The position numbers and the translations under genes are program-made. From the NCBI RefSeq assembly GCF_900184815.1, contig NZ_FXXQ01000008.1:1-64000 (forward strand): a stretch of 64,000 nt of DNA, given 5' to 3'. This DNA comes from Boseongicola aestuarii (lineage in GTDB: Bacteria > Pseudomonadota > Alphaproteobacteria > Rhodobacterales > Rhodobacteraceae). How positions within the stretch are numbered: position 1 is the stretch's first letter; each line of letters opens with the position of its first letter. Positions 1 to 64,000 of this stretch are shown here, piece after piece. The notes beneath the pieces are model-generated. The model had not been told where the DNA came from. It ran no database searches and was given only the letters and a program-made list of their open reading frames with translations.

Positions 1-336
1 CATGCCGGGAAGACCCCGCCGCCGCCGGGTTCACCAGGGCTGTTTGCACTGTCAGACCCTGCGAGACTAGAGAACTTATTCCAAGCGGCCGGGTATATCG
101 ACACCAGGGTCGAGCAGGTCGTCGCCCAGATGTCCATCGCATCGGTCGGGGACGCGCTAACCATGATGCAGGAGGCATTTGGTGCCTATCGCGCAGTGTT
201 GGCGGATCTGGACGACGAAAAACGCGATGTGGCTTGGAACGAAATCAAGGACTGCATTGGACAGTTTTCGGGCCAAGGCGGTGTTAGTGCGGATATGACC
301 TTCCTTCTGGCTTCCGGGACCAACCCGCCAAACTAA
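1..336 (+). CDS. SAM-dependent methyltransferase, C-terminal part (5' end outside window)
   Basis: The reading frame is open from base 1 to a TAA at 334-336, so the gene starts upstream of the window. The visible 111 residues match the C-terminal part of class I SAM methyltransferases of the Methyltransf_11 type: a PGLFALSDPARL segment (sheet and helix after the catalytic fold), then an AAGYIDTRVEQV strand, a helical cap and a final FLLASGT strand. The SAM-binding glycine motif is not in the window, so the substrate cannot be inferred. The end looks complete for the family. Confidence 0.7.
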   Translation, partial: HAGKTPPPPGSPGLFALSDPARLENLFQAAGYIDTRVEQVVAQMSIASVGDALTMMQEAFGAYRAVLADLDDEKRDVAWNEIKDCIGQFSGQGGVSADMTFLLASGTNPPN

Positions 337-337
337 A

Positions 338-439
338 AAACAGATCAAGGATGCCGTTCGAGATACCTATCTGGATGGCGAAGTCGACGGTCCGCGCTCA
401 TATGTAGCGACAGCGTGGGTTGCGACCGGGCGACGATAA
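338..439 (+). pseudogene. Possible second methyltransferase tail (remnant)
   Basis: Directly after the preceding stop, frame 2 is open for about 33 residues to a TAA at 437-439. It reads like another methyltransferase C-terminus (EVDGPRSYVATAWVATGRR). It lacks a start codon with a ribosome site and is far too short to fold alone. It may be the relic of a second methyltransferase gene deleted or fused at this point, or a chance open frame. The A-run at 335-340 is also a place where a sequencing or natural frameshift could lie. Evidence is family resemblance only. Confidence 0.25.
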
Positions 440-548
440 TAGTGGATCTTTGTGGTCCGCCTTGGGCTCGAAGCAGTCATTCGCTGCGGATCGCACGAAC
501 GGCGTGTTCGGAGCTTTGACGGACCTTGACCTTGTCCTGTCGTGCGCT

Positions 549-567
549 GCCAGTCGGTGCGACTGGC
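549..567. repeat. Perfect 7-bp inverted repeat
   Basis: GCCAGTC (549-555) and GACTGGC (561-567) are exact reverse complements around a 5-base loop. There is no T-run, so it is not a classical terminator. It lies in the gap left of the recombinase module and could be a protein-binding or recombination-related site. Confidence 0.45.
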
Positions 568-690
568 GCTTGTTCGCAGTGTTTTTGCCAGAAACTGGCC
601 GAACCCGCTCTAACTTTGGACAAATGACTGGACTACACGGGCATTGTGAGCGTGTGTGGGTGGGACGACGCACCCACGTCGCATGTCTCC

Positions 691-706
691 GCCCGGGTTT
701 CCGGGC
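691..706 (+). repeat. 6-bp GC hairpin upstream of the DUF3489 gene
   Basis: GCCCGG (691-696) pairs with CCGGGC (701-706) around a GTTT tetraloop. It lies just before the larger hairpin at 712-750, so transcripts entering the DUF3489 gene would carry two consecutive stem-loops. There is no T-run after it. Confidence 0.5.
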
Positions 707-711
707 TTGCG

Positions 712-750
712 GTGGTACGGGCACCGGAATGAACCGGTACCGAATACCAC
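712..750 (+). promoter_or_regulatory. Structured leader hairpin touching the DUF3489 ribosome site
   Basis: Nested complementary arms are visible: GTGGTA (712-717) with TACCAC (745-750), CGG (718-720) with CCG (740-742), and ACCGG (723-727) with CCGGT (734-738). The stem ends at base 750, where the AGGAGAC ribosome site of the gene at 762 begins. That placement would allow structure-dependent control of translation. Function is inferred; only the pairing is seen. Confidence 0.5.
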
Positions 751-761
751 AGGAGACACAC

Positions 762-989
762 ATGACCGTACCAGCAACAAAGACTGCAGGGAGCAAATCG
801 AAGAAAGCCCGCCTCGAGGGGCTTCTCGGGCGCCCGAGAGGTGCCACCATCCGGCAGCTCCAGAAAGCGCTGGACTGGCAGCCGCATACCATCAGGGCCG
901 CCATTTCCCGCCTCAGGAAGGACGGAACTGAGATCACCCTCGACCGCAGCGGAAAGACACCGGCCTATCGGATGACCGTTGTCACATGA
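762..989 (+). CDS. DUF3489 domain-containing protein
   Basis: A 75-residue basic protein of the DUF3489 family. A Lys-rich N-terminus (residues 1-22) is followed by a winged-helix-like segment (GATIRQLQKALDWQ, then HTIRAAISRLRKDG) and a terminal strand ending in YRMTVVT, as expected for small DNA-binding proteins. The ATG at 762 follows an AGGAGAC ribosome site; the longer open frame upstream has none. The stop (987-989) overlaps the next gene region. In alphaproteobacteria this family typically precedes DUF2924 and a recombinase, exactly as here, so a role as a regulator or accessory factor of the recombinase is inferred. Confidence 0.8.
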   Translation: MTVPATKTAGSKSKKARLEGLLGRPRGATIRQLQKALDWQPHTIRAAISRLRKDGTEITLDRSGKTPAYRMTVVT

Positions 990-1425
990 GCGGCAAGGGA
1001 GCCATGAACTTCCGGACCGCCTTCGCGAGATCGCCCACATGGACCACGGCGCCTGCGCCGAGGCGCTGTCGGTCCTGCCGGGGATCACACCACCGCCTCG
1101 TCTTCGGGTCCAAACACTGAAGCGGCTTCTGGCCTATGAGATCCAGGCGCGGGCTCTTGGTGGTTTGAGCCCAAAGGAGCAACGCGCGCTCAAGGCCATC
1201 GCCGGAGGCAAGTGCAACTCGGAGGCGACATCGCAGGTTGTTTCATCGGGCACCCACCTTGTACGCGAATGGAATGGCCGGACTTACCGGGTCGAGGTCA
1301 CAGACGAGGGCTATGTGCTTGACGGCACGATTTACCGATCCCTCTCGGCGGTGGCGAAAAGGATCACCGGGACCGCCTGGTCCGGTCCGCGCTTCTTCGG
1401 GCTGGCAAAGAAGCGATCGGCATGA
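979..1425 (+). CDS. DUF2924 domain-containing protein
   Basis: A protein of up to 148 residues from a TTG at 979; the first in-frame ATG is at 1039, so the start is uncertain. It carries the DUF2924 signature: an RVQTLKRLLAYEIQARALGGL helix region (about residues 42-62), then a THLVREWNGRTYRV strand and an SLSAVAKRITGTAWSGPRFF C-terminus. That last part resembles DNA-associated domains which read 'embedded in a recombinase operon'. It overlaps DUF3489 at the front, and its stop overlaps the recombinase start by ATGA (1422-1425). This implies translational coupling. Biochemical function is unknown; a recombination directionality or targeting role is inferred from context. Confidence 0.78.
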   Translation: MSHERQGSHELPDRLREIAHMDHGACAEALSVLPGITPPPRLRVQTLKRLLAYEIQARALGGLSPKEQRALKAIAGGKCNSEATSQVVSSGTHLVREWNGRTYRVEVTDEGYVLDGTIYRSLSAVAKRITGTAWSGPRFFGLAKKRSA

Positions 1426-3038
1426 GCAAGACCCGCTGTGCCATCTATACCCGCAAGTCGAGCGAGGAGGGGCTGGACCAGGATTTCAACTCACTCGATG
1501 CACAACACGAGGCTTGCGCGGCTTACATTGCCAGCCAAAGGCACGAGGGCTGGGTGCTGGTTAATGAGCGCTACGATGATGGTGGTATCTCGGGCGGGCA
1601 TCTGGATCGCCCGGCACTCCAGCGCCTAATGGATGATGTCGAGGCAGGCCGCGTCGACCGGATCGTCGTCTACAAGATCGACCGACTGACGCGGTCGCTC
1701 ACTGACTTTGCAAAACTCGTTGAGCGACTTGATGGGGCAGGAGCTTCGTTCGTTTCGGTGACCCAGTCGTTCAATACAGCCACCAGCATGGGACGGCTGA
1801 CGCTGAATGTTCTGCTCAGCTTTGCTCAATTCGAACGCGAGGTGACGGCTGAACGCATTCGCGACAAGATCGCGGCCTCAAAGGCCAAGGGCCTCTGGAT
1901 GGGAGGCAACGTGCCACTGGGCTATGAGGCCGAGGACCGCGCACTGCGCGTTGTTCCAGCGGAGGCGGAGACCGTGAGAATGCTCTTCGACTTCTATGAG
2001 ACACTTGGTTCGGTGACGGCGGTCACAAGGGAAGCCGTGAAGCTCGGGTTGAGATCAAAGAGACGGATCGGTCGGGACGGAACGCCGCGCGGTGGATCGG
2101 TGATGGGCCGGGGGCAAATCCACCATGTGCTGTCCAATCCAGTCTACGCCGGGCGCATCCGGCACAAGGACAAAGTGCATGAAGGCCAGCACGCAGCGAT
2201 CATTGATCCCGACCGTTTTGATGCGATCCAGACCCGGCTGAAGGATCGCTCGGCCAAACTACGCAACAAGCCTGCCGCAGCCCATCTGTCACCGCTGGCA
2301 GGCAAGATCTTTGATGAGACCGGAGATCGTCTGACCCCGTCGCACGCCTGCAAGGAGGATAAACGGTATCGCTATTATGTCTCCCGCCGACTTGTGACCG
2401 GAGCGTCCGATGACGGCACCGGATGGCGGCTTCCGGCGGACCGACTGGAGAGAGATCTCGCCAGCTCTGTACAGAAGCATCTCGTGGAATGCATCGATCG
2501 CGGTGACATCGTGGAGAGCTGCGTGCACGTGATCGGGCGGCTTAGGTCAGACGCAGATGCACTCGGGCTTCAGGTTCTGGGCATCATAGGAGAGGCGAGG
2601 CTTAGGGATGGCGCCGTTGCGATCGATCTCGATCCCCGTGAGCTCGCGAGGAGGTTGCAGATCGCACGGACCAGCATCTCATCGGAAGCGCTGTCGTTGC
2701 GACTGCCGTTCCGGCAGCGTCGCCGTGGTGTCGAGAGCCGGCTGGTCATCGGTGTTGGACAACCCGCCAGAGGTGACATCCTGATCTCCAATATTGCGCG
2801 GGCATCAGCCTGGCGCGAAGCTCTGTGCAAGGGCGAGGACCTTGCCACCATTGCCGCCCGGGACGGCATCACGATCAAATACCTCGGCCAGATGCTGGTC
2901 TTCGCCTTTCTCTCACCAAAGCTTGTCCGCGCGATCCTTCAAGGCCGTCAGCAACCGGCGCTGACCACGAACTGGATCCGCCGACACGGCCTTCCGGCAT
3001 CCTGGGCCGAACAGGACCGCATCCTCGCGCAGCTTTGA
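1422..3038 (+). CDS. Large serine recombinase (resolvase/invertase family)
   Basis: A 538-residue site-specific recombinase. The N-terminal resolvase domain (about 5-150) has the YTRKS motif, with Ser13 as the expected nucleophile, and the conserved VDRIVVYKIDRLTRS and FAQFEREVTAERIRDKI segments. A Recombinase domain follows (about 160-275, GRGQIHHVLSNPVYAG). The usual four-cysteine zinc ribbon is not evident; instead there is the ETGDRLTPSHA...RYRYYVSRR variant seen in the chromosomal DUF2924-linked subfamily. The start overlaps DUF2924 by ATGA. Such enzymes catalyse cut-and-rejoin between att sites. No structural phage genes or cargo genes lie beside it, so it is either a minimal element or a remnant. 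Confidence 0.9.
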   Translation: MSKTRCAIYTRKSSEEGLDQDFNSLDAQHEACAAYIASQRHEGWVLVNERYDDGGISGGHLDRPALQRLMDDVEAGRVDRIVVYKIDRLTRSLTDFAKLVERLDGAGASFVSVTQSFNTATSMGRLTLNVLLSFAQFEREVTAERIRDKIAASKAKGLWMGGNVPLGYEAEDRALRVVPAEAETVRMLFDFYETLGSVTAVTREAVKLGLRSKRRIGRDGTPRGGSVMGRGQIHHVLSNPVYAGRIRHKDKVHEGQHAAIIDPDRFDAIQTRLKDRSAKLRNKPAAAHLSPLAGKIFDETGDRLTPSHACKEDKRYRYYVSRRLVTGASDDGTGWRLPADRLERDLASSVQKHLVECIDRGDIVESCVHVIGRLRSDADALGLQVLGIIGEARLRDGAVAIDLDPRELARRLQIARTSISSEALSLRLPFRQRRRGVESRLVIGVGQPARGDILISNIARASAWREALCKGEDLATIAARDGITIKYLGQMLVFAFLSPKLVRAILQGRQQPALTTNWIRRHGLPASWAEQDRILAQL

Positions 3039-3080
3039 GCATCCCACGCATCGCTAAGTCTACTCTGGAAAAGGGACGCT

Positions 3081-3128
3081 GAGACTCTTGGCCGAAAGGG
3101 CCTGCAATCGGGTCTCACTGTCAGTCTC
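3081..3128. repeat. Nested inverted repeats after the recombinase gene
   Basis: GAGACT (3081-3086) is the reverse complement of AGTCTC (3123-3128). Within it, GGCC (3090-3093) pairs with GGCC (3099-3102). This dyad lies 43 bases after the recombinase stop, where an att half-site would be expected if the module is integrated. Its use as att is conjecture. Confidence 0.35.
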
Positions 3129-3147
3129 TGGATGCACCACCGCCTGC

Positions 3148-3170
3148 TAGTCCCCGGAAATGCGGGACTA
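3148..3170. repeat. 7-bp inverted repeat between recombinase and tRNA-Ser
   Basis: TAGTCCC (3148-3154) and GGGACTA (3164-3170) are exact reverse complements around 9 bases. It could stop transcription from the recombinase or from the opposing tRNA gene, but no T-run follows on either strand. It could equally be part of a recombination site. Confidence 0.4.
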
Positions 3171-3211
3171 TTCTGGCGCCGGTGGAAATCAACTGTCGAG
3201 ACAGGACTGTG

Positions 3212-3301
3212 TGGCGGAGAGACAGGGATTCGAACCCTGGGTGGGCTTGCACCCACAACGGTTTTCGAGACCGCCCCGTTCGACCACTCCGGCACCTCTC
3301 C
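3212..3301 (-). tRNA. tRNA-Ser(CGA)
   Basis: On the minus strand the 90-base sequence begins GGAGAGGTGCCGGAGTGG and ends in an acceptor arm with encoded CCA (3212-3214). The anticodon loop reads CTCGAAA, giving anticodon CGA (serine, codon UCG). A long variable arm (GTGGGTGCAAGCCCAC) and the T loop GGTTCGAATCC confirm a serine tRNA. Its 3' end faces the serine recombinase module, the side on which integrated elements often lie. No second copy of the tRNA 3' end was found to the left, so tRNA use as an attachment site is unproven. Confidence 0.97.
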
Positions 3302-3320
3302 GCGAAGGGTCAGAGCCGCG

Positions 3321-3348
3321 ATTTAGGGGAAGGGCCGTGCGACTGCAA
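3321..3348 (-). promoter_or_regulatory. Candidate promoter of tRNA-Ser
   Basis: Read on the minus strand: TTGCAG (-35, 3348-3343), 16 bases, CTAAAT (-10, 3326-3321), then 19 bases to the mature tRNA 5' end. Spacing and position fit a sigma70 promoter. Inferred from consensus only. Confidence 0.4.
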
Positions 3349-3431
3349 CCCATTTCGTGCAAAAGCCGTGCATCCCCTTGGATCATGGCGCCGGGCGGCC
3401 TATTTCTTATTCACACCAGCAGCGAGTTATC

Positions 3432-4256
3432 ATGACCCGATTTATTTCAATCATAGCTTGCGTCTCGGCCCTTGCCTTTGCCGTGACGCCCGCGTTTTCA
3501 GCGACCGAGGCCGAACTTGATGCGCTTTTCGACGCGATCGGCACACCCGAACTGATCGAGATCATGCAAGTCGAGGGCATCGATCAATCCGATGAGATCC
3601 GCGAGTCGATGTTTCCTCAGCGGGCGCGCGGATGGCAGCCGATTGTCGCGTCCATTTATGACACGCAGCGTATGCGTGACGGGTTTCGGGCCGCCTTTGA
3701 CGCGGAATTGGCCGACAGCGATGTGACCCCTCTATTGGAGTTCTTCGCTTCCGAGCTTGGACGCGGGATCATCGCGCTGGAACTCTCGGCGCGTGAGGCG
3801 TTGCTGGACGAAGACGTGGAAGAGGCCGCAAAGGAGGCTTTCGCTGATCTTGAAACCAAAGATCCCGAAAGGCGTGCCGCGATCGAAGCTTTCGTGGATG
3901 ACAATGACCTTATCGAACTGAATGTTGCAGGCGCTTTGAATGCGTCGCTGGCGTTTTACCGGGGGCTGGCGGACGGCGGCAGTTTCGATCTGACGGAAGA
4001 CGTCATTCTGAGCGATGTCTGGGAGCAGGAACCCGCCATTCGCGCTGAAACGACTGGTTGGATGCTGCCCTATCTTGCGATGGCCTATGAACCGTTGTCC
4101 GACGACGAACTTGAAGCCTACCGGGCGCTGTCGCTGTCCGAGGCCGGGCGCGACCTGAACCGGGCGCTGTTTGCCGGGTTCGATACTGTGTTCAACCGGA
4201 TTTCCTATTCGCTGGGCAGTGCAGCCTCGCGGTTCATGCAGGGTGATGATATCTGA
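3432..4256 (+). CDS. DUF2059 domain-containing secreted protein
   Basis: A 274-residue protein. The ATG at 3432 was chosen because it opens a clean signal peptide (MTRFISIIACVSALAFAVTP, cleavage near AFSA at residue 23-24); upstream in-frame residues are not signal-like. The mature part is acidic and helical. Its C-terminal half (GWMLPYLAMAYEPLSDDELE...) matches the DUF2059 family found in periplasmic proteins of Gram-negatives. There are no catalytic motifs, and function is unknown. It sits alone between the tRNA and the rplU promoter. Confidence 0.8.
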   Translation: MTRFISIIACVSALAFAVTPAFSATEAELDALFDAIGTPELIEIMQVEGIDQSDEIRESMFPQRARGWQPIVASIYDTQRMRDGFRAAFDAELADSDVTPLLEFFASELGRGIIALELSAREALLDEDVEEAAKEAFADLETKDPERRAAIEAFVDDNDLIELNVAGALNASLAFYRGLADGGSFDLTEDVILSDVWEQEPAIRAETTGWMLPYLAMAYEPLSDDELEAYRALSLSEAGRDLNRALFAGFDTVFNRISYSLGSAASRFMQGDDI

Positions 4257-4288
4257 GCAAATCGCGCGATTTCGCCGCGCTGATCCTC

Positions 4289-4317
4289 TTGACTTGGAGG
4301 GGCAGGCGACGCATAAG
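4289..4317 (+). promoter_or_regulatory. Promoter of rplU-rpmA
   Basis: TTGACT (4289-4294), a 17-base spacer, then CATAAG (4312-4317). This is a good sigma70-type match 135 bases upstream of the L21 start, leaving an untranslated leader of roughly 130 bases. Leader autoregulation is possible but no specific structure was identified. Confidence 0.55.
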
Positions 4318-4452
4318 CCGGGCTCTGGCGGGCAAAAGCTCGCCTTTCGTTATTCAATGACGCCGATTGGCGCGCAGTTCGAGGCGGTATGACACCGAAA
4401 CATCCGGGCAATGTCCGGGGGCCAAAGAACGCGGAAAATGAAGGAAGATCAG

Positions 4453-5124
4453 ATGTTTGCGGTCATGAAGACCGGCGGAAAACAGTATCGGGTTCAGGCG
4501 GGCGATGTGCTCCGCGTGGAAAAGCTCGCAGCTGACGCCGGCGAAAAAATTCAGTTCAACGAGATTCTCATGGTGGGTTCGACCGTGGGAACGCCTCTTG
4601 TAGACGGTGCCGGCGTTCAGGCCGAGGTCATCGATCAGATCAAGGGCGAAAAGGTCATTCACTTTGTGAAGCGTCGCCGTAAGCACAGCTCGAAGCGCAC
4701 AAAGGGCCACCGCCAGCAGCTTACTCTGCTGCGCGTGACCGACATTCTGGAAAAGGGTGCCGACAAGTCTGGCGTCAAAGCGGCTATGGGTGCGGGTTCC
4801 GTGTCCGGTGTTGCCGTTGCTGCGGCGAAGCCTGCCAAGAAGGCGGCAGCGAAAAAAGAAGCTGCCCCCGAGACTAAAGCCGCGGCACCTGCGAAAGCAG
4901 CGCCGAAGGCGAAAGCTGCCGATGCAGGTGCTGACGATCTCAAGAAGCTGTCCGGCGTTGGTCCGGCGCTTGAGAAGAAGCTGCACGCTGCTGGCGTCAC
5001 CACATTTGCGCAGATCGCTGCGTGGGGCGCTGATGACATTGCCGAGTTCGACGAAAAGCTGTCGTTCAAAGGCCGTATTGAACGCGAAGGCTGGGTCGAT
5101 CAGGCCAAAGCTCTCGCCGAATAA
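4453..5124 (+). CDS. rplU: 50S ribosomal protein L21 with C-terminal helix-hairpin-helix extension
   Basis: A 223-residue protein. The ATG at 4453 (MFAVMKTGGKQYRV) follows an AAGGA ribosome site and is the usual L21 start; the longer frame from 4411 is not used. Residues 1-103 are canonical L21, including the RRRKHSSKRTKGHRQ rRNA-binding loop. A low-complexity Ala/Lys/Pro linker follows (about 110-158), then a helix-hairpin-helix domain (DDLKKLSGVGPALEKKL, residues about 160-223). Standard L21 is about 103 residues, so the protein is doubled in length. The same domain ends NuoE and a membrane protein elsewhere in this window. Cotranscribed with rpmA. Confidence 0.95.
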   Translation: MFAVMKTGGKQYRVQAGDVLRVEKLAADAGEKIQFNEILMVGSTVGTPLVDGAGVQAEVIDQIKGEKVIHFVKRRRKHSSKRTKGHRQQLTLLRVTDILEKGADKSGVKAAMGAGSVSGVAVAAAKPAKKAAAKKEAAPETKAAAPAKAAPKAKAADAGADDLKKLSGVGPALEKKLHAAGVTTFAQIAAWGADDIAEFDEKLSFKGRIEREGWVDQAKALAE

Positions 5125-5136
5125 GGAGAACAACCA

Positions 5137-5406
5137 ATGGCACATAAAAAAGCAGGTGGTTCCAGCCGTAACGGCCGCGACTCAGCCGGTCGTCGTCTTG
5201 GCGTGAAGCGTTTTGGTGGCGAAGCCGTCATTCCGGGCAACATCATCGTGCGTCAGCGCGGCACTAAGTGGTGGCCGGGCGAGGGCGTTGGCCTTGGGCG
5301 TGACCACACGATCTTTGCGACTGCCGAAGGTCAAGTGACTTTCCACAAGGGTCTGAAAGGCCGCACATTTATTTCGGTACTTCCGCAGGCGGAGGCCGCT
5401 GAATAA
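5137..5406 (+). CDS. rpmA: 50S ribosomal protein L27
   Basis: An 89-residue protein with the L27 signature ([16 protein letters not shown] at the N-terminus, [17 protein letters not shown]). The flexible basic N-terminus reaches the peptidyl-transferase centre in known ribosomes. There is no cleavable N-terminal extension of the Firmicute type. It starts 12 bases after rplU with an AAGGAG site, forming the usual rplU-rpmA operon, and is followed by a strong terminator. Confidence 0.97.
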
Positions 5407-5430
5407 GCTGATCCTGATGGCATAGTTAAA

Positions 5431-5463
5431 ATGGGGGGGATCGGCAGTCGTCGGTCCCCCCAT
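5431..5463 (+). terminator. Terminator of rplU-rpmA
   Basis: ATGGGGGG (5431-5438) pairs with CCCCCCAT (5456-5463) across a 17-base loop, followed by TCATTT. It lies 25 bases after the rpmA stop. The strong GC stem and position support intrinsic termination, though the T-run is imperfect. Confidence 0.7.
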
Positions 5464-5570
5464 TCATTTCACGGATCGGGTTGCGGCATGGACTTTGCGA
5501 TCCCATCTGATGAAACAGCGCCGATGTAGAGGAGCGTTCGGCGCGACCAACGAGGCAAAGGAGGAGCCCC

Positions 5571-6113
5571 GTGAAAATCGAAAAGATAGCCAATCAGCCG
5601 GTTGTCGAAACGGACCGCATGGTCCTGCGGGCCATTCGTCGGTCTGACGCGGGCAATCTGGCTTTGTTTGGTGCCGACGAGCGCGTGGCGCGTATGACGC
5701 GTACCATTCCCCATCCCTTGCCACCGGGTGCGGTCGACACACTGGTGACGCGCGCTTTGGATCAAAGCCGCAACGAAGACATCTGGGTCATGGACGGGTC
5801 TGCCAGCGGCCTTGGCGAGTTCCTCGGGATTGTGGCGCTTGAACGTATGGACCGCAACCAGTCGGAGATCGGCTTTTGGGTTGTGCCTGCGTTCTGGAAT
5901 TCAGGGCTGGCTTCCGAGGCCGTTCGCGGGTTGATCGATGCCAATCCCCACAACGACAAGACCATGTTTGCCAGCGTTTTTCAGGACAATCCGGCGTCTG
6001 CGCGTGTGCTGACCAATGCGGGCTTTCAATATCTTGGCGACGCCGAGACTTTCTCGGTCGCGCGGGGATCGACTGTCCCGACATGGACCTATCTGAAGCG
6101 TCTGGACGGCTAG
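5571..6113 (+). CDS. GNAT family N-acetyltransferase (RimJ/RimL-like)
   Basis: A 180-residue single-domain acetyltransferase. The GTG start at 5571 follows an AAAGGAGGA ribosome site. Features are the TDRMVLRAIRRSDA first strand, the IGFWVVPAFWNSGLASEAV acetyl-CoA loop region (about residues 98-117) and the terminal NPASARVLTNAGF motif, all typical of the Acetyltransf_3 subgroup that modifies protein N-termini or small amines. The substrate is unknown. It lies four bases before a second GNAT gene, so the two are probably cotranscribed with obgE. Confidence 0.85.
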   Translation: MKIEKIANQPVVETDRMVLRAIRRSDAGNLALFGADERVARMTRTIPHPLPPGAVDTLVTRALDQSRNEDIWVMDGSASGLGEFLGIVALERMDRNQSEIGFWVVPAFWNSGLASEAVRGLIDANPHNDKTMFASVFQDNPASARVLTNAGFQYLGDAETFSVARGSTVPTWTYLKRLDG

Positions 6114-6117
6114 GATC

Positions 6118-9268
<3,151 letters not shown>

Positions 9269-9282
9269 GATTGAGTTTCGGG

Positions 9283-9359
9283 TTCGCCACGCCTTTGGCG
9301 TGTCGACCCGCTGGGGGCTTTGCCCCCAGACCCCCAGGATATTTCAGCCAAAAAGAAGT
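9283..9359 (+). repeat. Double-hairpin intergenic element, copy 1 (after proB)
   Basis: Hairpin 1 is CACGCC (9288-9293) with GGCGTG (9297-9302). Hairpin 2 is CTGGGGGC (9311-9318) with GCCCCCAG (9322-9329). It ends ACCCCCAGGATATTTCAGCC then AAAAAGAAG. The same arrangement occurs at 60291-60360 with compensating changes in both stems, which argues that the structures are maintained. It probably acts as a terminator or attenuator between proB and proA. Confidence 0.75.
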
Positions 9360-9416
9360 GTTTTGGGCTGATCGGGGGCGGCTTAGAATGGGGTGGTTGG
9401 TCCGTAGGAGGGCACA

Positions 9417-10682
9417 ATGATGGATGCGATGGACGTAAGCGCTGTGATGGCGGACCTTGGACGCAATGCGCGTGCGGCGGCGGCAGAACTGGCTTTTGCC
9501 TCTGGTGCGGACAAGGCGCTGGCTTTGACTGCGGCGGCGGATGCGGTCTGGGCGCGGCGCGATGAGATCATTGCGGCGAACGCAAAAGACATGGCTTTCG
9601 GGCGCGAAAAAGGGCTTTCGGCTGCGATGCTGGACCGGCTGATGTTGGACGAGGCACGTGTACAGAGCATTTGCGACGGGCTGCGCGCAGTTGCGGCGCA
9701 GGACGATCCGGTGGGCCGGACGATGGATGAATGGGACCGACCGAACGGGTTGCATATCAAGCGCGTGCGCACGCCCTTGGGGGTGGTCGGGGTGATTTAC
9801 GAGAGCCGTCCAAACGTGACGGCGGACGCAGGCGCTTTGTGCCTGAAGGCGGGAAACGCGGTGATTTTGCGCGGCGGGTCGGAGAGTTTTCATTCGTCGG
9901 GTGTGATCCATGGCTGTCTTGTCGATGGGCTGAAGGCTGCTGGTCTGCCGGTCCATGCGATCCAGCGTGTGCCGACACGCGACCGGGCGGCGGTGCGCGA
10001 GATGCTGACCATGACGGATACGATCGACGTGATCGTACCGCGCGGTGGAAAGGGCCTTGTCGGATTGGTGCAGCGTGAAGCGCGGGTCCCGGTTTTTGCG
10101 CATCTCGAGGGGATTGTGCATATCTATATTGATGCGGAAGCGGATCCTGAAAAGGCGCTGAAAATCGTGTTGAACGCGAAGACGCGGCGGACCGGGATTT
10201 GTGGCGCCGCAGAGTGCCTGTTGGTGCATCGTGATGTGGTCGACACCATTGGGCAGGGTGTGGTGCGCGCGCTTTTGGACGTGGGCGTCGAAGTGCGCGG
10301 CGATGGCAGTTTTTCGGCCATTGAAGGGGTGACGGCGGCGGGGGTCGATGATTGGGGGCGCGAGTTCCTTGATATGATCATCGCGGTGAAGGCAGTGGAG
10401 AACATCGACGAGGCGATAGAGCATATCCGCAGGTTCGGCTCGAACCACACGGATTGTATCGTGACGGAAAACGACGCGGCGGCGGATCGCTTTTTTCAGC
10501 GTCTGGACAGTGCGATCCTGATGCGAAACGCGTCGACCCAGTTTGCCGATGGTGGCGAGTTCGGGATGGGGGCCGAGATCGGCATCGCCACTGGCAAGAT
10601 GCATGCGCGCGGACCGGTGGGGGCCGAGCAACTCACCAGTTTCAAATATCTGGTGACGGGTGACGGCGCGGTCAGAACGTAA
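9417..10682 (+). CDS. proA: Gamma-glutamyl phosphate reductase
   Basis: A 421-residue aldehyde-dehydrogenase-fold enzyme for the second proline step. It contains [20 protein letters not shown], a [11 protein letters not shown] cofactor segment, the catalytic-cysteine region [12 protein letters not shown] (Cys near residue 262) and the ending [18 protein letters not shown]. The ATG at 9417 follows TAGGAGG. The 3' end overlaps the convergent chpT-like gene by 11 bases. Confidence 0.97.
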
Positions 10683-11265
10683 CGGTCACGCGGGTCTCGC
10701 TGAAAAAGGTTGCGAGGGTGCGGTTTGCGGTTCCGGCCGCGCCCGCTACGAGGGCGAAATGCACATCCGACGCGACTACGTCCTTTGGGGTTTCGAGGCC
10801 GGTGATCAGGTGCCAAAGGGCGGCGTTCGCCTTGGTCTTTTCGCCTTTGGCATCCAGTTTCCAGTTCGCGCCGGAGCGCGACACGGTGATAGCGCCGCCC
10901 CACGGCAGCGCGTTTTCGAGGCAAAGAAGAACCAGAAATGCGAGTTTGACGTCGGCACGGGTCAAGGGGCCATCGACTCTCCATTCGATGGACGTCCGGT
11001 TCGAGCGAAAGCAATCGCGCAGGATGCCCTGTACTTCGCTCTGGCTGATTTCGACATCCGGACAGGCTGCGCCGAATGCTATGCGGTCGAACCTTATGCG
11101 GGCGTTCGCGTTTTCGACGGATTCTGCGATGAGGGCGATCTCGGGGCTGTTGCCTTGCCCGGACATCGTCAGAAGTTCGACCCCGTTGCCAATTGCGCCC
11201 AAGGGGCTGATAAGATCGTGACAGATGCGCGAGCTGATCAGCGCGTTCAAATCAGAGCCGGTCAT
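10672..11265 (-). CDS. chpT: ChpT-like histidine phosphotransferase
   Basis: A 197-residue protein with an N-terminal helical hairpin carrying [19 protein letters not shown] (phosphoacceptor His16) and a C-terminal pseudo-ATPase fold ([19 protein letters not shown]). This matches ChpT, which relays phosphate from CckA to CtrA and CpdR in alphaproteobacteria. The N-box region lacks ATP-binding residues, as expected for a phosphotransferase rather than a kinase. It is transcribed against proA with an 11-base overlap and divergently from the DUF3553 gene. Confidence 0.82.
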
Positions 11266-11300
11266 TGATATCCTCGGCGATCAAGTGGAAGGAACGTTGA

Positions 11301-11486
11301 ATGTCAGAACTGACAGCCCTGCTGGAGCCGGGCATGCTTGTTAGGCACCCGGACCAACCCGATTGGGGTGTCGGACAGGTGCAATCGAACATCGGCGGGC
11401 GCGTTACAGTGAACTGGCCGGATCTGGGAAAAGTCGTGGTGGATGGCAATAGAATCGGACTGTTACCTGTTTATGACGCAAATTAA
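11301..11486 (+). CDS. DUF3553 domain-containing protein
   Basis: A 61-residue protein with the DUF3553 pattern: PGMLVRHPDQPDWGVGQVQS then GRVTVNWPDLGKVVVDG. This is a small SH3-like beta fold related to nucleic-acid-associated CarD/UvrD tail domains. The ATG at 11301 follows GGAACG. It is divergent from chpT across 35 bases, an arrangement I recall as common in Rhodobacterales. Function is unknown. Confidence 0.85.
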   Translation: MSELTALLEPGMLVRHPDQPDWGVGQVQSNIGGRVTVNWPDLGKVVVDGNRIGLLPVYDAN

Positions 11487-11514
11487 CCTTGCTAACGCAA
11501 CCTTAGATTGTAAA

Positions 11515-11541
11515 CCACTCTTGTGACAATCGCAAGGGTGG
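11515..11541 (+). terminator. Weak hairpin after the DUF3553 gene
   Basis: CCACTCTTG (11515-11523) pairs with CAAGGGTGG (11533-11541) with one G-U pair, around 9 bases. It lies 28 bases past the DUF3553 stop and before olsB. With no T-run it is only a possible terminator or leader structure. Confidence 0.35.
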
Positions 11542-11604
11542 CGAAGATTGCATTGCGCGGCTTCGCCCTTTAGAACGCCCGAACCTGTCCGACGAAGGCC
11601 CGAC

Positions 11605-12381
11605 ATGGACCGAGGAGACGCTCATTTTACCACCCGGCTGGCCCTGACCGAGCGCGATTTGCGCGCGGCGGAGCGGCTTCGCTATGCCGTGTTCGTGGAA
11701 GAACTGGGTGGGAACGGGACTTTGGTGGATCACGCCGGTCGGTTCGAGAGAGATCGGTTCGATCCGCATTTCAGGCATCTTGTCCTAATCGACAAGCGGC
11801 GCGACGCCGAGGCTCTGGATCATGTGGTTGGCGTCTATCGTGTGCTGGACGCGGCAGGCGCGGCGGAGATTGGTCAATATTACTCGGAAGATGAATATGA
11901 CCTTTCAGCCCTGAAAGCGTCGGGGCGAAAATTGTTGGAACTGGGCCGGTCCTGCCTGCATCCGGATTATCGCGGCGGTATGGCGATGTATCATATCTGG
12001 AACGCATTGGCCGGGATCGTGGCCAGGGAAGAGATCGAGATTCTGTTCGGTGTCGCAAGTTTTCATGGGACCGACGTGCGCGCTCATGCGCAGGCTTTAT
12101 CTTTGCTGCATCACCAGCATCTTGCGCCGGCGGACGTGCGGGTGCGGGCGCGGGCCGAGCACTTTCAGTCGATGGATTTGATCCCCGATGCCGAGATTGA
12201 CCGGGTTCAGGCGATGCGTGCCGTGCCGGCCCTGATCAAGGCTTATCTGCGGCTCGGGGGCGTCATCGGCGAGGGGGCGTTTGTGGACCATCCGTTCAAT
12301 ACGATCGATGTGTGTCTGCTGCTTGATACCGCGCAGATGAACATGCGTGCGGCAGCGCGCTATCAGGCATCACGCGGGTGA
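11605..12381 (+). CDS. olsB: L-ornithine N(alpha)-acyltransferase OlsB
   Basis: A 258-residue GNAT-like acyltransferase that attaches a 3-hydroxyacyl chain to ornithine, first step of ornithine-lipid synthesis. The start at 11605 (ATG after GAAGG) is preferred over a TTG at 11548. Signatures are ERLRYAVFVEELGG, the hallmark ELGRSCLHPDYRGG, and the later LGGVIGEGAFVDHPFNTIDV. The stop overlaps the olsA GTG start (12378-12381), so the pair is translationally coupled. Confidence 0.9.
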   Translation: MDRGDAHFTTRLALTERDLRAAERLRYAVFVEELGGNGTLVDHAGRFERDRFDPHFRHLVLIDKRRDAEALDHVVGVYRVLDAAGAAEIGQYYSEDEYDLSALKASGRKLLELGRSCLHPDYRGGMAMYHIWNALAGIVAREEIEILFGVASFHGTDVRAHAQALSLLHHQHLAPADVRVRARAEHFQSMDLIPDAEIDRVQAMRAVPALIKAYLRLGGVIGEGAFVDHPFNTIDVCLLLDTAQMNMRAAARYQASRG

Positions 12382-13226
12382 GCCGCGATCCGACATGGGT
12401 CGGCGCGGATGATACGCTGCCGCCATTGCGACCCGGCGTACTTGGCTGGGTTCGGCTGGTCTTGCGCGGGGCGGTGTTTGTCGTTGTGACGCTTGGCGGG
12501 CTGTTGGTCTTGCTGGCTGTGCGATTGGTCGAGCGTCCCCTTTACGGGCTCGCGCGGCCCTGGACTCCCTATATCACGCAATGGGTCTGCCGGACGGCGT
12601 TTCGCGTCTTTGGGATGGGGTACAGCAGTCATGGCGAGCGGATGACGCATCCAGGGGCTGTGGTGTCGAACCATTGTTCGTGGATGGATATCTTTGCGCT
12701 GAATGCGGGCAAGCGGGTGTATTTCGTGGCCAAGTCCGAGGTGGCGGCATGGCCCCTTATTGGGTGGCTGGCGCGGGCGACGGGGACGGTCTTCATTCGG
12801 CGAAACGTGCGCGACGCAGCCGAGCAGAAGCGGGTCTTCGAGGCTCGGTTGACGGCGGGGCACAAGTTGTTGTTCTTCCCCGAGGGCACGTCGACGGACG
12901 GGCTGCGGGTGCTGCCGTTCAAGCCGACGCTGTTCGCGGCGTTCTTTTCGCCGGCATTGCGCGATATCCTTTGGGTGCAGCCCGTGAGCGTGGTCTATAC
13001 GGCACCTGACGGCGGGCCCGAGCGGTTTTACGGCTGGTGGGGCGACATGGATTTCGGCGCGCATCTGGCGAAGATTCTGGCGGCTTCGAAGCAGGGGTCG
13101 GTCGAAGTGATCTGGCATGAACCGCTTGAAGTTGCAGCTTTTTCAGATCGAAAAGCCTTGGCAAAGGCGGCAGAGGATGCGGTGCGGAGCGCGTTCGAGC
13201 CTCAGGACATCGCCGCGATCAATTGA
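12378..13226 (+). CDS. olsA: Lyso-ornithine lipid O-acyltransferase OlsA
   Basis: A 282-residue PlsC-family acyltransferase that completes ornithine lipid by esterifying the hydroxyl of the OlsB product. An N-terminal membrane helix (about 25-48) precedes the catalytic NHCSWMD box (NHx4D) and the FPEGTSTDG substrate motif. The start is GTG, overlapping olsB by four bases. The 3' end overlaps the convergent ThiE-like gene by 25 bases. A general 1-acylglycerol-3-phosphate acyltransferase is the alternative, but olsB linkage favours OlsA. Confidence 0.88.
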   Translation: MSRDPTWVGADDTLPPLRPGVLGWVRLVLRGAVFVVVTLGGLLVLLAVRLVERPLYGLARPWTPYITQWVCRTAFRVFGMGYSSHGERMTHPGAVVSNHCSWMDIFALNAGKRVYFVAKSEVAAWPLIGWLARATGTVFIRRNVRDAAEQKRVFEARLTAGHKLLFFPEGTSTDGLRVLPFKPTLFAAFFSPALRDILWVQPVSVVYTAPDGGPERFYGWWGDMDFGAHLAKILAASKQGSVEVIWHEPLEVAAFSDRKALAKAAEDAVRSAFEPQDIAAIN

Positions 13227-13822
13227 CCCAAGGCGAAGACCGCGTCGTCTTCGCGCCAGATCTCTTCGCCAATGCCAAAGAAGTCGGTGACTGGAGCAAG
13301 ATCTTGGATAACTTTGGCCGTCAACGCGCCTTCGGCGACGACCGGAATTTCGATCATTTCAGACCACCATTCGAAGAGGTCCCGCCCGGCTTTGGTGCCG
13401 TCTCCCAAGGCCGTATCGCCTGCGGGTCCGAATGAGATGTAGTCTGCGCCGATCTCGCCCGCGGTCATGCCGTCGTGGCGTGATGCCCCGCAGAACGCGC
13501 CGACGATGGCGTCAGGGCCAAGTGTCTTGCGCACGGTGCGGATCGTGCGCGCGCCGTCGAGAAGGTGGACACCGTCAAGCCCGAGGCGTTCGACGAGGCC
13601 GACGTGCGTATCGATTACGAGGGCGACGTCGGCTTCATGGGAGACGCTGCGCAGGGCGTCAGCGGCGCGCGACAGGGTGTCCTCGTCCGTGGTCGCCATC
13701 GAGAGGCGTACGCAGGCAATATCGAAGGCGTCGAGCACCTCGGCCATGCGGTCGGGGAAGGTTGATAACTCGAAGGCCGGGGGGGTCGAGAGATAGATTT
13801 GCGGGCGCGAGTCGTCGGCCAT
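13202..13822 (-). CDS. ThiE-like protein (divergent thiamine phosphate synthase family)
   Basis: A 206-residue TIM-barrel protein of the ThiE/TenI superfamily. It keeps LGLDGVHLLDGA and GADYISFGP, but the pyrophosphate-contacting segment normally HLGQ.D reads HLLDGA, and the TPTK loop after SFGP is AGDTALGDGTK. This suggests altered or lost thiamine phosphate synthase activity. No other thi genes are nearby. It overlaps the olsA 3' end tail-to-tail. Confidence 0.7.
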   Translation of the reverse strand: MADDSRPQIYLSTPPAFELSTFPDRMAEVLDAFDIACVRLSMATTDEDTLSRAADALRSVSHEADVALVIDTHVGLVERLGLDGVHLLDGARTIRTVRKTLGPDAIVGAFCGASRHDGMTAGEIGADYISFGPAGDTALGDGTKAGRDLFEWWSEMIEIPVVAEGALTAKVIQDLAPVTDFFGIGEEIWREDDAVFALGQLIAAMS

Positions 13823-13867
13823 TTTCGGCTCCGATTACAAGGTGTTGGACGGGCTATATCGCGTTGA

Positions 13868-14197
13868 TCACTTGAGGGGAAGGCTTCGGACGTTTTCGAC
13901 CGCCAATCCCATCAACTGACCGCGGCGCGCGTCATCCGCCATGGCCTCGTCGGTCACATCGACCATCCCTCCCATGGGACGCCCTGTGAAGGCCATGGGG
14001 CCGGCACCGTCGATCCGGAGAGCCTCGTCTTGGCGGGTCTTGCCGACGCGGAACATGCCGCCGCCCTTATGAACACCACAGAGCATGTGCCCGTTCAGCA
14101 TGAAACACAGCCCCCCGAACATGCGCTTTTCGACGACACCCCTGCGGTCAGCGAGGTCGCCGCGCAAAAGCTCGGCCAGTCCTTCGTCATAGGCCAT
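13868..14197 (-). CDS. TfoX/Sxy N-terminal domain protein
   Basis: A 109-residue protein starting MAYDEGLAELLRG with a GGAG site upstream. The longer frame upstream to 14650 is antisense to trmJ and is not used. The core VVEKRMFGGLCFMLNGHMLCGV is the TfoX N-terminal domain. The competence-related C-terminal domain is missing, so a competence role should not be assumed. Divergent from trmJ across 71 bases. Confidence 0.82.
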   Translation of the reverse strand: MAYDEGLAELLRGDLADRRGVVEKRMFGGLCFMLNGHMLCGVHKGGGMFRVGKTRQDEALRIDGAGPMAFTGRPMGGMVDVTDEAMADDARRGQLMGLAVENVRSLPLK

Positions 14198-14268
14198 AAT
14201 GGTTGCTCCCTTGTGCTTTGGGCGCACGGGTTCTAAGACCCCGCTCGATCCCTTGGAGCCGTTTATAC

Positions 14269-15003
14269 ATGACCCAGCCCGCTTTTGTCCTTGTTCGTCC
14301 GCAGATGGGCGAAAACATCGGTGCGGCGGCGCGGGCGATGTGGAACTTTGGGTTGGATCGGATGCGCGTCGTGGACCCGCGCGATGGCTGGCCGAACCAG
14401 AAGGCCGTGGCGATGGCGAGCGGGGCCGGGCGGCTTTTGGATGAGGCGCAACTGCACGGGGATTTGGCGGACGCGATTGCGGATCGGACGTTTGTTTTTG
14501 CAACGACCGCGCGGTCACGGGATTTGACGAAGCCGGTCTATTCGCCCGAAGAAGCGATGGTCGAGACGGTGCGTCGGATGGCCTCTGGTGAGCGTGTTGC
14601 GGTGCTGTTCGGGCCGGAACGGGCGGGCCTGGAAAATGAGGATATCGCAAAGGCGAATGCGATCATATCAGTGCCAGTAAACCCCGAATTTCCTTCGCTG
14701 AATCTGGCCCAGTGCGTGCTGCTGACGGGTTATGAATGGCGACGGGCGACCAGTGATGTGACGCCGGTTGACGTCGAGTTGGCGGGGACGGAGATGGCCT
14801 CGCAACTGGAGGTCGAAAAGCTGGCTGAGCACTATGAAGAACGACTGGATACGGCGGGGTTTTATTTCCCCGAGACGAAGGCCGAGGGCATGAAACGCAC
14901 GATGCGGAATATGTGGTCACGGATGCCGATGACGCGGGCGGATGTGCAGCTTTTCCACGGTGTGCTGCGTCAAATGGTGCGCTGGAAAGAGCGCGGCGAT
15001 TGA
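14269..15003 (+). CDS. trmJ: tRNA (cytidine/uridine-2'-O-)-methyltransferase TrmJ
   Basis: A 244-residue SPOUT methyltransferase that 2'-O-methylates position 32 of tRNAs. The start is the ATG at 14269 (MTQPAFVLVRPQMGENIGAA) after a GGAG site; the upstream extension lacks one. Motif 1 is PQMGENIGAAARAMWNFGL, motif 2 LFGPERAGLENEDI, and motif 3 NLAQCVLLTGYEW forms the knotted SAM site. The helical C-terminus is complete. Confidence 0.92.
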   Translation: MTQPAFVLVRPQMGENIGAAARAMWNFGLDRMRVVDPRDGWPNQKAVAMASGAGRLLDEAQLHGDLADAIADRTFVFATTARSRDLTKPVYSPEEAMVETVRRMASGERVAVLFGPERAGLENEDIAKANAIISVPVNPEFPSLNLAQCVLLTGYEWRRATSDVTPVDVELAGTEMASQLEVEKLAEHYEERLDTAGFYFPETKAEGMKRTMRNMWSRMPMTRADVQLFHGVLRQMVRWKERGD

Positions 15004-15057
15004 CTGGACGGCGCGGGGGCCGGGGCCTACATTCCGGGTCAATGAACGGAGCAGGAC

Positions 15058-16203
15058 ATGGCTGAAAAACGCAGCATTTTCGAAGAGGTCGCAAGCGATT
15101 CCAAACCGGTAGCGACGCCGAAAGGCGGACTGATCGACGGGGCGAAGAAGGGTGCCCGCGGGGCGATCCGGCGCTGGCTGATGGTGCTGTTCGCGCTGGT
15201 CGTCGTGATGATCGCAGTCGGTGGACTGACGCGTCTGACAGACAGCGGGTTGTCGATCACCGAGTGGCGTCCTGTGACCGGGGCCTTGCCTCCGATGTCG
15301 GAAGCGGCGTGGGAAATCGAGTTGGAGAAATACCGCCAGATCCCGGAATATCAGTTACAAAACAAGGGCATGAGCATGTCCGAGTTCAAGGTGATCTACT
15401 GGTGGGAATGGGGACATCGCCAGCTTGGTCGAGTGATCGGCCTCGTCTGGGCGCTTGGATTTGTTTACTTTTTGTTAACCAAGAAAATCCCGAACGGGTG
15501 GACTGGGCGGTTGTTGCTTTTGGGCGCTTTGGGCGGCTTGCAGGGCGCGATTGGCTGGTGGATGGTTGCCTCGGGGCTAACCGGAACGATGCTGGACGTG
15601 GCGTCTTACAGGCTGGCGACGCATCTGGGTCTGGCCTTTGTGATTTTAGGCGTGATCGCATGGTTCGTGATGCTTTTGGGGCGCTCGGACGCGGACCTGC
15701 TGGCCGCGCGGCGGGCGCGGGAGGGGCGCTTGTTCGGGATGGCGACGGGCCTCACGCATTTTGTGTTTCTGCAAATCCTTCTAGGCGCTTTGGTGGCCGG
15801 GATCGACGCGGGGCGCAGCTATAACGAATGGCCGTTGATGGGTGGTTCGTTTGTGCCGCCGACGGCGTTCGATTTGGAGCCTGTGTGGCGAAATTTCTTT
15901 GAAAACGCCGGGCTTGTACAGTTTATGCATCGCGTCACGGGGTATCTCTTGCTTGCGTTTGGCGTCGTCGTCTGGTGGCGGTCGCGCGGGTCGGGCAATG
16001 CGCAAACTCGGTTTGCGTTCAATCTGGTTTTGGCGCTGATGGTCGTGCAGATGGTGATCGGCATCATGACGGTGCTGTATTCCGCACCTTGGACTTTGGC
16101 CATTCTACACCAGTTCACGGCGGTGTTGCTTTATGTGGCAATTCTGCGCGCGCGTTTTCTGGCGCAATATCCGCGTGCTCAATCGTTGAGAGGCAGAAAA
16201 TGA
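15058..16203 (+). CDS. ctaA: Heme A synthase (COX15/CtaA type 2)
   Basis: A 381-residue inner-membrane enzyme oxidising heme O to heme A for cytochrome aa3 oxidase. About eight hydrophobic helices are visible. Conserved heme-ligating regions are SITEWRPVTGALPP (about 62-75), EWGHRQLGRVIGL, ATHLGLAF and MHRVTGYLL. The stop overlaps the next gene by ATGA. The N-terminus has a hydrophilic 40-residue tail. Confidence 0.95.
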   Translation: MAEKRSIFEEVASDSKPVATPKGGLIDGAKKGARGAIRRWLMVLFALVVVMIAVGGLTRLTDSGLSITEWRPVTGALPPMSEAAWEIELEKYRQIPEYQLQNKGMSMSEFKVIYWWEWGHRQLGRVIGLVWALGFVYFLLTKKIPNGWTGRLLLLGALGGLQGAIGWWMVASGLTGTMLDVASYRLATHLGLAFVILGVIAWFVMLLGRSDADLLAARRAREGRLFGMATGLTHFVFLQILLGALVAGIDAGRSYNEWPLMGGSFVPPTAFDLEPVWRNFFENAGLVQFMHRVTGYLLLAFGVVVWWRSRGSGNAQTRFAFNLVLALMVVQMVIGIMTVLYSAPWTLAILHQFTAVLLYVAILRARFLAQYPRAQSLRGRK

Positions 16204-17672
16204 CCGCATTTCAGGAGCTTATGGCGTTTCAGCGCGAGACCGAGGCCTTGGGGCAAGTCATGGGGCGGCTTGGCTGGGACCAGGAAACGGTGATGCCTTC
16301 GGGGGCTGGTGCGCAGCGCGCCGAGGAAATGGGCGCTTTGGATGGCGTGTTGCACGCACGGCGCACAGACCCGCGCATTGGCGAGTGGCTGGAGGCTGCC
16401 GAGGCGCCGGATGAGGCGGGCGCACGGCAGTTGGATGAGATCCGTTTTGTGTTCGAGCGTACGCAGCGGGTGCCGGCACGACTGTCAGCCGCCCTGGCGC
16501 GCACAACGTCTCTGGCGCACCGGGCCTGGGCCGAGGCAAGGGCTGCGAATGACTTTGAGATGTTCGCGCCGAAGCTGTCGGAAGTGCTTGATCTAACCCG
16601 GGAAAAGGCGGCGGCCCTGGCGGATGGCGGTGATCTTTATGACGCGCTCTTGCAGGACTACGAGCCGGGCGCGAGCGGGGCGGAATTAGAGGCGATGTTC
16701 GGGGCATTACGGCCGCGATTGGTCGCCTTGCGCGAGCGTGTGCTGGGGTCTGAGCGCGTTGTGCCGCCGATGGACCGGGCCTTTGATGAAGCCGGACAAC
16801 TGGCGATTTCGACGACGCTGGCGGCGGCGTTCGGATATGATCTGAACCATGGCCGCATAGACAAGGCGGTGCATCCGTTTTCCAGTGGGTCGGGGTTGGA
16901 TGTGCGGATCACAACGCGAACCGAATTGCATAACCCAAGCAATTGTTTTTATTCGACGATCCATGAGGTGGGCCACGCGGCCTATGAGCAGAACGTGGAC
17001 GGTGCGTATTTGCTGACGCCTCTCGGATGCGGGGCATCGATGGGGGTGCATGAGAGCCAGTCGCGGATATATGAGAACCAGTTGGGGCGTTCGCGCGCGT
17101 TTACGGGCTGGCTTTATCGACAGATGCGCGGTGTGTTCGGGGACTTTGGTGTGGCGAACGAGGATGACTTCTATGCCGCGATAAACCGTTGTAATACCGG
17201 GTATATTCGCACCGAGGCGAATGAGGTGCATTATAACCTGCATGTGCTGTTGCGGTTCGATCTGGAGCGGGATCTGGTGGCGGGGCGGCTTGAGGTGGCG
17301 GATTTGCCAGAGGCCTGGAATGCACGCTTTTTCAAAGACTTCGGCGTCGAAGTTGATGTTCCGGCAAACGGGGTCTTGCAGGACGTACACTGGTCGGAAG
17401 CCTTGTTTGGATATTTTCCGACATATACGCTTGGTAACGTCTACGCGGGATGCCTCAATGCGGCGATGCGGGCAGAGGTTTCGGGGCTCGATGAGGCGTT
17501 GTCGCTGGGCGATACAAGGCCCGCAACCGACTGGCTTAAAACGAAAATCCAGCGTCATGGGAAACGGTATCAGCCGAAGGACCTGATCGGGAAGGCCACT
17601 GGTGCGGCTCCGAGTGAAGCGCCTCTGCTGGAGTATCTCGAAACGAAATTCGGCGGCATTTACGGCCTGTAA
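16200..17672 (+). CDS. Carboxypeptidase M32 (Taq family)
   Basis: A 490-residue metallocarboxypeptidase. The start at 16200 (ATG in the ATGA overlap with ctaA) gives the family-typical MTAFQELMAFQRETEALGQ; the open frame further upstream lies within ctaA. The zinc site HEVGH is at 255-259 (TIHEVGHAAYEQN), followed by GVHESQSRIYEN with the third ligand glutamate. It trims C-terminal residues from peptides in the cytosol. Tandem 11-bp repeats begin 7 bases after the stop. Confidence 0.92.
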   Translation: MTAFQELMAFQRETEALGQVMGRLGWDQETVMPSGAGAQRAEEMGALDGVLHARRTDPRIGEWLEAAEAPDEAGARQLDEIRFVFERTQRVPARLSAALARTTSLAHRAWAEARAANDFEMFAPKLSEVLDLTREKAAALADGGDLYDALLQDYEPGASGAELEAMFGALRPRLVALRERVLGSERVVPPMDRAFDEAGQLAISTTLAAAFGYDLNHGRIDKAVHPFSSGSGLDVRITTRTELHNPSNCFYSTIHEVGHAAYEQNVDGAYLLTPLGCGASMGVHESQSRIYENQLGRSRAFTGWLYRQMRGVFGDFGVANEDDFYAAINRCNTGYIRTEANEVHYNLHVLLRFDLERDLVAGRLEVADLPEAWNARFFKDFGVEVDVPANGVLQDVHWSEALFGYFPTYTLGNVYAGCLNAAMRAEVSGLDEALSLGDTRPATDWLKTKIQRHGKRYQPKDLIGKATGAAPSEAPLLEYLETKFGGIYGL

Positions 17673-17679
17673 AGGCGAT

Positions 17680-17723
17680 GTCGGTATCACGTCGGTACAA
17701 CGTCGGTTTCGCGTCGGTGCGAC
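17680..17723. repeat. 11-bp tandem repeat, four units (locus 1)
   Basis: Four consecutive 11-base units starting GTCGGT: GTCGGTATCAC, GTCGGTACAAC, GTCGGTTTCGC, GTCGGTGCGAC. They fill the space between the M32 peptidase stop and the end of the convergent DUF1801 gene. A second array with the same unit and the same final unit head (GTCGGTGCGA) follows mccB at 35197-35240. Confidence 0.85.
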
Positions 17724-17735
17724 CGTTTTGCGGGT

Positions 17736-18143
17736 TTACGTTGGCTTAACGTCCCAATGGTTGCGCAGATCTGCAAGACCGGCACGGATCAGATCGTGCA
17801 CGGCGTTGGGGTCCACGCGGTCCAGTCCGGGGATGTACCAGCAGCTTTTGCCGCGTTTGTGCGGTCCAAGGCGTTGGGCGATGTCCCCGAAGTCCGCGTA
17901 GCCAGGAAGAATGTGGAGTGCGACGTCCCGGCTGCGGATATTGAAGCCGGTTGCGAAGAAATCGCCGTGGCGACCGCTTTCGTATGTGTAGTGGTATGTG
18001 CCATAGCCGATCATTTTACCCCAGAGACGGGGGGTCCAGCCGGTGGCTTTGCGAAAGAGCGCATCGAGGCGCTCGGCTTCGGCGCGCTTTTTCGGGTCGG
18101 TGAAGACGTCTAGTGGGTTTCCCACGGGCCGGTCCTTTGACAC
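17736..18143 (-). CDS. DUF1801 domain-containing protein
   Basis: A 135-residue protein of the DUF1801 (YdhG-like) family: the WTPRLWGKMIGYGTYHYTYESGR region and the later LHILPGYADF and CWYIPGLDRVD. It is believed to be a small alpha/beta fold of unknown function. It is convergent with the M32 peptidase across the tandem repeats and divergent from the thioesterase gene across 37 bases. Confidence 0.8.
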   Translation of the reverse strand: MSKDRPVGNPLDVFTDPKKRAEAERLDALFRKATGWTPRLWGKMIGYGTYHYTYESGRHGDFFATGFNIRSRDVALHILPGYADFGDIAQRLGPHKRGKSCWYIPGLDRVDPNAVHDLIRAGLADLRNHWDVKPT

Positions 18144-18180
18144 TGTGACACCAGATTATCACGAGGCGGAGCGCGCGGCT

Positions 18181-18603
18181 ATGAACACGAAACTGACCTT
18201 GGAAGAATTGCGCGCGTTTATTGCAAGAGAGTTTCCGCAGATGGCGGATGTTTACCGCGTAGATGCTATTGCGCCGATGTGGGCGCGCGTGTCGATGATG
18301 CCCGATGAACGCCATTTGCGACCCGGAGCGACGGTCTCGGGTCCGGTGATTTTCGGGCTGGCGGACTGCGGGATGTATTTTGCGCTTTTGGCGACGATCG
18401 GGCCGGAGGCTTTGGCGGTGACGACCAATGGCTCGATTGATTTCATGCGAAAACCTTTGCCAGGCCGTGCGTTGATCGCCGAAGTGACGCTGTTGAAAGT
18501 CGGCCGGGTTCTGGCGGTTGGCGATGTGGCGGTGCGTTCCGAGGGGGCCGACGGGATGATTGCGCGGGCGACCTTGACCTATTCGATTCCTCCGAAAAAG
18601 TGA
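18181..18603 (+). CDS. PaaI-family hotdog thioesterase
   Basis: A 140-residue hotdog-fold acyl-CoA thioesterase. The ATG at 18181 gives MNTKLTLEELRAF; the longer frame is antisense to DUF1801. The PaaI pattern is SGPVIFGLADCGMYFALLA (active-site Asp in LAD), then TTNGSIDFMRKPLPG. It probably hydrolyses small acyl- or aryl-CoA esters; the substrate is unknown. Its stop codon is part of the first hairpin of the downstream element. Confidence 0.85.
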   Translation: MNTKLTLEELRAFIAREFPQMADVYRVDAIAPMWARVSMMPDERHLRPGATVSGPVIFGLADCGMYFALLATIGPEALAVTTNGSIDFMRKPLPGRALIAEVTLLKVGRVLAVGDVAVRSEGADGMIARATLTYSIPPKK

Positions 18604-18657
18604 GGGCTCTGCCCTCGGCCCGCTGGGCCTCACCCGTGGTATTTTTCGAAAGGGTGA
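18602..18657 (+). repeat. Triple-hairpin intergenic element (after the thioesterase gene)
   Basis: Three adjacent stems: GAGGGC (18602-18607) with GCCCTC (18611-18616); GGCCC (18617-18621) with GGGCC (18625-18629); TCACCC (18630-18635) with GGGTGA (18652-18657), with GGTATTTTT in the last loop. The layout (two GC hairpins, then G-TATTTTT and an A/G-rich tail) resembles the elements at 9283 and 60291. Likely a terminator. Confidence 0.6.
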
Positions 18658-18749
18658 ATGACGTAAACGCTTTGTTTCCGTTTGCAGGGTAGGTCGGAGG
18701 CGTCCCGGTGTTTAGACAGGAGGTGTGGATAGCTGGGGGGCTGTTGAAA

Positions 18750-18872
18750 ATGCCAAGACGATTTGTAGCGTTTGTGCGTGGCGATCCGGATGCGGTGCCG
18801 GGCGATTACCTTTTGGCGATCGTGGCCGTGGTCGGGATCATCTTCGCGGTGCTGGCGCGCGCGCTGTACTGA
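18750..18872 (+). CDS. Putative 40-residue single-pass membrane protein
   Basis: ATG at 18750 to TGA at 18870-18872 encodes a basic, polar N-terminus (MPRRFVAFVRGDPDAVPGDY) followed by one hydrophobic helix (residues 21-38) and LY. A G-rich stretch precedes the start. It is too short for routine gene callers, and I do not recognise a family. It could be spurious, but the domain-like arrangement and lack of any other gene here make it plausible. Confidence 0.35.
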   Translation: MPRRFVAFVRGDPDAVPGDYLLAIVAVVGIIFAVLARALY

Positions 18873-18894
18873 GCACACGCGCCTTGGTTGGCGG

Positions 18895-19908
18895 TCAGGA
18901 ATACATGCCGTCGTAGATCGGTTCGAGCGATTCCGGGTCGAACAGACTGGAGACGGATGTGCCGTGCCAGATGTTCAGGATGGCCTGGGCAAAGATCGGC
19001 GCGGTCGGCACGATGCGGATATTTTTGGCGGCCTTGGTGGCTTCGGTCGGCTCAATCGAATCGGTGATCACGAGGCTTTTCATTACGGAATTCGTGACCC
19101 GCTCGATGGCAGGGCCGGAGAGGACGCCATGGGTGATGTAGGCGTGGACTTCCTTGGCGCCTGCGTTCAACAGGGTTTCGGCGGCTTTGCAAAGCGTGCC
19201 GGCGGTGTCGACCATGTCGTCGACGATGATGCAAATCTGGTCGGTTACGTCGCCGATAACGGTCATTTCCGCGACTTCGCCAGCTTTTTCGCGGCGTTTG
19301 TCGACGATGGCGAGGGCGCAGCCCACGCGGGTTGCAAGTTCGCGGGCGCGGGCCACGCCGCCGACGTCTGGTGACACCACCGTGACGTTGTCGAGTTTGC
19401 CTTTGAATTTGTGCTTCACGTCCAGTGAAAAGACCGGCGAGGCGTAGAGGTTGTCGACCGGAATATCGAAAAAGCCCTGAATTTGTGCCGCGTGCAGGTC
19501 CATCGTAAGGACGCGTTCGATGCCAGCCGAGACCATCATGTTCGCAACAAGTTTGGCGGTAATCGGTGTGCGGGCCTTGGTGCGTCGATCCTGACGGGCG
19601 TAGCCGAAATAGGGTACGACGGCGGTGATGCGGGCCGCCGAGGAACGGCGCAGCGCATCGGTCATGATCAGCAGTTCCATCAGGTTGTCGTTGGCCGGGT
19701 TCGAAGTGGATTGCAGGATGAACATGTCCTCGCCACGGACGTTTTCAAAGACCTCGACGAAGATTTCACCGTCATTGAAACGCTCGACGCGGGCGTCGAC
19801 CAGACCAACGTTCATCCCCCTGTGCATCGACAATCGCCGCGAAACGGCTTTTCCAAGGGTCGGGTTCGCATTCCCGGTGATGATCTTCGGTTCCTGGTGA
19901 TTTGGCAT
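18895..19908 (-). CDS. prs: Ribose-phosphate pyrophosphokinase
   Basis: A 337-residue PRPP synthase. Visible motifs are [40 protein letters not shown] (ATP and catalytic flexible loop), [16 protein letters not shown] and the PRPP loop [13 protein letters not shown]. The length is slightly above the bacterial norm of about 315, with an insertion in the middle. It makes PRPP for nucleotides, histidine and tryptophan. Monocistronic, divergent from the isomerase gene. Confidence 0.96.
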
Positions 19909-19962
19909 GAGCAGCTTGGTCCTGATGCGGGTCGCGCCACAGTTTGTGACGGATTCGTGACG

Positions 19963-19990
19963 TTGACACCGCTTAGCATGAGCCTAGGGT
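19963..19990 (+). promoter_or_regulatory. Candidate promoter of the HCCA isomerase gene
   Basis: TTGACA (19963-19968), a 16-base spacer, TAGGGT (19985-19990), 37 bases before the ATG at 20028. The -35 is perfect, the -10 weak. It lies in the divergent interval with prs. Confidence 0.4.
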
Positions 19991-20027
19991 CACGCGAAAC
20001 ATCCCTTTAGGCGGAAGGCCGGACGAA

Positions 20028-20621
20028 ATGCCCCATATCGACTATTATCTCGCAACAATCTCTCCGAATTGCTATTTTGCAGGCACGCGTCCGGCAGAAG
20101 TTGCGGCGAAACATGGGTGCACGATCACCTATAGACCGCTGGATATCATGGGATTGTTCGCGCGCACGGGCGGCACGCCTCCGGGGCAGCGCCATCCGTC
20201 GCGTCAGGAGTATAGGTTGATCGAGATAGAGCGCACAGCGGAATTGTTGGGGGTTTCGGTAAATGCCAAGCCGGCGTTCTGGCCGACAAATCCGGCGCCG
20301 TCGTCTTATGCGGTGATCGCCGCGCAAGCCGCGGGCGGCGGCGATGTAGGCGCATTGGTAGCCGGACTGACTGCGGCCTGCTGGCGCGACGAAAAGAACA
20401 TCGCCGAGGACGAGGTGATCAAGGCCTGTCTGGAAAGCGCTGGATTTGATCCTTCGCTGGCGGATTCGGGGCTTTTGTCGGGGGCTGAAGCCTATGAGGC
20501 GAACCTTGAAGATGCGGTGAATGCAGGAGTGTTCGGGGCGCCGTTTTTTGTCACCGATGATGGTGCGCGGTTCTGGGGGCAGGACCGGATCGATGCACTG
20601 GACCGGCATTTGGCCGGTTAA
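20028..20621 (+). CDS. 2-hydroxychromene-2-carboxylate isomerase family protein
   Basis: A 197-residue DsbA-like thioredoxin-fold protein of the kappa GST/HCCA isomerase type. The N-terminal YYLATISPNCYFAG places the glutathione-activating Ser at about position 12. Later segments FWPTNPAPSSYAV and GVFGAPFFVTDDGARFWGQDRIDALD are typical. It probably catalyses a glutathione-dependent isomerisation; there is no aromatic-degradation cluster nearby, so the substrate is open. The following hydrolase gene starts 14 bases downstream. Confidence 0.85.
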   Translation: MPHIDYYLATISPNCYFAGTRPAEVAAKHGCTITYRPLDIMGLFARTGGTPPGQRHPSRQEYRLIEIERTAELLGVSVNAKPAFWPTNPAPSSYAVIAAQAAGGGDVGALVAGLTAACWRDEKNIAEDEVIKACLESAGFDPSLADSGLLSGAEAYEANLEDAVNAGVFGAPFFVTDDGARFWGQDRIDALDRHLAG

Positions 20622-20635
20622 ACTCCGAGGGCGAT

Positions 20636-21400
20636 ATGGCGAGACAGATCGGATTTATCCACAGCGGGTTGGCGGATGCCAGTGCGTGGGATGGTCTGGT
20701 CGAAGCCTTGGCCTTGGATTTTGAGCCGGTCTTGATCGAGTTGCCCGGCCACGGGACAGCCGAGGACTGGGACACATCGCGCGACTTTTCGGATCAGGCG
20801 GTCGAGATTGCGCTGGACGCTTTGCCATCCGAGCCGGTGCCTTTGATCGGGCATTCGCTGGGGGCGGTGATTGCTCTGCGTCTGGCGGTTGAGAAGTTCT
20901 ATCGGGTGTCGTCGCTGGTGATGATCGAGCCGGTTTTCTTCGCGGCGGTCAAAGGGACGGACATCTTCGACAAAGCGGCGCGGGATACGGCGCCGTTCGT
21001 GCGGAAGTTGAAGGACGGCAGCGATGCGATGGCGGCGCGCGCCTTTGTTGCCCTTTGGGGAAATGGCAAGCCCTGGGACGATCTTCCCGAAGCGCGCCGG
21101 CGTTACATAGTGGACCGAGTCGGGCTGATCGAGGCGGCCGATCCGCTTTTGTGGCAGGATCGTCCGGGACTGTTGCGCGAGGAGAGGCTAGAGGAAATCG
21201 AGGTGCCTGTGACGCTGATCGAGGGTGGCAAGACGCATCCGGTGGTGCCGGTGATTATTGACGCATTGGGGCGTCGGATTGCGAACGCAGAAGGCATCAC
21301 TATTCCGGGTGCGGGTCATATGGTGCCGATGACGCATCCAAAAATCGTCGCGGAAGCGATACGCGGACGGCTTGTCTGGGAAGAGGATCCGGCGGGTTAG
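20636..21400 (+). CDS. Alpha/beta hydrolase
   Basis: A 254-residue alpha/beta-hydrolase fold protein. The nucleophile elbow GHSLG places Ser at about residue 74, the oxyanion region is HSGLADASAW near the N-terminus, and the catalytic His is in GAGHMVPM near the C-terminus. It is likely an esterase or lactonase; the substrate is unknown. It follows the HCCA isomerase closely and is probably cotranscribed. Confidence 0.87.
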   Translation: MARQIGFIHSGLADASAWDGLVEALALDFEPVLIELPGHGTAEDWDTSRDFSDQAVEIALDALPSEPVPLIGHSLGAVIALRLAVEKFYRVSSLVMIEPVFFAAVKGTDIFDKAARDTAPFVRKLKDGSDAMAARAFVALWGNGKPWDDLPEARRRYIVDRVGLIEAADPLLWQDRPGLLREERLEEIEVPVTLIEGGKTHPVVPVIIDALGRRIANAEGITIPGAGHMVPMTHPKIVAEAIRGRLVWEEDPAG

Positions 21401-21407
21401 TCCGACA

Positions 21408-21707
21408 TCAGCTCTCCAGAACCGCGGCGGTGAAGATCGTCGGTTCCGAGCGGCGTTGCCCTTCGTTGACGCAAATCGCATCGGCCGTCGAAACGCTCAT
21501 CGAGTCGGGGCGGTCGATGGCACTGTCCCATATGACAAGGTCCCGTGTGTAGAGTTGGCAGGTCACAACGCCGGCGGGCGTGTCGATTTCAACAGGTTCT
21601 GACTCGTAGCTTTCCGGAGAAACGCAGGCTGCCAAACCCGCGACAAGCAGGGCAAAAAGGGATGCTTTGCGCAAAGCTGGTGCCCCAGGCATTCTTTGGA
21701 TCCTCAC
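21408..21707 (-). CDS. Small putative lipoprotein
   Basis: A 99-residue protein with a lipoprotein signal: a hydrophobic stretch ending LLVAGLAAC at about residues 20-28 (lipobox Cys28). The mature part (CQLYTRDLVIWDSAIDRPD, then DAICVNEGQRR) has two further cysteines that could form a disulfide. I do not recognise the family. It sits 11 bases after the end of moaA on the same strand and may be its operon partner. Confidence 0.65.
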   Translation of the reverse strand: MRIQRMPGAPALRKASLFALLVAGLAACVSPESYESEPVEIDTPAGVVTCQLYTRDLVIWDSAIDRPDSMSVSTADAICVNEGQRRSEPTIFTAAVLES

Positions 21708-21718
21708 GTTAATACTTC

Positions 21719-22729
21719 TTAACCGCCGGTGTGAGACATGTGCCGCGAGACCTGCCCATCTGCTTGCTGGCGCGAGTAATCAAAATCGTGCCCTTTTGGT
21801 TTCCGGGCGATCGCCGCGCGAATGGCGTCCTGAAGCGGCGCGTTCGTGTCAGGGTGGGCGCGCAGCGGACCGCGAAGATCGGCGTTGTCTTCTTGTCCGA
21901 GGCACATGAACAATTCGCCCGTGCAGGTCAGACGGACACGATTGCAGCTTTCGCAGAAGTTGTGAGTAAGCGGCGTAATGAACCCGATTTGTTGCCCGGT
22001 TTCTTCGATCCGGCTGTAGCGTGCGGGACCGCCCGTGCGGTGCGCCAGTTCGCTTAGGGTGTAGCGTTGGGCCAGTTCGGATTTCAGTTCCTTGAGGCTC
22101 CAATATTGCCCGATGCGGTCCTCGCCGCCGAGGTCGCCCATCGGCATGACTTCGATGAAAGTGAGGTCCATTTCGCGGCTGGCACACCACTCGGTCAGCG
22201 TGAAAAGTTCATCTTCGTTAAAATCCTTTAACGCGACGGTATTAATCTTAACGCGTAGCCCGGCGGCCTGCGCGGCGTCGATGCCCCTAAGCACCTGAGG
22301 CAGTCGGCCCCACCGCGTGACACGGGCAAATTTCGCCTCGTCCAGTGTGTCGAGTGACACGTTAATCCGGCGCACTCCTGCGGCATAAAGATCGTTCGCG
22401 AAGCGCGCCAACTGACTGCCGTTGGTGGTGACGGTGAGTTCCGAAAGCGCTCCGCTTTCAAGATGTCGCGACATCGCCCTGAAGAACGTCATGATATCAC
22501 GTCGCACAAGCGGTTCGCCGCCCGTGATGCGCAGTTTTTTCACGCCCAGATCAATGAAGGTCGAGCACATGCGGTCCAGTTCTTCGAGGGTCAAAAGCTC
22601 TTTCTTGGGCAGAAAGGTCATGTTCTCGGCCATGCAATACACACAGCGAAAATCGCAGCGATCCGTCACCGAGACCCGAAGGTAACTGATCGCGCGTGCA
22701 AATGGGTCGATGAGAGGTGCCGTTTCCAT
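21719..22729 (-). CDS. moaA: GTP 3',8-cyclase MoaA
   Basis: A 336-residue radical-SAM enzyme starting molybdopterin synthesis from GTP. The start [12 protein letters not shown] was chosen; the upstream extension is antisense to the next gene. The N-terminal cluster motif is CDFRCVYCM. The C-terminal cluster is [18 protein letters not shown], and the protein ends in the essential Gly-Gly (SHTGG). No other moa genes are adjacent. Confidence 0.95.
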
Positions 22730-22809
22730 GCGAAAGAGGGTAAGGTGACGTCGGGCTCGCCGCAAGGGCCGAGGGGGCGGGAAGCGCGTTATTTCGGGAG
22801 GTAAATGTG

Positions 22810-23253
22810 ATGCGAAAGTCGTTCGGAATAGGAGTTGCGTTCGCGCTTGCGGGCTGTGTTTCGCAGTCCGAACCGGTAGTTGCGCCACCTGAAGTTGTAG
22901 TCGCTGACGCATTGGATGTCGTGGCTCCTCCGGCCGACGCGCGGAGTGTTGACGAGTTCGATACGACGACCGAGGCGCAGCGCGTGGCCGCGCTTGAGCC
23001 CGCGCAGGAAGGGGTTCTTCTGGGGGAAGCGGTTCTCAGTCTGGGCGATCCCGGACGGACCGGTTTCTGGGTGGAAACCGATCTTGTTTCGGCAAACGGA
23101 CAGGGGCGTATCGCGCTGAAAGACAGCGACAGGGAAGTGGACGTAGAGTTGCTGGTTGGCACTGGCAGCGGACGTATATCGCTGGCTGCATTGCGCCTTC
23201 TCGATGTGGATTTGACGTCATTGGTGGAAGTAAATATTTATGAATATCAGTGA
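22810..23253 (+). CDS. Putative lipoprotein with acidic Pro/Val-rich N-terminal region
   Basis: A 147-residue protein. The ATG at 22810 (after GGGAGG) gives [16 protein letters not shown], with a lipobox LAGC (Cys16). A linker rich in V, P, A and E (about 20-60) leads to a compact C-terminal domain ([20 protein letters not shown]...). That domain resembles septal-ring RlpA-like/SPOR-associated lipoproteins of Rhodobacterales only loosely; family not recognised. Its end overlaps the acyl-CoA synthetase start by 14 bases. Confidence 0.65.
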
Positions 23254-24868
23254 TCTAAGTCTACTTCCGGCAGGCAATTGGGCCGAGGTCAATCGTGCAT
23301 TCACATGGCGGGTCCAACCGGACTTTTCCATGGCGCGCGCCTGTTGCGACGACTGGGCGCGCATGTCTCCTGACCGCACGGCGATCATTGATCTGGCAGA
23401 GGATGGAACGCGCGTCGTCTGGACCTTTGGCAGGCTGAAAGACGCTTCGGACCGTCTGGCAGCAGCGATGCGTCATGCGGGCGTCAGAAAGGGAGATCGC
23501 GTGGCGATCTTGTTGTCGCAGTGTCCCGAAGTGATGGTTGCGCATTTCGCCGCGATGAAGCTTGGGGCGGTGGTTTTACCTTTGTTTACTTTGTTTGGTG
23601 AAGACGCACTGTCGTATAGGTTGATCGACAGCGGCGCAGTCGTGGCTGTCACGGATGCGGCGCATCTTGATAAGCTGGTCGGCGCGGCGGCAGGGTCGGC
23701 CCTTCACACCATCGTGACGAAAGGCGGGGTATCAGCGGCGGGCGCGCCACGCATCGTGTCGTGGGAAGACGCCTTGGCCGGGGCGCAGGTTGATTTTCGT
23801 GCCGCGCAGGTCGGCGCCGAAGACCCGGCCGTTCTGATCTACACCAGCGGTACGACTGGCGCACCCAAAGGCGCGCTCCACGCGCATCGATTTCTGCTCG
23901 GGCACCTGCCATCGGTCGAGATGGTTCTGGAGCGGCCACGCGCAGGCGATATCGCCTGGACTCCGGCGGATTGGGCATGGATCGGGGGGTTGATGGATCT
24001 GGCTATGCCGACCTTGTATTTTGGTCTGCCGTTGGTGTCGCAGCGTATGCGCAAGTTCGACCCCGAGGCCGCGTTTCGTCTGATCCGGGACGAGCGGATT
24101 TCGATCATGTTCTTGCCGCCCACGGCCTTGAAGATGATGCGTCAGGTGGAGGTGCCGCGAGGGCTTTCAACGCGGGCGATCGGTTCGGGTGGAGAAAGCC
24201 TCGGCGCGGATTTTCTGGCCTGGGGTGTTAACGAATTACGTGCTCCGATTAACGAACTATATGGTCAGACCGAATGTAATCTGGTCGTCTCTTCGAGTGC
24301 AGGTCTGGGAGTGACGAAGCCCGGCACGATGGGGCGCGCTGTTCCGGGGCATGAGGTCGCGATTATCGACGAAAGTGGAACGCCATTGCCGGCGGGGGAG
24401 GTTGGTGAGATCGCGGTCAGGCGCGGTGATCCTGTGATGTTTCTCGGGTATTGGAATTTGCCGGATAAAACGAAGGAGAAGTTCGTCGGCGACTGGCTGC
24501 GCACCGGCGATCTGGGGCGCGCGGACGAGGAAGGCTATCTTACATACGTCGGGCGCGACGACGATGTCATCACCTCGGCGGGGTATCGAATTGGGCCGAC
24601 CGAGATCGAAAACTGTCTGATCGGTGACCCGGACGTGGTTAACGCAGCGGTTGTTGGTGTCCCGGATCCGGCGCGGACGGAAATCGTTAAGGCCTTCGTC
24701 GTCGTCCGTGAAGGCGCCCCTGTTGAGGGTCTGAGCGAGCGGTTGATCCAGCGCGTGCGCGACCGGGTCAGTCCGCATGTTGCGCCGCGCGCGGTCGAGT
24801 TTCTGGAGGCCCTGCCCGTGACAGCGACAGGCAAAATCATGCGGCGGGTTTTGCGCGAAAGGGGCTGA
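23240..24868 (+). CDS. AMP-dependent acyl-CoA synthetase
   Basis: A 542-residue member of the ANL superfamily, activating a carboxylic acid to its CoA thioester. Motifs are LIYTSGTTGAPKGALHAH (phosphate loop), ELYGQTECN (A5), WLRTGDLGRADEEGYLTYVGRDDDVI (hinge) and a C-terminal PVTATGKIMRR with the catalytic lysine. The closest subgroup by eye is medium-chain acyl-CoA synthetases; the exact acid is unknown. Downstream is a convergent gene. Confidence 0.9.
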   Translation: MNISDLSLLPAGNWAEVNRAFTWRVQPDFSMARACCDDWARMSPDRTAIIDLAEDGTRVVWTFGRLKDASDRLAAAMRHAGVRKGDRVAILLSQCPEVMVAHFAAMKLGAVVLPLFTLFGEDALSYRLIDSGAVVAVTDAAHLDKLVGAAAGSALHTIVTKGGVSAAGAPRIVSWEDALAGAQVDFRAAQVGAEDPAVLIYTSGTTGAPKGALHAHRFLLGHLPSVEMVLERPRAGDIAWTPADWAWIGGLMDLAMPTLYFGLPLVSQRMRKFDPEAAFRLIRDERISIMFLPPTALKMMRQVEVPRGLSTRAIGSGGESLGADFLAWGVNELRAPINELYGQTECNLVVSSSAGLGVTKPGTMGRAVPGHEVAIIDESGTPLPAGEVGEIAVRRGDPVMFLGYWNLPDKTKEKFVGDWLRTGDLGRADEEGYLTYVGRDDDVITSAGYRIGPTEIENCLIGDPDVVNAAVVGVPDPARTEIVKAFVVVREGAPVEGLSERLIQRVRDRVSPHVAPRAVEFLEALPVTATGKIMRRVLRERG

Positions 24869-24897
24869 AATGGGACCGGTACATGCTGTCTTAAACA

Positions 24898-25578
24898 TCA
24901 GCCTAGAAGGCGCGTGGCTTCTTTTCGTGCGAAGGGTTTCATCTGGTCACCATGGGCGTCGATAAATGCGCGCGTGCGGTTCGGATCTCGCTTTGACAGG
25001 TCGCGAAGCCACCAGGCGACGGCCTTTTGGATGAACCAATCGGGATCGCTCACATATGCGGCGGCCCATCCGAGGATGCGTTCCCGCTGCCCAATTTCGT
25101 CCGGTTTCGGGTCTCGGTTTTTGGTCCATGGAAGCGTCATGACGAGTGCCGCCCGACGCGTCCACATGTGATCTGATCCGGTCCACAACTCCACCGCATC
25201 GAGGCGGGTAGGATCCCACACCAGCCGCTTTTGACCGGCGATCGAAGCGTGGTCGGCGATGGCCCATGCGTCGAAGTCCGGAACCCAATTCTGGATCAGC
25301 TCCCAAGCGGCCGAATCGTTTGGGCGAATGCGGGCCTGGGTCAGAAGCTTGGCCGCCGCGATGCGCGCTTCGTGAATATTCGTGTCCCAAAGATCGGCCG
25401 CAAGCCGCAGGCGGCTGTCGAGATCAAGTGTCTTGCGCCAGTTTCTTGTGCACTCGTCGATCACGGGGTTGGCGACGCCAAGATAGGGGCGTTCGGCTTT
25501 ATGATAGCGCGCCATTTCGGCGGATTTTGTAGCGTCCGCGGTCCGCTTCAGGTCGGCAAGCGCGTCATCCAAGGTCAT
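24898..25578 (-). CDS. DNA alkylation repair protein (AlkD-like)
   Basis: A 226-residue all-helical HEAT-repeat protein of the DNA_alkylation family: WDTNIHEARIAAAKLL, YVSDPDWFIQKAVAWWLRDLSKRDP. AlkD homologues excise alkylated purines by backbone contacts. It is the last gene of the minus-strand glmU-glmS operon and overlaps the glmS stop by four bases. Confidence 0.9.
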   Translation of the reverse strand: MTLDDALADLKRTADATKSAEMARYHKAERPYLGVANPVIDECTRNWRKTLDLDSRLRLAADLWDTNIHEARIAAAKLLTQARIRPNDSAAWELIQNWVPDFDAWAIADHASIAGQKRLVWDPTRLDAVELWTGSDHMWTRRAALVMTLPWTKNRDPKPDEIGQRERILGWAAAYVSDPDWFIQKAVAWWLRDLSKRDPNRTRAFIDAHGDQMKPFARKEATRLLG

Positions 25579-27389
25579 TCGACAGTGACCGATTTCGCCA
25601 GATTGCGTGGCTGATCCACGTCGGTGCCTTTTGCGACGGCGGTGTGATAGGCCAGCAACTGCGCAGGGATCGCGTAGAGAATTGGCGCGAGCAAATCGGA
25701 GATTTCGGGCATGGTGATGACCGCAGTCGTACCGTCGCCTGCCTCTTTTGCGCCGGCACTGTCGGTCACAAGGACGACCCGGCCACCGCGCGCCATGACC
25801 TCGTGCATGTTCGAAACGGTCTTGTCGAAAAGCGTGTCGCGCGGTGCCATGACAATCACCGGAACCGCAGGATCAATCAGCGCGATGGGGCCATGCTTCA
25901 ACTCACCGCTGGCGTAACCCTCTGCGTGTATATAGCTGATTTCTTTCAGTTTTAACGCGCCTTCCAAGGCAATTGGATACATCTGGCCACGCCCGAGAAA
26001 GAGTATGTCGCGAGCCTTTGACAAGTCCTTTGCGATTGCCGCAATGGCTTCGTTTGCCCCAAGAGCCGACGAGATTCGGCCGGGCAGAGTGTGAAAGTCA
26101 GCGACATGGGATCGCAGATCCTCGGCCGAAAGCATGCCGCGATCCTGTCCGGCCTTGAGAGCTAGCGCGAGAAGAACCGTCAACTGGCAGGTGAAGGCCT
26201 TGGTCGAGGCGACGCCGATTTCAGTGCCCGCAAGGATCGGTAATGCGATGTCGCTTTCGCGCGCGATCGAGCTTTCGGCGACGTTGACCACGGAGAGGAT
26301 CCGCGCTTTTTCCGCGACGTGACGCAGCGCCGCGAGGGTGTCGGCGGTTTCACCCGACTGCGAGACGAAGATCGCAAGTGTTCTGGGGCCGATGGGCGGG
26401 CTGCGGTAGCGGAATTCGGAGGCGATATCGACTTCGACCGGAATTTGGGCGAACCGCTCGATCCAGTATTTTGCCGTTGCGCAGGCGAGATACGCAGTGC
26501 CGCAGGCAACCATGACAATGCGATCAATTTGAGTGAAATCCGGAGTATTGTCCGGGAGGTTCAGTCCGTTTTCGGTGATGTAGTGTTTGATCGTGTCCGC
26601 CAGAACAGTCGGTTGTTCGGCGATTTCCTTGGCCATGAAGTGTTTGTGGCCGCCCTTTTCGATCTGACTGGCATCGATCAGAACGCGGCGGATATCACGG
26701 TTTGCGCGCTGGCCCTTGGCGTCGAAAATCGTAACGCCTGCCCGTGTTATTTCGGCGCGGTCGCCTTCTTCAAGATAGGTGATCCGGTCGGTCATGGGCG
26801 CAAGGGCGATGGCGTCCGAACCAAGGAACATTTCGCCGTCGCCGTGCCCCACTGCAAGCGGCGAGCCTTTGCGTGCGGCGACGATCAGGTCGTCTTCGCC
26901 ATCGAACAGAAACGCCAATGCAAAAGCTCCCTCCAACCGCGCGATCGTCTGTTCGGCGGCGTCGCGAGGAGCCAGACCCTGATCGAGATAAGACTGGGCA
27001 AGCAGGGAAATGGTTTCGGTGTCGGTTTCGGACTGGGCGGTGTAACCCTTGTCTGCCAGGTCCGTGCGCAGTTGCTTGAAATTTTCGATTATGCCGTTGT
27101 GCACAACGGCGACCGGTCCGGATTGATGCGGGTGGGCGTTGGTCACCGTGGGTGCGCCGTGGGTCGCCCAGCGGGTGTGTCCGATTCCGCTTTTTCCGGC
27201 TAATGGATTGTGAACGAGGAGGTCGGAAAGGTTAACGAGCTTGCCCACCGCGCGTCGGCGTTCGAGTTTGCCGCTATCGACCGTCGCGATGCCTGCGCTG
27301 TCGTAGCCGCGGTATTCCAGCCGTTTCAGCGCTTCGACAAGTGTCGGTGCCGCTTCGTGATTTCCGAGAATTCCGACGATGCCACACAT
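25575..27389 (-). CDS. glmS: Glutamine-fructose-6-phosphate aminotransferase
   Basis: A 604-residue enzyme making glucosamine-6-phosphate for cell wall and LPS. The N-terminal glutaminase begins MCGIVGILG (Cys2 nucleophile) with TRWATHGAPT. Two SIS domains follow (GTAYLACATAKYWIE; LGRGQMYPIALEGALKLKEI), ending AKSVTVE. It is translated 3 bases after glmU. No glmS ribozyme is expected in this group, and none was seen. Confidence 0.97.
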   Translation of the reverse strand: MCGIVGILGNHEAAPTLVEALKRLEYRGYDSAGIATVDSGKLERRRAVGKLVNLSDLLVHNPLAGKSGIGHTRWATHGAPTVTNAHPHQSGPVAVVHNGIIENFKQLRTDLADKGYTAQSETDTETISLLAQSYLDQGLAPRDAAEQTIARLEGAFALAFLFDGEDDLIVAARKGSPLAVGHGDGEMFLGSDAIALAPMTDRITYLEEGDRAEITRAGVTIFDAKGQRANRDIRRVLIDASQIEKGGHKHFMAKEIAEQPTVLADTIKHYITENGLNLPDNTPDFTQIDRIVMVACGTAYLACATAKYWIERFAQIPVEVDIASEFRYRSPPIGPRTLAIFVSQSGETADTLAALRHVAEKARILSVVNVAESSIARESDIALPILAGTEIGVASTKAFTCQLTVLLALALKAGQDRGMLSAEDLRSHVADFHTLPGRISSALGANEAIAAIAKDLSKARDILFLGRGQMYPIALEGALKLKEISYIHAEGYASGELKHGPIALIDPAVPVIVMAPRDTLFDKTVSNMHEVMARGGRVVLVTDSAGAKEAGDGTTAVITMPEISDLLAPILYAIPAQLLAYHTAVAKGTDVDQPRNLAKSVTVE

Positions 27390-27392
27390 GGG

Positions 27393-28745
27393 TTAACCTT
27401 TCTTAACGGCAGCTTTGGCCGCCCGCAGTTTTTGAAACAGGCGGCGGGCGAGGCCCGTCTTGTTTTCCTGTCGTGGCCGGCCAATGGCCATATCGCCGTC
27501 GGGCACATCGCGCGTGACGATTGTGCCGGTCGCCGTCATCGCTTCGTTGCCGACGGTGACAGGGGCCACCAGCATGGTGTTCGAACCGATGAAGACGCGC
27601 TCGCCGATCTTGGTCTTGTGCTTGAAAACACCGTCATAATTGCAGGTAATCGTGCCGGCGCCGACGTTGGTTTCGGCACCGATTTCAGCGTCGCCGATAT
27701 AGGAAAGATGGTTCACCTTGGCGCCGTCGGCGATGGTTGCGTTCTTGATTTCAACGAAATTGCCGATCTTGACGTCGTTGGAAAGCTCGGCGCCAGGACG
27801 CAGACGCGCGTAGGGGCCGACGACCGAACCTGCGCCGACGTGCGCGCCTTCGAGGTGCGAAAAGGCACGAATCGTGGCGCCACTTTCAACCGTGACGCCG
27901 CGCGCGAAAACCACGTGTTGTTCGACAATGGCATCTCGTCCGAAATGGGTATCGTAAGAAAAGTAAACGCTGTCGGGGGCGAGGAGAGTGACGCCGTTGT
28001 TCATGGCATCCCGTCGCGCGTTCGCCTGAAAGACGGCTTCGGCTGCAGCAAGGTCTGCGCGGGTGTTGATGCCAAGCGTCTCGGCTTCGGGGCAGGTAAC
28101 GACTTTGGATGTCAGGCCTTCTGTGCGACCAAGTTCAACAATATCGGTGAGGTAATACTCGCCCGCCGCATTACCGTTGCCAACGGCGCCTGCCAGACGA
28201 AGGAGCGTGGATGCTTCGGCCATGATAACGCCGGAATTACATAGAGTTACAGCGCGCTCGACTTCGGTTGCGTCCTTCCATTCGACAATCCGCGTCAGCG
28301 TATCGCCGTCGGTCAACAGACGACCGTAACGACCTGGATCGGCGGCGTTGAACCCGAGAACGACGATATCGGCCCCGTCCTTTCGGGCGGCGGACATGGC
28401 TGACAGGGTATCGGGGCGAATGAAGGGCGTGTCGCCATAAAGGACGACGGCGTCGCCGGTGGCATCCTTGAGAACAGGCACGGCCATGGTGACGGCGTGG
28501 GCAGTTCCGAGCTGCTGGTCCTGCTCGACGACGCGGATATCTTCATCAAGGTTAATGACCGTATCGCGCACAGCGTCGCCGCCGTGGCCGACCACGACGA
28601 CGCGCACGTCCGTTTCGATGGCGTGGGCGACACTCAAAACGTGGGTAATCATCGGGGCGCCGGCGATCTGGTGGAGGACCTTGGGGAGGTCGGATTCCAT
28701 GCGCGAGCCGCTCCCTGCTGCGAGAACGATGAGGTGGATCGACAT
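27393..28745 (-). CDS. glmU: Bifunctional UDP-GlcNAc pyrophosphorylase / GlcN-1-P acetyltransferase
   Basis: A 450-residue bifunctional enzyme. The N-terminal uridyltransferase has LAAGSGSRMESDLPKVLHQI and GDTPFIRPDTL. The C-terminal left-handed beta-helix shows hexapeptide repeats (VEIKNATIADGAKVNHLSYI, then NVGAGTITCNYDG). Together with glmS directly downstream, it forms the UDP-GlcNAc pathway operon. It is divergent from the HAD phosphatase gene. Confidence 0.96.
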   Translation of the reverse strand: MSIHLIVLAAGSGSRMESDLPKVLHQIAGAPMITHVLSVAHAIETDVRVVVVGHGGDAVRDTVINLDEDIRVVEQDQQLGTAHAVTMAVPVLKDATGDAVVLYGDTPFIRPDTLSAMSAARKDGADIVVLGFNAADPGRYGRLLTDGDTLTRIVEWKDATEVERAVTLCNSGVIMAEASTLLRLAGAVGNGNAAGEYYLTDIVELGRTEGLTSKVVTCPEAETLGINTRADLAAAEAVFQANARRDAMNNGVTLLAPDSVYFSYDTHFGRDAIVEQHVVFARGVTVESGATIRAFSHLEGAHVGAGSVVGPYARLRPGAELSNDVKIGNFVEIKNATIADGAKVNHLSYIGDAEIGAETNVGAGTITCNYDGVFKHKTKIGERVFIGSNTMLVAPVTVGNEAMTATGTIVTRDVPDGDMAIGRPRQENKTGLARRLFQKLRAAKAAVKKG

Positions 28746-28869
28746 GCCTGCTCTTTCCTTTTGTTGCTTGCCGTTTTAGCCGCATTGGGCCAGTCCGCAA
28801 GTCGGGAGGGCTTCACTTGATGTTGCGCGAGGTTACATCAGTTTGCAGTCTTTTGCCGATGGAGAAGCT

Positions 28870-29535
28870 ATGAAGACGGTTGTTTTTGATCTGGATGGAA
28901 CCCTTGCGGACACAAGTGCCGATCTGATCGCGGCGGCAAACGCCTGTTTCGAGGGGTTGGGTCATGGGGCATTGCTGGACCCGTTGACGGATCAGTTAAC
29001 CGCGTTTCACGGGGGGCGGGCCATGCTGCGCCTGGGGTTTTCACGGCTGGATCGTGCGACATTCGAGGCGGATGTGGATCTGCAATATCCCAAACTTCTC
29101 AAGCACTACGGCGATCATATTGACGTTCACACAACGCTTTATCCAGGTGCCGAGGCGGCTGTTGAGCGGCTTTTGGCGGCGGGGTACCGCACGGCGATCT
29201 GCACCAACAAGCCAGAAGGGCTGGCCGAAACTTTGATGCAGAAACTGGGGGTTCGCGGGCTTTTTGGCGCGCTTGTCGGAGCCGATACGCTGGCCACGCG
29301 CAAACCGGATGCGGCGCCGTATATTGCCTGTGTCGAGCAGGCGGGTGGCGCGGTCGAGACCTCGATCTTGGTCGGTGACACCGAAACGGACGTGAAAACG
29401 GCGCGTGCGGTGGGCGTGCCTTGCGTGTTGGTTGCGTTTGGTCCGGAGGGGCCGGGCATTGCGCGTTTAACGCCGGATGCCATGCTTAACAGTTATGACG
29501 ATTTGGACATGATTTCGGAAGTTTTGCTGAAGTAA
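28870..29535 (+). CDS. HAD-IA phosphatase (phosphoglycolate phosphatase-like)
   Basis: A 221-residue HAD hydrolase. The start is the ATG at 28870 after GGAGAAG. Motif I is VVFDLDGTLADTSADL, motif II TAICTNKPEG, motif III/IV ATRKPDAAP and VGDTETDVKTAR. The Gph-like cap domain is present. A second member (63579) is better placed as gph, so this copy may act on another phosphate ester. Confidence 0.85.
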   Translation: MKTVVFDLDGTLADTSADLIAAANACFEGLGHGALLDPLTDQLTAFHGGRAMLRLGFSRLDRATFEADVDLQYPKLLKHYGDHIDVHTTLYPGAEAAVERLLAAGYRTAICTNKPEGLAETLMQKLGVRGLFGALVGADTLATRKPDAAPYIACVEQAGGAVETSILVGDTETDVKTARAVGVPCVLVAFGPEGPGIARLTPDAMLNSYDDLDMISEVLLK

Positions 29536-29545
29536 ATCTGAGTTA

Positions 29546-30193
29546 CTACAGAAATTCTTGAGCGATATCCCAGAGAACAAGCGCCCCAAGGCCACAGAAA
29601 AGTACTCCGAAGACGATCGAGACCGCGTAGCTTGCGTTTTCGAACGCGCGCATAACGGAGCCGGTGGAAAAGAAAAGGGCAGCGATCGAGTTCAGAATTG
29701 CCGCAAGAAGTCCAATCTGGAAGGCGATCACGACCATCAACCAGACCGCACCATCTGGCGGAATGAAAGCCGTGAGGATTGAGCCGAAAAACAGCGCCGC
29801 CTTGGGGTTGGTCATCATCACCAGATAGGCGGTACGGAACGGCGCAGTTGTGGCGGGCGAGGCCATATCAGGTGACAGTTTGAAAACACCGCCACGCCGT
29901 GCTGCGCGAAAAGCGTTTATTCCCAGATAGATAAGATAGCCGCCGCCGATCACGCGCAAAGCCAGATAAAGCGGCGGGAATAGCTCAAAAATCACAGCGA
30001 TCCCCGAGACGGCGATCATCGACCACGTAAGAGCCCCGGCGGCGATGCCCATGGCTGCGCGCAGACCCGCTGCACGGCCCGCCGTTACGGATGCCGTGAT
30101 AACGGTCAGATGGTTCGGTCCCGGCGTGGCCCAACCGACGGTCTGGATCACCGCGATCGGGACGAGAATGGCAAAGACGGCGGAATAGTCCAT
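29546..30193 (-). CDS. LysE-family amino-acid exporter
   Basis: A 215-residue membrane protein with about six hydrophobic segments. The N-terminal VGWATPGPNHLTVITASVTAGRAAG is the LysE/RhtB signature, and YLVMMTNPKAALFFGSILTAF a second. It probably exports amino acids or derivatives in exchange for protons. It is convergent with the HAD gene and divergent from ivd. The substrate is unknown. Confidence 0.88.
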   Translation of the reverse strand: MDYSAVFAILVPIAVIQTVGWATPGPNHLTVITASVTAGRAAGLRAAMGIAAGALTWSMIAVSGIAVIFELFPPLYLALRVIGGGYLIYLGINAFRAARRGGVFKLSPDMASPATTAPFRTAYLVMMTNPKAALFFGSILTAFIPPDGAVWLMVVIAFQIGLLAAILNSIAALFFSTGSVMRAFENASYAVSIVFGVLFCGLGALVLWDIAQEFL

Positions 30194-30250
30194 GTAATCT
30201 GCCTACGTTGCATTGGCGTTGTTGCAAAGGGTCAACGTGTGTGAGCGCGA

Positions 30251-30279
30251 TTGACCGGTTTGGCGTTAACCTGTATTAA
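30251..30279 (+). promoter_or_regulatory. Promoter of the leucine-degradation cluster
   Basis: TTGACC (30251-30256), a 17-base spacer (30257-30273), TATTAA (30274-30279), 34 bases before the ivd ATG. This is a strong sigma70-type match in an otherwise GC-rich region, and it is immediately followed by a palindrome. Confidence 0.7.
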
Positions 30280-30280
30280 T

Positions 30281-30294
30281 TGAACAAGCGTTCA
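30281..30294. promoter_or_regulatory. Operator-like palindrome at the ivd start site
   Basis: TGAAC (30281-30285) and GTTCA (30290-30294) are exact reverse complements separated by AAGC. The site covers the expected transcription start just after the -10 box, as for a repressor. Its form resembles TetR-type operators of acyl-CoA metabolism regulators such as LiuQ or PsrA/FadR-like proteins. The regulator itself is not in the window. Confidence 0.6.
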
Positions 30295-30313
30295 TTAACG
30301 GGAAGTCGATGCG

Positions 30314-31477
30314 ATGTTTGCCAGTTCTATGCGGTTTGATTTGGGCGAGGACGTGGGCGCGCTTCGCGATCTGGTGCATCGCTGGGCGCAGGAACGCGTC
30401 GCGCCGCTTGCTGGCGAGATCGATGCCTCAAACAGCTTTCCGAATGAGCTTTGGGCCGAAATGGGCGCGCTTGGTCTTTTGGGGATCACGGTTGGCGAGG
30501 ACCATGGCGGGACGGGGCTTGGGTATCTGGCGCATGCGGTCGCGGTCGAGGAAATCGCGCGGGCCAGCGCGTCAGTGGCGCTGTCGTACGGTGCGCATTC
30601 GAACCTCTGTGTGAACCAAATCCACCTGAACGGGACCGAGGCGCAGAAAGCGCGGTATCTGCCGAAGCTGGTCACGGGCGCGCATGTGGGCGCTTTGGCA
30701 ATGAGCGATTCCGGGGCGGGATCGGATGTAGTGTCGATGTCGCTGAAAGCCGAGCGGCGCGGTAATGTCTATGTGCTGAACGGCTCGAAATACTGGATCA
30801 CCAACGGGCCGGACGCGGATGTTCTGGTGGTTTATGCCAAAACGGATCCAGCTGCGGGCTCGAAGGGGATCACGGCATTCATCATCGAAAAGGAAATGTC
30901 GGGCTTTTCGACTTCTCCGCATTTCGACAAGCTGGGGATGCGCGGGTCGAACACGGCGGAGTTGATCTTTGTTGACGTGGAAGTGCCGGTTGAGAATGTG
31001 CTGGGGGAGGAAGGGCGCGGAGTGCGGGTATTGATGTCGGGTCTGGATTACGAACGGGTCGTGTTGGCGGGGATCGGGCCGGGGATTATCGCTGCCTGTC
31101 TGGACGAGGTCATGCCCTATGTTGCAAGCCGCAAGCAGTTTGGGCAGCCGATCGGGTCGTTTCAGCTGATGCAGGGCAAGATTGCGGACATGTATACGGC
31201 GATGAATTCGGCGCGGGCCTATGTCTACGAGGTGGCCAGGGCCTGTGATCGGGGCGATGTGACGCGGGCGGATGCGGCGGCGTGTTGTCTGTATTCAGCT
31301 GAGGTCGCGATGACGCAGGCGCATCAGGCGGTGCAGGCGATGGGCGGGGCCGGGTTCATGGCGGATGCGCCGGTGGCGCGGCTGTTTCGGGATGCGAAAC
31401 TGATGGAGATCGGTGCGGGCACGTCAGAAATTCGGCGGATGTTGATCGGGCGCGAGATGATGGGGGCGATGGCGTGA
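30314..31477 (+). CDS. ivd: Isovaleryl-CoA dehydrogenase
   Basis: A 387-residue acyl-CoA dehydrogenase oxidising isovaleryl-CoA to 3-methylcrotonyl-CoA in leucine breakdown. The IVD-type catalytic base is visible in [16 protein letters not shown] (Glu at about residue 247). At the position where other dehydrogenases carry Glu it has [11 protein letters not shown], as expected for IVD. Other motifs are [12 protein letters not shown] and [11 protein letters not shown]. First gene of the liu cluster, with its own promoter. Confidence 0.93.
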
Positions 31478-31532
31478 GGGTCGCGATGGTCTTTGGAGGT
31501 GCTTTGCCTGTGGTGGCGGGTGCGGGGCGGCG

Positions 31533-31841
31533 ATGAGTATGTCGCCCTATATCAAGATGCCGAGACAGGTCGTGCGGGCGACGATTGTCTTGTGTCTAGG
31601 GGCGGCGGCCTTCGGGCTGTGGTTGGGCAACAAGAGCGTGCCGAGCGAGACGGATGTGATCGAGGCTGGCGCCGCGTTGTTCGTGGCGGAAACCGGCGGC
31701 GACGAGATGGACTGCGTCGGGGTGCCGGGGACGGGGTTGGTTTGGATTGCCGTACGGTGCGGCGGCGATGCAGACGCGCGGGTTTACCTGTTCAGTCGGC
31801 AAGGCACTTTGATGGCGCCGGATGGCGGGCCTGAGGCATGA
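31533..31841 (+). CDS. Hypothetical membrane-anchored protein
   Basis: A 102-residue protein. A single N-terminal hydrophobic helix (about 13-32, RATIVLCLGAAAFGLWLG) precedes an outward or periplasmic domain with two cysteines (MDCVGVPG, VRCGG). No family is recognised. It overlaps the next gene by four bases (ATGA, 31838-31841) and is part of the four-gene insert between ivd and mccB. Confidence 0.6.
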   Translation: MSMSPYIKMPRQVVRATIVLCLGAAAFGLWLGNKSVPSETDVIEAGAALFVAETGGDEMDCVGVPGTGLVWIAVRCGGDADARVYLFSRQGTLMAPDGGPEA

Positions 31842-32281
31842 GGGCGTTCGGTGCATTGATGTCCCGGATGTCGGGGTTTCGCTGCACCGAGTGTGGCGCT
31901 GTCTTGCGGTATTTCCCGCTGCTTGGCACGGCGGAAGGCGGTTTGGGCGGACAGAGCGCCGAGGCAGTCGCCTGTGATGTTTGCGGGGCGGGGATGTGTC
32001 TGGTTGAACATCGGGGTTGGTGGAGTCCGTTTCGGCTGGTGATCGGGATATTGCCCGAGCTGGTGCTGGCCTTTGCCGTCCTGTTGATCGTGCGGTGGCT
32101 GATGGACGCGACGCTGGTTTCCGGCGTGGGTGTCGTTCTTGTGGTGCTGGGCAAGGCGGCCTTGTTTTTGCCGGTCGGCATGGCGGTGGCGGTGCTGGAG
32201 AACCGGGCAAATCATCGGGTTTCGGCAGTTGCGTCCCTATATAGTGCGCGTGGGCGTGAAGATCTGGAGGATGCGACGTGA
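31838..32281 (+). CDS. Zinc-ribbon membrane protein, hypothetical
   Basis: A 147-residue protein. An N-terminal putative zinc ribbon has two CxxC pairs (CTECG near residue 16, CDVCG near residue 46). Two hydrophobic helices follow (about 65-88 and 95-120). No family is recognised. It overlaps both neighbours by ATGA-type junctions, so it is coupled within the ivd-mccB transcript. Confidence 0.65.
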   Translation: MRAFGALMSRMSGFRCTECGAVLRYFPLLGTAEGGLGGQSAEAVACDVCGAGMCLVEHRGWWSPFRLVIGILPELVLAFAVLLIVRWLMDATLVSGVGVVLVVLGKAALFLPVGMAVAVLENRANHRVSAVASLYSARGREDLEDAT

Positions 32282-33084
32282 GGGAAATCGAGACCAAGCC
32301 GGGGCTGAACCGGGTGCTGGCCGAGCAGGACGCGTACCGCGCCGCGCCGCCCTCGGCCTTGCCGCGCATGATGCGGTCGTTGTCCAAGCCGGTTGGTTTG
32401 CTGACCCACCGCCTGATCCCGCCGGAAGCGGTTGAATTGGCGATCCGGGGGGCGGATTGGGCGGCGTCGAGTTCGATCCGCAAGGCGGCCGTTCAGCATG
32501 ATTTCGCTGACCTTGAGGCCTGCGAGGACGCGGTAGCGGATGTGCGACGCTGGGCGCTGGGTTATGCGGCGACAGGCGGCGGTGCGGCGGGCGCCTTTGG
32601 CGCTTTGGGTTTGGCGGTGGATGTTCCGGCGACGATTGCTTTGGCGCTGCGCACCGTGCGGCTGACGGGGCTTTGCTATGGCTTTGGCGGCGATAGCGAG
32701 GTCGAGCGGGTTTATATTCTGGAAGTCCTGAATTTGGCTGGGGCGAACTCGGCCGAGGAAAAGGGCGATGCGATGAAGCGGCTGGAGCGTGAGCGAAGTG
32801 AGATCGATCCCGAAAGCTGGCAGAAGATCGTGCGGCTGACGGGGCAGACCAGCGGAACTCTGGCGGCGACACGGCGGGTGGCGACGACTTTGGGGGTGAA
32901 CCTGTCGACGCGCAAACTGGCTCAGGTGACGCCGATCATCGGGGCGGCCGTCGGCGCGGGTGTGAATGTGGCGTTTCAGAACGATGTCGCGGCCGCGGCG
33001 CGGTTTGGCTATCGCGCGCGCTGGCTGGAGGTGAATGAGCGCATCATCGAGGGTGCGGTGGATGTGACGGAGGCGGGGACGTGA
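32278..33084 (+). CDS. EcsC family protein
   Basis: A 268-residue protein of the EcsC family. It has a Gly/Ala-rich region (ALGYAATGGGAAGAFGALGL, about 98-117) and a second helical glycine segment near the C-terminus (TPIIGAAVGAGVNVAFQNDV). EcsC proteins are linked to ABC exporters in Bacillus but their biochemical role is unclear. No ABC transporter lies here. It overlaps both flanking genes by four bases. Confidence 0.8.
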   Translation: MREIETKPGLNRVLAEQDAYRAAPPSALPRMMRSLSKPVGLLTHRLIPPEAVELAIRGADWAASSSIRKAAVQHDFADLEACEDAVADVRRWALGYAATGGGAAGAFGALGLAVDVPATIALALRTVRLTGLCYGFGGDSEVERVYILEVLNLAGANSAEEKGDAMKRLERERSEIDPESWQKIVRLTGQTSGTLAATRRVATTLGVNLSTRKLAQVTPIIGAAVGAGVNVAFQNDVAAAARFGYRARWLEVNERIIEGAVDVTEAGT

Positions 33085-33587
33085 GGTTTGTCTTTGCCTT
33101 GATGGCTTTGATGGGCATCGGTGTAGGATCGGCGGGGGCGCAGGATATTTCCTTCACCATGGCGCCGACGCAGGTCTGTCTGGCCGAGGCCGAAGGGGCC
33201 GTGCGGTTCGATTGCATTGGGACTGCGGCGCAGTATTGCATGTCAAAGCCCTCGGGGGGATCGACAGTTGGCATGGGGTTTTGTCTGGGCCGCGAGCTTG
33301 GGGAATGGGACGATCGTCTGAATGCCGCCTATGCCGAGCTGCGGCGTGTTGAGCAGCTTGTGATGGATGAGGCTGAACGGATGGAATTGCGGGTGCCGGA
33401 CACGGTGCTTGCTTTGCGCGAGATGCAGCGGGCCTGGATCCGCTTTCGCGACGCAAGCTGCGCTTATGAATTCAGCACATGGGGTGGCGGAACGGGCGGC
33501 GGTCCGGCAAATGCCGCGTGCTTGCTGGACCTTACGGGGCGGCAGGCTTTGCGTCTTGAAGACCGTTTGCAGGAGCGTCGTCGATGA
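33081..33587 (+). CDS. DUF1311 (LprI-like) secreted protein
   Basis: A 168-residue protein with a signal peptide ([20 protein letters not shown]). The mature part has the DUF1311 pattern: [20 protein letters not shown], then [19 protein letters not shown], with conserved cysteines. This family includes the lysozyme inhibitor LprI of mycobacteria; activity here is untested. It overlaps EcsC and mccB by four bases each. Confidence 0.82.
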
Positions 33588-35188
33588 AACTGATCTCGGC
33601 GGTGTCGCCGTCTTCGGATGCCTTTCGGGCCAATGAGACAGCCAATCTGGAGGCTTTGGAGGTTGCAGGTGAGGCGGTGGCTCTGGCGGCGTCGGGTGGT
33701 GGTGAAAAAGCGCGGGAGAGGCATGTGGGGCGGGGTAAGATGTTGCCGCGCGACCGAGTGGCGGGATTGCTGGATCCGGGGTCTGTGTTTCTGGAAGTGG
33801 GCGCGACGGCAGCGCATGGAATGTATGACGGGGCCGCGCCCGGTGCTGGCATGATTGCCGGCGTGGGGCGCGTGCAAGGCATTGACGTCATGGTCATTTG
33901 CAATGATGCGACCGTGAAGGGCGGGACGTATTATCCGATGAGCGTGAAGAAGCATTTGCGCGCTCAGGAGATTGCCGAGACCTGTCATTTGCCGTGTGTT
34001 TACCTGGTGGATTCAGGCGGGGCGAACCTGCCCAATCAGGATGAGGTCTTTCCCGACCGCGATCATTTCGGGCGGATTTTCTATAATCAGGCACGGATGT
34101 CGGCGGCGGGAATTGCGCAGATCGCGGTGGTGATGGGGTCTTGCACGGCGGGCGGAGCTTATGTGCCTGCAATGTCGGATGTGACGATTATCGTGAAAGA
34201 TCAGGGGACTATATTTCTGGCGGGGCCGCCTTTGGTGCAGGCGGCGACGGGTGAGGTGGTCTCGGCGGAGGATCTGGGCGGCGGCGATGTGCACACGCGC
34301 TTGTCCGGTGTTGCAGATTATCTGGCCGAAGATGATGCGCATGCTTTGGCTTTGGCGCGGCAGACTGTTGGGAATTTGAACCGGCGGGTGCCGGACAACG
34401 TGGTTTGGGCCACGCCTGAGGATCCGGCCTATGATCCGGGCGAATTGCTCGGGGTTGTGCCGGGGGATTTGCGGGAGGCTTATGACTGTCGTGAGGTGAT
34501 TGCGCGGCTGGTCGATGGCTCGCGGTTTGATGAGTTCAAGGCGCGGTTTGGCGAGACCTTGGTCTGCGGGTTTGCGCATGTGATGGGCTGTCCAGTCGGG
34601 ATCATTGCCAACAACGGAGTGTTGTTGGCGCAGAGTGCCGAGAAGGGTGCGCATTTTGTGGAACTGTGTTCACAGCGGCGTATTCCATTGGTTTTCTTGC
34701 AGAATATCACCGGGTTCATGGTCGGACGGGCTTATGAGAACGCGGGGATCGCGCGGGCCGGGGCGAAAATGGTGACGGCGGTCGCGACGACGAACGTGCC
34801 GAAGATCACGATGATTATTGGTGGCTCGTTTGGGGCTGGGAACTATGGAATGGCTGGGCGGGCGTATTCGCCCAGGTTCCTGTGGACATGGCCGAACTCG
34901 CGGATTTCGGTGATGGGCGGTGCACAGGCTGCGGGGGTTCTGGCGAGTGTGAAGCGGGCTGGGATTGAACGGTCTGGCGGGAGTTGGTCGGACGAAGACG
35001 AGGCGACGTTCAAGGAGCCGACTTTGGAGATGTTCGAGCGGCAGTCGCATCCTTTGTATGCTTCGGCGCGGCTTTGGGATGACGGGATTATTGATCCGCG
35101 GAAGTCTCGGGATGTGTTGTTTCTGAGTCTGAAAGCTTCGCTGAACGCGCCGATCGAGGAGACACGTTTTGGCGTGTTTCGGATGTAG
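33584..35188 (+). CDS. mccB: Methylcrotonyl-CoA carboxylase, carboxyltransferase (beta) subunit
   Basis: A 534-residue carboxyltransferase moving CO2 from biotin to 3-methylcrotonyl-CoA. Typical segments are [59 protein letters not shown] and a C-terminal [17 protein letters not shown]. It is distinct from propionyl-CoA carboxylase in keeping the NLPNQ motif. 11-bp tandem repeats follow 8 bases after the stop, then a thermonuclease gene separates it from mccA. Confidence 0.95.
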
Positions 35189-35196
35189 GATGGGAC

Positions 35197-35240
35197 GTCG
35201 GTACAACGTCGGTTTCACGTCGGTTTCACGTCGGTGCGAG
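35197..35240. repeat. 11-bp tandem repeat, four units (locus 2)
   Basis: GTCGGTACAAC, GTCGGTTTCAC, GTCGGTTTCAC, GTCGGTGCGAG, beginning 8 bases after the mccB stop. The unit and final-unit head match the array at 17680-17723, 17.5 kb away. Flanking sequence differs, so they are not part of a longer duplication. Confidence 0.85.
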
Positions 35241-35274
35241 CGTTCGGTCGTGTCATGGGATTTTAAGAGGATAT

Positions 35275-35312
35275 CGGGCCTCCGGCGGTGGTATTTGAGA
35301 AAGGGTAAAGGT
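35275..35312 (+). repeat. Degenerate intergenic element (after mccB)
   Basis: The stretch GGGCCTCCGGCGGTGGTATT then TGAGAAAGGGTAAAGG resembles the tail of the element at 18602 (GTGGTATTTTTCGAAAGGG). Stem-forming parts are weak here (GCC with GGC). It lies between the tandem repeat and the thermonuclease gene. Low-confidence family member. Confidence 0.35.
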
Positions 35313-35320
35313 GGTGGGTC

Positions 35321-35749
35321 GTGAGGGGCGCGCGCGCATTCGCTTGGGTCGCGGTGGTGGTCGTCGGGTTTGGCTGTGCGTCAGTCGTGGGTGAGCACGA
35401 GGCGGCTGAATTGCCGGGGTGCGAGATCACGCGGATCGTGGATGGCGACACGGTGGATGTGGATTGTGGCGGCGGCGTGGACCGGGTGCGGCTGATGGGG
35501 TTTGACACGCCGGAGTCGTTTCGCGCGCAATGTGCGTCGGAAGCCGCGCGAGCGCGGGCGGCGGAGCGGTATCTGGCGGGTGAGATTGCGCGGGCGAGGG
35601 TGGTGGATTTTGCCTTTCGGGGGCGGGATCGGTTTGACCGGCGTCTGGCGGTGATGCGCGTGGACGGGCGCGATATTGCGGGTGTGATGGTCTCGGCGGG
35701 ACATGCGCGTTTTTACGACGGCGGGCGGCGGCAGGGGTGGTGCGGATGA
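35321..35749 (+). CDS. Thermonuclease (SNase-like) family protein
   Basis: A 142-residue protein from a GTG start, with a hydrophobic export signal (residues about 5-22). SNase-fold signatures are ITRIVDGDTVDVDCGGGVDRVRL, LMGFDTPE and GRDRFDRRLAVMRVDGRD. The N-terminal signal contains a Cys in FGCASVV that could act as a lipobox. It is likely secreted and could degrade nucleic acid. It is inserted between mccB and mccA, and its stop overlaps the mccA start. Confidence 0.85.
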   Translation: MRGARAFAWVAVVVVGFGCASVVGEHEAAELPGCEITRIVDGDTVDVDCGGGVDRVRLMGFDTPESFRAQCASEAARARAAERYLAGEIARARVVDFAFRGRDRFDRRLAVMRVDGRDIAGVMVSAGHARFYDGGRRQGWCG

Positions 35750-37659
35750 TTTCAACATTGCTGATTGCGAACCGGGGCGAGATTGCTTGTCGGGTGATTG
35801 AGACGGCGCGCAAGATGGGGATCGAGACGGTTGCGGTCTATTCGGACGTGGATGCGCGGGCGCGGCATGTGGACCTTGCGGATCGTGCGGTGCGGATTGG
35901 CGGGGCGGCTCCGGGCGAGAGTTATCTGCGCGGCGATCAGATCATCATGGCGGCGTTGGAGGCGGGCGCGGATGCGGTGCATCCGGGGTATGGGTTTTTG
36001 AGCGAGAACGCGGCGTTCGTTGGGGCGGTTGAGGCGGCGGGGTTGATCTTTGTGGGGCCGTCGGCAGAGGCGATCCGCGCGATGGGGTTGAAGGACCGCG
36101 CCAAGGCCTTGATGGCCGATGCGGGGGTGCCTGTGGTGCCTGGGTATCATGGGGAGGATCAGGAGCCGGGGCATTTGGAGGTCGAGGCGGCGGAGATTGG
36201 TTTTCCGGTCTTGATCAAGGCGGTCGCCGGCGGTGGCGGCAAGGGGATGCGGCGCGTGGATGGGCCTGCGGGCTTCATGGATGCGTTGGAGAGTGCAAAG
36301 GCCGAGGCGCTGGGCGCGTTCGGCAACGATGCGGTTTTGATTGAGAAGTATGTAACCAAGCCTCGGCATATCGAGGTTCAGGTGTTTGGGGACGGCACGC
36401 GGGCGGTACATTTGTTTGAGCGCGATTGCTCGTTACAGCGGCGGCATCAGAAGGTGATCGAGGAGGCGCCGGCGCCGGGGATGACGGAAGACGTGCGCGC
36501 GGCGATGTGTTCGGCGGCGGTGCGGGCGGCTGAGGCTGTTGGTTATAAGGGTGCGGGGACGGTGGAGTTTATTGTCGATGCCTCTGAGGGGCTGCGCGCG
36601 GATCGGTTCTGGTTCATGGAGATGAACACGCGCTTGCAGGTCGAGCATCCGGTGACGGAAGCGATCACGGGCGTTGATCTGGTGGAGTGGCAGTTGCGGG
36701 TCGCGGGGGGAGAAGGCTTGCCGGTTTCGCAGGGTGACCTGGCGATTTCGGGACATGCGATGGAGGCGCGGCTCTATGCGGAGGATGCAGAAGCCGGGTT
36801 TTTGCCGTCGGTGGGGACGTTGGAGCACTTGCGGTTCCCCGAGGGGGTGCGGGTCGATACCGGCGTGAGCGAAGGTGATGTGATCCCGCGTTTTTACGAT
36901 CCGATGATTGCGAAATTGACGGTTTGGGGTGCGGATCGGAGGGCGGCTTTGCGCGGAATGGCGCGGGCGCTGGAGGGCACGGAAGTGGCCGGGACTGTGA
37001 CGAATGTCGGGTTTTTGAGTCGGCTCTTGGCGCACGAGGGCTTTCAGTCCGGGGATGTGGATACCGGGATCATTGATCGCGATGGGGCGGGTTTGGTTGC
37101 GAATGCGCCGATGTCCGAGGAGGCGCGCGCGATTGCGGCGGTGACGGCATTGGGGCTTGGGGGTGGTGCTTTGCAGGGGTTTTCGCTTTGGGCGCCGTTG
37201 TCGCATTTTGTCGGGATTGGAGAAGATGTGCTGCGCGTGACGCCTCGGGCTGGGGGGGCGGACGTAGAGGTTTCGGGGCAGCTTTTGCGACTGGTGTCTG
37301 AGGTTGATGGTTGGCGGGTGGATGGCGAAAAGGTCGGGCTGAGGGCGATGCGGACCTCGGGTGGGGTGCAGGTGTTTGGGCGCGGTGGAGGTTTCGTGGC
37401 TTTAGCGGACCCGTTGGCGCGGGGCGGTGTGGAGCGCAAAGGCGCGGTCTTGGCGCCGATGCCGGGGCGTGTCGTACGGGTTGCGGTGTCGACGGGGGAT
37501 ACAGTGCGCGAAGGAGATGTGCTGGCGGTGCTGGAGGCGATGAAGATGGAGCATCGGTTGTTGGCGGCACGCGACGGTGTTGTGGGCGAGGTCTTGGTGC
37601 GGGCTGGCGATCAGGTTGAGGCGGGTTTGGAGTTGGTACGTCTGGAGGATGAGGCGTGA
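35746..37659 (+). CDS. mccA: Methylcrotonyl-CoA carboxylase, biotin (alpha) subunit
   Basis: A 637-residue biotin carboxylase/BCCP protein. The start at 35746 (MISTLLIANRGEIACRVI) overlaps the preceding stop by ATGA. The biotin carboxylase domain (1-450) has AVAGGGGKGMRRV and MEMNTRLQVEHPVTEAITG. The BCCP domain carries VLEAMKMEH with the biotinylated Lys at about residue 600. The birA ligase that would attach biotin is encoded at 60370 in the same window. Confidence 0.95.
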   Translation: MISTLLIANRGEIACRVIETARKMGIETVAVYSDVDARARHVDLADRAVRIGGAAPGESYLRGDQIIMAALEAGADAVHPGYGFLSENAAFVGAVEAAGLIFVGPSAEAIRAMGLKDRAKALMADAGVPVVPGYHGEDQEPGHLEVEAAEIGFPVLIKAVAGGGGKGMRRVDGPAGFMDALESAKAEALGAFGNDAVLIEKYVTKPRHIEVQVFGDGTRAVHLFERDCSLQRRHQKVIEEAPAPGMTEDVRAAMCSAAVRAAEAVGYKGAGTVEFIVDASEGLRADRFWFMEMNTRLQVEHPVTEAITGVDLVEWQLRVAGGEGLPVSQGDLAISGHAMEARLYAEDAEAGFLPSVGTLEHLRFPEGVRVDTGVSEGDVIPRFYDPMIAKLTVWGADRRAALRGMARALEGTEVAGTVTNVGFLSRLLAHEGFQSGDVDTGIIDRDGAGLVANAPMSEEARAIAAVTALGLGGGALQGFSLWAPLSHFVGIGEDVLRVTPRAGGADVEVSGQLLRLVSEVDGWRVDGEKVGLRAMRTSGGVQVFGRGGGFVALADPLARGGVERKGAVLAPMPGRVVRVAVSTGDTVREGDVLAVLEAMKMEHRLLAARDGVVGEVLVRAGDQVEAGLELVRLEDEA

Positions 37660-37696
37660 GGGAGGTTTTTGTTTGCGCCGCGTTGCTGCGCATCGC

Positions 37697-37733
37697 GGTG
37701 CGTCCCGCGGGGATATTTTTGCCAAAAAGATGG
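37697..37733 (+). repeat. Intergenic element (after mccA)
   Basis: GTGCGTCCCGCGGGGATATT followed by TTTGCCAAAAAGATG shares the GGATATTTTTGCCAAAAAGA tail with the element at 60291. Only a short stem (CCCGC with GCGGG overlap) precedes it. It lies between mccA and the HMG-CoA lyase gene and supplies the sequence just before that gene's TTG start. Confidence 0.5.
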
Positions 37734-37743
37734 AATTTGCGCT

Positions 37744-38604
37744 TTGAGTGAGCGGGTCGAGATTGTCGAGGTGGGGCCGCGGGACGGGTTGCAGAACGAG
37801 GCGCGCGCGATTTCGGTGACGGAGAAGGTGAGGCTGGTTGACGCTTTGTCCCTCGTTGGGTTTCGGCGGATCGAAGTGGCGAGTTTTGTGTCTGAGAAAT
37901 GGGTGCCGCAGATGGCGGGATCGGGTGAGGTATTGGGCGCAATAACGCGGGTATCGGGGGTGCGGTATGGAGCCTTGGTGCCGAATATGCGCGGGCTTGA
38001 GGCGGCTTTGAAGGCCGGGGCAGATGAGGTGGCGGTGTTTGCATCGGCCTCGGAAGGCTTCAGTCAGGCCAATATCAATGCCTCGATTGCGGAGAGTCTG
38101 GAGCGGTTTCGTCCTGTTTTAGCGCGGGCGCGTGAGGTTGGCGTGCCGGTGCGAGGCTATGTGAGTTGTGTGACGGATTGTCCGTATGATGGGCTGGTCG
38201 CGCCTGAGGCGGTGGCGCGGGTGGCTGGTGAATTGCGCACCATGGGGTGTTTTGAAGTGTCGCTTGGGGACACGCTGGGGCGGGCTGCGCCTGAGCGGGT
38301 GGATGCGATGCTTGGGGCGGTGTTGGAGCGTGTTGAGGCGCGGGCCTTGGCGGGGCATTTTCATGACTCGTTCGGGCGGGCTTTGGAGAACGTCTCGGTG
38401 GCGCTGGGCCGGGGGGTAAGGGTGTTCGATGCCTCGGTTGCGGGGTTGGGCGGTTGTCCTTATGCGCCGGGGGCCGCGGGGAATGTCTCTAGTGAGAGTT
38501 TGGCGGCGTTTCTGGAGGCGGCTGGATTTGAGCACGGGTTGGAAATAGAGCGCCTTCGCGCGGCGGCGGATGTGGCGGTTGGGTTGTGGGAGGCGGATGG
38601 ATGA
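37744..38604 (+). CDS. Hydroxymethylglutaryl-CoA lyase
   Basis: A 286-residue DRE-TIM enzyme splitting HMG-CoA to acetoacetate and acetyl-CoA. The TTG at 37744 (MSERVEIVEVGPRDGLQNE) is the only sensible start; the nearby ATG at 37730 is out of frame. Features are VGPRDGLQNE, SFVSEKWVPQMA, the GHFHDSFGRALENV metal site and the signature GGCPYAPGAAGNVSSE. It precedes the hydratase with an ATGA overlap. Confidence 0.93.
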   Translation: MSERVEIVEVGPRDGLQNEARAISVTEKVRLVDALSLVGFRRIEVASFVSEKWVPQMAGSGEVLGAITRVSGVRYGALVPNMRGLEAALKAGADEVAVFASASEGFSQANINASIAESLERFRPVLARAREVGVPVRGYVSCVTDCPYDGLVAPEAVARVAGELRTMGCFEVSLGDTLGRAAPERVDAMLGAVLERVEARALAGHFHDSFGRALENVSVALGRGVRVFDASVAGLGGCPYAPGAAGNVSSESLAAFLEAAGFEHGLEIERLRAAADVAVGLWEADG

Positions 38605-39380
38605 CGGTGGTCGGGTTTGAAGAAGATGCGCGCGGGGTGGCGCGGGTGACCTTGCAGCGAGCCGAAAAGCGCAATGCAATGTCGGGGGAGATGATTGCGG
38701 AACTGGCTGAAGTGGCCGCGCGGATTGGGGCGTCGTCGAGCATCCGGGTGGTGGTGTTGGCGGCCGAAGGCGACGTGTTTTGTGCGGGCGGCGATCTGAA
38801 CTGGATGCGGGCACAGATGGTAGCGGATGCAGCGACGCGGCGGCGCGAGGCGATGACGCTGGCGATGATGTTGAAATCGCTCAATGAATTGGATGTGCCG
38901 GTGATTGGGCGGGTGCAGGGGAATGCCTTTGGGGGCGGCGTTGGCTTGATGTCAGTCTGTGATCTTGTGGTGGCCGTGGAAGGCGCGAAATTCGGGCTTA
39001 CGGAGACGCGGCTGGGGCTGATCCCCGCGACGATAGGGCCCTATGTCGTGGCGCGGATCGGCGCCGCCCGGGCGCGGCGGGTGTTCTTTTCGTCGCGGGT
39101 GTTTGACGTGGGCGAGGCGGTGGATCTGGGGTTGGTGGCGCGAGTGGTTCCGGCGCACGATCTGGACGCGGCGGTGGAGCGCGAGGTAGCGCCGTATTTC
39201 GCCTGTGCGCCGGGGGCGGTGGCGGAGGCCAAGCAACTGGTGCGCAATTTGGGGCCGGTGATCGATGAGGGCGTGATATCGGCAAGTGTGGATGCGTTGG
39301 TCAAGAGGTGGGAGAGCGACGAGGTGGACGAGGGGACCGCAGCGTTCTTTGAGCGGCGTCCGGCGGTCTGGATGCGCTAA
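38601..39380 (+). CDS. Methylglutaconyl-CoA hydratase (enoyl-CoA hydratase family)
   Basis: A 259-residue crotonase-fold protein. The ATG at 38601 overlaps the lyase stop. The oxyanion motifs are CAGGDLNWMRA and GNAFGGGVGLMSVCDLVV, with AKFGLTETRLGLIPATIGPYV typical of the leucine-pathway hydratase (LiuC/AuhA). It hydrates 3-methylglutaconyl-CoA to HMG-CoA, filling the step between the carboxylase and the lyase. Last gene of the cluster. Confidence 0.88.
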   Translation: MTVVGFEEDARGVARVTLQRAEKRNAMSGEMIAELAEVAARIGASSSIRVVVLAAEGDVFCAGGDLNWMRAQMVADAATRRREAMTLAMMLKSLNELDVPVIGRVQGNAFGGGVGLMSVCDLVVAVEGAKFGLTETRLGLIPATIGPYVVARIGAARARRVFFSSRVFDVGEAVDLGLVARVVPAHDLDAAVEREVAPYFACAPGAVAEAKQLVRNLGPVIDEGVISASVDALVKRWESDEVDEGTAAFFERRPAVWMR

Positions 39381-39435
39381 CTTTTTGTTCACCCGGACGG
39401 ACTATTGATACCCGGAGCGATAAGGAAATCGATAG

Positions 39436-39939
39436 ATGATTGGTGCAATTGGAGATCAGGCTGCCGCCTATGCAAGACCGTCGGGCGCGGAAGCGGGCAG
39501 GCGGGGCGAGGCGGTTGGTCAACAGGCCAAGGCGGCGGTTGCTGCCGCTCGCGATGCCGGGGCTGAACTGCCGAAAAATGCGCAGGGATTGGCGGCTTCG
39601 GGGATTGCACGCGGGGCCGATCCGGCGAGTATTTTTGCCGCTCTGGTGACGGAGGTTGCACCGTCTGATGCGGGCGGGGATGTGGGCGGTGTGCCGACCA
39701 CCGCGGTTGACGAGCCGGGCGTGACCTCCGAGGCGGGGTCGGTCGACGTGCCGGTGGATGCAGCCCCTTCGGCGCCGATTGCGCCGCTGCCGCCGAGCGT
39801 TGTGGAAGGCGAGGCTAGCGAGACGCCATCAGTCGATGACGTGGGCGAAGTGGTGCAGGTGGCCATGTCCGAAAGCGCATTGTCGGTTGATGACGGTGCG
39901 GTTGCGCTTGAATTGCTGACCGCAGCACAGGCCGGCTGA
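39436..39939 (+). CDS. Hypothetical Ala/Val/acid-rich protein
   Basis: A 167-residue protein of low complexity. It has a helical Ala-rich N-terminus (about 1-60, EAVGQQAKAAVAAARDAG) and a disordered acidic Pro/Val segment (about 75-130, VPTTAVDEPGVTSEAGSVDV), ending SALSVDDGAVALELLTAAQAG. There is no signal peptide or known domain. It precedes the nuo operon by a 333-base non-coding gap. The family is unknown. Confidence 0.55.
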   Translation: MIGAIGDQAAAYARPSGAEAGRRGEAVGQQAKAAVAAARDAGAELPKNAQGLAASGIARGADPASIFAALVTEVAPSDAGGDVGGVPTTAVDEPGVTSEAGSVDVPVDAAPSAPIAPLPPSVVEGEASETPSVDDVGEVVQVAMSESALSVDDGAVALELLTAAQAG

Positions 39940-40272
39940 AACAGCCGGGCGCGACCTGAGTTTGCAGGAGCCGGACGTGCAGGATCGTGGCTGTGATCTG
40001 GCGCCGGATCGATGTCGGGTTGCGCACGGTTTGACGGTGCCCCTGCCAGCGTGGCGGCACAAACTGGCGCATAGCTTTTGGCGGGCGCCGTGAATTGCGG
40101 CGCGAGCGCGCGAGCTGTCGCAGAAGCGGGCCTCCAGACCTTTGCGGTTCATGACGAATTGATGCTGTTTCAGCCGCCTCGCGGCGTTGACCCCGCCGCA
40201 AGGCACAAGTAGGTATTAGGGCGACAAGGCCGCGCGCGATAAACGACGCGGTCCACAGACGGAGCCCGACGC
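39940..40272. other. Non-coding gap before nuoA
   Basis: There are no supported genes in these 333 bases. The gap probably contains the nuo promoter and leader, but no clean -35/-10 pair was found. A strong hairpin lies at 40176-40204. A GGAGCC ribosome site for nuoA lies at the right end. Confidence 0.5.
40176..40204 (+). promoter_or_regulatory. Hairpin in the nuo leader
   Basis: GCCT and GCGGCG (40176-40179 and 40181-40186) pair with CGCCGC and AGGC (40194-40199 and 40201-40204) with one C-A mismatch, loop TTGACCC. It lies 69 bases before the nuoA start. It could be an attenuator or an upstream terminator (no T-run). Confidence 0.45.
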
Positions 40273-41367
<1,095 letters not shown>

Positions 41368-41371
<4 letters not shown>

Positions 41372-41976
41372 GTGAGGCCCTCACCGAGCTTGCAACACAT
41401 ATCGAGTTGAAGCGCCCCGACTGCGTGATCTCATGGGACATCGCTTTTGGCGAATTGACGATCAACGCGACGCAATCGTCGCTGCCCGGTTTTGTCGAGT
41501 TTCTGAAGACCGACACGACGTGCCGGTTTTCGACGCTGGTTGATATCACGGCCGTCGATCACCCGGACCGCGATCAGCGGTTCGATATGGTGTATCACTT
41601 CCTCAGCATGTATCAGAACCACCGCATTCGCCTGAAGGTCGGTGTGCGCGAAGATGATATCGTGCCGTCGCTGACAGGGGTTCATTCCGGCGCGAACTGG
41701 TTCGAGCGCGAAGTTTTCGACATGTTCGGCATTCTGTTTTCGGGGCATCCCGACCTGCGCAGGATCCTGACTGATTACGGGTTCCGCGGCTATCCTTTGC
41801 GTAAGGACTTCCCGACGACGGGATATACTGAGCTGCGTTACGACGAGGAGCAGAAACGCGTGGTGTATGAGCCTGTATCGTTGGTGCAGGAGTATCGTCA
41901 GTTCGATTTCATGTCGCCGTGGGAAGGGGCCGAATACATCCTTCCGGGTGACGATAAGGCCGAGGCCAAGGGGTAG
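41368..41976 (+). CDS. nuoC: NADH-quinone oxidoreductase subunit C
   Basis: A 202-residue peripheral subunit of complex I. The signature [22 protein letters not shown] and [14 protein letters not shown] is visible. It is a separate protein, not fused to NuoD as in E. coli. It overlaps the DUF2158 gene start and is followed after 5 bases by a small membrane protein. Confidence 0.97.
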
Positions 41977-41981
41977 CGATC

Positions 41982-42170
41982 ATGGGCGGCGGTTTGCCAA
42001 TTCTGTTTGCGATGATCTGGGTGGCCTTGCTGGTTATCCCGTTCTGGAAGCTGTTGCCGCGCTATGGGATCTCGAAGTATTTCGCACCGCTGGCGGCAAT
42101 GCCGGCGATTGCTTTGGTTCTGCTTTGGATTATGGCGTTCAAGGAAGATGTGGAAGGCCCGCGCTCATGA
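41982..42170 (+). CDS. Small two-helix membrane protein (between nuoC and the sulfotransferase)
   Basis: A 62-residue protein with two hydrophobic segments (about 5-23, LPILFAMIWVALLVIPFW; about 34-51, FAPLAAMPAIALVLLWIM). No family is recognised. ATGA overlap with the sulfotransferase. Probable membrane partner or assembly factor only by context. Confidence 0.65.
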   Translation: MGGGLPILFAMIWVALLVIPFWKLLPRYGISKYFAPLAAMPAIALVLLWIMAFKEDVEGPRS

Positions 42171-43021
42171 CGGTGCTGTTCTTTTGCGTGGGTGCCGCGA
42201 AGGCCGGGACAAGCTGGCTGCATCGTCAGTTGGCGGACCATCCGGAATGCCATTTTCGCGCGATCAAGGAGCTGCATTATTTTGATGCGTTGGAACACGG
42301 GCGGATTGATCGCCAAATCGACCATCATCAGGCGCAGCAGTTGGCTTTGAAGGACCGTCTTGCCGTGCGGGGCGCGGCCCCGAGTGCGGCGCAGTTGCAG
42401 CGGTTGGCAGATCGGGCCGAGTGGCTTGAGGTGTTGCGGCGCGGCGAGGATGAGGCGGTGTATCTGGATTATGTTCAGCGCGGCGCGGCGGCGGGGCAGG
42501 TTGTCGGGGAGATGACCCCGGCTTATGCGCTTTTGCCGTCGGAACGTTTGGAGCGTATGGCGCGGATGACGGGCGACGTGCGGATGCTTTATGTTCTGCG
42601 CGATCCGGTTGAGCGGCTTTGGAGCCACGTGCGGATGATCGCGGCACGGCGGGATGACGCGGGCGAGGTGACGGCGCGGCGCTGTGCGAACATCTTGAAG
42701 CGCGTGTTTCGGGGTGAAGAGGATCAGATCGTGATGCGATCGGATTACGCGGGGGCCTTGGCGCGGTTGGCGGTGGTGCCTCGGCTTTTGGTTGAGGTAT
42801 TCGAGGACATGGTCGCGGGGCCGGGTTTTGCGCGGATTTGCGATTTTCTGGGGATCTCGCGGGTTCAGGGCGCTTTGGCCCCTGTGCATGTGGGTCAGAG
42901 CCTTGCAATGAGCCCCGATCAAAGACAGGCGGCGGCGGCGTATCTCGCTCCGCAGTATGATGCAGCGGCGCGCGCATTGGGTGGATTGCCCGACGCGTGG
43001 AGCCGGAAAGGACGTATGTGA
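42167..43021 (+). CDS. Sulfotransferase family protein inside the nuo operon
   Basis: A 284-residue PAPS-dependent sulfotransferase. The ATG at 42167 ([20 protein letters not shown]) is within an ATGA overlap; the longer frame from 41867 is antisense-free noise. The PAPS 5'-phosphosulfate loop is [10 protein letters not shown]. The 3'-phosphate motif [16 protein letters not shown] is at about residues 137-152. It resembles deacetylase/N-sulfotransferase-type Sulfotransfer_1/3 proteins. The acceptor is unknown. The stop TGATG overlaps nuoD. Confidence 0.85.
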
Positions 43022-44229
43022 TGGACGGTAATTTCGACGACGCTTTGACAGGCGAACAGAAGATCCGGAATTTCAACATCAACTTCGGCCCGCAGCACCC
43101 TGCGGCGCACGGGGTCTTGCGGCTGGTGCTTGAGCTGGACGGCGAGATCGTCGAGCGGTGCGATCCGCATATCGGGCTTTTGCATCGTGGCACCGAAAAG
43201 CTGATGGAAAGCCGGACGTATCTGCAGAACTTGCCGTATTTCGACCGGCTGGATTATGTGGCGCCGATGAACCAGGAACACGCTTGGTGTCTGGCGATCG
43301 AGAAACTGACGGGTACCGAAGTGCCGCGGCGCGCCAGTCTGATCCGAGTTTTGTATTCCGAGATTGGCCGGGTGCTGAACCACCTGTTGAACGTCACGAC
43401 GCAGGCTTTGGACGTTGGCGCTTTGACGCCGCCGCTTTGGGGCTTTGAAGAGCGCGAAAAACTGATGGTGTTTTATGAGCGGGCTTGCGGAGCGCGGCTT
43501 CATGCGGCGTATTTCCGGCCCGGTGGTGTGCATCAGGATCTGCCACCCGAACTGATCGAGGATATCGACACATGGGCACAGGAATTCCCCGCCGCTCTGG
43601 CCGATATTGACGGGCTGTTGACCGAGAACCGGATCTTCAAGCAGCGCAACGTGGATATCTGCGTGATTAGCCAGGAAGAGGCTTTGGAATGGGGCTTTTC
43701 GGGTGTGATGGTGCGCGGGTCCGGCATGGCATGGGATTTGCGGCGCTCGCAGCCTTATGAGTGCTATGACGAGTTCGATTTCCAGATCCCGGTCGGCACG
43801 AACGGCGATTGTTATGACCGGTATCTGTGTCGGATGGCCGAGATGCGCGAGTCGGTGAAGATCATCCGTCAGGCCTGCGAGAAGTTGCGCAATGAGCCAG
43901 GTGACGTGATGGCGCGGGGCAAGATCACGCCGCCGTCGCGAGGGGATATGAAGACCTCGATGGAAGCGCTTATTCACCACTTCAAGCTGTATACCGAAGG
44001 CTTCCACGTTCCCGAGGGCGAGGTCTATGCCGCTGTGGAAGCACCGAAGGGCGAGTTTGGTGTGTATCTGGTGGCAGACGGGACGAACCGGCCGTACCGC
44101 GCGAAGATCCGTGCGCCGGGCTTCCTGCATTTGCAGGCCATGGATCATATTTCCAAGGGACATCAGCTTGCGGACGTGGCGGCGATTATCGGCACGCTGG
44201 ATGTCGTGTTCGGCGAGATTGATCGGTAG
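43021..44229 (+). CDS. nuoD: NADH-quinone oxidoreductase subunit D
   Basis: A 402-residue subunit of the quinone-binding module. The ATG at 43021 overlaps the sulfotransferase stop and follows AAAGGAC. Signature: [50 protein letters not shown]. It is homologous to NiFe-hydrogenase large subunits without metal ligands. Confidence 0.97.
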
Positions 44230-44231
44230 GC

Positions 44232-44588
44232 ATGGCTTCTGGGATTTTCATATTGGTGTCTGCGATGGCGCTTTTGGTGACGGATGGTCTGACCGTTTTG
44301 GTCATGCGTGATCCGGTGGCCGGATTGGCGCGCATCGATCACCATCTGGAAGACTTGCCTCAGGTCATGGCCGGGCGGTATCTCACGTTATTCGTACTGG
44401 CACTTGGGGCCGCCATTCATGGTGATCCCATTGTCTTTTTTGGCCTGTTTGTCGCCTTCGCGGTCGCAAGTGCGGCTGATACGTTCATCTATGCCCGAAA
44501 GGGCAAGAAATACGGACCTCATCTGGCTGCGGGCGTTGCCTCGGTTGCAGGTGCAGGCCTTAGCCTTATAGCCGCAGGAGCCAATTGA
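44232..44588 (+). CDS. Three-helix membrane protein between nuoD and nuoE
   Basis: A 118-residue hydrophobic protein with about three to four helices (4-24, 48-66, 68-88, 95-115) and a short loop with basic residues ([11 protein letters not shown]). No family is recognised. It starts 2 bases after nuoD, and its stop TGATG overlaps the nuoE start. Possible complex I accessory or assembly factor by context only. Confidence 0.65.
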
Positions 44589-45661
44589 TGCTGCGCCGAC
44601 TTCACAAAGACCAACCCGACCATTTCGCGTTCACCGACGCCAACCTTGCCTGGGCCGAGGCTCAGATCAAGAAGTACCCGGAAGGGCGTCAGGCCAGCGC
44701 GATTATCCCGCTGTTGTGGCGCGCGCAGGAGCAGGAAGGCTGGCTGACACGGCCTGCGATGGAAGCGGTCGCGGCGATGCTGGATATGGCCTATATCCGG
44801 GTGCTTGAGGTTGCGACGTTTTACTTCATGTTCCAGCTTCAACCCGTTGGATCGGTTGCACATATTCAGGTCTGCGGCACGACGTCCTGCATGATTTGCG
44901 GGGCTGAGGATCTGATTGGCGTCTGTAAGGAAAAGATCGCCAAACGTGCGCATGATCTGTCCGCGGATGGTAAGTTTTCATGGGAAGAGGTCGAATGCCT
45001 CGGGGCTTGTGCGAATGCGCCGATGGCGCAGATCGGCAAGGACTATTACGAGGATCTGACGGCGGCGCGTCTGGGCGAGATCATTGACGAGATGGCGGCG
45101 GGTAAGGTCCCTGTGCCGGGGCCTCAGCAGGGGCGCTATGCGGCCGAGCCTGCGGGGGGTCTTACGTCTTTGAAGGATCATGAAAGTGGTCGGGCCAAGT
45201 ACAATGCCAGTGCGCAGGCGGCGGTCGATATCGGCGATACGATCAAGCGGATCGACGGCACCGAGGTGCCGCTTTTGACGCCTTGGATTGCGGCCGGGGA
45301 CACGATTACCAAATCGCGTGAGGCCGAGGTCAAGACTCTTGCCCGGTCGAAGGAGCCGGCCTCTTCCGAGGCCAAAGCCAAAAAGATCGCCCGCCCCGAA
45401 CAGGGCAGCGTTGCCCCCGAAGGCGCAAAGCCCGCAGGGTTTGGCGAAGCGCGCGGCGGTCAGGCGGATGATCTGAAAAAGATCAAGGGCGTCGGGCCGA
45501 AGCTGGAAAAGCTTCTGAACAGCCTTGGGTTTTTCCACTTTGACCAGATCGCCAACTGGACGGCGGATGAGATCGCCTGGGTCGACGACAATCTGGAGGG
45601 TTTCAAGGGCCGCGTGACGCGCGATGAATGGGTCGCGCAGGCCAAGGTGCTTGCAGATTAA
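44588..45661 (+). CDS. nuoE: NADH-quinone oxidoreductase subunit E with HhH extension
   Basis: A 357-residue protein. The ATG at 44588 lies in TGATG. Residues 1-200 are the thioredoxin-like 2Fe-2S subunit with ligands in [13 protein letters not shown] and [14 protein letters not shown]. Residues about 200-290 form a linker. Residues about 292-357 are a helix-hairpin-helix domain ([17 protein letters not shown]) highly similar to the C-terminus of L21 and of the next gene product. Ordinary NuoE is 160-240 residues, so this is a fusion. Confidence 0.95.
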
Positions 45662-45738
45662 TCGGATCAACAGAAATTTTGCCTAAACGCGAATCCTGAT
45701 ATATCCATGGTCCGTCAGAAGAATTTGGAGGCGCGTTA

Positions 45739-46293
45739 ATGTCACGACACACTCAAGGCTCGCTTGCGATTGTGGGAGCAATTGCTGGAGCTGTCTTCCT
45801 GGTTGCGTTCGTTGCGATGTATGTTCTCAGTGACTACTCGATTTCGGCGGCAGTGTTTTTGGCGTTGCTTCCGGCGGCGGCAGCGGCGGTTGTTCTGTAC
45901 CGGGGATTTGCGGATGGAGCGCAAGCGGCTCGCCCTGCAGCACCGGTTGCCGCGCCAGCTCCGAAGCCTGCACCTGTGGCTGCTGAGGCTGAGGCGGCGC
46001 CCGCGCCTGTTGCGGCTGCGGCAGAGGGCAAGCCTGCCGGATTGGACGGCCCGCGCGAGGGAGGTGCTGATGATCTCAAGAAAATCAAGGGCGTCGGCCC
46101 AAAGCTTGAGAAGCTATTGAATTCAATGGGATACTGGCATTTTGACCAGATCGCCGCATGGGGCGAAAGCGACGTGGCCTGGGTTGACGAGAACCTTGAA
46201 GGCTTCAAGGGACGCGTGTCGCGCGACAATTGGGTATCTCAGGCCAGCACGCTTGCAAGCGGCGGCGAGACCGAGTTTTCCAAGCGCGCCTGA
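45739..46293 (+). CDS. Membrane-anchored HhH-domain protein (nuoE paralogue tail)
   Basis: A 184-residue protein with two N-terminal hydrophobic helices (about 8-30 and 37-55), a Pro/Ala linker (about 65-105) and a C-terminal helix-hairpin-helix domain ([20 protein letters not shown], then HFDQIAAWGESDVAWVDENL). It is nearly identical to the NuoE tail. It follows nuoE by 77 bases and may derive from duplication of that tail. It could tether a partner to the membrane near complex I. Confidence 0.75.
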   Translation: MSRHTQGSLAIVGAIAGAVFLVAFVAMYVLSDYSISAAVFLALLPAAAAAVVLYRGFADGAQAARPAAPVAAPAPKPAPVAAEAEAAPAPVAAAAEGKPAGLDGPREGGADDLKKIKGVGPKLEKLLNSMGYWHFDQIAAWGESDVAWVDENLEGFKGRVSRDNWVSQASTLASGGETEFSKRA

Positions 46294-46424
46294 CCGGCTT
46301 TTTGCGCTTTTCGTGGCCCCTGGGGCCGCGCACAAGATCAGGTGAGGGCGACAAACCGCCCCGCCATTCTCGAAGGGAACAAAGAGAGCGCCGGCCAATG
46401 GCGCCTCGCGAAAAAGTGGACCAT

Positions 46425-46661
46425 ATGAGCGATATGAGCGACGATCGGAACCATCAGAAGTCACAGTCGCGACAGGCTCGGCTTGTTTCGGTGGTGATTG
46501 CGTCAACGATGATCCTTTGGATGTTGGCGCAGTTCGTTGGCCGAGAACTGGGGCTTCCCTCTCGCTACGTTTTCCTGTTTGACCTGTTTGCGCTGGCCGG
46601 GTTCTTTTGGGCCCTTGTGGTGACCTGGCAAATCTGGCGTAAACGACGCGACACGGAATGA
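46425..46661 (+). CDS. DUF5337 domain-containing membrane protein
   Basis: A 78-residue protein. Alternative starts are an ATG at 46398 and a second ATG three codons after the chosen one, at 46434. Two helices (SVVIASTMILWMLAQFVG, FLFDLFALAGFFWALVVTW) end in a basic tail. It matches the DUF5337 family of Rhodobacteraceae, which occurs in nuo clusters. Function is unknown. Confidence 0.75.
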   Translation: MSDMSDDRNHQKSQSRQARLVSVVIASTMILWMLAQFVGRELGLPSRYVFLFDLFALAGFFWALVVTWQIWRKRRDTE

Positions 46662-46703
46662 TTTACGGGCAGAGGACATCTCTGCACGAATAACGAGGTA
46701 GAC

Positions 46704-48002
46704 ATGCTCGAAGACAAGGACCGCATCTTCACGAATATCTATGGGATGCACGATCGCACGTTGAAGGGCGCGCAGGCGCGCGGCCATTGGGATGGCACGG
46801 CGGGTATCATCCAGAAGGGGCGCGACTGGATCGTCGATCAGATGAAGGCCTCGGGGCTTCGTGGTCGTGGCGGTGCGGGGTTCCCGACGGGTCTGAAATG
46901 GTCCTTCATGCCGAAGGAAAGCGACGGTCGTCCGAGCTATCTGGTGGTGAATGCCGACGAGAGTGAGCCGGGGACTTGCAAGGACCGCGAGATCATGCGC
47001 CACGATCCGCATACGCTGGTCGAAGGCTGTCTGATTGCGTCTTTCGCGATGCAGGCGCACGCCTGTTATATCTATATTCGTGGCGAATACATCCGCGAGA
47101 AAGAGGCGCTTCAGGCCGCGATCGATGAGGCCTATGACGCTGGTCTGGTGGGCAAGAATGCCGCCGGGTCGGGGTGGGATTTCGACATTTATCTGCATCA
47201 CGGCGCGGGCGCGTATATTTGCGGCGAGGAAACCGCGCTGCTGGAAAGCCTTGAGGGCAAGAAGGGTATGCCGCGGATGAAGCCGCCATTCCCGGCGGGT
47301 GCGGGGCTTTACGGCTGTCCGACGACGGTTAACAACGTTGAATCGATAGCCGTTGTGCCGACCATTCTGCGCCGCGGGCCTGAGTGGTTCGCAGGCTTTG
47401 GGCGTCCCAACAACTCGGGCACCAAGCTGTTTGCGATCTCTGGTCATGTGAACCAGCCCTGTGTGGTCGAAGAGGCAATGTCGATTTCGTTCGAAGAACT
47501 GATCGAACGTCATTGCGGTGGTATTCGCGGCGGCTGGAAAAACCTGAAAGCGGTGATTCCGGGTGGATCGTCGGTGCCGTGTATTCCCGGCAAGGTGATG
47601 AAAGAAGACGCGATCATGGATTTCGACTGGCTGCGCGAACAGCGGTCGGGGCTGGGAACGGCCGCCGTGATCGTGATGGACAACGACACCGATATCATCA
47701 AGGCGATTTGGCGCTTGTCGAAGTTCTACAAGCACGAAAGCTGTGGTCAGTGTACGCCTTGCCGCGAGGGTACGGGCTGGATGATGCGCGTGATGGATCG
47801 ACTGGTGCGCGGCGACGCCGAACCGCACGAGATCGACATGCTGCTGGATGTGACAAAGCAGGTCGAAGGGCACACGATCTGCGCCCTTGGAGATGCGGCG
47901 GCTTGGCCGATTCAGGGGTTGATCCGCCATTTCCGCGATGAGATCGAGGACCGGATCAAACATAAGCGGTCGGGGCGGTCATCGGTCGTGGCGGCGGAGT
48001 AA
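46704..48002 (+). CDS. nuoF: NADH-quinone oxidoreductase subunit F
   Basis: A 432-residue subunit binding FMN, NADH and cluster N3. Motifs are [16 protein letters not shown] (NADH), [33 protein letters not shown] (FMN) and the cluster motif [13 protein letters not shown] (about residues 350-365). It follows the DUF5337 gene by 42 bases with a GAGG-type site. Confidence 0.97.
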
Positions 48003-48213
48003 TCCTTCAAAAACGATGAAAACCTGATATTTACGGCAGATCCCTAGGGTGTGCCGTCCAGGTGACGTAGCGTGATTTTGCTCTCTTAAGGGCACATTTA
48101 CCTGTGACATTTAGGAAAAATGGATTACTTCCACCTTGGGGAAGCTGGTCAAAGCTGCGCGGGACCCCGGGTTTGGCATAAAAAAGCTTCGGGGCAGGCG
48201 ACGGGACGACTTT

Positions 48214-48498
48214 ATGTACATAGCTTTTGCGTTTTTGCAGATTGGCATGGCGACGGCCTGTCTTTTTTTCGTGACCAGTTCAACGGTGAAGCCGATGTGG
48301 TCTTCGATTGCGTTCATTCTGACCGGACTGGTGTTCTTCGGAAACGGCCTGCGCGTTGCGCTTGATATGTTCGGCAGTGATTTCGCCTTTTACCTGCACA
48401 GTATGGTTTTCCCTTACGCGTCCGGTGCGATGGTTGCGTTGTTGTTCGTGACCGGATCAATTCTTGCCTATCGCGCGTTGAGCGGCGGCAAGCTTTGA
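48214..48498 (+). CDS. Hypothetical membrane protein after nuoF
   Basis: A 94-residue protein with three hydrophobic helices (YIAFAFLQIGMATACLFF; SIAFILTGLVFFGNGL; SGAMVALLFVTGSILAYR). The ATG at 48214 was chosen; a TTG at 48136 would add a basic 26-residue tail. No family is recognised. It is preceded by a 211-base gap without other genes. Confidence 0.6.
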   Translation: MYIAFAFLQIGMATACLFFVTSSTVKPMWSSIAFILTGLVFFGNGLRVALDMFGSDFAFYLHSMVFPYASGAMVALLFVTGSILAYRALSGGKL

Positions 48499-48508
48499 GG
48501 ACAGGCGG

Positions 48509-48736
48509 ATGATCCGTTTCTGGGACGGATTTCTGAGTGCCCTGGGGGCCTTTCTGACATTGATCTTGATCGGCGTGCCCTTGTGGGGCGCGGTTTCGGC
48601 GCTGCGGGCTGACCTTTTGCCGGTTTGGGCATGGGGACCCGTGGTGGGTCTGGGATTTGTCGGACTGGTGATGGCGGGCGCGTTTCTGCGCAAGGCCGGA
48701 CGGGGTGTTCATCCGCTGCGTGACAGGCGCCGGTAA
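48509..48736 (+). CDS. Small two-helix membrane protein
   Basis: A 75-residue protein. It has two hydrophobic segments (FLSALGAFLTLILIGVPLW; WGPVVGLGFVGLVMAGAFL) and a basic C-terminus. No family is recognised. It lies 10 bases after the previous membrane protein and is coexpressed by position. Confidence 0.6.
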   Translation: MIRFWDGFLSALGAFLTLILIGVPLWGAVSALRADLLPVWAWGPVVGLGFVGLVMAGAFLRKAGRGVHPLRDRRR

Positions 48737-48984
48737 AGACGAATCCGTCATGAGGCGTAACGTACTTCACGGGCTTTCCGGACAGCCTTGAATGGCGTGA
48801 AATTCAACCATATCAGATGATTAGGCGATTGGTATCTGCTGGCGCACGGCAGGAAAACGCTCACATTCTGGGGATTGTGTGTCACTTCGTGATGGCGGCC
48901 TCAACATTTGCAGGCAAGCGTTCTATATCAAGGTGGACAAGCGGGGAGCGGGACCCGGATTGTCGAAAAACGAGCAGGTAAAAC

Positions 48985-49395
48985 GTGAACGAATTTGTTA
49001 AAAAGCTGGGAATTCTGGCTGTCGCGGTGTCGATATCGACGCCTGTGGCAGCGCTTGAGCCATTGCATCAAAACCGCACCGTGGTCTCGGGCTTTTATGC
49101 GATGGGCCTTGCAGACATCGTGCGTCGCAACTGCGACGAGATCGCGCCGCGCTATTTGCGGGCATACAATTACCTCAAAGCCTTGGAAAAATACGCGCTG
49201 GATGCGGGCTATACCCCTGCTCAGATTGAGGAATTGACGGACAATCGCGAGGAAAAACAAAAGCTTAAGGGGCGTATTGAAGCCGATCTGGCGAAACGGG
49301 GCGCCACGGCCGAAACGCCGCAAGGGTATTGCACTGTTGGCCGCGAAGAAATAGCCAAGAACAGTGCGGCAGGTCGCCTGCTTCGCGCAAAATGA
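48985..49395 (+). CDS. DUF5333 domain-containing secreted protein
   Basis: A 136-residue protein with a GTG start and a signal peptide (KKLGILAVAVSISTPVAALE, cleaved near residue 22). The mature helical part with NCDEIAPRYLRAYNYLKALEK and one pair of cysteines (RRNCDE, GYCTVG) matches DUF5333, a Rhodobacterales family found in nuo clusters. Function is unknown. It precedes nuoG by 48 bases. Confidence 0.8.
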   Translation: MNEFVKKLGILAVAVSISTPVAALEPLHQNRTVVSGFYAMGLADIVRRNCDEIAPRYLRAYNYLKALEKYALDAGYTPAQIEELTDNREEKQKLKGRIEADLAKRGATAETPQGYCTVGREEIAKNSAAGRLLRAK

Positions 49396-49443
49396 CACGT
49401 CGCCCGGACGCGAGGCGGCGGAACCTAAGGGAACCGAAGTCTA

Positions 49444-51453
49444 ATGTCCGATCTGAGAAAGATCATCATCGACGACAAGGAAGTCGAAGTTGATCCGGCA
49501 CTGACGCTGATTCAGGCCTGCGAGCAGGCCGGGATCGAAATTCCGAGATTCTGCTATCACGAGCGTTTGTCCATCGCGGGCAACTGCCGGATGTGTCTGG
49601 TCGAAGTTGTGGGCGGGCCGCCAAAGCCCGCCGCGTCCTGTGCGATGCAGGTCAAGGATTTGCGCCCCGGCCCGGAAGGGCAGCCGCCTGTCGTGAAGAC
49701 CAAGTCTCCGATGGTGAAGAAGGCGCGCGAAGGCGTGATGGAGTTTCTGCTGATCAACCACCCGCTGGAATGCCCGATTTGCGATCAGGGCGGCGAGTGC
49801 GATTTGCAGGATCAGGCGATGGCTTACGGCGTGGATTTCTCGCGCTATCGGGAACCCAAGCGGGCTTCGGACAACATGGATTTGGGGCCTTTGGTCGGCA
49901 CCGCCATGACGCGCTGTATTTCGTGTACGCGGTGTGTGCGGTTTATCACCGAAGTCGCGGGCATGCCCGAGTTGGGGCAGACGGGCCGTGGTGAGGATTC
50001 CGAGATTACTTCATATCTGGGGCAGACGCTGGATAGCGAGTTGCAGGGCAATATCGTTGATCTTTGCCCCGTGGGGGCTTTGACGTCGAAGCCTTATGCG
50101 TTCACGGCGCGTCCGTGGGAGCTGACGAAGACCGAGACAATCGATGTGATGGACGCGCTTGGGTCGAATATTCGGGTCGACACCAAGGGACGCGAAGTCA
50201 TGCGGATCTTGCCGCGCAATCATGATGGCGTGAACGAAGAATGGTTGTCGGACAAGTCGCGTTATGCCTGGGACGGTTTGAGGCGTCAGCGGTTGGACAC
50301 GCCTTACATTCGCGAGAATGGCAAGTTGCGCGCAGCGAGCTGGCCGGAAGCGCTAGGCGCTGCTGCGGCGGCGATGTCGGGCAAGAAAGTTGCCGGGCTG
50401 ATCGGTGATCTGGCTCCGGTTGAAGCGGCGTTTGCTTTGAAGGAATTGATCGAGGGTCAGGGCGGCTCGGTCGAGTGCCGTGTTGACGGCGCTGATCTGC
50501 CTGTCGGGAACCGGTCGGGTTATGCCGGGACGGCGGCAATCGAGGATATCGATACGGCTGAAGCGATCATGCTGGTCGGCGCGAACCCACGGGCCGAAGC
50601 GCCTGTGCTGAACGCCCGGATCCGCAAGGCCTGGGCCAAAGGGGCCAAGGTTGGTGTCGTCGGTGAAGCGGTTGATCTGACTTATGATTATTTCCATCTG
50701 GGCACTGGCCGCGATGGTTTGCGGGCCCTGCGTGATGGTGATCCGACGGACGCTTTGGGACGCAATTCGCTTGTGATCGTCGGCATGGGCGCGCTTTTGA
50801 GCGATGGTGCCTTGGCCGATGCGATGGCGTTTGCCGAAAAGACCGAGTCGAAACTCCTTGTGCTTCACACGGCGGCGTCGCGCGTTGGCGCGATGGATGT
50901 GGGGGCGGTGACCGAGGGTGGCGTGTCGGCGGCATTGGACGGAGCCGATGTTGTTTACAATCTGGGCGCGGACGAAATCGAGATCGCGGCGGGTGCCACG
51001 GTGATCTATCAGGGCAGCCACGGCGACCGCGGTGCGCATCGTGCGGATATCGTGCTGCCAAGTGCCGCATGGACCGAAGAAAACGGGCTGTTCGTCAACA
51101 CCGAAGGGCGGCCACAGCTTGCGCTGCGCGCGTCGTTCCCTCCGGGACAGGCCAAGGAAAGCTGGGCGATCCTTCGGGCGTTGTCGGCTGAACTGGGCGC
51201 GACGTTGCCGTATGATTCACTGGCGCAACTGCGTGCCAGGATGGTCGAGGCGGCACCGCATCTGAAGGAAATCGATCAGGTGCCACAGAACGAATGGGTG
51301 CCGGTTCAGAACACAAATACGGCTGACGGTGACTTCCACGCGGTGGTGAAGGATCACTATCTGACGAACCCGATCCTGCGGGCTGCGCCTTTGATGGGCG
51401 AGTTGCAGGCCGGGGCGCGCGAGCGGAAAGCCGGGAAACTGGCGGCAGAATAA
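49444..51453 (+). CDS. nuoG: NADH-quinone oxidoreductase subunit G
   Basis: A 669-residue subunit. The N-terminal 2Fe-2S and 4Fe-4S ligands are [40 protein letters not shown] and [10 protein letters not shown], followed by a molybdopterin-dehydrogenase-like domain without the cofactor. The fourth (N7) cluster site is not apparent. Shorter than E. coli NuoG (about 900), as typical for alphaproteobacteria. Confidence 0.97.
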
Positions 51454-51469
51454 GGCGGCGCCGGGTCTG

Positions 51470-51513
51470 GTTCTTTGGGCCCGGATGCTGTTTATAAGAC
51501 ATGTTCAAAGAAC
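51470..51513. repeat. 8-bp inverted repeat in the nuoG-nuoH gap
   Basis: GTTCTTTG (51470-51477) is the exact reverse complement of CAAAGAAC (51506-51513), separated by 28 bases. It sits in the 102-base gap, the largest within the second half of the operon. It could be an RNA stem or a protein site. Confidence 0.45.
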
Positions 51514-51555
51514 GGGACGTAACATCGTCCAAAGGAACGAAAAAGTTGGGGACGC

Positions 51556-52593
51556 ATGGCTGACTTTCTGAGCACACCTCTGGGCATTCTGGTGACCGTC
51601 ATGGCACAGGTGCTTTTGGTCATCGGTTTTGTGATGGTCTCACTGTTGTTCCTGGTCTACGGCGACCGGAAGATCTGGGCAGCTGTCCAGATGCGGCGCG
51701 GACCGAACGTGGTGGGCCCTTGGGGCATTCTGCAGACGGTTGCCGACGCGTTGAAATACGTCGTCAAAGAGATCGTGATCCCGGCGGGCGCGGATCGACC
51801 CGTATTTATTCTGGCACCGATGACGTCTTTCGTTCTTGCGATGATCGCCTGGGCGGTGATCCCATTCAGTGACACATGGGTGCTGGCCGATCTGAACGTT
51901 GCGATCCTTTATGTTTTCGCGATTTCATCGCTTGAGGTTTACGGCGTTATCATGGGTGGATGGGCGTCGAACTCGAAGTATCCATTCCTTGGCTCTCTTC
52001 GCTCGGCCGCGCAGATGATTTCCTATGAGGTCTCGCTGGGTCTGATCATCATCGGTGTGATCCTGACTACTGGGTCGATGAATTTCGGTGATATCGTACA
52101 GGCGCAGGATGGTAACTGGGGCATCTTCAGCTGGTACTGGCTGCCGCATTTTCCGATGGTTTTCCTGTTCTTTATCAGCGCCTTGGCGGAAACGAACCGG
52201 CCACCCTTCGACTTGCCGGAGGCGGAGTCGGAACTGGTCGCAGGCTATCAGGTGGAATATTCCTCGACGCCGTTCCTGTTATTCATGGCCGGTGAGTACA
52301 TCGCGATTTTCCTGATGTGCGCGCTGATGTCCCTGTTGTTCTTCGGCGGCTGGTTGTCCCCGATCCCATTCATCCCGGACAGCCCGTTGTGGATGGTCGC
52401 CAAGATGGCGTTCTTCTTCTTCATCTTCGCGATGGTGAAGGCGATCGTGCCACGCTATCGCTATGACCAGCTGATGCGTCTGGGCTGGAAATGGTTCTTG
52501 CCGTTCTCGCTGATCTGGGTGGTCCTGGTGGCGTTCTTTGCAAAATTTGAGCTGTTCGGCGGCGCCTATGCCCGCTGGGCCGTGGGAGGGTAA
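51556..52593 (+). CDS. nuoH: NADH-quinone oxidoreductase subunit H
   Basis: A 345-residue membrane subunit with eight or nine helices. It has [23 protein letters not shown], the conserved [12 protein letters not shown] and the [20 protein letters not shown] quinone-chamber loop. It precedes nuoI after 3 bases. Confidence 0.97.
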
Positions 52594-52596
52594 GTC

Positions 52597-53091
52597 ATGA
52601 CCCAAATCGACTGGAACAGGGCGGGACGGTATTTCCTGCTGCTGGACATGCTGAATGGCTTCAAATTGGGGTTGAAGTATTTCTTCGCGCCGAAGGCCAC
52701 GATCAACTACCCGCATGAAAAGGGCTATCTGAGCCCGCGTTTTCGCGGCGAGCATGCGTTGCGTCGTTATCCGAACGGCGAGGAACGCTGCATTGCCTGC
52801 AAGCTGTGCGAAGCGGTTTGTCCCGCGCAGGCGATTACGATTGATGCCGAGCCGCGCGATGACGGGTCGCGCCGCACGACGCGCTATGACATCGACATGA
52901 CCAAGTGCATCTACTGCGGTTTCTGTCAGGAAGCCTGTCCGGTGGATGCGATTGTCGAGGGGCCGAATTTCGAGTTTTCGACCGAAACGCGCGAGGAGCT
53001 TTTCTACGACAAGGCCAAGCTTCTGGACAACGGCGAACGCTGGGAAGCCGAGATTGCCCGCAACCTTGAAATAGATGCGCCATACCGATGA
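52597..53091 (+). CDS. nuoI: NADH-quinone oxidoreductase subunit I
   Basis: A 164-residue ferredoxin-type subunit with two 4Fe-4S clusters: [16 protein letters not shown] and [16 protein letters not shown]. It passes electrons from NuoG to NuoB. The stop overlaps the next gene by ATGA (53088-53091). Confidence 0.97.
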
Positions 53092-53492
53092 CAGATCCAA
53101 ACAACCCTTTCGAGGCCATGATGAAAATGAGCCAGGACTGGGCGAAATCGCTCAACCCGGCATTGGAATCCTTTACGCCGAAAGGTTTCGAGGCCCTCTG
53201 GCCGACGATGCCGAAGGATGTAATGGAAGGCATCATGGGTAAGACGTTCAATCCCGAGGGATTGGATTCCAAGACCAAGCTTTTGCTGACGTTGGGGGCA
53301 CTGACGATTTTGGGTGCGCAGGCCGAAGCTCAGATCAGAATGACAGTGCGCCACGCGATCGAAGCAGGCGCGACCAAGCAGGAGATCGCGGAGACCATCG
53401 CATTGGTCGGTGTGTTCGGCGGCGTACCTGCAATGACCAAAGCGATGGAACTTGCCAGTTCGGTGATGGATGCCGAAGGCGGGGAGGACTGA
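53088..53492 (+). CDS. Carboxymuconolactone decarboxylase-like protein (between nuoI and nuoJ)
   Basis: A 134-residue helical protein of the CMD family: [24 protein letters not shown], then [20 protein letters not shown]. The AhpD-type CxxC redox site is absent, so a redox role is unlikely. The N-terminus has an extra about 60-residue segment. It is translated with nuoI and nuoJ by four-base and TGATG overlaps. Function within the operon is unknown. Confidence 0.8.
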
Positions 53493-54106
53493 TGACCGCG
53501 ACTGTTTTTGCCTTCTACCTGTTCGCTTTGTCCTGTGTGACGGGCGGGTTTTTCACGGTGATCTCGCGCAACCCGGTGCATTCGGTGTTGTGGCTGATTC
53601 TGGCGTTCCTGTCGGCGGCGGGGTTGTTCGTGCTGTTGGGTGCTGAGTTCGTGGCGATGCTGTTGATCATCGTTTACGTCGGCGCGGTGGCGGTGTTGTT
53701 CCTGTTCGTGGTGATGATGCTGGATGTCGATTTCGCGGAATTGAAGGCGGAAATGACGAAGTATCTGCCGTTGTCACTGATGATCGGTCTGGTCTTGATG
53801 ATGCAGTTGGCGATTGCTTTCGGCGTCTGGAAGACGGCTGAGGGAGTCGAGATCGGAACGGTGCCGGACGCGATTGCGGGTGGCGGTGAGCATAACACTC
53901 AGGCGCTTGGTCTGGTGCTTTACGATCAGTATTTCCTGTTGTTCCAGTTGTCGGGTCTGATCCTGTTGGTGGCGATGATCGGGGCGATTGTCCTGACGCT
54001 GCGGCATCGGGTCGACGTCAAGCGGCAGGATCCGTTGCAGCAAATGTACCGCGATCCCGGAAAGGCGATGGTTATGAAGGACATCAAGCCGGGGCAGGGT
54101 CTGTAA
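53492..54106 (+). CDS. nuoJ: NADH-quinone oxidoreductase subunit J
   Basis: A 204-residue membrane subunit with five helices: [40 protein letters not shown] and a long C-terminal soluble tail ([16 protein letters not shown]). It overlaps the CMD-like gene (TGATG). Confidence 0.96.
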
Positions 54107-54109
54107 TTC

Positions 54110-54841
54110 ATGGCGCAACGCGGCGGCATATTCACGGCATTTCGCAACATCTTCCGGTTTGCAATCTGGGCGCTGGCGGGTTTGCTGGTGGCGGCGCTAT
54201 GGTTCAATTGGCAGGCGGGCGATGACGTCGTGGCGGTTGCGCCGGATGTCGTGCTGCCCGAGATCGGTGCCGATGCCGCGCCGGTGACCGAAGCTGTCGA
54301 GGAAACCGCTGAAGAGGCCGTCGAGGAAGCACCCGAGATCAGTGACCCGGTTGCGGACGTGGTGGAAGAGGCCGCTGACGCGGCTGACGCTGCGGCGGAT
54401 GAGGTCGAAGAGGCTGTCGCGGATGTGGCCGAGGCTGTCGAGGCTGTCGAAGACACCGTGGCCGAGGTCGTCGAGACGGTGGAAGAAGCAACCGACGCCG
54501 TGCAAGAGGGTGTTGTGGAAGCGGTAGAAGACGCTTCAACCGACGCGACCCCGACCGACACGACCACCATTTCGATCCCCGGCACCGACACTTCATTCAC
54601 ATTGATAAACGCCTTTCGCCGTGACAACGGCTTGATCGAGGCGACCACCGAGCAACTGACGGGCGGCACCGGCGCAACCTTGTGGCTGATAAGCTGCGCA
54701 CCCCTGGCGGTGGGCGAGATCGCCACGGGGCCAAGTGCCGGCGAATTGAGCCCGCGCGTCGACGCCCCCGAGATGACGGAAATTACCCTGAGCGATGCGC
54801 GCGCGATGATCGCCGCGACCGCCTGTGGTGTGATGAGATGA
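54110..54841 (+). CDS. Hypothetical membrane-anchored acidic repeat protein
   Basis: A 243-residue protein. One N-terminal helix (about 14-35) is followed by a long Ala/Glu/Val/Asp heptad-like stretch (residues about 55-145, runs such as EVEEAVADVAEAVEAVEDTV). It ends in a C-terminal domain with a cysteine pair (LISCAPLA, TACGVMR). The stretch should form a long acidic helix or coiled coil. It is placed between nuoJ and nuoK; no family is recognised. Confidence 0.65.
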   Translation: MAQRGGIFTAFRNIFRFAIWALAGLLVAALWFNWQAGDDVVAVAPDVVLPEIGADAAPVTEAVEETAEEAVEEAPEISDPVADVVEEAADAADAAADEVEEAVADVAEAVEAVEDTVAEVVETVEEATDAVQEGVVEAVEDASTDATPTDTTTISIPGTDTSFTLINAFRRDNGLIEATTEQLTGGTGATLWLISCAPLAVGEIATGPSAGELSPRVDAPEMTEITLSDARAMIAATACGVMR

Positions 54842-54858
54842 AAGACGGAAAGTAGCCT

Positions 54859-55164
54859 ATGATCGGACTTGAACATTATCTCACGGTGGCGGCGACGCTG
54901 TTCGTCATTGGGATCTTCGGCATCTTTCTGAACAGGAAGAACGTCATCATTCTGTTGATGTCGATCGAGCTGATGCTTTTGGCGGTGAACATCAATCTGG
55001 TGGCCTTTTCGGCGTATCTGGCGGACCTCACGGGTCAGGTGTTCACGCTGTTCGTTCTGACGGTTGCTGCGGCTGAGGCCGCGATTGGTCTGGCGATCCT
55101 CGTCTGCTTCTTTAGAAACCGCGGCACGATTGACGTTGAAGACGTCAACGTGATGAAGGGGTAA
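54859..55164 (+). CDS. nuoK: NADH-quinone oxidoreductase subunit K
   Basis: A 101-residue subunit with three helices. Conserved [21 protein letters not shown] carries the proton-path glutamate. Ends [16 protein letters not shown]. It follows the acidic repeat protein by 17 bases. Confidence 0.97.
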
Positions 55165-55169
55165 GGGAC

Positions 55170-57287
55170 ATGGAAACCATCATCCTTTTCTCTCCGCTTG
55201 TCGGTGCTTTGATCTGCGGGTTTGGCTGGAAGCTTATCGGTGAGAAGGCCGCGCAGTATACGGCGACTGGCTTCTTGTTCCTTGCGTGTTTCCTGTCGTG
55301 GATCGTGTTCCTGACGTTCAACGGCGAAACGCAGCAAATTCAGATTTTGCGTTGGATCGAGTCAGGGTCTTTGTCGACGGACTGGGCCATTCGGCTGGAC
55401 CGGCTGACGGCGATCATGTTGATCGTGATTACGTCCGTCTCGGCACTCGTGCACCTTTATTCCTTCGGCTACATGGCGCACGACGAGAATTTCGACGACG
55501 CAAAGGAAAGCTATCGCCCGCGCTTCTTTGCCTATCTGTCGTTCTTTACCTTCGCGATGCTGATGCTGGTGACAGCCGACAACCTTGTGCAGATGTTCTT
55601 TGGCTGGGAAGGCGTGGGCCTGGCGTCCTATTTGTTGATCGGCTTTTACTTCCGCAAGCCAAGCGCGAATGCCGCGGCGATCAAGGCGTTTGTGGTCAAC
55701 CGTGTGGGTGACTTTGGCTTTGCTCTGGGCATTTTCGCGATCTTCTTCATGGTCGACTCGATCCGCTTTGACGATATTTTCGCCGCTGCTCCTGAGTTGG
55801 CCGAGGCGAAGATCAGCTTTCTTTGGACCGAGTGGAATGCGATTGAGCTGATTTGCGTGCTGCTGTTCATCGGCGCGATGGGCAAGTCTGCGCAGTTCAT
55901 CCTGCACACATGGCTGCCGGACGCGATGGAAGGCCCGACGCCCGTGTCGGCTCTGATCCACGCCGCGACCATGGTGACGGCGGGTGTGTTCCTTGTCTGC
56001 CGGATGTCTCCGCTGATGGAATTCGCGCCAATGGCGACGAACTTCATCATCATCATGGGCGCGGTCACGGCGTTTTTTGCCGCGACCGTGGGTCTGGTTC
56101 AGAACGATATCAAACGCGTTATCGCCTATTCGACCTGTTCGCAGCTTGGGTACATGTTCGTGGCCGCTGGCGTCGGAGTTTATTCCGTCGCGATGTTCCA
56201 CCTTCTGACGCACGCGTTCTTCAAGGCGATGTTGTTCCTTGGGGCCGGATCCGTGATCCACGGGATGCACCACGAGCAGGACATGCGAAACTATGGCGGT
56301 CTGCGCCACAAGATGCCTTACACATTCTGGGCGATGATGATCGGCACGCTGGCGATTACGGGCGTGGGTATTCCGTTGCTCTATATCGGGTTCCCGGTCG
56401 GTTTTGCCGGGTTCGTGTCCAAGGATGCGATCATCGAGAGCGCCTTTGCGGCGACCGATCCTGCGGCGCGCTTTGCGTTCTGGTCACTGGTCGTGGCGGC
56501 GCTGTTCACCAGTTTCTACAGCTGGCGCCTGATGTTCATGACGTTTTACGGCGAGCCGCGCGGCGACAAGCATACCCATGAGCACGCGCATGAAAGCCCG
56601 ATGACCATGGTGGCACCCTTGGGCGTGCTGGCGATCGGGGCGATTTTTGCGGGCATGGTCTGGTACAAGCCATTCTTTGGCAGCGAGGAAGCGGTCGACA
56701 AGTTCTTTGGCGTCACGAAGTCGGAAGAGCACGCGCAGGTTCTGATGATCGGAGCGGCCTACGCTGCGACCGAGACCGCCGATGATACTCATGGCGAAGC
56801 CAAGGACGACCACGACGCTGTGGCGGCCGTTCCGGGGCAGGGCGCCTTGTATCGCGCGCCGGACAATCACGTGTTGCACGATGCGCATTACGTACCGGTT
56901 TGGGTCAAACTGAGCCCGTTCTTTGCGATGCTGATCGGTTTCCTGACGGCTTATCAATTCTATATCCGCCAGCCCGACTGGCCGGGGAAACTGGCTGAAA
57001 ACCAGAAGCATCTGTATCAGTTCCTGCTGAACAAATGGTACGTGGACGAGATTTACGACTTCCTGTTCGTGAAGCCTGCGATGTGGCTGGGCCGGTTCCT
57101 GTGGAAGAAGGGCGACGGCAATGTCATCGACGGAGGCCTCAATGGGCTGGCGATGGGCGTTGTGCCGTTTTTCACGCGGCTCGCCGGACGGGCGCAGTCG
57201 GGATACATCTTCACTTACGCCTTCTGGATGGTGATCGGGATCGCGTTTCTGATCACATGGATGACGCTGTCGGGGGGAGCTGAATAA
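55170..57287 (+). CDS. nuoL: NADH-quinone oxidoreductase subunit L
   Basis: A 705-residue antiporter-like subunit with about sixteen helices. Typical segments are [47 protein letters not shown] and [15 protein letters not shown] histidine-rich loop ([14 protein letters not shown], about residues 463-476) lies in a soluble loop. The stop TAATG overlaps nuoM. Confidence 0.97.
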
Positions 57288-58846
57288 TGCTTTTCGACAA
57301 CCTCCTTTCGATTGTCACTTTCATTCCGCTGATCGGTGCGGCGATCATGGCGCTGTTCCTGCGTGGTGAAGATGCGGCGGCGCAGGCCAATGCCAAGTGG
57401 CTGGCTCTGGCGGCGACCACGGCGTCGTTCCTGGCGTCCTTGTTCCTGCTGACGGGCTTTGATGCGTCGAACCCGGACTTCCAGTTTGTGGAAGAGAGCG
57501 AATGGATTCTCGGTCTGACCTACAAGATGGGTGTGGACGGGATTTCGATCCTGTTCGTCATGCTGACCACTTTCCTGATGCCGCTGGTTATTCTGGCGTG
57601 CTGGGATGTGACGCACCGGGTGAAGGAATACATGATTGCCTTCCTCGTGCTGGAAACGCTGATGCTTGGCGTATTCTGCGCGCTGGATCTGGTGCTGTTC
57701 TATCTGTTCTTCGAAGGCGGTCTGATCCCGATGTTCCTGATCATCGGCATCTGGGGCGGCAAGGAGCGGGTTTACGCATCTTTCAAGTTCTTCCTTTATA
57801 CCTTCTTCGGCTCGGTCCTGATGCTGGTCGCGATGATCGCGATGTATGTGGACGCGGGCACGACGGATATCGCGGCCCTGTTGCGCCACAACTTCTCGTC
57901 CAAGGTGCTGGACGTCTGGGGCTTTACGATCATCGGCGGCTTGCAGACGCTGTTGTGGCTGGCGTTCTTCGCGTCTTTCGCGGTGAAAATGCCGATGTGG
58001 CCGGTGCATACGTGGTTGCCGGACGCGCACGTGCAGGCCCCGACGGCGGGCTCGGTCGTGCTGGCTGCGATCCTGTTGAAAATGGGCGGATATGGCTTTT
58101 TGCGTTTCAGCCTGCCGATGTTCCCGATTGCGTCTGATTTGCTGGCGGACTTCGTGCTGTGGCTGTCGGCGATTGCGATTGTCTACACCTCGCTGGTGGC
58201 TCTGATGCAGGAAGATATGAAGAAGCTGATCGCTTATTCATCCGTGGCACACATGGGGTTCGTGACAGCAGGTATCTTTGCGGCGAACCAGCAGGGGCTG
58301 GACGGGGCGATCTTTCAGATGATCAGCCACGGGTTTATCTCGGGCGCGTTGTTCCTGTGTGTTGGCGTGATCTATGACCGGATGCACACGCGCGAGATCG
58401 ACGCCTATGGCGGTCTGGTGAACCGGATGCCGGCCTATGCGCTGGTCTTCATGCTGTTTACGATGGCAAACGTTGGCCTGCCGGGAACGTCCGGTTTCGT
58501 AGGTGAATTCCTGACACTTGTCGGCATGTTCCAGGCGAACACATGGGTGGCCGCGGTCGCGACGACGGGTGTGATCCTGTCGGCAGGCTATGCGCTTTGG
58601 CTGTATCGTCGGGTGGTGATGGGGGATCTCATCAAGGAAAGCCTGAAGTCGATCACCGACATGACCTCGCGCGAGCGCTGGATATTCGCGCCGCTGATCG
58701 TGATGACGCTGCTTTTGGGGGTCTATCCGGCCCTTGTCATTGATATTATCAGCCCGTCCGTGGCCAACCTCCTGGGTGGCTATGAGACCGCGCTGGCTGA
58801 TTACGCCGCCGAAAACATGATCGCGGCCAACGGAGGGGGCAACTGA
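57287..58846 (+). CDS. nuoM: NADH-quinone oxidoreductase subunit M
   Basis: A 519-residue antiporter-like membrane subunit: [61 protein letters not shown]. Overlap with nuoL (TAATG) and nuoN (TGATG) indicates coupled translation. Confidence 0.97.
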
Positions 58847-60282
58847 TGCAACCCGGTGATCTTTCAGTAATTCTGCCCGAGATTATCCTGTCGCTGTTTG
58901 CGATGGCCGGTCTGATGGTCGGAGCCTATGGCGGCAAAGACAAGACCGCGCCGATGCTGGTCTGGACGACAAGTGCGCTGATGGTGGCGCTGGCGGCATG
59001 GATCGGCCTGCAGGGGGCGGGTCGCGCGGTGGCATTCGGCGGCATGTTCATCGACGACGGATTTGCGCGTTTTGCCAAGGTGACGGTGCTTTTGTCGGCG
59101 GCGGCGATCCTGTTGATGAGCGAAGGCTATATGCAGCGGCGCGGATTGTTGCGGTTCGAGTATCCTTTGCTGATCGCGCTGGCGGCTGTCGGCATGATGA
59201 TGATGGTCTCGGCGGGTGATCTGATCGCGCTTTACATGGGCTTGGAGCTGCAATCGCTGGCTTTGTATGTTGTCGCGTCCTTGCGTCGTGACAGCGTGAA
59301 GTCGACGGAAGCCGGTCTGAAGTATTTCGTGCTGGGCGCCTTGTCGTCGGGTCTGTTGCTTTACGGGGCATCGCTGACCTATGGCTTTGCAGGGACGACG
59401 TTGTTCAGCGGGATCATCGAGGCGGCGCAAGGCGAACTGCCTTTGGGGCTGCTGTTTGGATTGGCGTTCATCTCGGCCGGTCTGGCGTTCAAGGTCTCGG
59501 CAGCACCGTTCCACATGTGGACGCCGGATGTGTACGAAGGTGCGCCGACGCCGATCACCGCGTTCTTTGCAACCGCGCCGAAGATGGCCGCGATGGGGCT
59601 GTTTGCGCGGGTTGTGCATGACGCCTTCGGTGGGATCGTCGGGGACTGGCAGCAGATCCTGGCTTTTCTGTCTGTGGCCTCGATGTATCTGGGCGCTGTG
59701 GCGGCGATCGGACAGACCAATATCAAGCGCCTGATGGCCTATTCGTCGATTGCGCATATGGGCTTTGCCCTGATGGGTCTGGCGGCTGGCACGGCTTTTG
59801 GCGTGCAGGCGATGCTGGTCTATATGGCGATCTATATCACAATGAATATCGGGACATTCGCCTTTATCATGTCGATGGAAAAGGATGGCGCGCCCGTGGT
59901 GACGATTGCGTCCTTGTCCCAATATTCACGGCGTGATCCGTTGAAGGCACTGGCGATGCTTGTTTTGTTGTTCTCGCTGGCGGGTGTGCCGCCTTTGGTC
60001 GGGTTCTTCGGCAAGTATTACGTGCTTTTGGCGGCGGTGGACGCAGGCCTTGGCTGGCTGGCAGTGGCCGGTGTGATCGCGTCAGTGATCGGTGCGTTCT
60101 ATTATCTGCGCATTGTGTATCTAATGTATTTCGGCGCGGAAGACAGCGAGCTGGATGCGGGCGCTTCGCCGATATTGTCGGGCTTTCTTGTGGCATCGGC
60201 GGCGATCATGGTTTTGGGGGTTGTGAACCTCTTTGGGGTCGAGGCGGTTGCGGAAGCTGCGGCGGCGACGCTTGTCAACTAG
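58846..60282 (+). CDS. nuoN: NADH-quinone oxidoreductase subunit N
   Basis: A 478-residue antiporter-like subunit, last nuo gene. Landmarks: [61 protein letters not shown]. Starts in a TGATG overlap with nuoM. A double-hairpin element follows its stop. Confidence 0.97.
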
Positions 60283-60290
60283 GGGGCGGT

Positions 60291-60360
60291 TTCGCGCCTT
60301 TGGCGCGATCCGCTGGGGGTTTCACCCCCAGACCCCCAGGATATTTTTGCCAAAAAGAAA
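60291..60360 (+). repeat. Double-hairpin intergenic element, copy 2 (after nuoN)
   Basis: Hairpin 1 is CGCGCC (60293-60298) with GGCGCG (60302-60307). Hairpin 2 is CTGGGGGT (60313-60320) with ACCCCCAG (60324-60331), followed by GATATTTTTGCC and AAAAAGAAA. Compared with copy 1 at 9283, hairpin 1 has an A-T to G-C swap and hairpin 2 a C-G to T-A swap, both keeping pairing. The T-rich run supports termination of the nuo transcript. Confidence 0.8.
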
Positions 60361-60369
60361 GCTGTTGTC

Positions 60370-61122
60370 GTGACGCGGGAGCCGTTGCCCTGGCCCGAGG
60401 GGGTTGACCGCATTGTGTTGGATGAGGTCGACAGCACGATGGCCGAGGCGGCGCGGCGGGCGTCTTCCTTGGCGCGACCCACATGGATCATGGCGCGGCA
60501 TCAGACGGCGGCGCGGGGGCGGCGCGGCAAGGTCTGGTCCAATCCTGCAGGAAATTTCGCCGCGACTTTCGTGATGAAGCCGGGCGGATCGCCGGCGTCC
60601 GCGGCTTTGCGGTCGTTTGCAGCCGCCAATGCCTTGTTCGAGGCTCTGGCGATGAAGGTGGACCGGGATGCTTTGTCGTTGAAGTGGCCGAATGATGTGC
60701 TTTTGAATGGTGGCAAGGTGGCCGGTATTCTGCTGGAGAGCACCGGGCGGGGCGGAGTCATCGAGTGGTTGTCGGTAGGGATCGGCGTGAACCTGATGAC
60801 CGTGCCGGGGGATGTGGGGCGCACCGATTTTCCGCCTGTTTCGCTTGTGGGTGAGGGGGGCGAGGCCTGTGACGGGGATGAGTTTCTGTCATTGCTGGCG
60901 TCGAATTTCGCCACCGAGGAGCGGCTATTGCAGGAGTTCGGGTTTGCTCACATCCGGGAGAAATGGCTGAAGCATGCGGCGCGTCTTGGTGAGGTAATCA
61001 CGGCGCGAACCTCGAAAGGCGAGGTGATGGGCACTTTCGAGACGGTGGACGAGGCGGGGCATCTTGTGCTTTTGACGCCCAAAGGACGGGTGACGATCCC
61101 GGCGGCAGACGTTTATTTCTAA
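60370..61122 (+). CDS. birA: Biotin-[acetyl-CoA-carboxylase] ligase
   Basis: A 250-residue biotin protein ligase, GTG start at 60370. It has the catalytic loop region QTAARGRRGKVWSNPAGNF, LKWPNDVLLNGGKVAGILLE and a C-terminal SH3-like domain ending TIPAADVYF. The N-terminal DNA-binding domain of E. coli BirA is missing, so it only ligates. It serves MccA and other carboxylases. Confidence 0.93.
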   Translation: MTREPLPWPEGVDRIVLDEVDSTMAEAARRASSLARPTWIMARHQTAARGRRGKVWSNPAGNFAATFVMKPGGSPASAALRSFAAANALFEALAMKVDRDALSLKWPNDVLLNGGKVAGILLESTGRGGVIEWLSVGIGVNLMTVPGDVGRTDFPPVSLVGEGGEACDGDEFLSLLASNFATEERLLQEFGFAHIREKWLKHAARLGEVITARTSKGEVMGTFETVDEAGHLVLLTPKGRVTIPAADVYF

Positions 61123-61138
61123 GGAAAGGAGGGCTGGG

Positions 61139-61915
61139 ATGCTCCTCTGTATCGATACAGGCAACACGAACACGGTGTTCTCGATCTGGGACGGTCAGGC
61201 GTTTATCGGCACGTGGCGCGCGTCGACCGAGCATCAGCGTACCGCCGACCAGTATTTCGTCTGGTTGTCGACCTTGATGGCCGCCAAGGGATTGCAGGAA
61301 GTGGTGATCGACGAAGTGGTGATTTCATCCACGGTGCCGCGGGTTGTGTTCAATCTGCGCGTGCTGTGCGATCGGTATTTCGGGTGCCGCCCGTTGGTGG
61401 TCGGCAAGCCCGAGTGTTTGTTGCCGGTGCCGTCGCGGGTAGATGAGGGCGTGCGCCCTGGACCTGATCGTCTGGCGAATGCCGCGGGTGCGTTTCGTCG
61501 CCACGGTGGCAATGCCGTGGTCGTTGATTTCGGCACAGCGACGAATTTCGATGTGGTGGCCGAGGATGGCGCTTATGTGGGGGGCGTGATAGCGCCGGGT
61601 GTGAACCTGAGCCTGGAAGCCCTGGCTGCGGGGGCTGCGGCCTTGCCGCATGTGGACATTACGCAACCCGAAAAAGTCATCGGCACCAATACGGTGGAAT
61701 GCATTCAATCCGGTGTCTTTTGGGGCTATACGGGCCTGATCGAAGGGATCACCGCGCGCATCAAGGCGGAATACGGCGCGCCGATGAAGGTGATCGGCAC
61801 CGGAGGTCTTGCGCCGCTCTTTGCCAAAGGTGACATGCTTTTCGACACGGTCGAAGACGATTTGACGATGTTTGGCCTGACGGTCATTCATCGCTTTAAC
61901 AAGGAAAATAAATGA
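61139..61915 (+). CDS. coaX: Type III pantothenate kinase
   Basis: A 258-residue kinase catalysing the first step of CoA synthesis. It has the phosphate-loop DTGNTNTVFSIWDG, GPDRLANAAGAFRR and DFGTATNFDVVAEDGAYVGG motifs of CoaX. It begins 16 bases after birA with an AAAGGAGG site, and the stop overlaps rnj by ATGA. Confidence 0.95.
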   Translation: MLLCIDTGNTNTVFSIWDGQAFIGTWRASTEHQRTADQYFVWLSTLMAAKGLQEVVIDEVVISSTVPRVVFNLRVLCDRYFGCRPLVVGKPECLLPVPSRVDEGVRPGPDRLANAAGAFRRHGGNAVVVDFGTATNFDVVAEDGAYVGGVIAPGVNLSLEALAAGAAALPHVDITQPEKVIGTNTVECIQSGVFWGYTGLIEGITARIKAEYGAPMKVIGTGGLAPLFAKGDMLFDTVEDDLTMFGLTVIHRFNKENK

Positions 61916-63582
61916 GTAACGAGCGGCTGATATATCTCGCCTTGGGCGGGGCCGGTGAAATTGGAATGAATGCCTATGTCTACGGATGGGGCGCGCCGGA
62001 CAAGGAACGGCTGATCGTCGTGGATCTTGGGGTAACCTTTCCCGAGATGGAAGGTTCGCCCGGAGTGGACCTGATTTTTGCGGATGTGGAATGGCTGGAA
62101 GCACGGCGGGATCGGATCGAAGGCATCTTTATCACTCATGCGCATGAAGACCATGTGGGCGCGGTCGGCCACCTTTGGCATCGCTTGCGTGCGCCGATCT
62201 ATGCGCGGCGTTTCACGGCGCACCATGCGGCGCGCAAACTGTCCGAGCATGGCGGCGATGAGAAGGCAATCAACGTGGTCGAGCCATGGCCCGATACGCG
62301 CAAGTACGGGCCGTTTTCGGTCGGCTTTGCGCCGATCAGCCATTCGATTCCGGAAAGCTCGTCTTTGGTGATCGACACGCCGGCGGGGCGCATCGTGCAC
62401 ACCGGCGACTTCAAGCTGGACAGGACGCCGTTGGTTGGCGAGCCTTGGGACCCTGATCTTTGGGCCGGGATCGCGGCAGGAGGCGTGAAGGCATTGGTTT
62501 GCGATTCGACCAATGTGTTTTCGCCTCATGCGGGGCGGTCCGAGGCGACCGTTGGTCCCGAGATCACGGAATTGGTGAGCGATGCCAAGGGGATGGTGAT
62601 TGCGACGACCTTTGCGTCGAACGTCGCACGGGTGAAAACCCTGGCCGAGGCGGGTGTGGCGGCGGGCCGTTCGGTTTGCCTATTAGGGCGCGCGATGCGG
62701 CGCATGGTCGAGGCCAGTGTCGAGACGGGTGTGTTGACGGATTTCCCAACCGTGGTCAGCCCCGAAGAGGCAGGTGATATCCCGCGCGAGAACCTGATGT
62801 TGTTGGTCACGGGCTCGCAAGGCGAACGGCGAGCGGCGTCGGCGGGGCTCAGTCGGGGAAAGTATCTGGGACTTGAGGTGAAGGAAGGCGATCTTTTCCT
62901 GTTTTCCTCGAAGACCATTCCCGGCAATGAACGTGGTGTCGCGCGGATCATTAACGCGTTTTCCGAAAAGGGCGTTGACGTGGTCGATGAGAATTCCGGC
63001 GGGCATTATCACGTATCGGGCCATGCGAACCGGCCTGACCTGGACACGATGCACGCATTGGTCAAACCGCAGATGGTGATCCCGATGCACGGCGAGCACC
63101 GGCACCTGCGCGAACACGCGAAACTGGCCGAAAGCAACGGATTGCAGTCGATTGTAGCGCCGAACGGGGCGGTCGTGGATATGACCGGCAACCGTCCGAA
63201 GATCGCCGAATACATCGAGGCGGGGCGGACGTATCTGGACGGCGCGGTGCAGATCGGCGCGTTGGACGGCGTGGTGCGCGACCGTATTCGAATGGCGCTT
63301 AACGGACATGTGCTGGTGACGCTGATCCTTGAGGACAACGACGCGCTTGGCGACCCTTGGGTCGAGATTTCCGGGTTGCCGGAAACCGGGCGTTCGAAGG
63401 CGGCCTTGGTAGATGTGCTGGAAGAAGATCTGGGCCAGTTCGTTGGGCGCGCCAAGCGCAAGACTCTCTCTGATGACGAGGCTTTGGAAAAAGAGTTGCG
63501 CCAGATCGTCAGAAAGACCGCGCTTGACGAGATCGGCAAGAGGCCGGAAGTGACGGTTGTGATTTCCCGTTTGAGCGCATGA
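61912..63582 (+). CDS. rnj: Ribonuclease J
   Basis: A 556-residue metallo-beta-lactamase/beta-CASP nuclease. The metal site is THAHEDHVGA (HxHxDH). The beta-CASP motif region is VTGSQGERRAASAGLSRGKY and the later HVSGHANRPDLDTMHALVKP; a C-terminal domain is present. It performs 5' exonucleolytic and endonucleolytic RNA turnover. The birA-coaX-rnj order after nuoN is one I recall from other alphaproteobacteria. Confidence 0.95.
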   Translation: MSNERLIYLALGGAGEIGMNAYVYGWGAPDKERLIVVDLGVTFPEMEGSPGVDLIFADVEWLEARRDRIEGIFITHAHEDHVGAVGHLWHRLRAPIYARRFTAHHAARKLSEHGGDEKAINVVEPWPDTRKYGPFSVGFAPISHSIPESSSLVIDTPAGRIVHTGDFKLDRTPLVGEPWDPDLWAGIAAGGVKALVCDSTNVFSPHAGRSEATVGPEITELVSDAKGMVIATTFASNVARVKTLAEAGVAAGRSVCLLGRAMRRMVEASVETGVLTDFPTVVSPEEAGDIPRENLMLLVTGSQGERRAASAGLSRGKYLGLEVKEGDLFLFSSKTIPGNERGVARIINAFSEKGVDVVDENSGGHYHVSGHANRPDLDTMHALVKPQMVIPMHGEHRHLREHAKLAESNGLQSIVAPNGAVVDMTGNRPKIAEYIEAGRTYLDGAVQIGALDGVVRDRIRMALNGHVLVTLILEDNDALGDPWVEISGLPETGRSKAALVDVLEEDLGQFVGRAKRKTLSDDEALEKELRQIVRKTALDEIGKRPEVTVVISRLSA

Positions 63583-64000
63583 TGTTACCGGTTGTCTTTG
63601 ATCTTGATGGAACGCTGATTGACAGTCTGCCGGATGTCACAAAGGCGGTGAATTTGCTGTTGGCGGAAGAGGGTCAGCCGCTGTTGCCGCAGTCGGTCGT
63701 GAACACCTTTGTCGGCAGTGGCGAGAAGGTCTTGATGCAGCGCCTGATCGCGGCGACAGCGTTTACTGAGGCGGATGCGGAACGGCTGATGCCGCGCTTC
63801 ATCGCGCATTACAAGACGGCCGCTTTGGACACCCGATTGTTTCCCGGCGCGCGCTCGGCTTTGGACCGTCTGCGCGCGGCGGGAGTTCCCATCGGGCTTT
63901 GCACCAACAAGCCGCGTGCGCCCCTGGTGCCGACCCTGGAGGCAGCGGGGTTGGGAGATGTGTTCGGTGTTGTGGTGGCGGGCGACGACCTGCCGCTGCG
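63579..64000 (+). CDS. gph: Phosphoglycolate phosphatase-like HAD protein, 3' end outside window
   Basis: The 5' part of a HAD-IA hydrolase; the start ATG at 63579 overlaps the rnj stop. Visible residues begin MMLPVVFDLDGTLIDSLPDV (motif I) and include GLCTNKPRAPLVPTLEAAGL (motif II region). The gene runs off the right edge at residue about 140 with no stop. Similar to the protein at 28870. Confidence 0.85.
   Translation, partial: MMLPVVFDLDGTLIDSLPDVTKAVNLLLAEEGQPLLPQSVVNTFVGSGEKVLMQRLIAATAFTEADAERLMPRFIAHYKTAALDTRLFPGARSALDRLRAAGVPIGLCTNKPRAPLVPTLEAAGLGDVFGVVVAGDDLPL

Follow-up and report, generated by a model that had tools for sequence, protein, structure and literature searches.

The window analysed here, 64,000 nucleotides of Boseongicola aestuarii DNA, encodes three proteins that end in one related tail of about 65 residues, a helix-hairpin-helix (HhH) domain, as seen in Table 1. 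They are ribosomal protein L21, the complex I subunit NuoE and a membrane protein of 184 residues, which has its gene between nuoE and nuoF and is treated below as an orthologue of the published protein-O. The first-pass annotation had located all three tails, had recognized the L21 tail as clearly related and had described the NuoE and protein-O tails as nearly identical over about 65 residues. The kinship stands, but the degree was overstated: the NuoE and protein-O tails share 75-76% identity over about 66 residues, and their genes share 72% over 230 bases at the DNA level. The NuoE and L21 tails share 58-59% identity. When the B. aestuarii genome was searched with the NuoE tail, the tail itself (E 4.7e-43), protein-O (E 1.1e-31, 76%), a fourth copy on contig C25 (E 2.0e-28, 68%) and L21 (E 2.0e-17, 58%) were found. 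The similarity of the tails in the window is far beyond chance, and they share a common ancestry.

Table 1. The tailed genes of the window, their HhH domains and the neighbouring nuoF
Feature	Position	Strand	Evidence
bL21 (rplU), Lys/Ala-rich linker and C-terminal HhH domain	4453..5124	+	NCBIfam NF008915, E 7.2e-105; TIGR00061 L21, E 4e-28
HhH domain of L21	4930..5121	+	
nuoE, 24-kDa subunit of complex I; long linker, HhH domain at the C-terminus	44588..45661	+	PF01257, E 1.5e-52; NF009040 PRK12373, E 1.1e-171
HhH domain of NuoE	45464..45658	+	AlphaFold2, pLDDT 95.1
Orthologue of protein-O: membrane hairpin of two helices, Ala/Pro linker, HhH domain at the C-terminus	45739..46293	+	phmmer, profile, gene place
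Two transmembrane helices of protein-O (approximate)	45763..45903	+	Hydropathy; low-confidence AlphaFold2 model with two helices (pLDDT 69.7)
HhH domain of protein-O	46066..46263	+	
nuoF, downstream neighbour fixing the order nuoE, protein-O, nuoF	46704..48002	+	ORF

The bL21 ORF extends over 4411-5124 with its stop codon at 5122-5124, and its likely start was set at 4453, since in the translation of 4411-5121 residue 15 is the first to be covered by the NF008915 match. The ORF of nuoE is 44585-45661, of which the ATG at 44588 was taken as the start. We take the ORF at 46704-48002 to be nuoF on the strength of a sequence motif. A small membrane protein is encoded at 46425-46661, between protein-O and nuoF; similar ORFs were seen by eye before nuoF at several other loci, and an NCBIfam search with the frame 46230-46658 gave no match. 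The fourth HhH copy (contig C25, 47896-48090) belongs to a 233-residue protein built like protein-O, with membrane helices, a linker and the HhH domain. By eye, the gene of this second protein-O type (L005, 7882-8583, minus strand) adjoins pseudoazurin-like and isopentenyl-diphosphate isomerase (idi)-like genes, and the stretch is flanked by two near-identical integrase-like ORFs of 315 residues, so this region of contig C25 is possibly mobile.

Pfam HHH models matched NuoE and protein-O only under their cut-offs. With HHH_5 (PF14520), NuoE reached 21.3 bits and protein-O 14 bits, below the gathering cut-off of 27 bits. The NCBIfam families for NuoE, L21, S2 and the phasin PhaH all overlap the HhH domain, and the curated models PRK12278 (L21), PRK12373 (NuoE) and PRK12311 (S2) already contain the tail; they are named by host, and the names are silent on tail function. 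We take COG3743 to be the COG for the tail domain. An HhH tail inside curated families, together with a published protein-O, is the ordinary part of these findings. Less ordinary are the exchange of the tail among ribosome, complex I and membrane protein, its presence on bS1, uS2, bL27 and a phasin, and the occurrence of protein-O outside the phototrophs.

HhH is a fold often used to grip DNA. AlphaFold2 confidently predicted the NuoE tail to be compact and helical, with five helices at least four residues long (pLDDT 95.1, pTM 0.81), and the model has the HhH-type fold with glycine hairpins expected of DNA-binding HhH domains. Foldseek gave no match to this model at E 0.001, the best being RadA recombinases. 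VIA also placed RadA N-terminal regions first (3etl, Z 8.7, rmsd 1.8, 59 residues, 30% identity), a Z only a little above background, as models without a clear match reach Z near 8. Further VIA matches were RAD51 (Z 6.5), a mitoribosome chain from Trypanosoma, Y-family polymerases, NusA (Z 5.5) and SAM (Z about 4). NusA and SAM domains both bind proteins. The predicted fold is thus like that of the RadA/RAD51 N-terminal domain, but the sequence match is weak (E 0.18) and covers the first hairpin only, and the second hairpin of the tail reads F-K-G-R-x-x-R, unlike RadA/RAD51. Class-wide, the positions that are 88-100% conserved include D2, L4, G9, G11, P12, G22, Q28, A30, G49, R50, R53, W56, Q59 and A60. 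Six of these lie in the two glycine hairpins (G9, G11, P12 and G49, R50, R53), positions 50 and 53 are each basic in 95% of the class-wide rows, and W56, D2 and L4 reach 99-100% conservation irrespective of host and family. The mean net charge of the domain in the Rhodobacterales is -1.6 on NuoE, -0.4 on protein-O and -3.2 on L21, and it is negative on all class-wide hosts save one phasin, at +3.

The membrane protein of the window was matched by phmmer to chain O of PDB 8yy9, 'Reaction center protein O chain' (E 4.4e-39, residues 93-183), and to chain a of 9wqv (E 1e-33), both through the tail. Its N-terminus alone did not match 8yy9_O and is only 12-66% identical to the other rows of a profile built from 42 N-termini, its own and those of 41 of 68 relatives. 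This profile matched residues 1-65 of 8yy9_O (E 4.3e-11), 9lts_A ('Protein LRC', 8.2e-10) and 9wqv_a (0.0062); our literature search found no paper naming 9wqv or LRC. An AlphaFold2 model of the N-terminus had a pLDDT of 69.7, too low for a fold search. In passages of the paper that describes it, protein-O is a new subunit that Dinoroseobacter shibae builds into its RC-LH1; its two membrane helices occupy the gap between RC and LH1, and it has a flexible loop and a C-terminal domain resembling the C-termini of NuoE and other proteins (PMC12079452). The same passages place its gene between nuoE and nuoF and leave open the function of the protein and of its C-terminal domain (PMC12079452). The similarity between NuoE and protein-O and the gene place are therefore already published. 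A disulfide at both hairpin ends faces the cytoplasm in that description (PMC12079452), so the tail of protein-O would also lie in the cytoplasm.

The D. shibae protein (ABV93056.1; PDB 8yy9, 8yz2, 9jpb) and that of the window are alike in gene place, two-helix N-terminus (for the window, based on the profile), linker and HhH domain. They differ in that the former has a Cys10-Cys59 disulfide, whereas the latter is without any cysteine, and in that the former sits in RC-LH1, whereas the B. aestuarii genome, which is 99.96% complete, gave no match to the reaction-centre family Photo_RC (a control cyanobacterium was matched). The absence of phototrophy in B. aestuarii is judged from Photo_RC; a search with the PRCH family matched no control. 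Because of the missing Photo_RC match, we call the window protein a protein-O orthologue and not a reaction-centre subunit.

To see how widely the tail occurs, a domain profile, which would miss more divergent copies, was searched against two genome samples. It matched 34 of 385 genomes sampled evenly over the Alphaproteobacteria and 99 of 398 in a phylum sample, 95 of the latter in the same class and four outside it (E 7.4e-7 to 3.0e-5); among the Rhodobacteraceae genomes listed in the phylum sample, 25/27 matched. The hosts found across the class were bL21, NuoE, the protein-O type, uS2 (genomes G149, G268, G362 and G440), bL27 (G389, L200) and, both in G262, bS1 (L215) and a phasin (L213). 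Further hosts were single-helix membrane anchors, often with a coiled coil, and proteins that combine a pair of HhH domains with several hydrophobic stretches (L174, L199). Pfam confirmed six of ten representative hosts (the L27, S1, S2, phasin, L21 and NuoE families), and no informative N-terminal family was found for L199, L171, L212 and L232 with Pfam or, for part of the representative set, NCBIfam. The phasin host passed the PF14520 cut-off with 28.9 bits. The bS1 with its HhH tail lies at L215, 315-2354, and the bL27 at L200, 919-1695, is the sole copy found in its genome. The NCBIfam 'sunset domain' family of S2 is another S2 variant. Tails were also found on plasmids, in 7 of 72,556 records (four Sinorhizobium, one each of Shinella, Rhizobium and Methylobacterium); a phage search gave no match at E 0.01. 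In the open-access literature that we searched, this list of tail hosts (ribosome, complex I, granule, membrane) was not found in print, and on the NuoE or L21 tail we found nothing relevant beyond a passage on a Halomonas PHA synthase.

The number of copies per genome bears on what the tail is for. For a domain common to the ribosome and complex I, the first-pass annotation had suggested one binding partner or a targeting role, such as translation of membrane subunits near complex I. A link specific to these two was not supported: 21 of the 34 class-wide genomes showed a single copy, which was ribosomal in eight (bL21 in five, uS2 in two, bL27 in one), membrane-anchored in 11 and unclassified in two (G115, a frame with a hydrophobic stretch, and G391); a second copy may have been missed in four of the 21, which are under 85% complete. 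An obligate bridge from ribosome to complex I is therefore not the general function of the tail, and the tail sits on other hosts as well. The same annotation had named, as grounds for dropping its proposal, a domain widespread in unrelated proteins with no shared partner. The other hosts bear out the first half of this. All tails may have a partner in common, for which something ubiquitous, like DNA, would be the better candidate.

The exchange of tails between hosts was followed in close relatives, the best 80 of 574 confirmed loci found with the NuoE N-terminus, of which the named ones are mostly Rhodobacteraceae. In these best 80 loci, NuoE has the tail in 77, all but L008, L077 and L083, where it lacks one. 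L21 was compared at 70 loci, from 70 of the 79 genomes, and is without the tail at 2 of them, and the L21 tail of G022 was left out of the comparison as shorter than 55 residues or containing an unread residue. For three L21 genes beyond these 70 (G028, G034 and G066), the match is confined to the first 135-144 of the 216 positions. In addition, the alignment with 8qby_E, a solved NuoE chain of the Paracoccus type (239 residues), is limited to the part preceding the tail. By eye, the HhH domain comes in two lengths, and both were seen on NuoE as well as on protein-O. In a tree built from 216 tails, the host label changed twice for L21 and 21 times each for NuoE and protein-O, compared to about 60 changes with shuffled labels; the exact count is soft because there were 66 usable columns and 122 of 208 inner branches were open. 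Well-supported branches force at least three changes each for NuoE and protein-O. Thus, NuoE and protein-O tails cluster by host beyond chance yet are mixed and do not form two groups, which supports the earlier suggestion that the third protein could be a copy of the NuoE tail on a membrane anchor. In one genome (G027, L033), the NuoE and protein-O tails both fall in one well-supported set (97) with 66 of the 68 L21 tails. The mixing on the tree and the placement of both G027 tails among L21 tails suggest that tails are interchangeable between hosts. At L063, the nuoE and protein-O tails share 90% of 247 bases, and we read this pair as a recent copy. Two further loci were noted in passing. 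In G071 (L077, L154) the HhH domain is on protein-O only, with none on L21 or NuoE, and at L083 (3136-4538) a tailless NuoE is followed by two consecutive HhH frames, protein-O and a weaker one.

A lead to the function of the tail came from phasins. According to a passage in a review, the N-terminus of Caulobacter crescentus PhaH attaches to PHB granules, and its C-terminal HhH domain binds DNA nonspecifically; the review also states that phaH deletion disorganises the granules (PMC13052382). Part of another article repeats the nucleoid idea for PhaH and places an HhH domain on a Haloferax PHA synthase from an AlphaFold model (PMC12028471), and the Halomonas PHA synthase passage gives a COG3743 match (PMC8686332). 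The NCBIfam PhaH model (NF045508) matched all four B. aestuarii copies and 26 of 240 class genomes, 21 of which reach its HhH end, but none of the 240, B. aestuarii included, passed its cut-off. Two of the controls, Caulobacter vibrioides and Methanocaldococcus jannaschii, were matched, one of them over the cut-off. The window tails and PhaH are therefore alike in having a C-terminal HhH of the same family, while the granule-binding N-terminus that the review passage gives to PhaH belongs to a protein with no counterpart over the cut-off in B. aestuarii.

Since the HhH domain of PhaH is reported to bind DNA and the PhaH model matches the tails, our preferred reading, still a tentative one, sees in the tail a portable module for nucleic-acid binding that most likely tethers assemblies loosely to the nucleoid. 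In many alphaproteobacteria, a flexible linker would join it to assemblies that are large or membrane-bound: the ribosome, complex I, storage granules and a two-helix membrane protein able to join the photosynthetic core. By binding DNA (or RNA), the tail would influence where these assemblies lie, as PhaH reportedly does for PHB granules, and a general tethering role is more probable than a connection of two machines alone. All classified tail hosts are parts of assemblies or membrane-anchored, which counts for this reading. So do the predicted RadA/RAD51-like fold, the conserved glycine hairpins with their basic positions 50 and 53, the likely cytoplasmic side of the protein-O tail and the HhH domain reported for the Haloferax PHA synthase. 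Several points count against it. The net charge of the domain is negative, and the L21 tails, the most acidic of the three, fit weakest. The structural comparisons gave a Z near background, no Foldseek match, and protein-binding folds among the matches. DNA binding by PhaH comes from the review passage. Finally, the tail is dispensable in places, as L21, NuoE and protein-O-like loci without it were found.

Another possible explanation, which we consider unlikely, follows the lines of the first-pass annotation: the tails would bind one another, or all bind a single protein, and thereby let ribosomes dock at complex I and at the membrane. At least two HhH copies were found in 78 of the 80 nuoE-selected genomes (best 80 of 574), B. 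aestuarii included, and the weaker structural matches of the predicted fold include the protein-binding SAM and NusA. In addition, NuoE and protein-O tails from the same genome are 68.2% identical compared to 66.4% for mismatched pairs, a difference reached in 7 of 20,000 shuffles (67 genomes). However, this excess may be due to gene conversion, as the pair at L063 suggests, and differences between genomes in rate or base composition could add to it. The L21 tails showed no such excess with NuoE (51.5 vs 51.2%, 4564 of 20,000 shuffles, 66 genomes) and at most a weak one with protein-O (51.8 vs 51.3%, 1053 of 20,000, 59 genomes). The single-copy genomes of the class-wide sample also argue against docking.

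A role in translation is quite unlikely; here the tail would bind RNA (rRNA, mRNA or tRNA), and its copies on membrane proteins would draw ribosomes or transcripts to the membrane. Four ribosomal hosts, drawn from both subunits, would suit such a role, as would the solved eL32 (PDB 9l94, chain Q), whose N-terminus weakly matches the domain profile (E 0.0012). On the other hand, the phasin and PHA synthase hosts and the RadA/RAD51-like predicted fold point to DNA, and some genomes have their sole found copy on a membrane anchor.

The place of protein-O in the D. shibae RC-LH1, as given in the passages cited above, raises a further explanation, that it is a dedicated photosynthesis subunit of which B. 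aestuarii keeps a relic after losing its reaction centre. Photo_RC was searched in the 79 genomes of the best 80 loci and was present in 17/39 and 22/40. At 68 of the best 80 of 574 loci, nuoE is followed by a membrane protein with an HhH domain, and the order nuoE, protein-O, nuoF was seen in all 63 of these protein-O loci whose stretch includes nuoF. The tailed protein-O was present in 37 of 38 phototrophs compared to 30 of 39 non-phototrophs (Fisher p 0.014; best 80 of 574, leaving out the two unclear loci L072, which has a run of N, and L075, where no membrane helix was seen, as well as L016, which is not among the 79 searched genomes). The position of the second B. aestuarii copy near an idi-like gene, seen by eye, would also agree with a photosynthetic past. 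However, the Fisher test rests on related genomes and the association was not seen on the five supported independent pairs of the NuoE tree, too few to decide either way, and we therefore do not claim an association between protein-O and phototrophy. What is new is that protein-O is not confined to phototrophs: 30 of the 39 non-phototrophs keep it beside nuoE. In four more, at L017, L039, L054 and L056, a membrane protein of the same kind is apparently kept without the HhH tail, judging from the translations. The cysteine pair was considered as a mark of photosynthesis and was rejected, since it is not commoner in phototrophs (18/37) than in non-phototrophs (19/30); being variable (37 of 67 relatives among the best 80 of 574), it was not treated as defining protein-O. 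A photosynthetic relic is thus clearly improbable.

Lastly, a tail without shared function, spread nearly neutrally by duplication and recombination, would account for the losses and swaps of tails and for the mixing being greatest between nuoE and protein-O, which adjoin, but it is very improbable given the 99-100% conservation of W56, D2 and L4 in all hosts and families and the many separate loci at which tail hosts lie.

The reading of the tail as a nucleic-acid tether can be extended to a bolder form, which we regard as doubtful. Here, one interchangeable HhH tail would be a shared address label tying ribosomes, complex I, the photosynthetic core and granules to the chromosome, and protein-O would be an old anchor of the nuo operon that was recruited into the photosynthetic core. 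If this were true, translation, respiration and storage would be placed against the nucleoid by one module. With ribosomal, granule and membrane hosts, finding the ligand of the isolated domain would inform all of them at once. That non-phototrophs keep protein-O next to nuoE shifts attention away from photosynthesis and towards the respiratory chain or the organisation of the membrane. Regarding the linker of this protein, a motif of approximately LPG..EL..RKG.W.Y, its ends partly cut, was seen by eye in the protein-O-like proteins at L158, L183, L017, L039 and L054, and so also in some that have lost the HhH tail.
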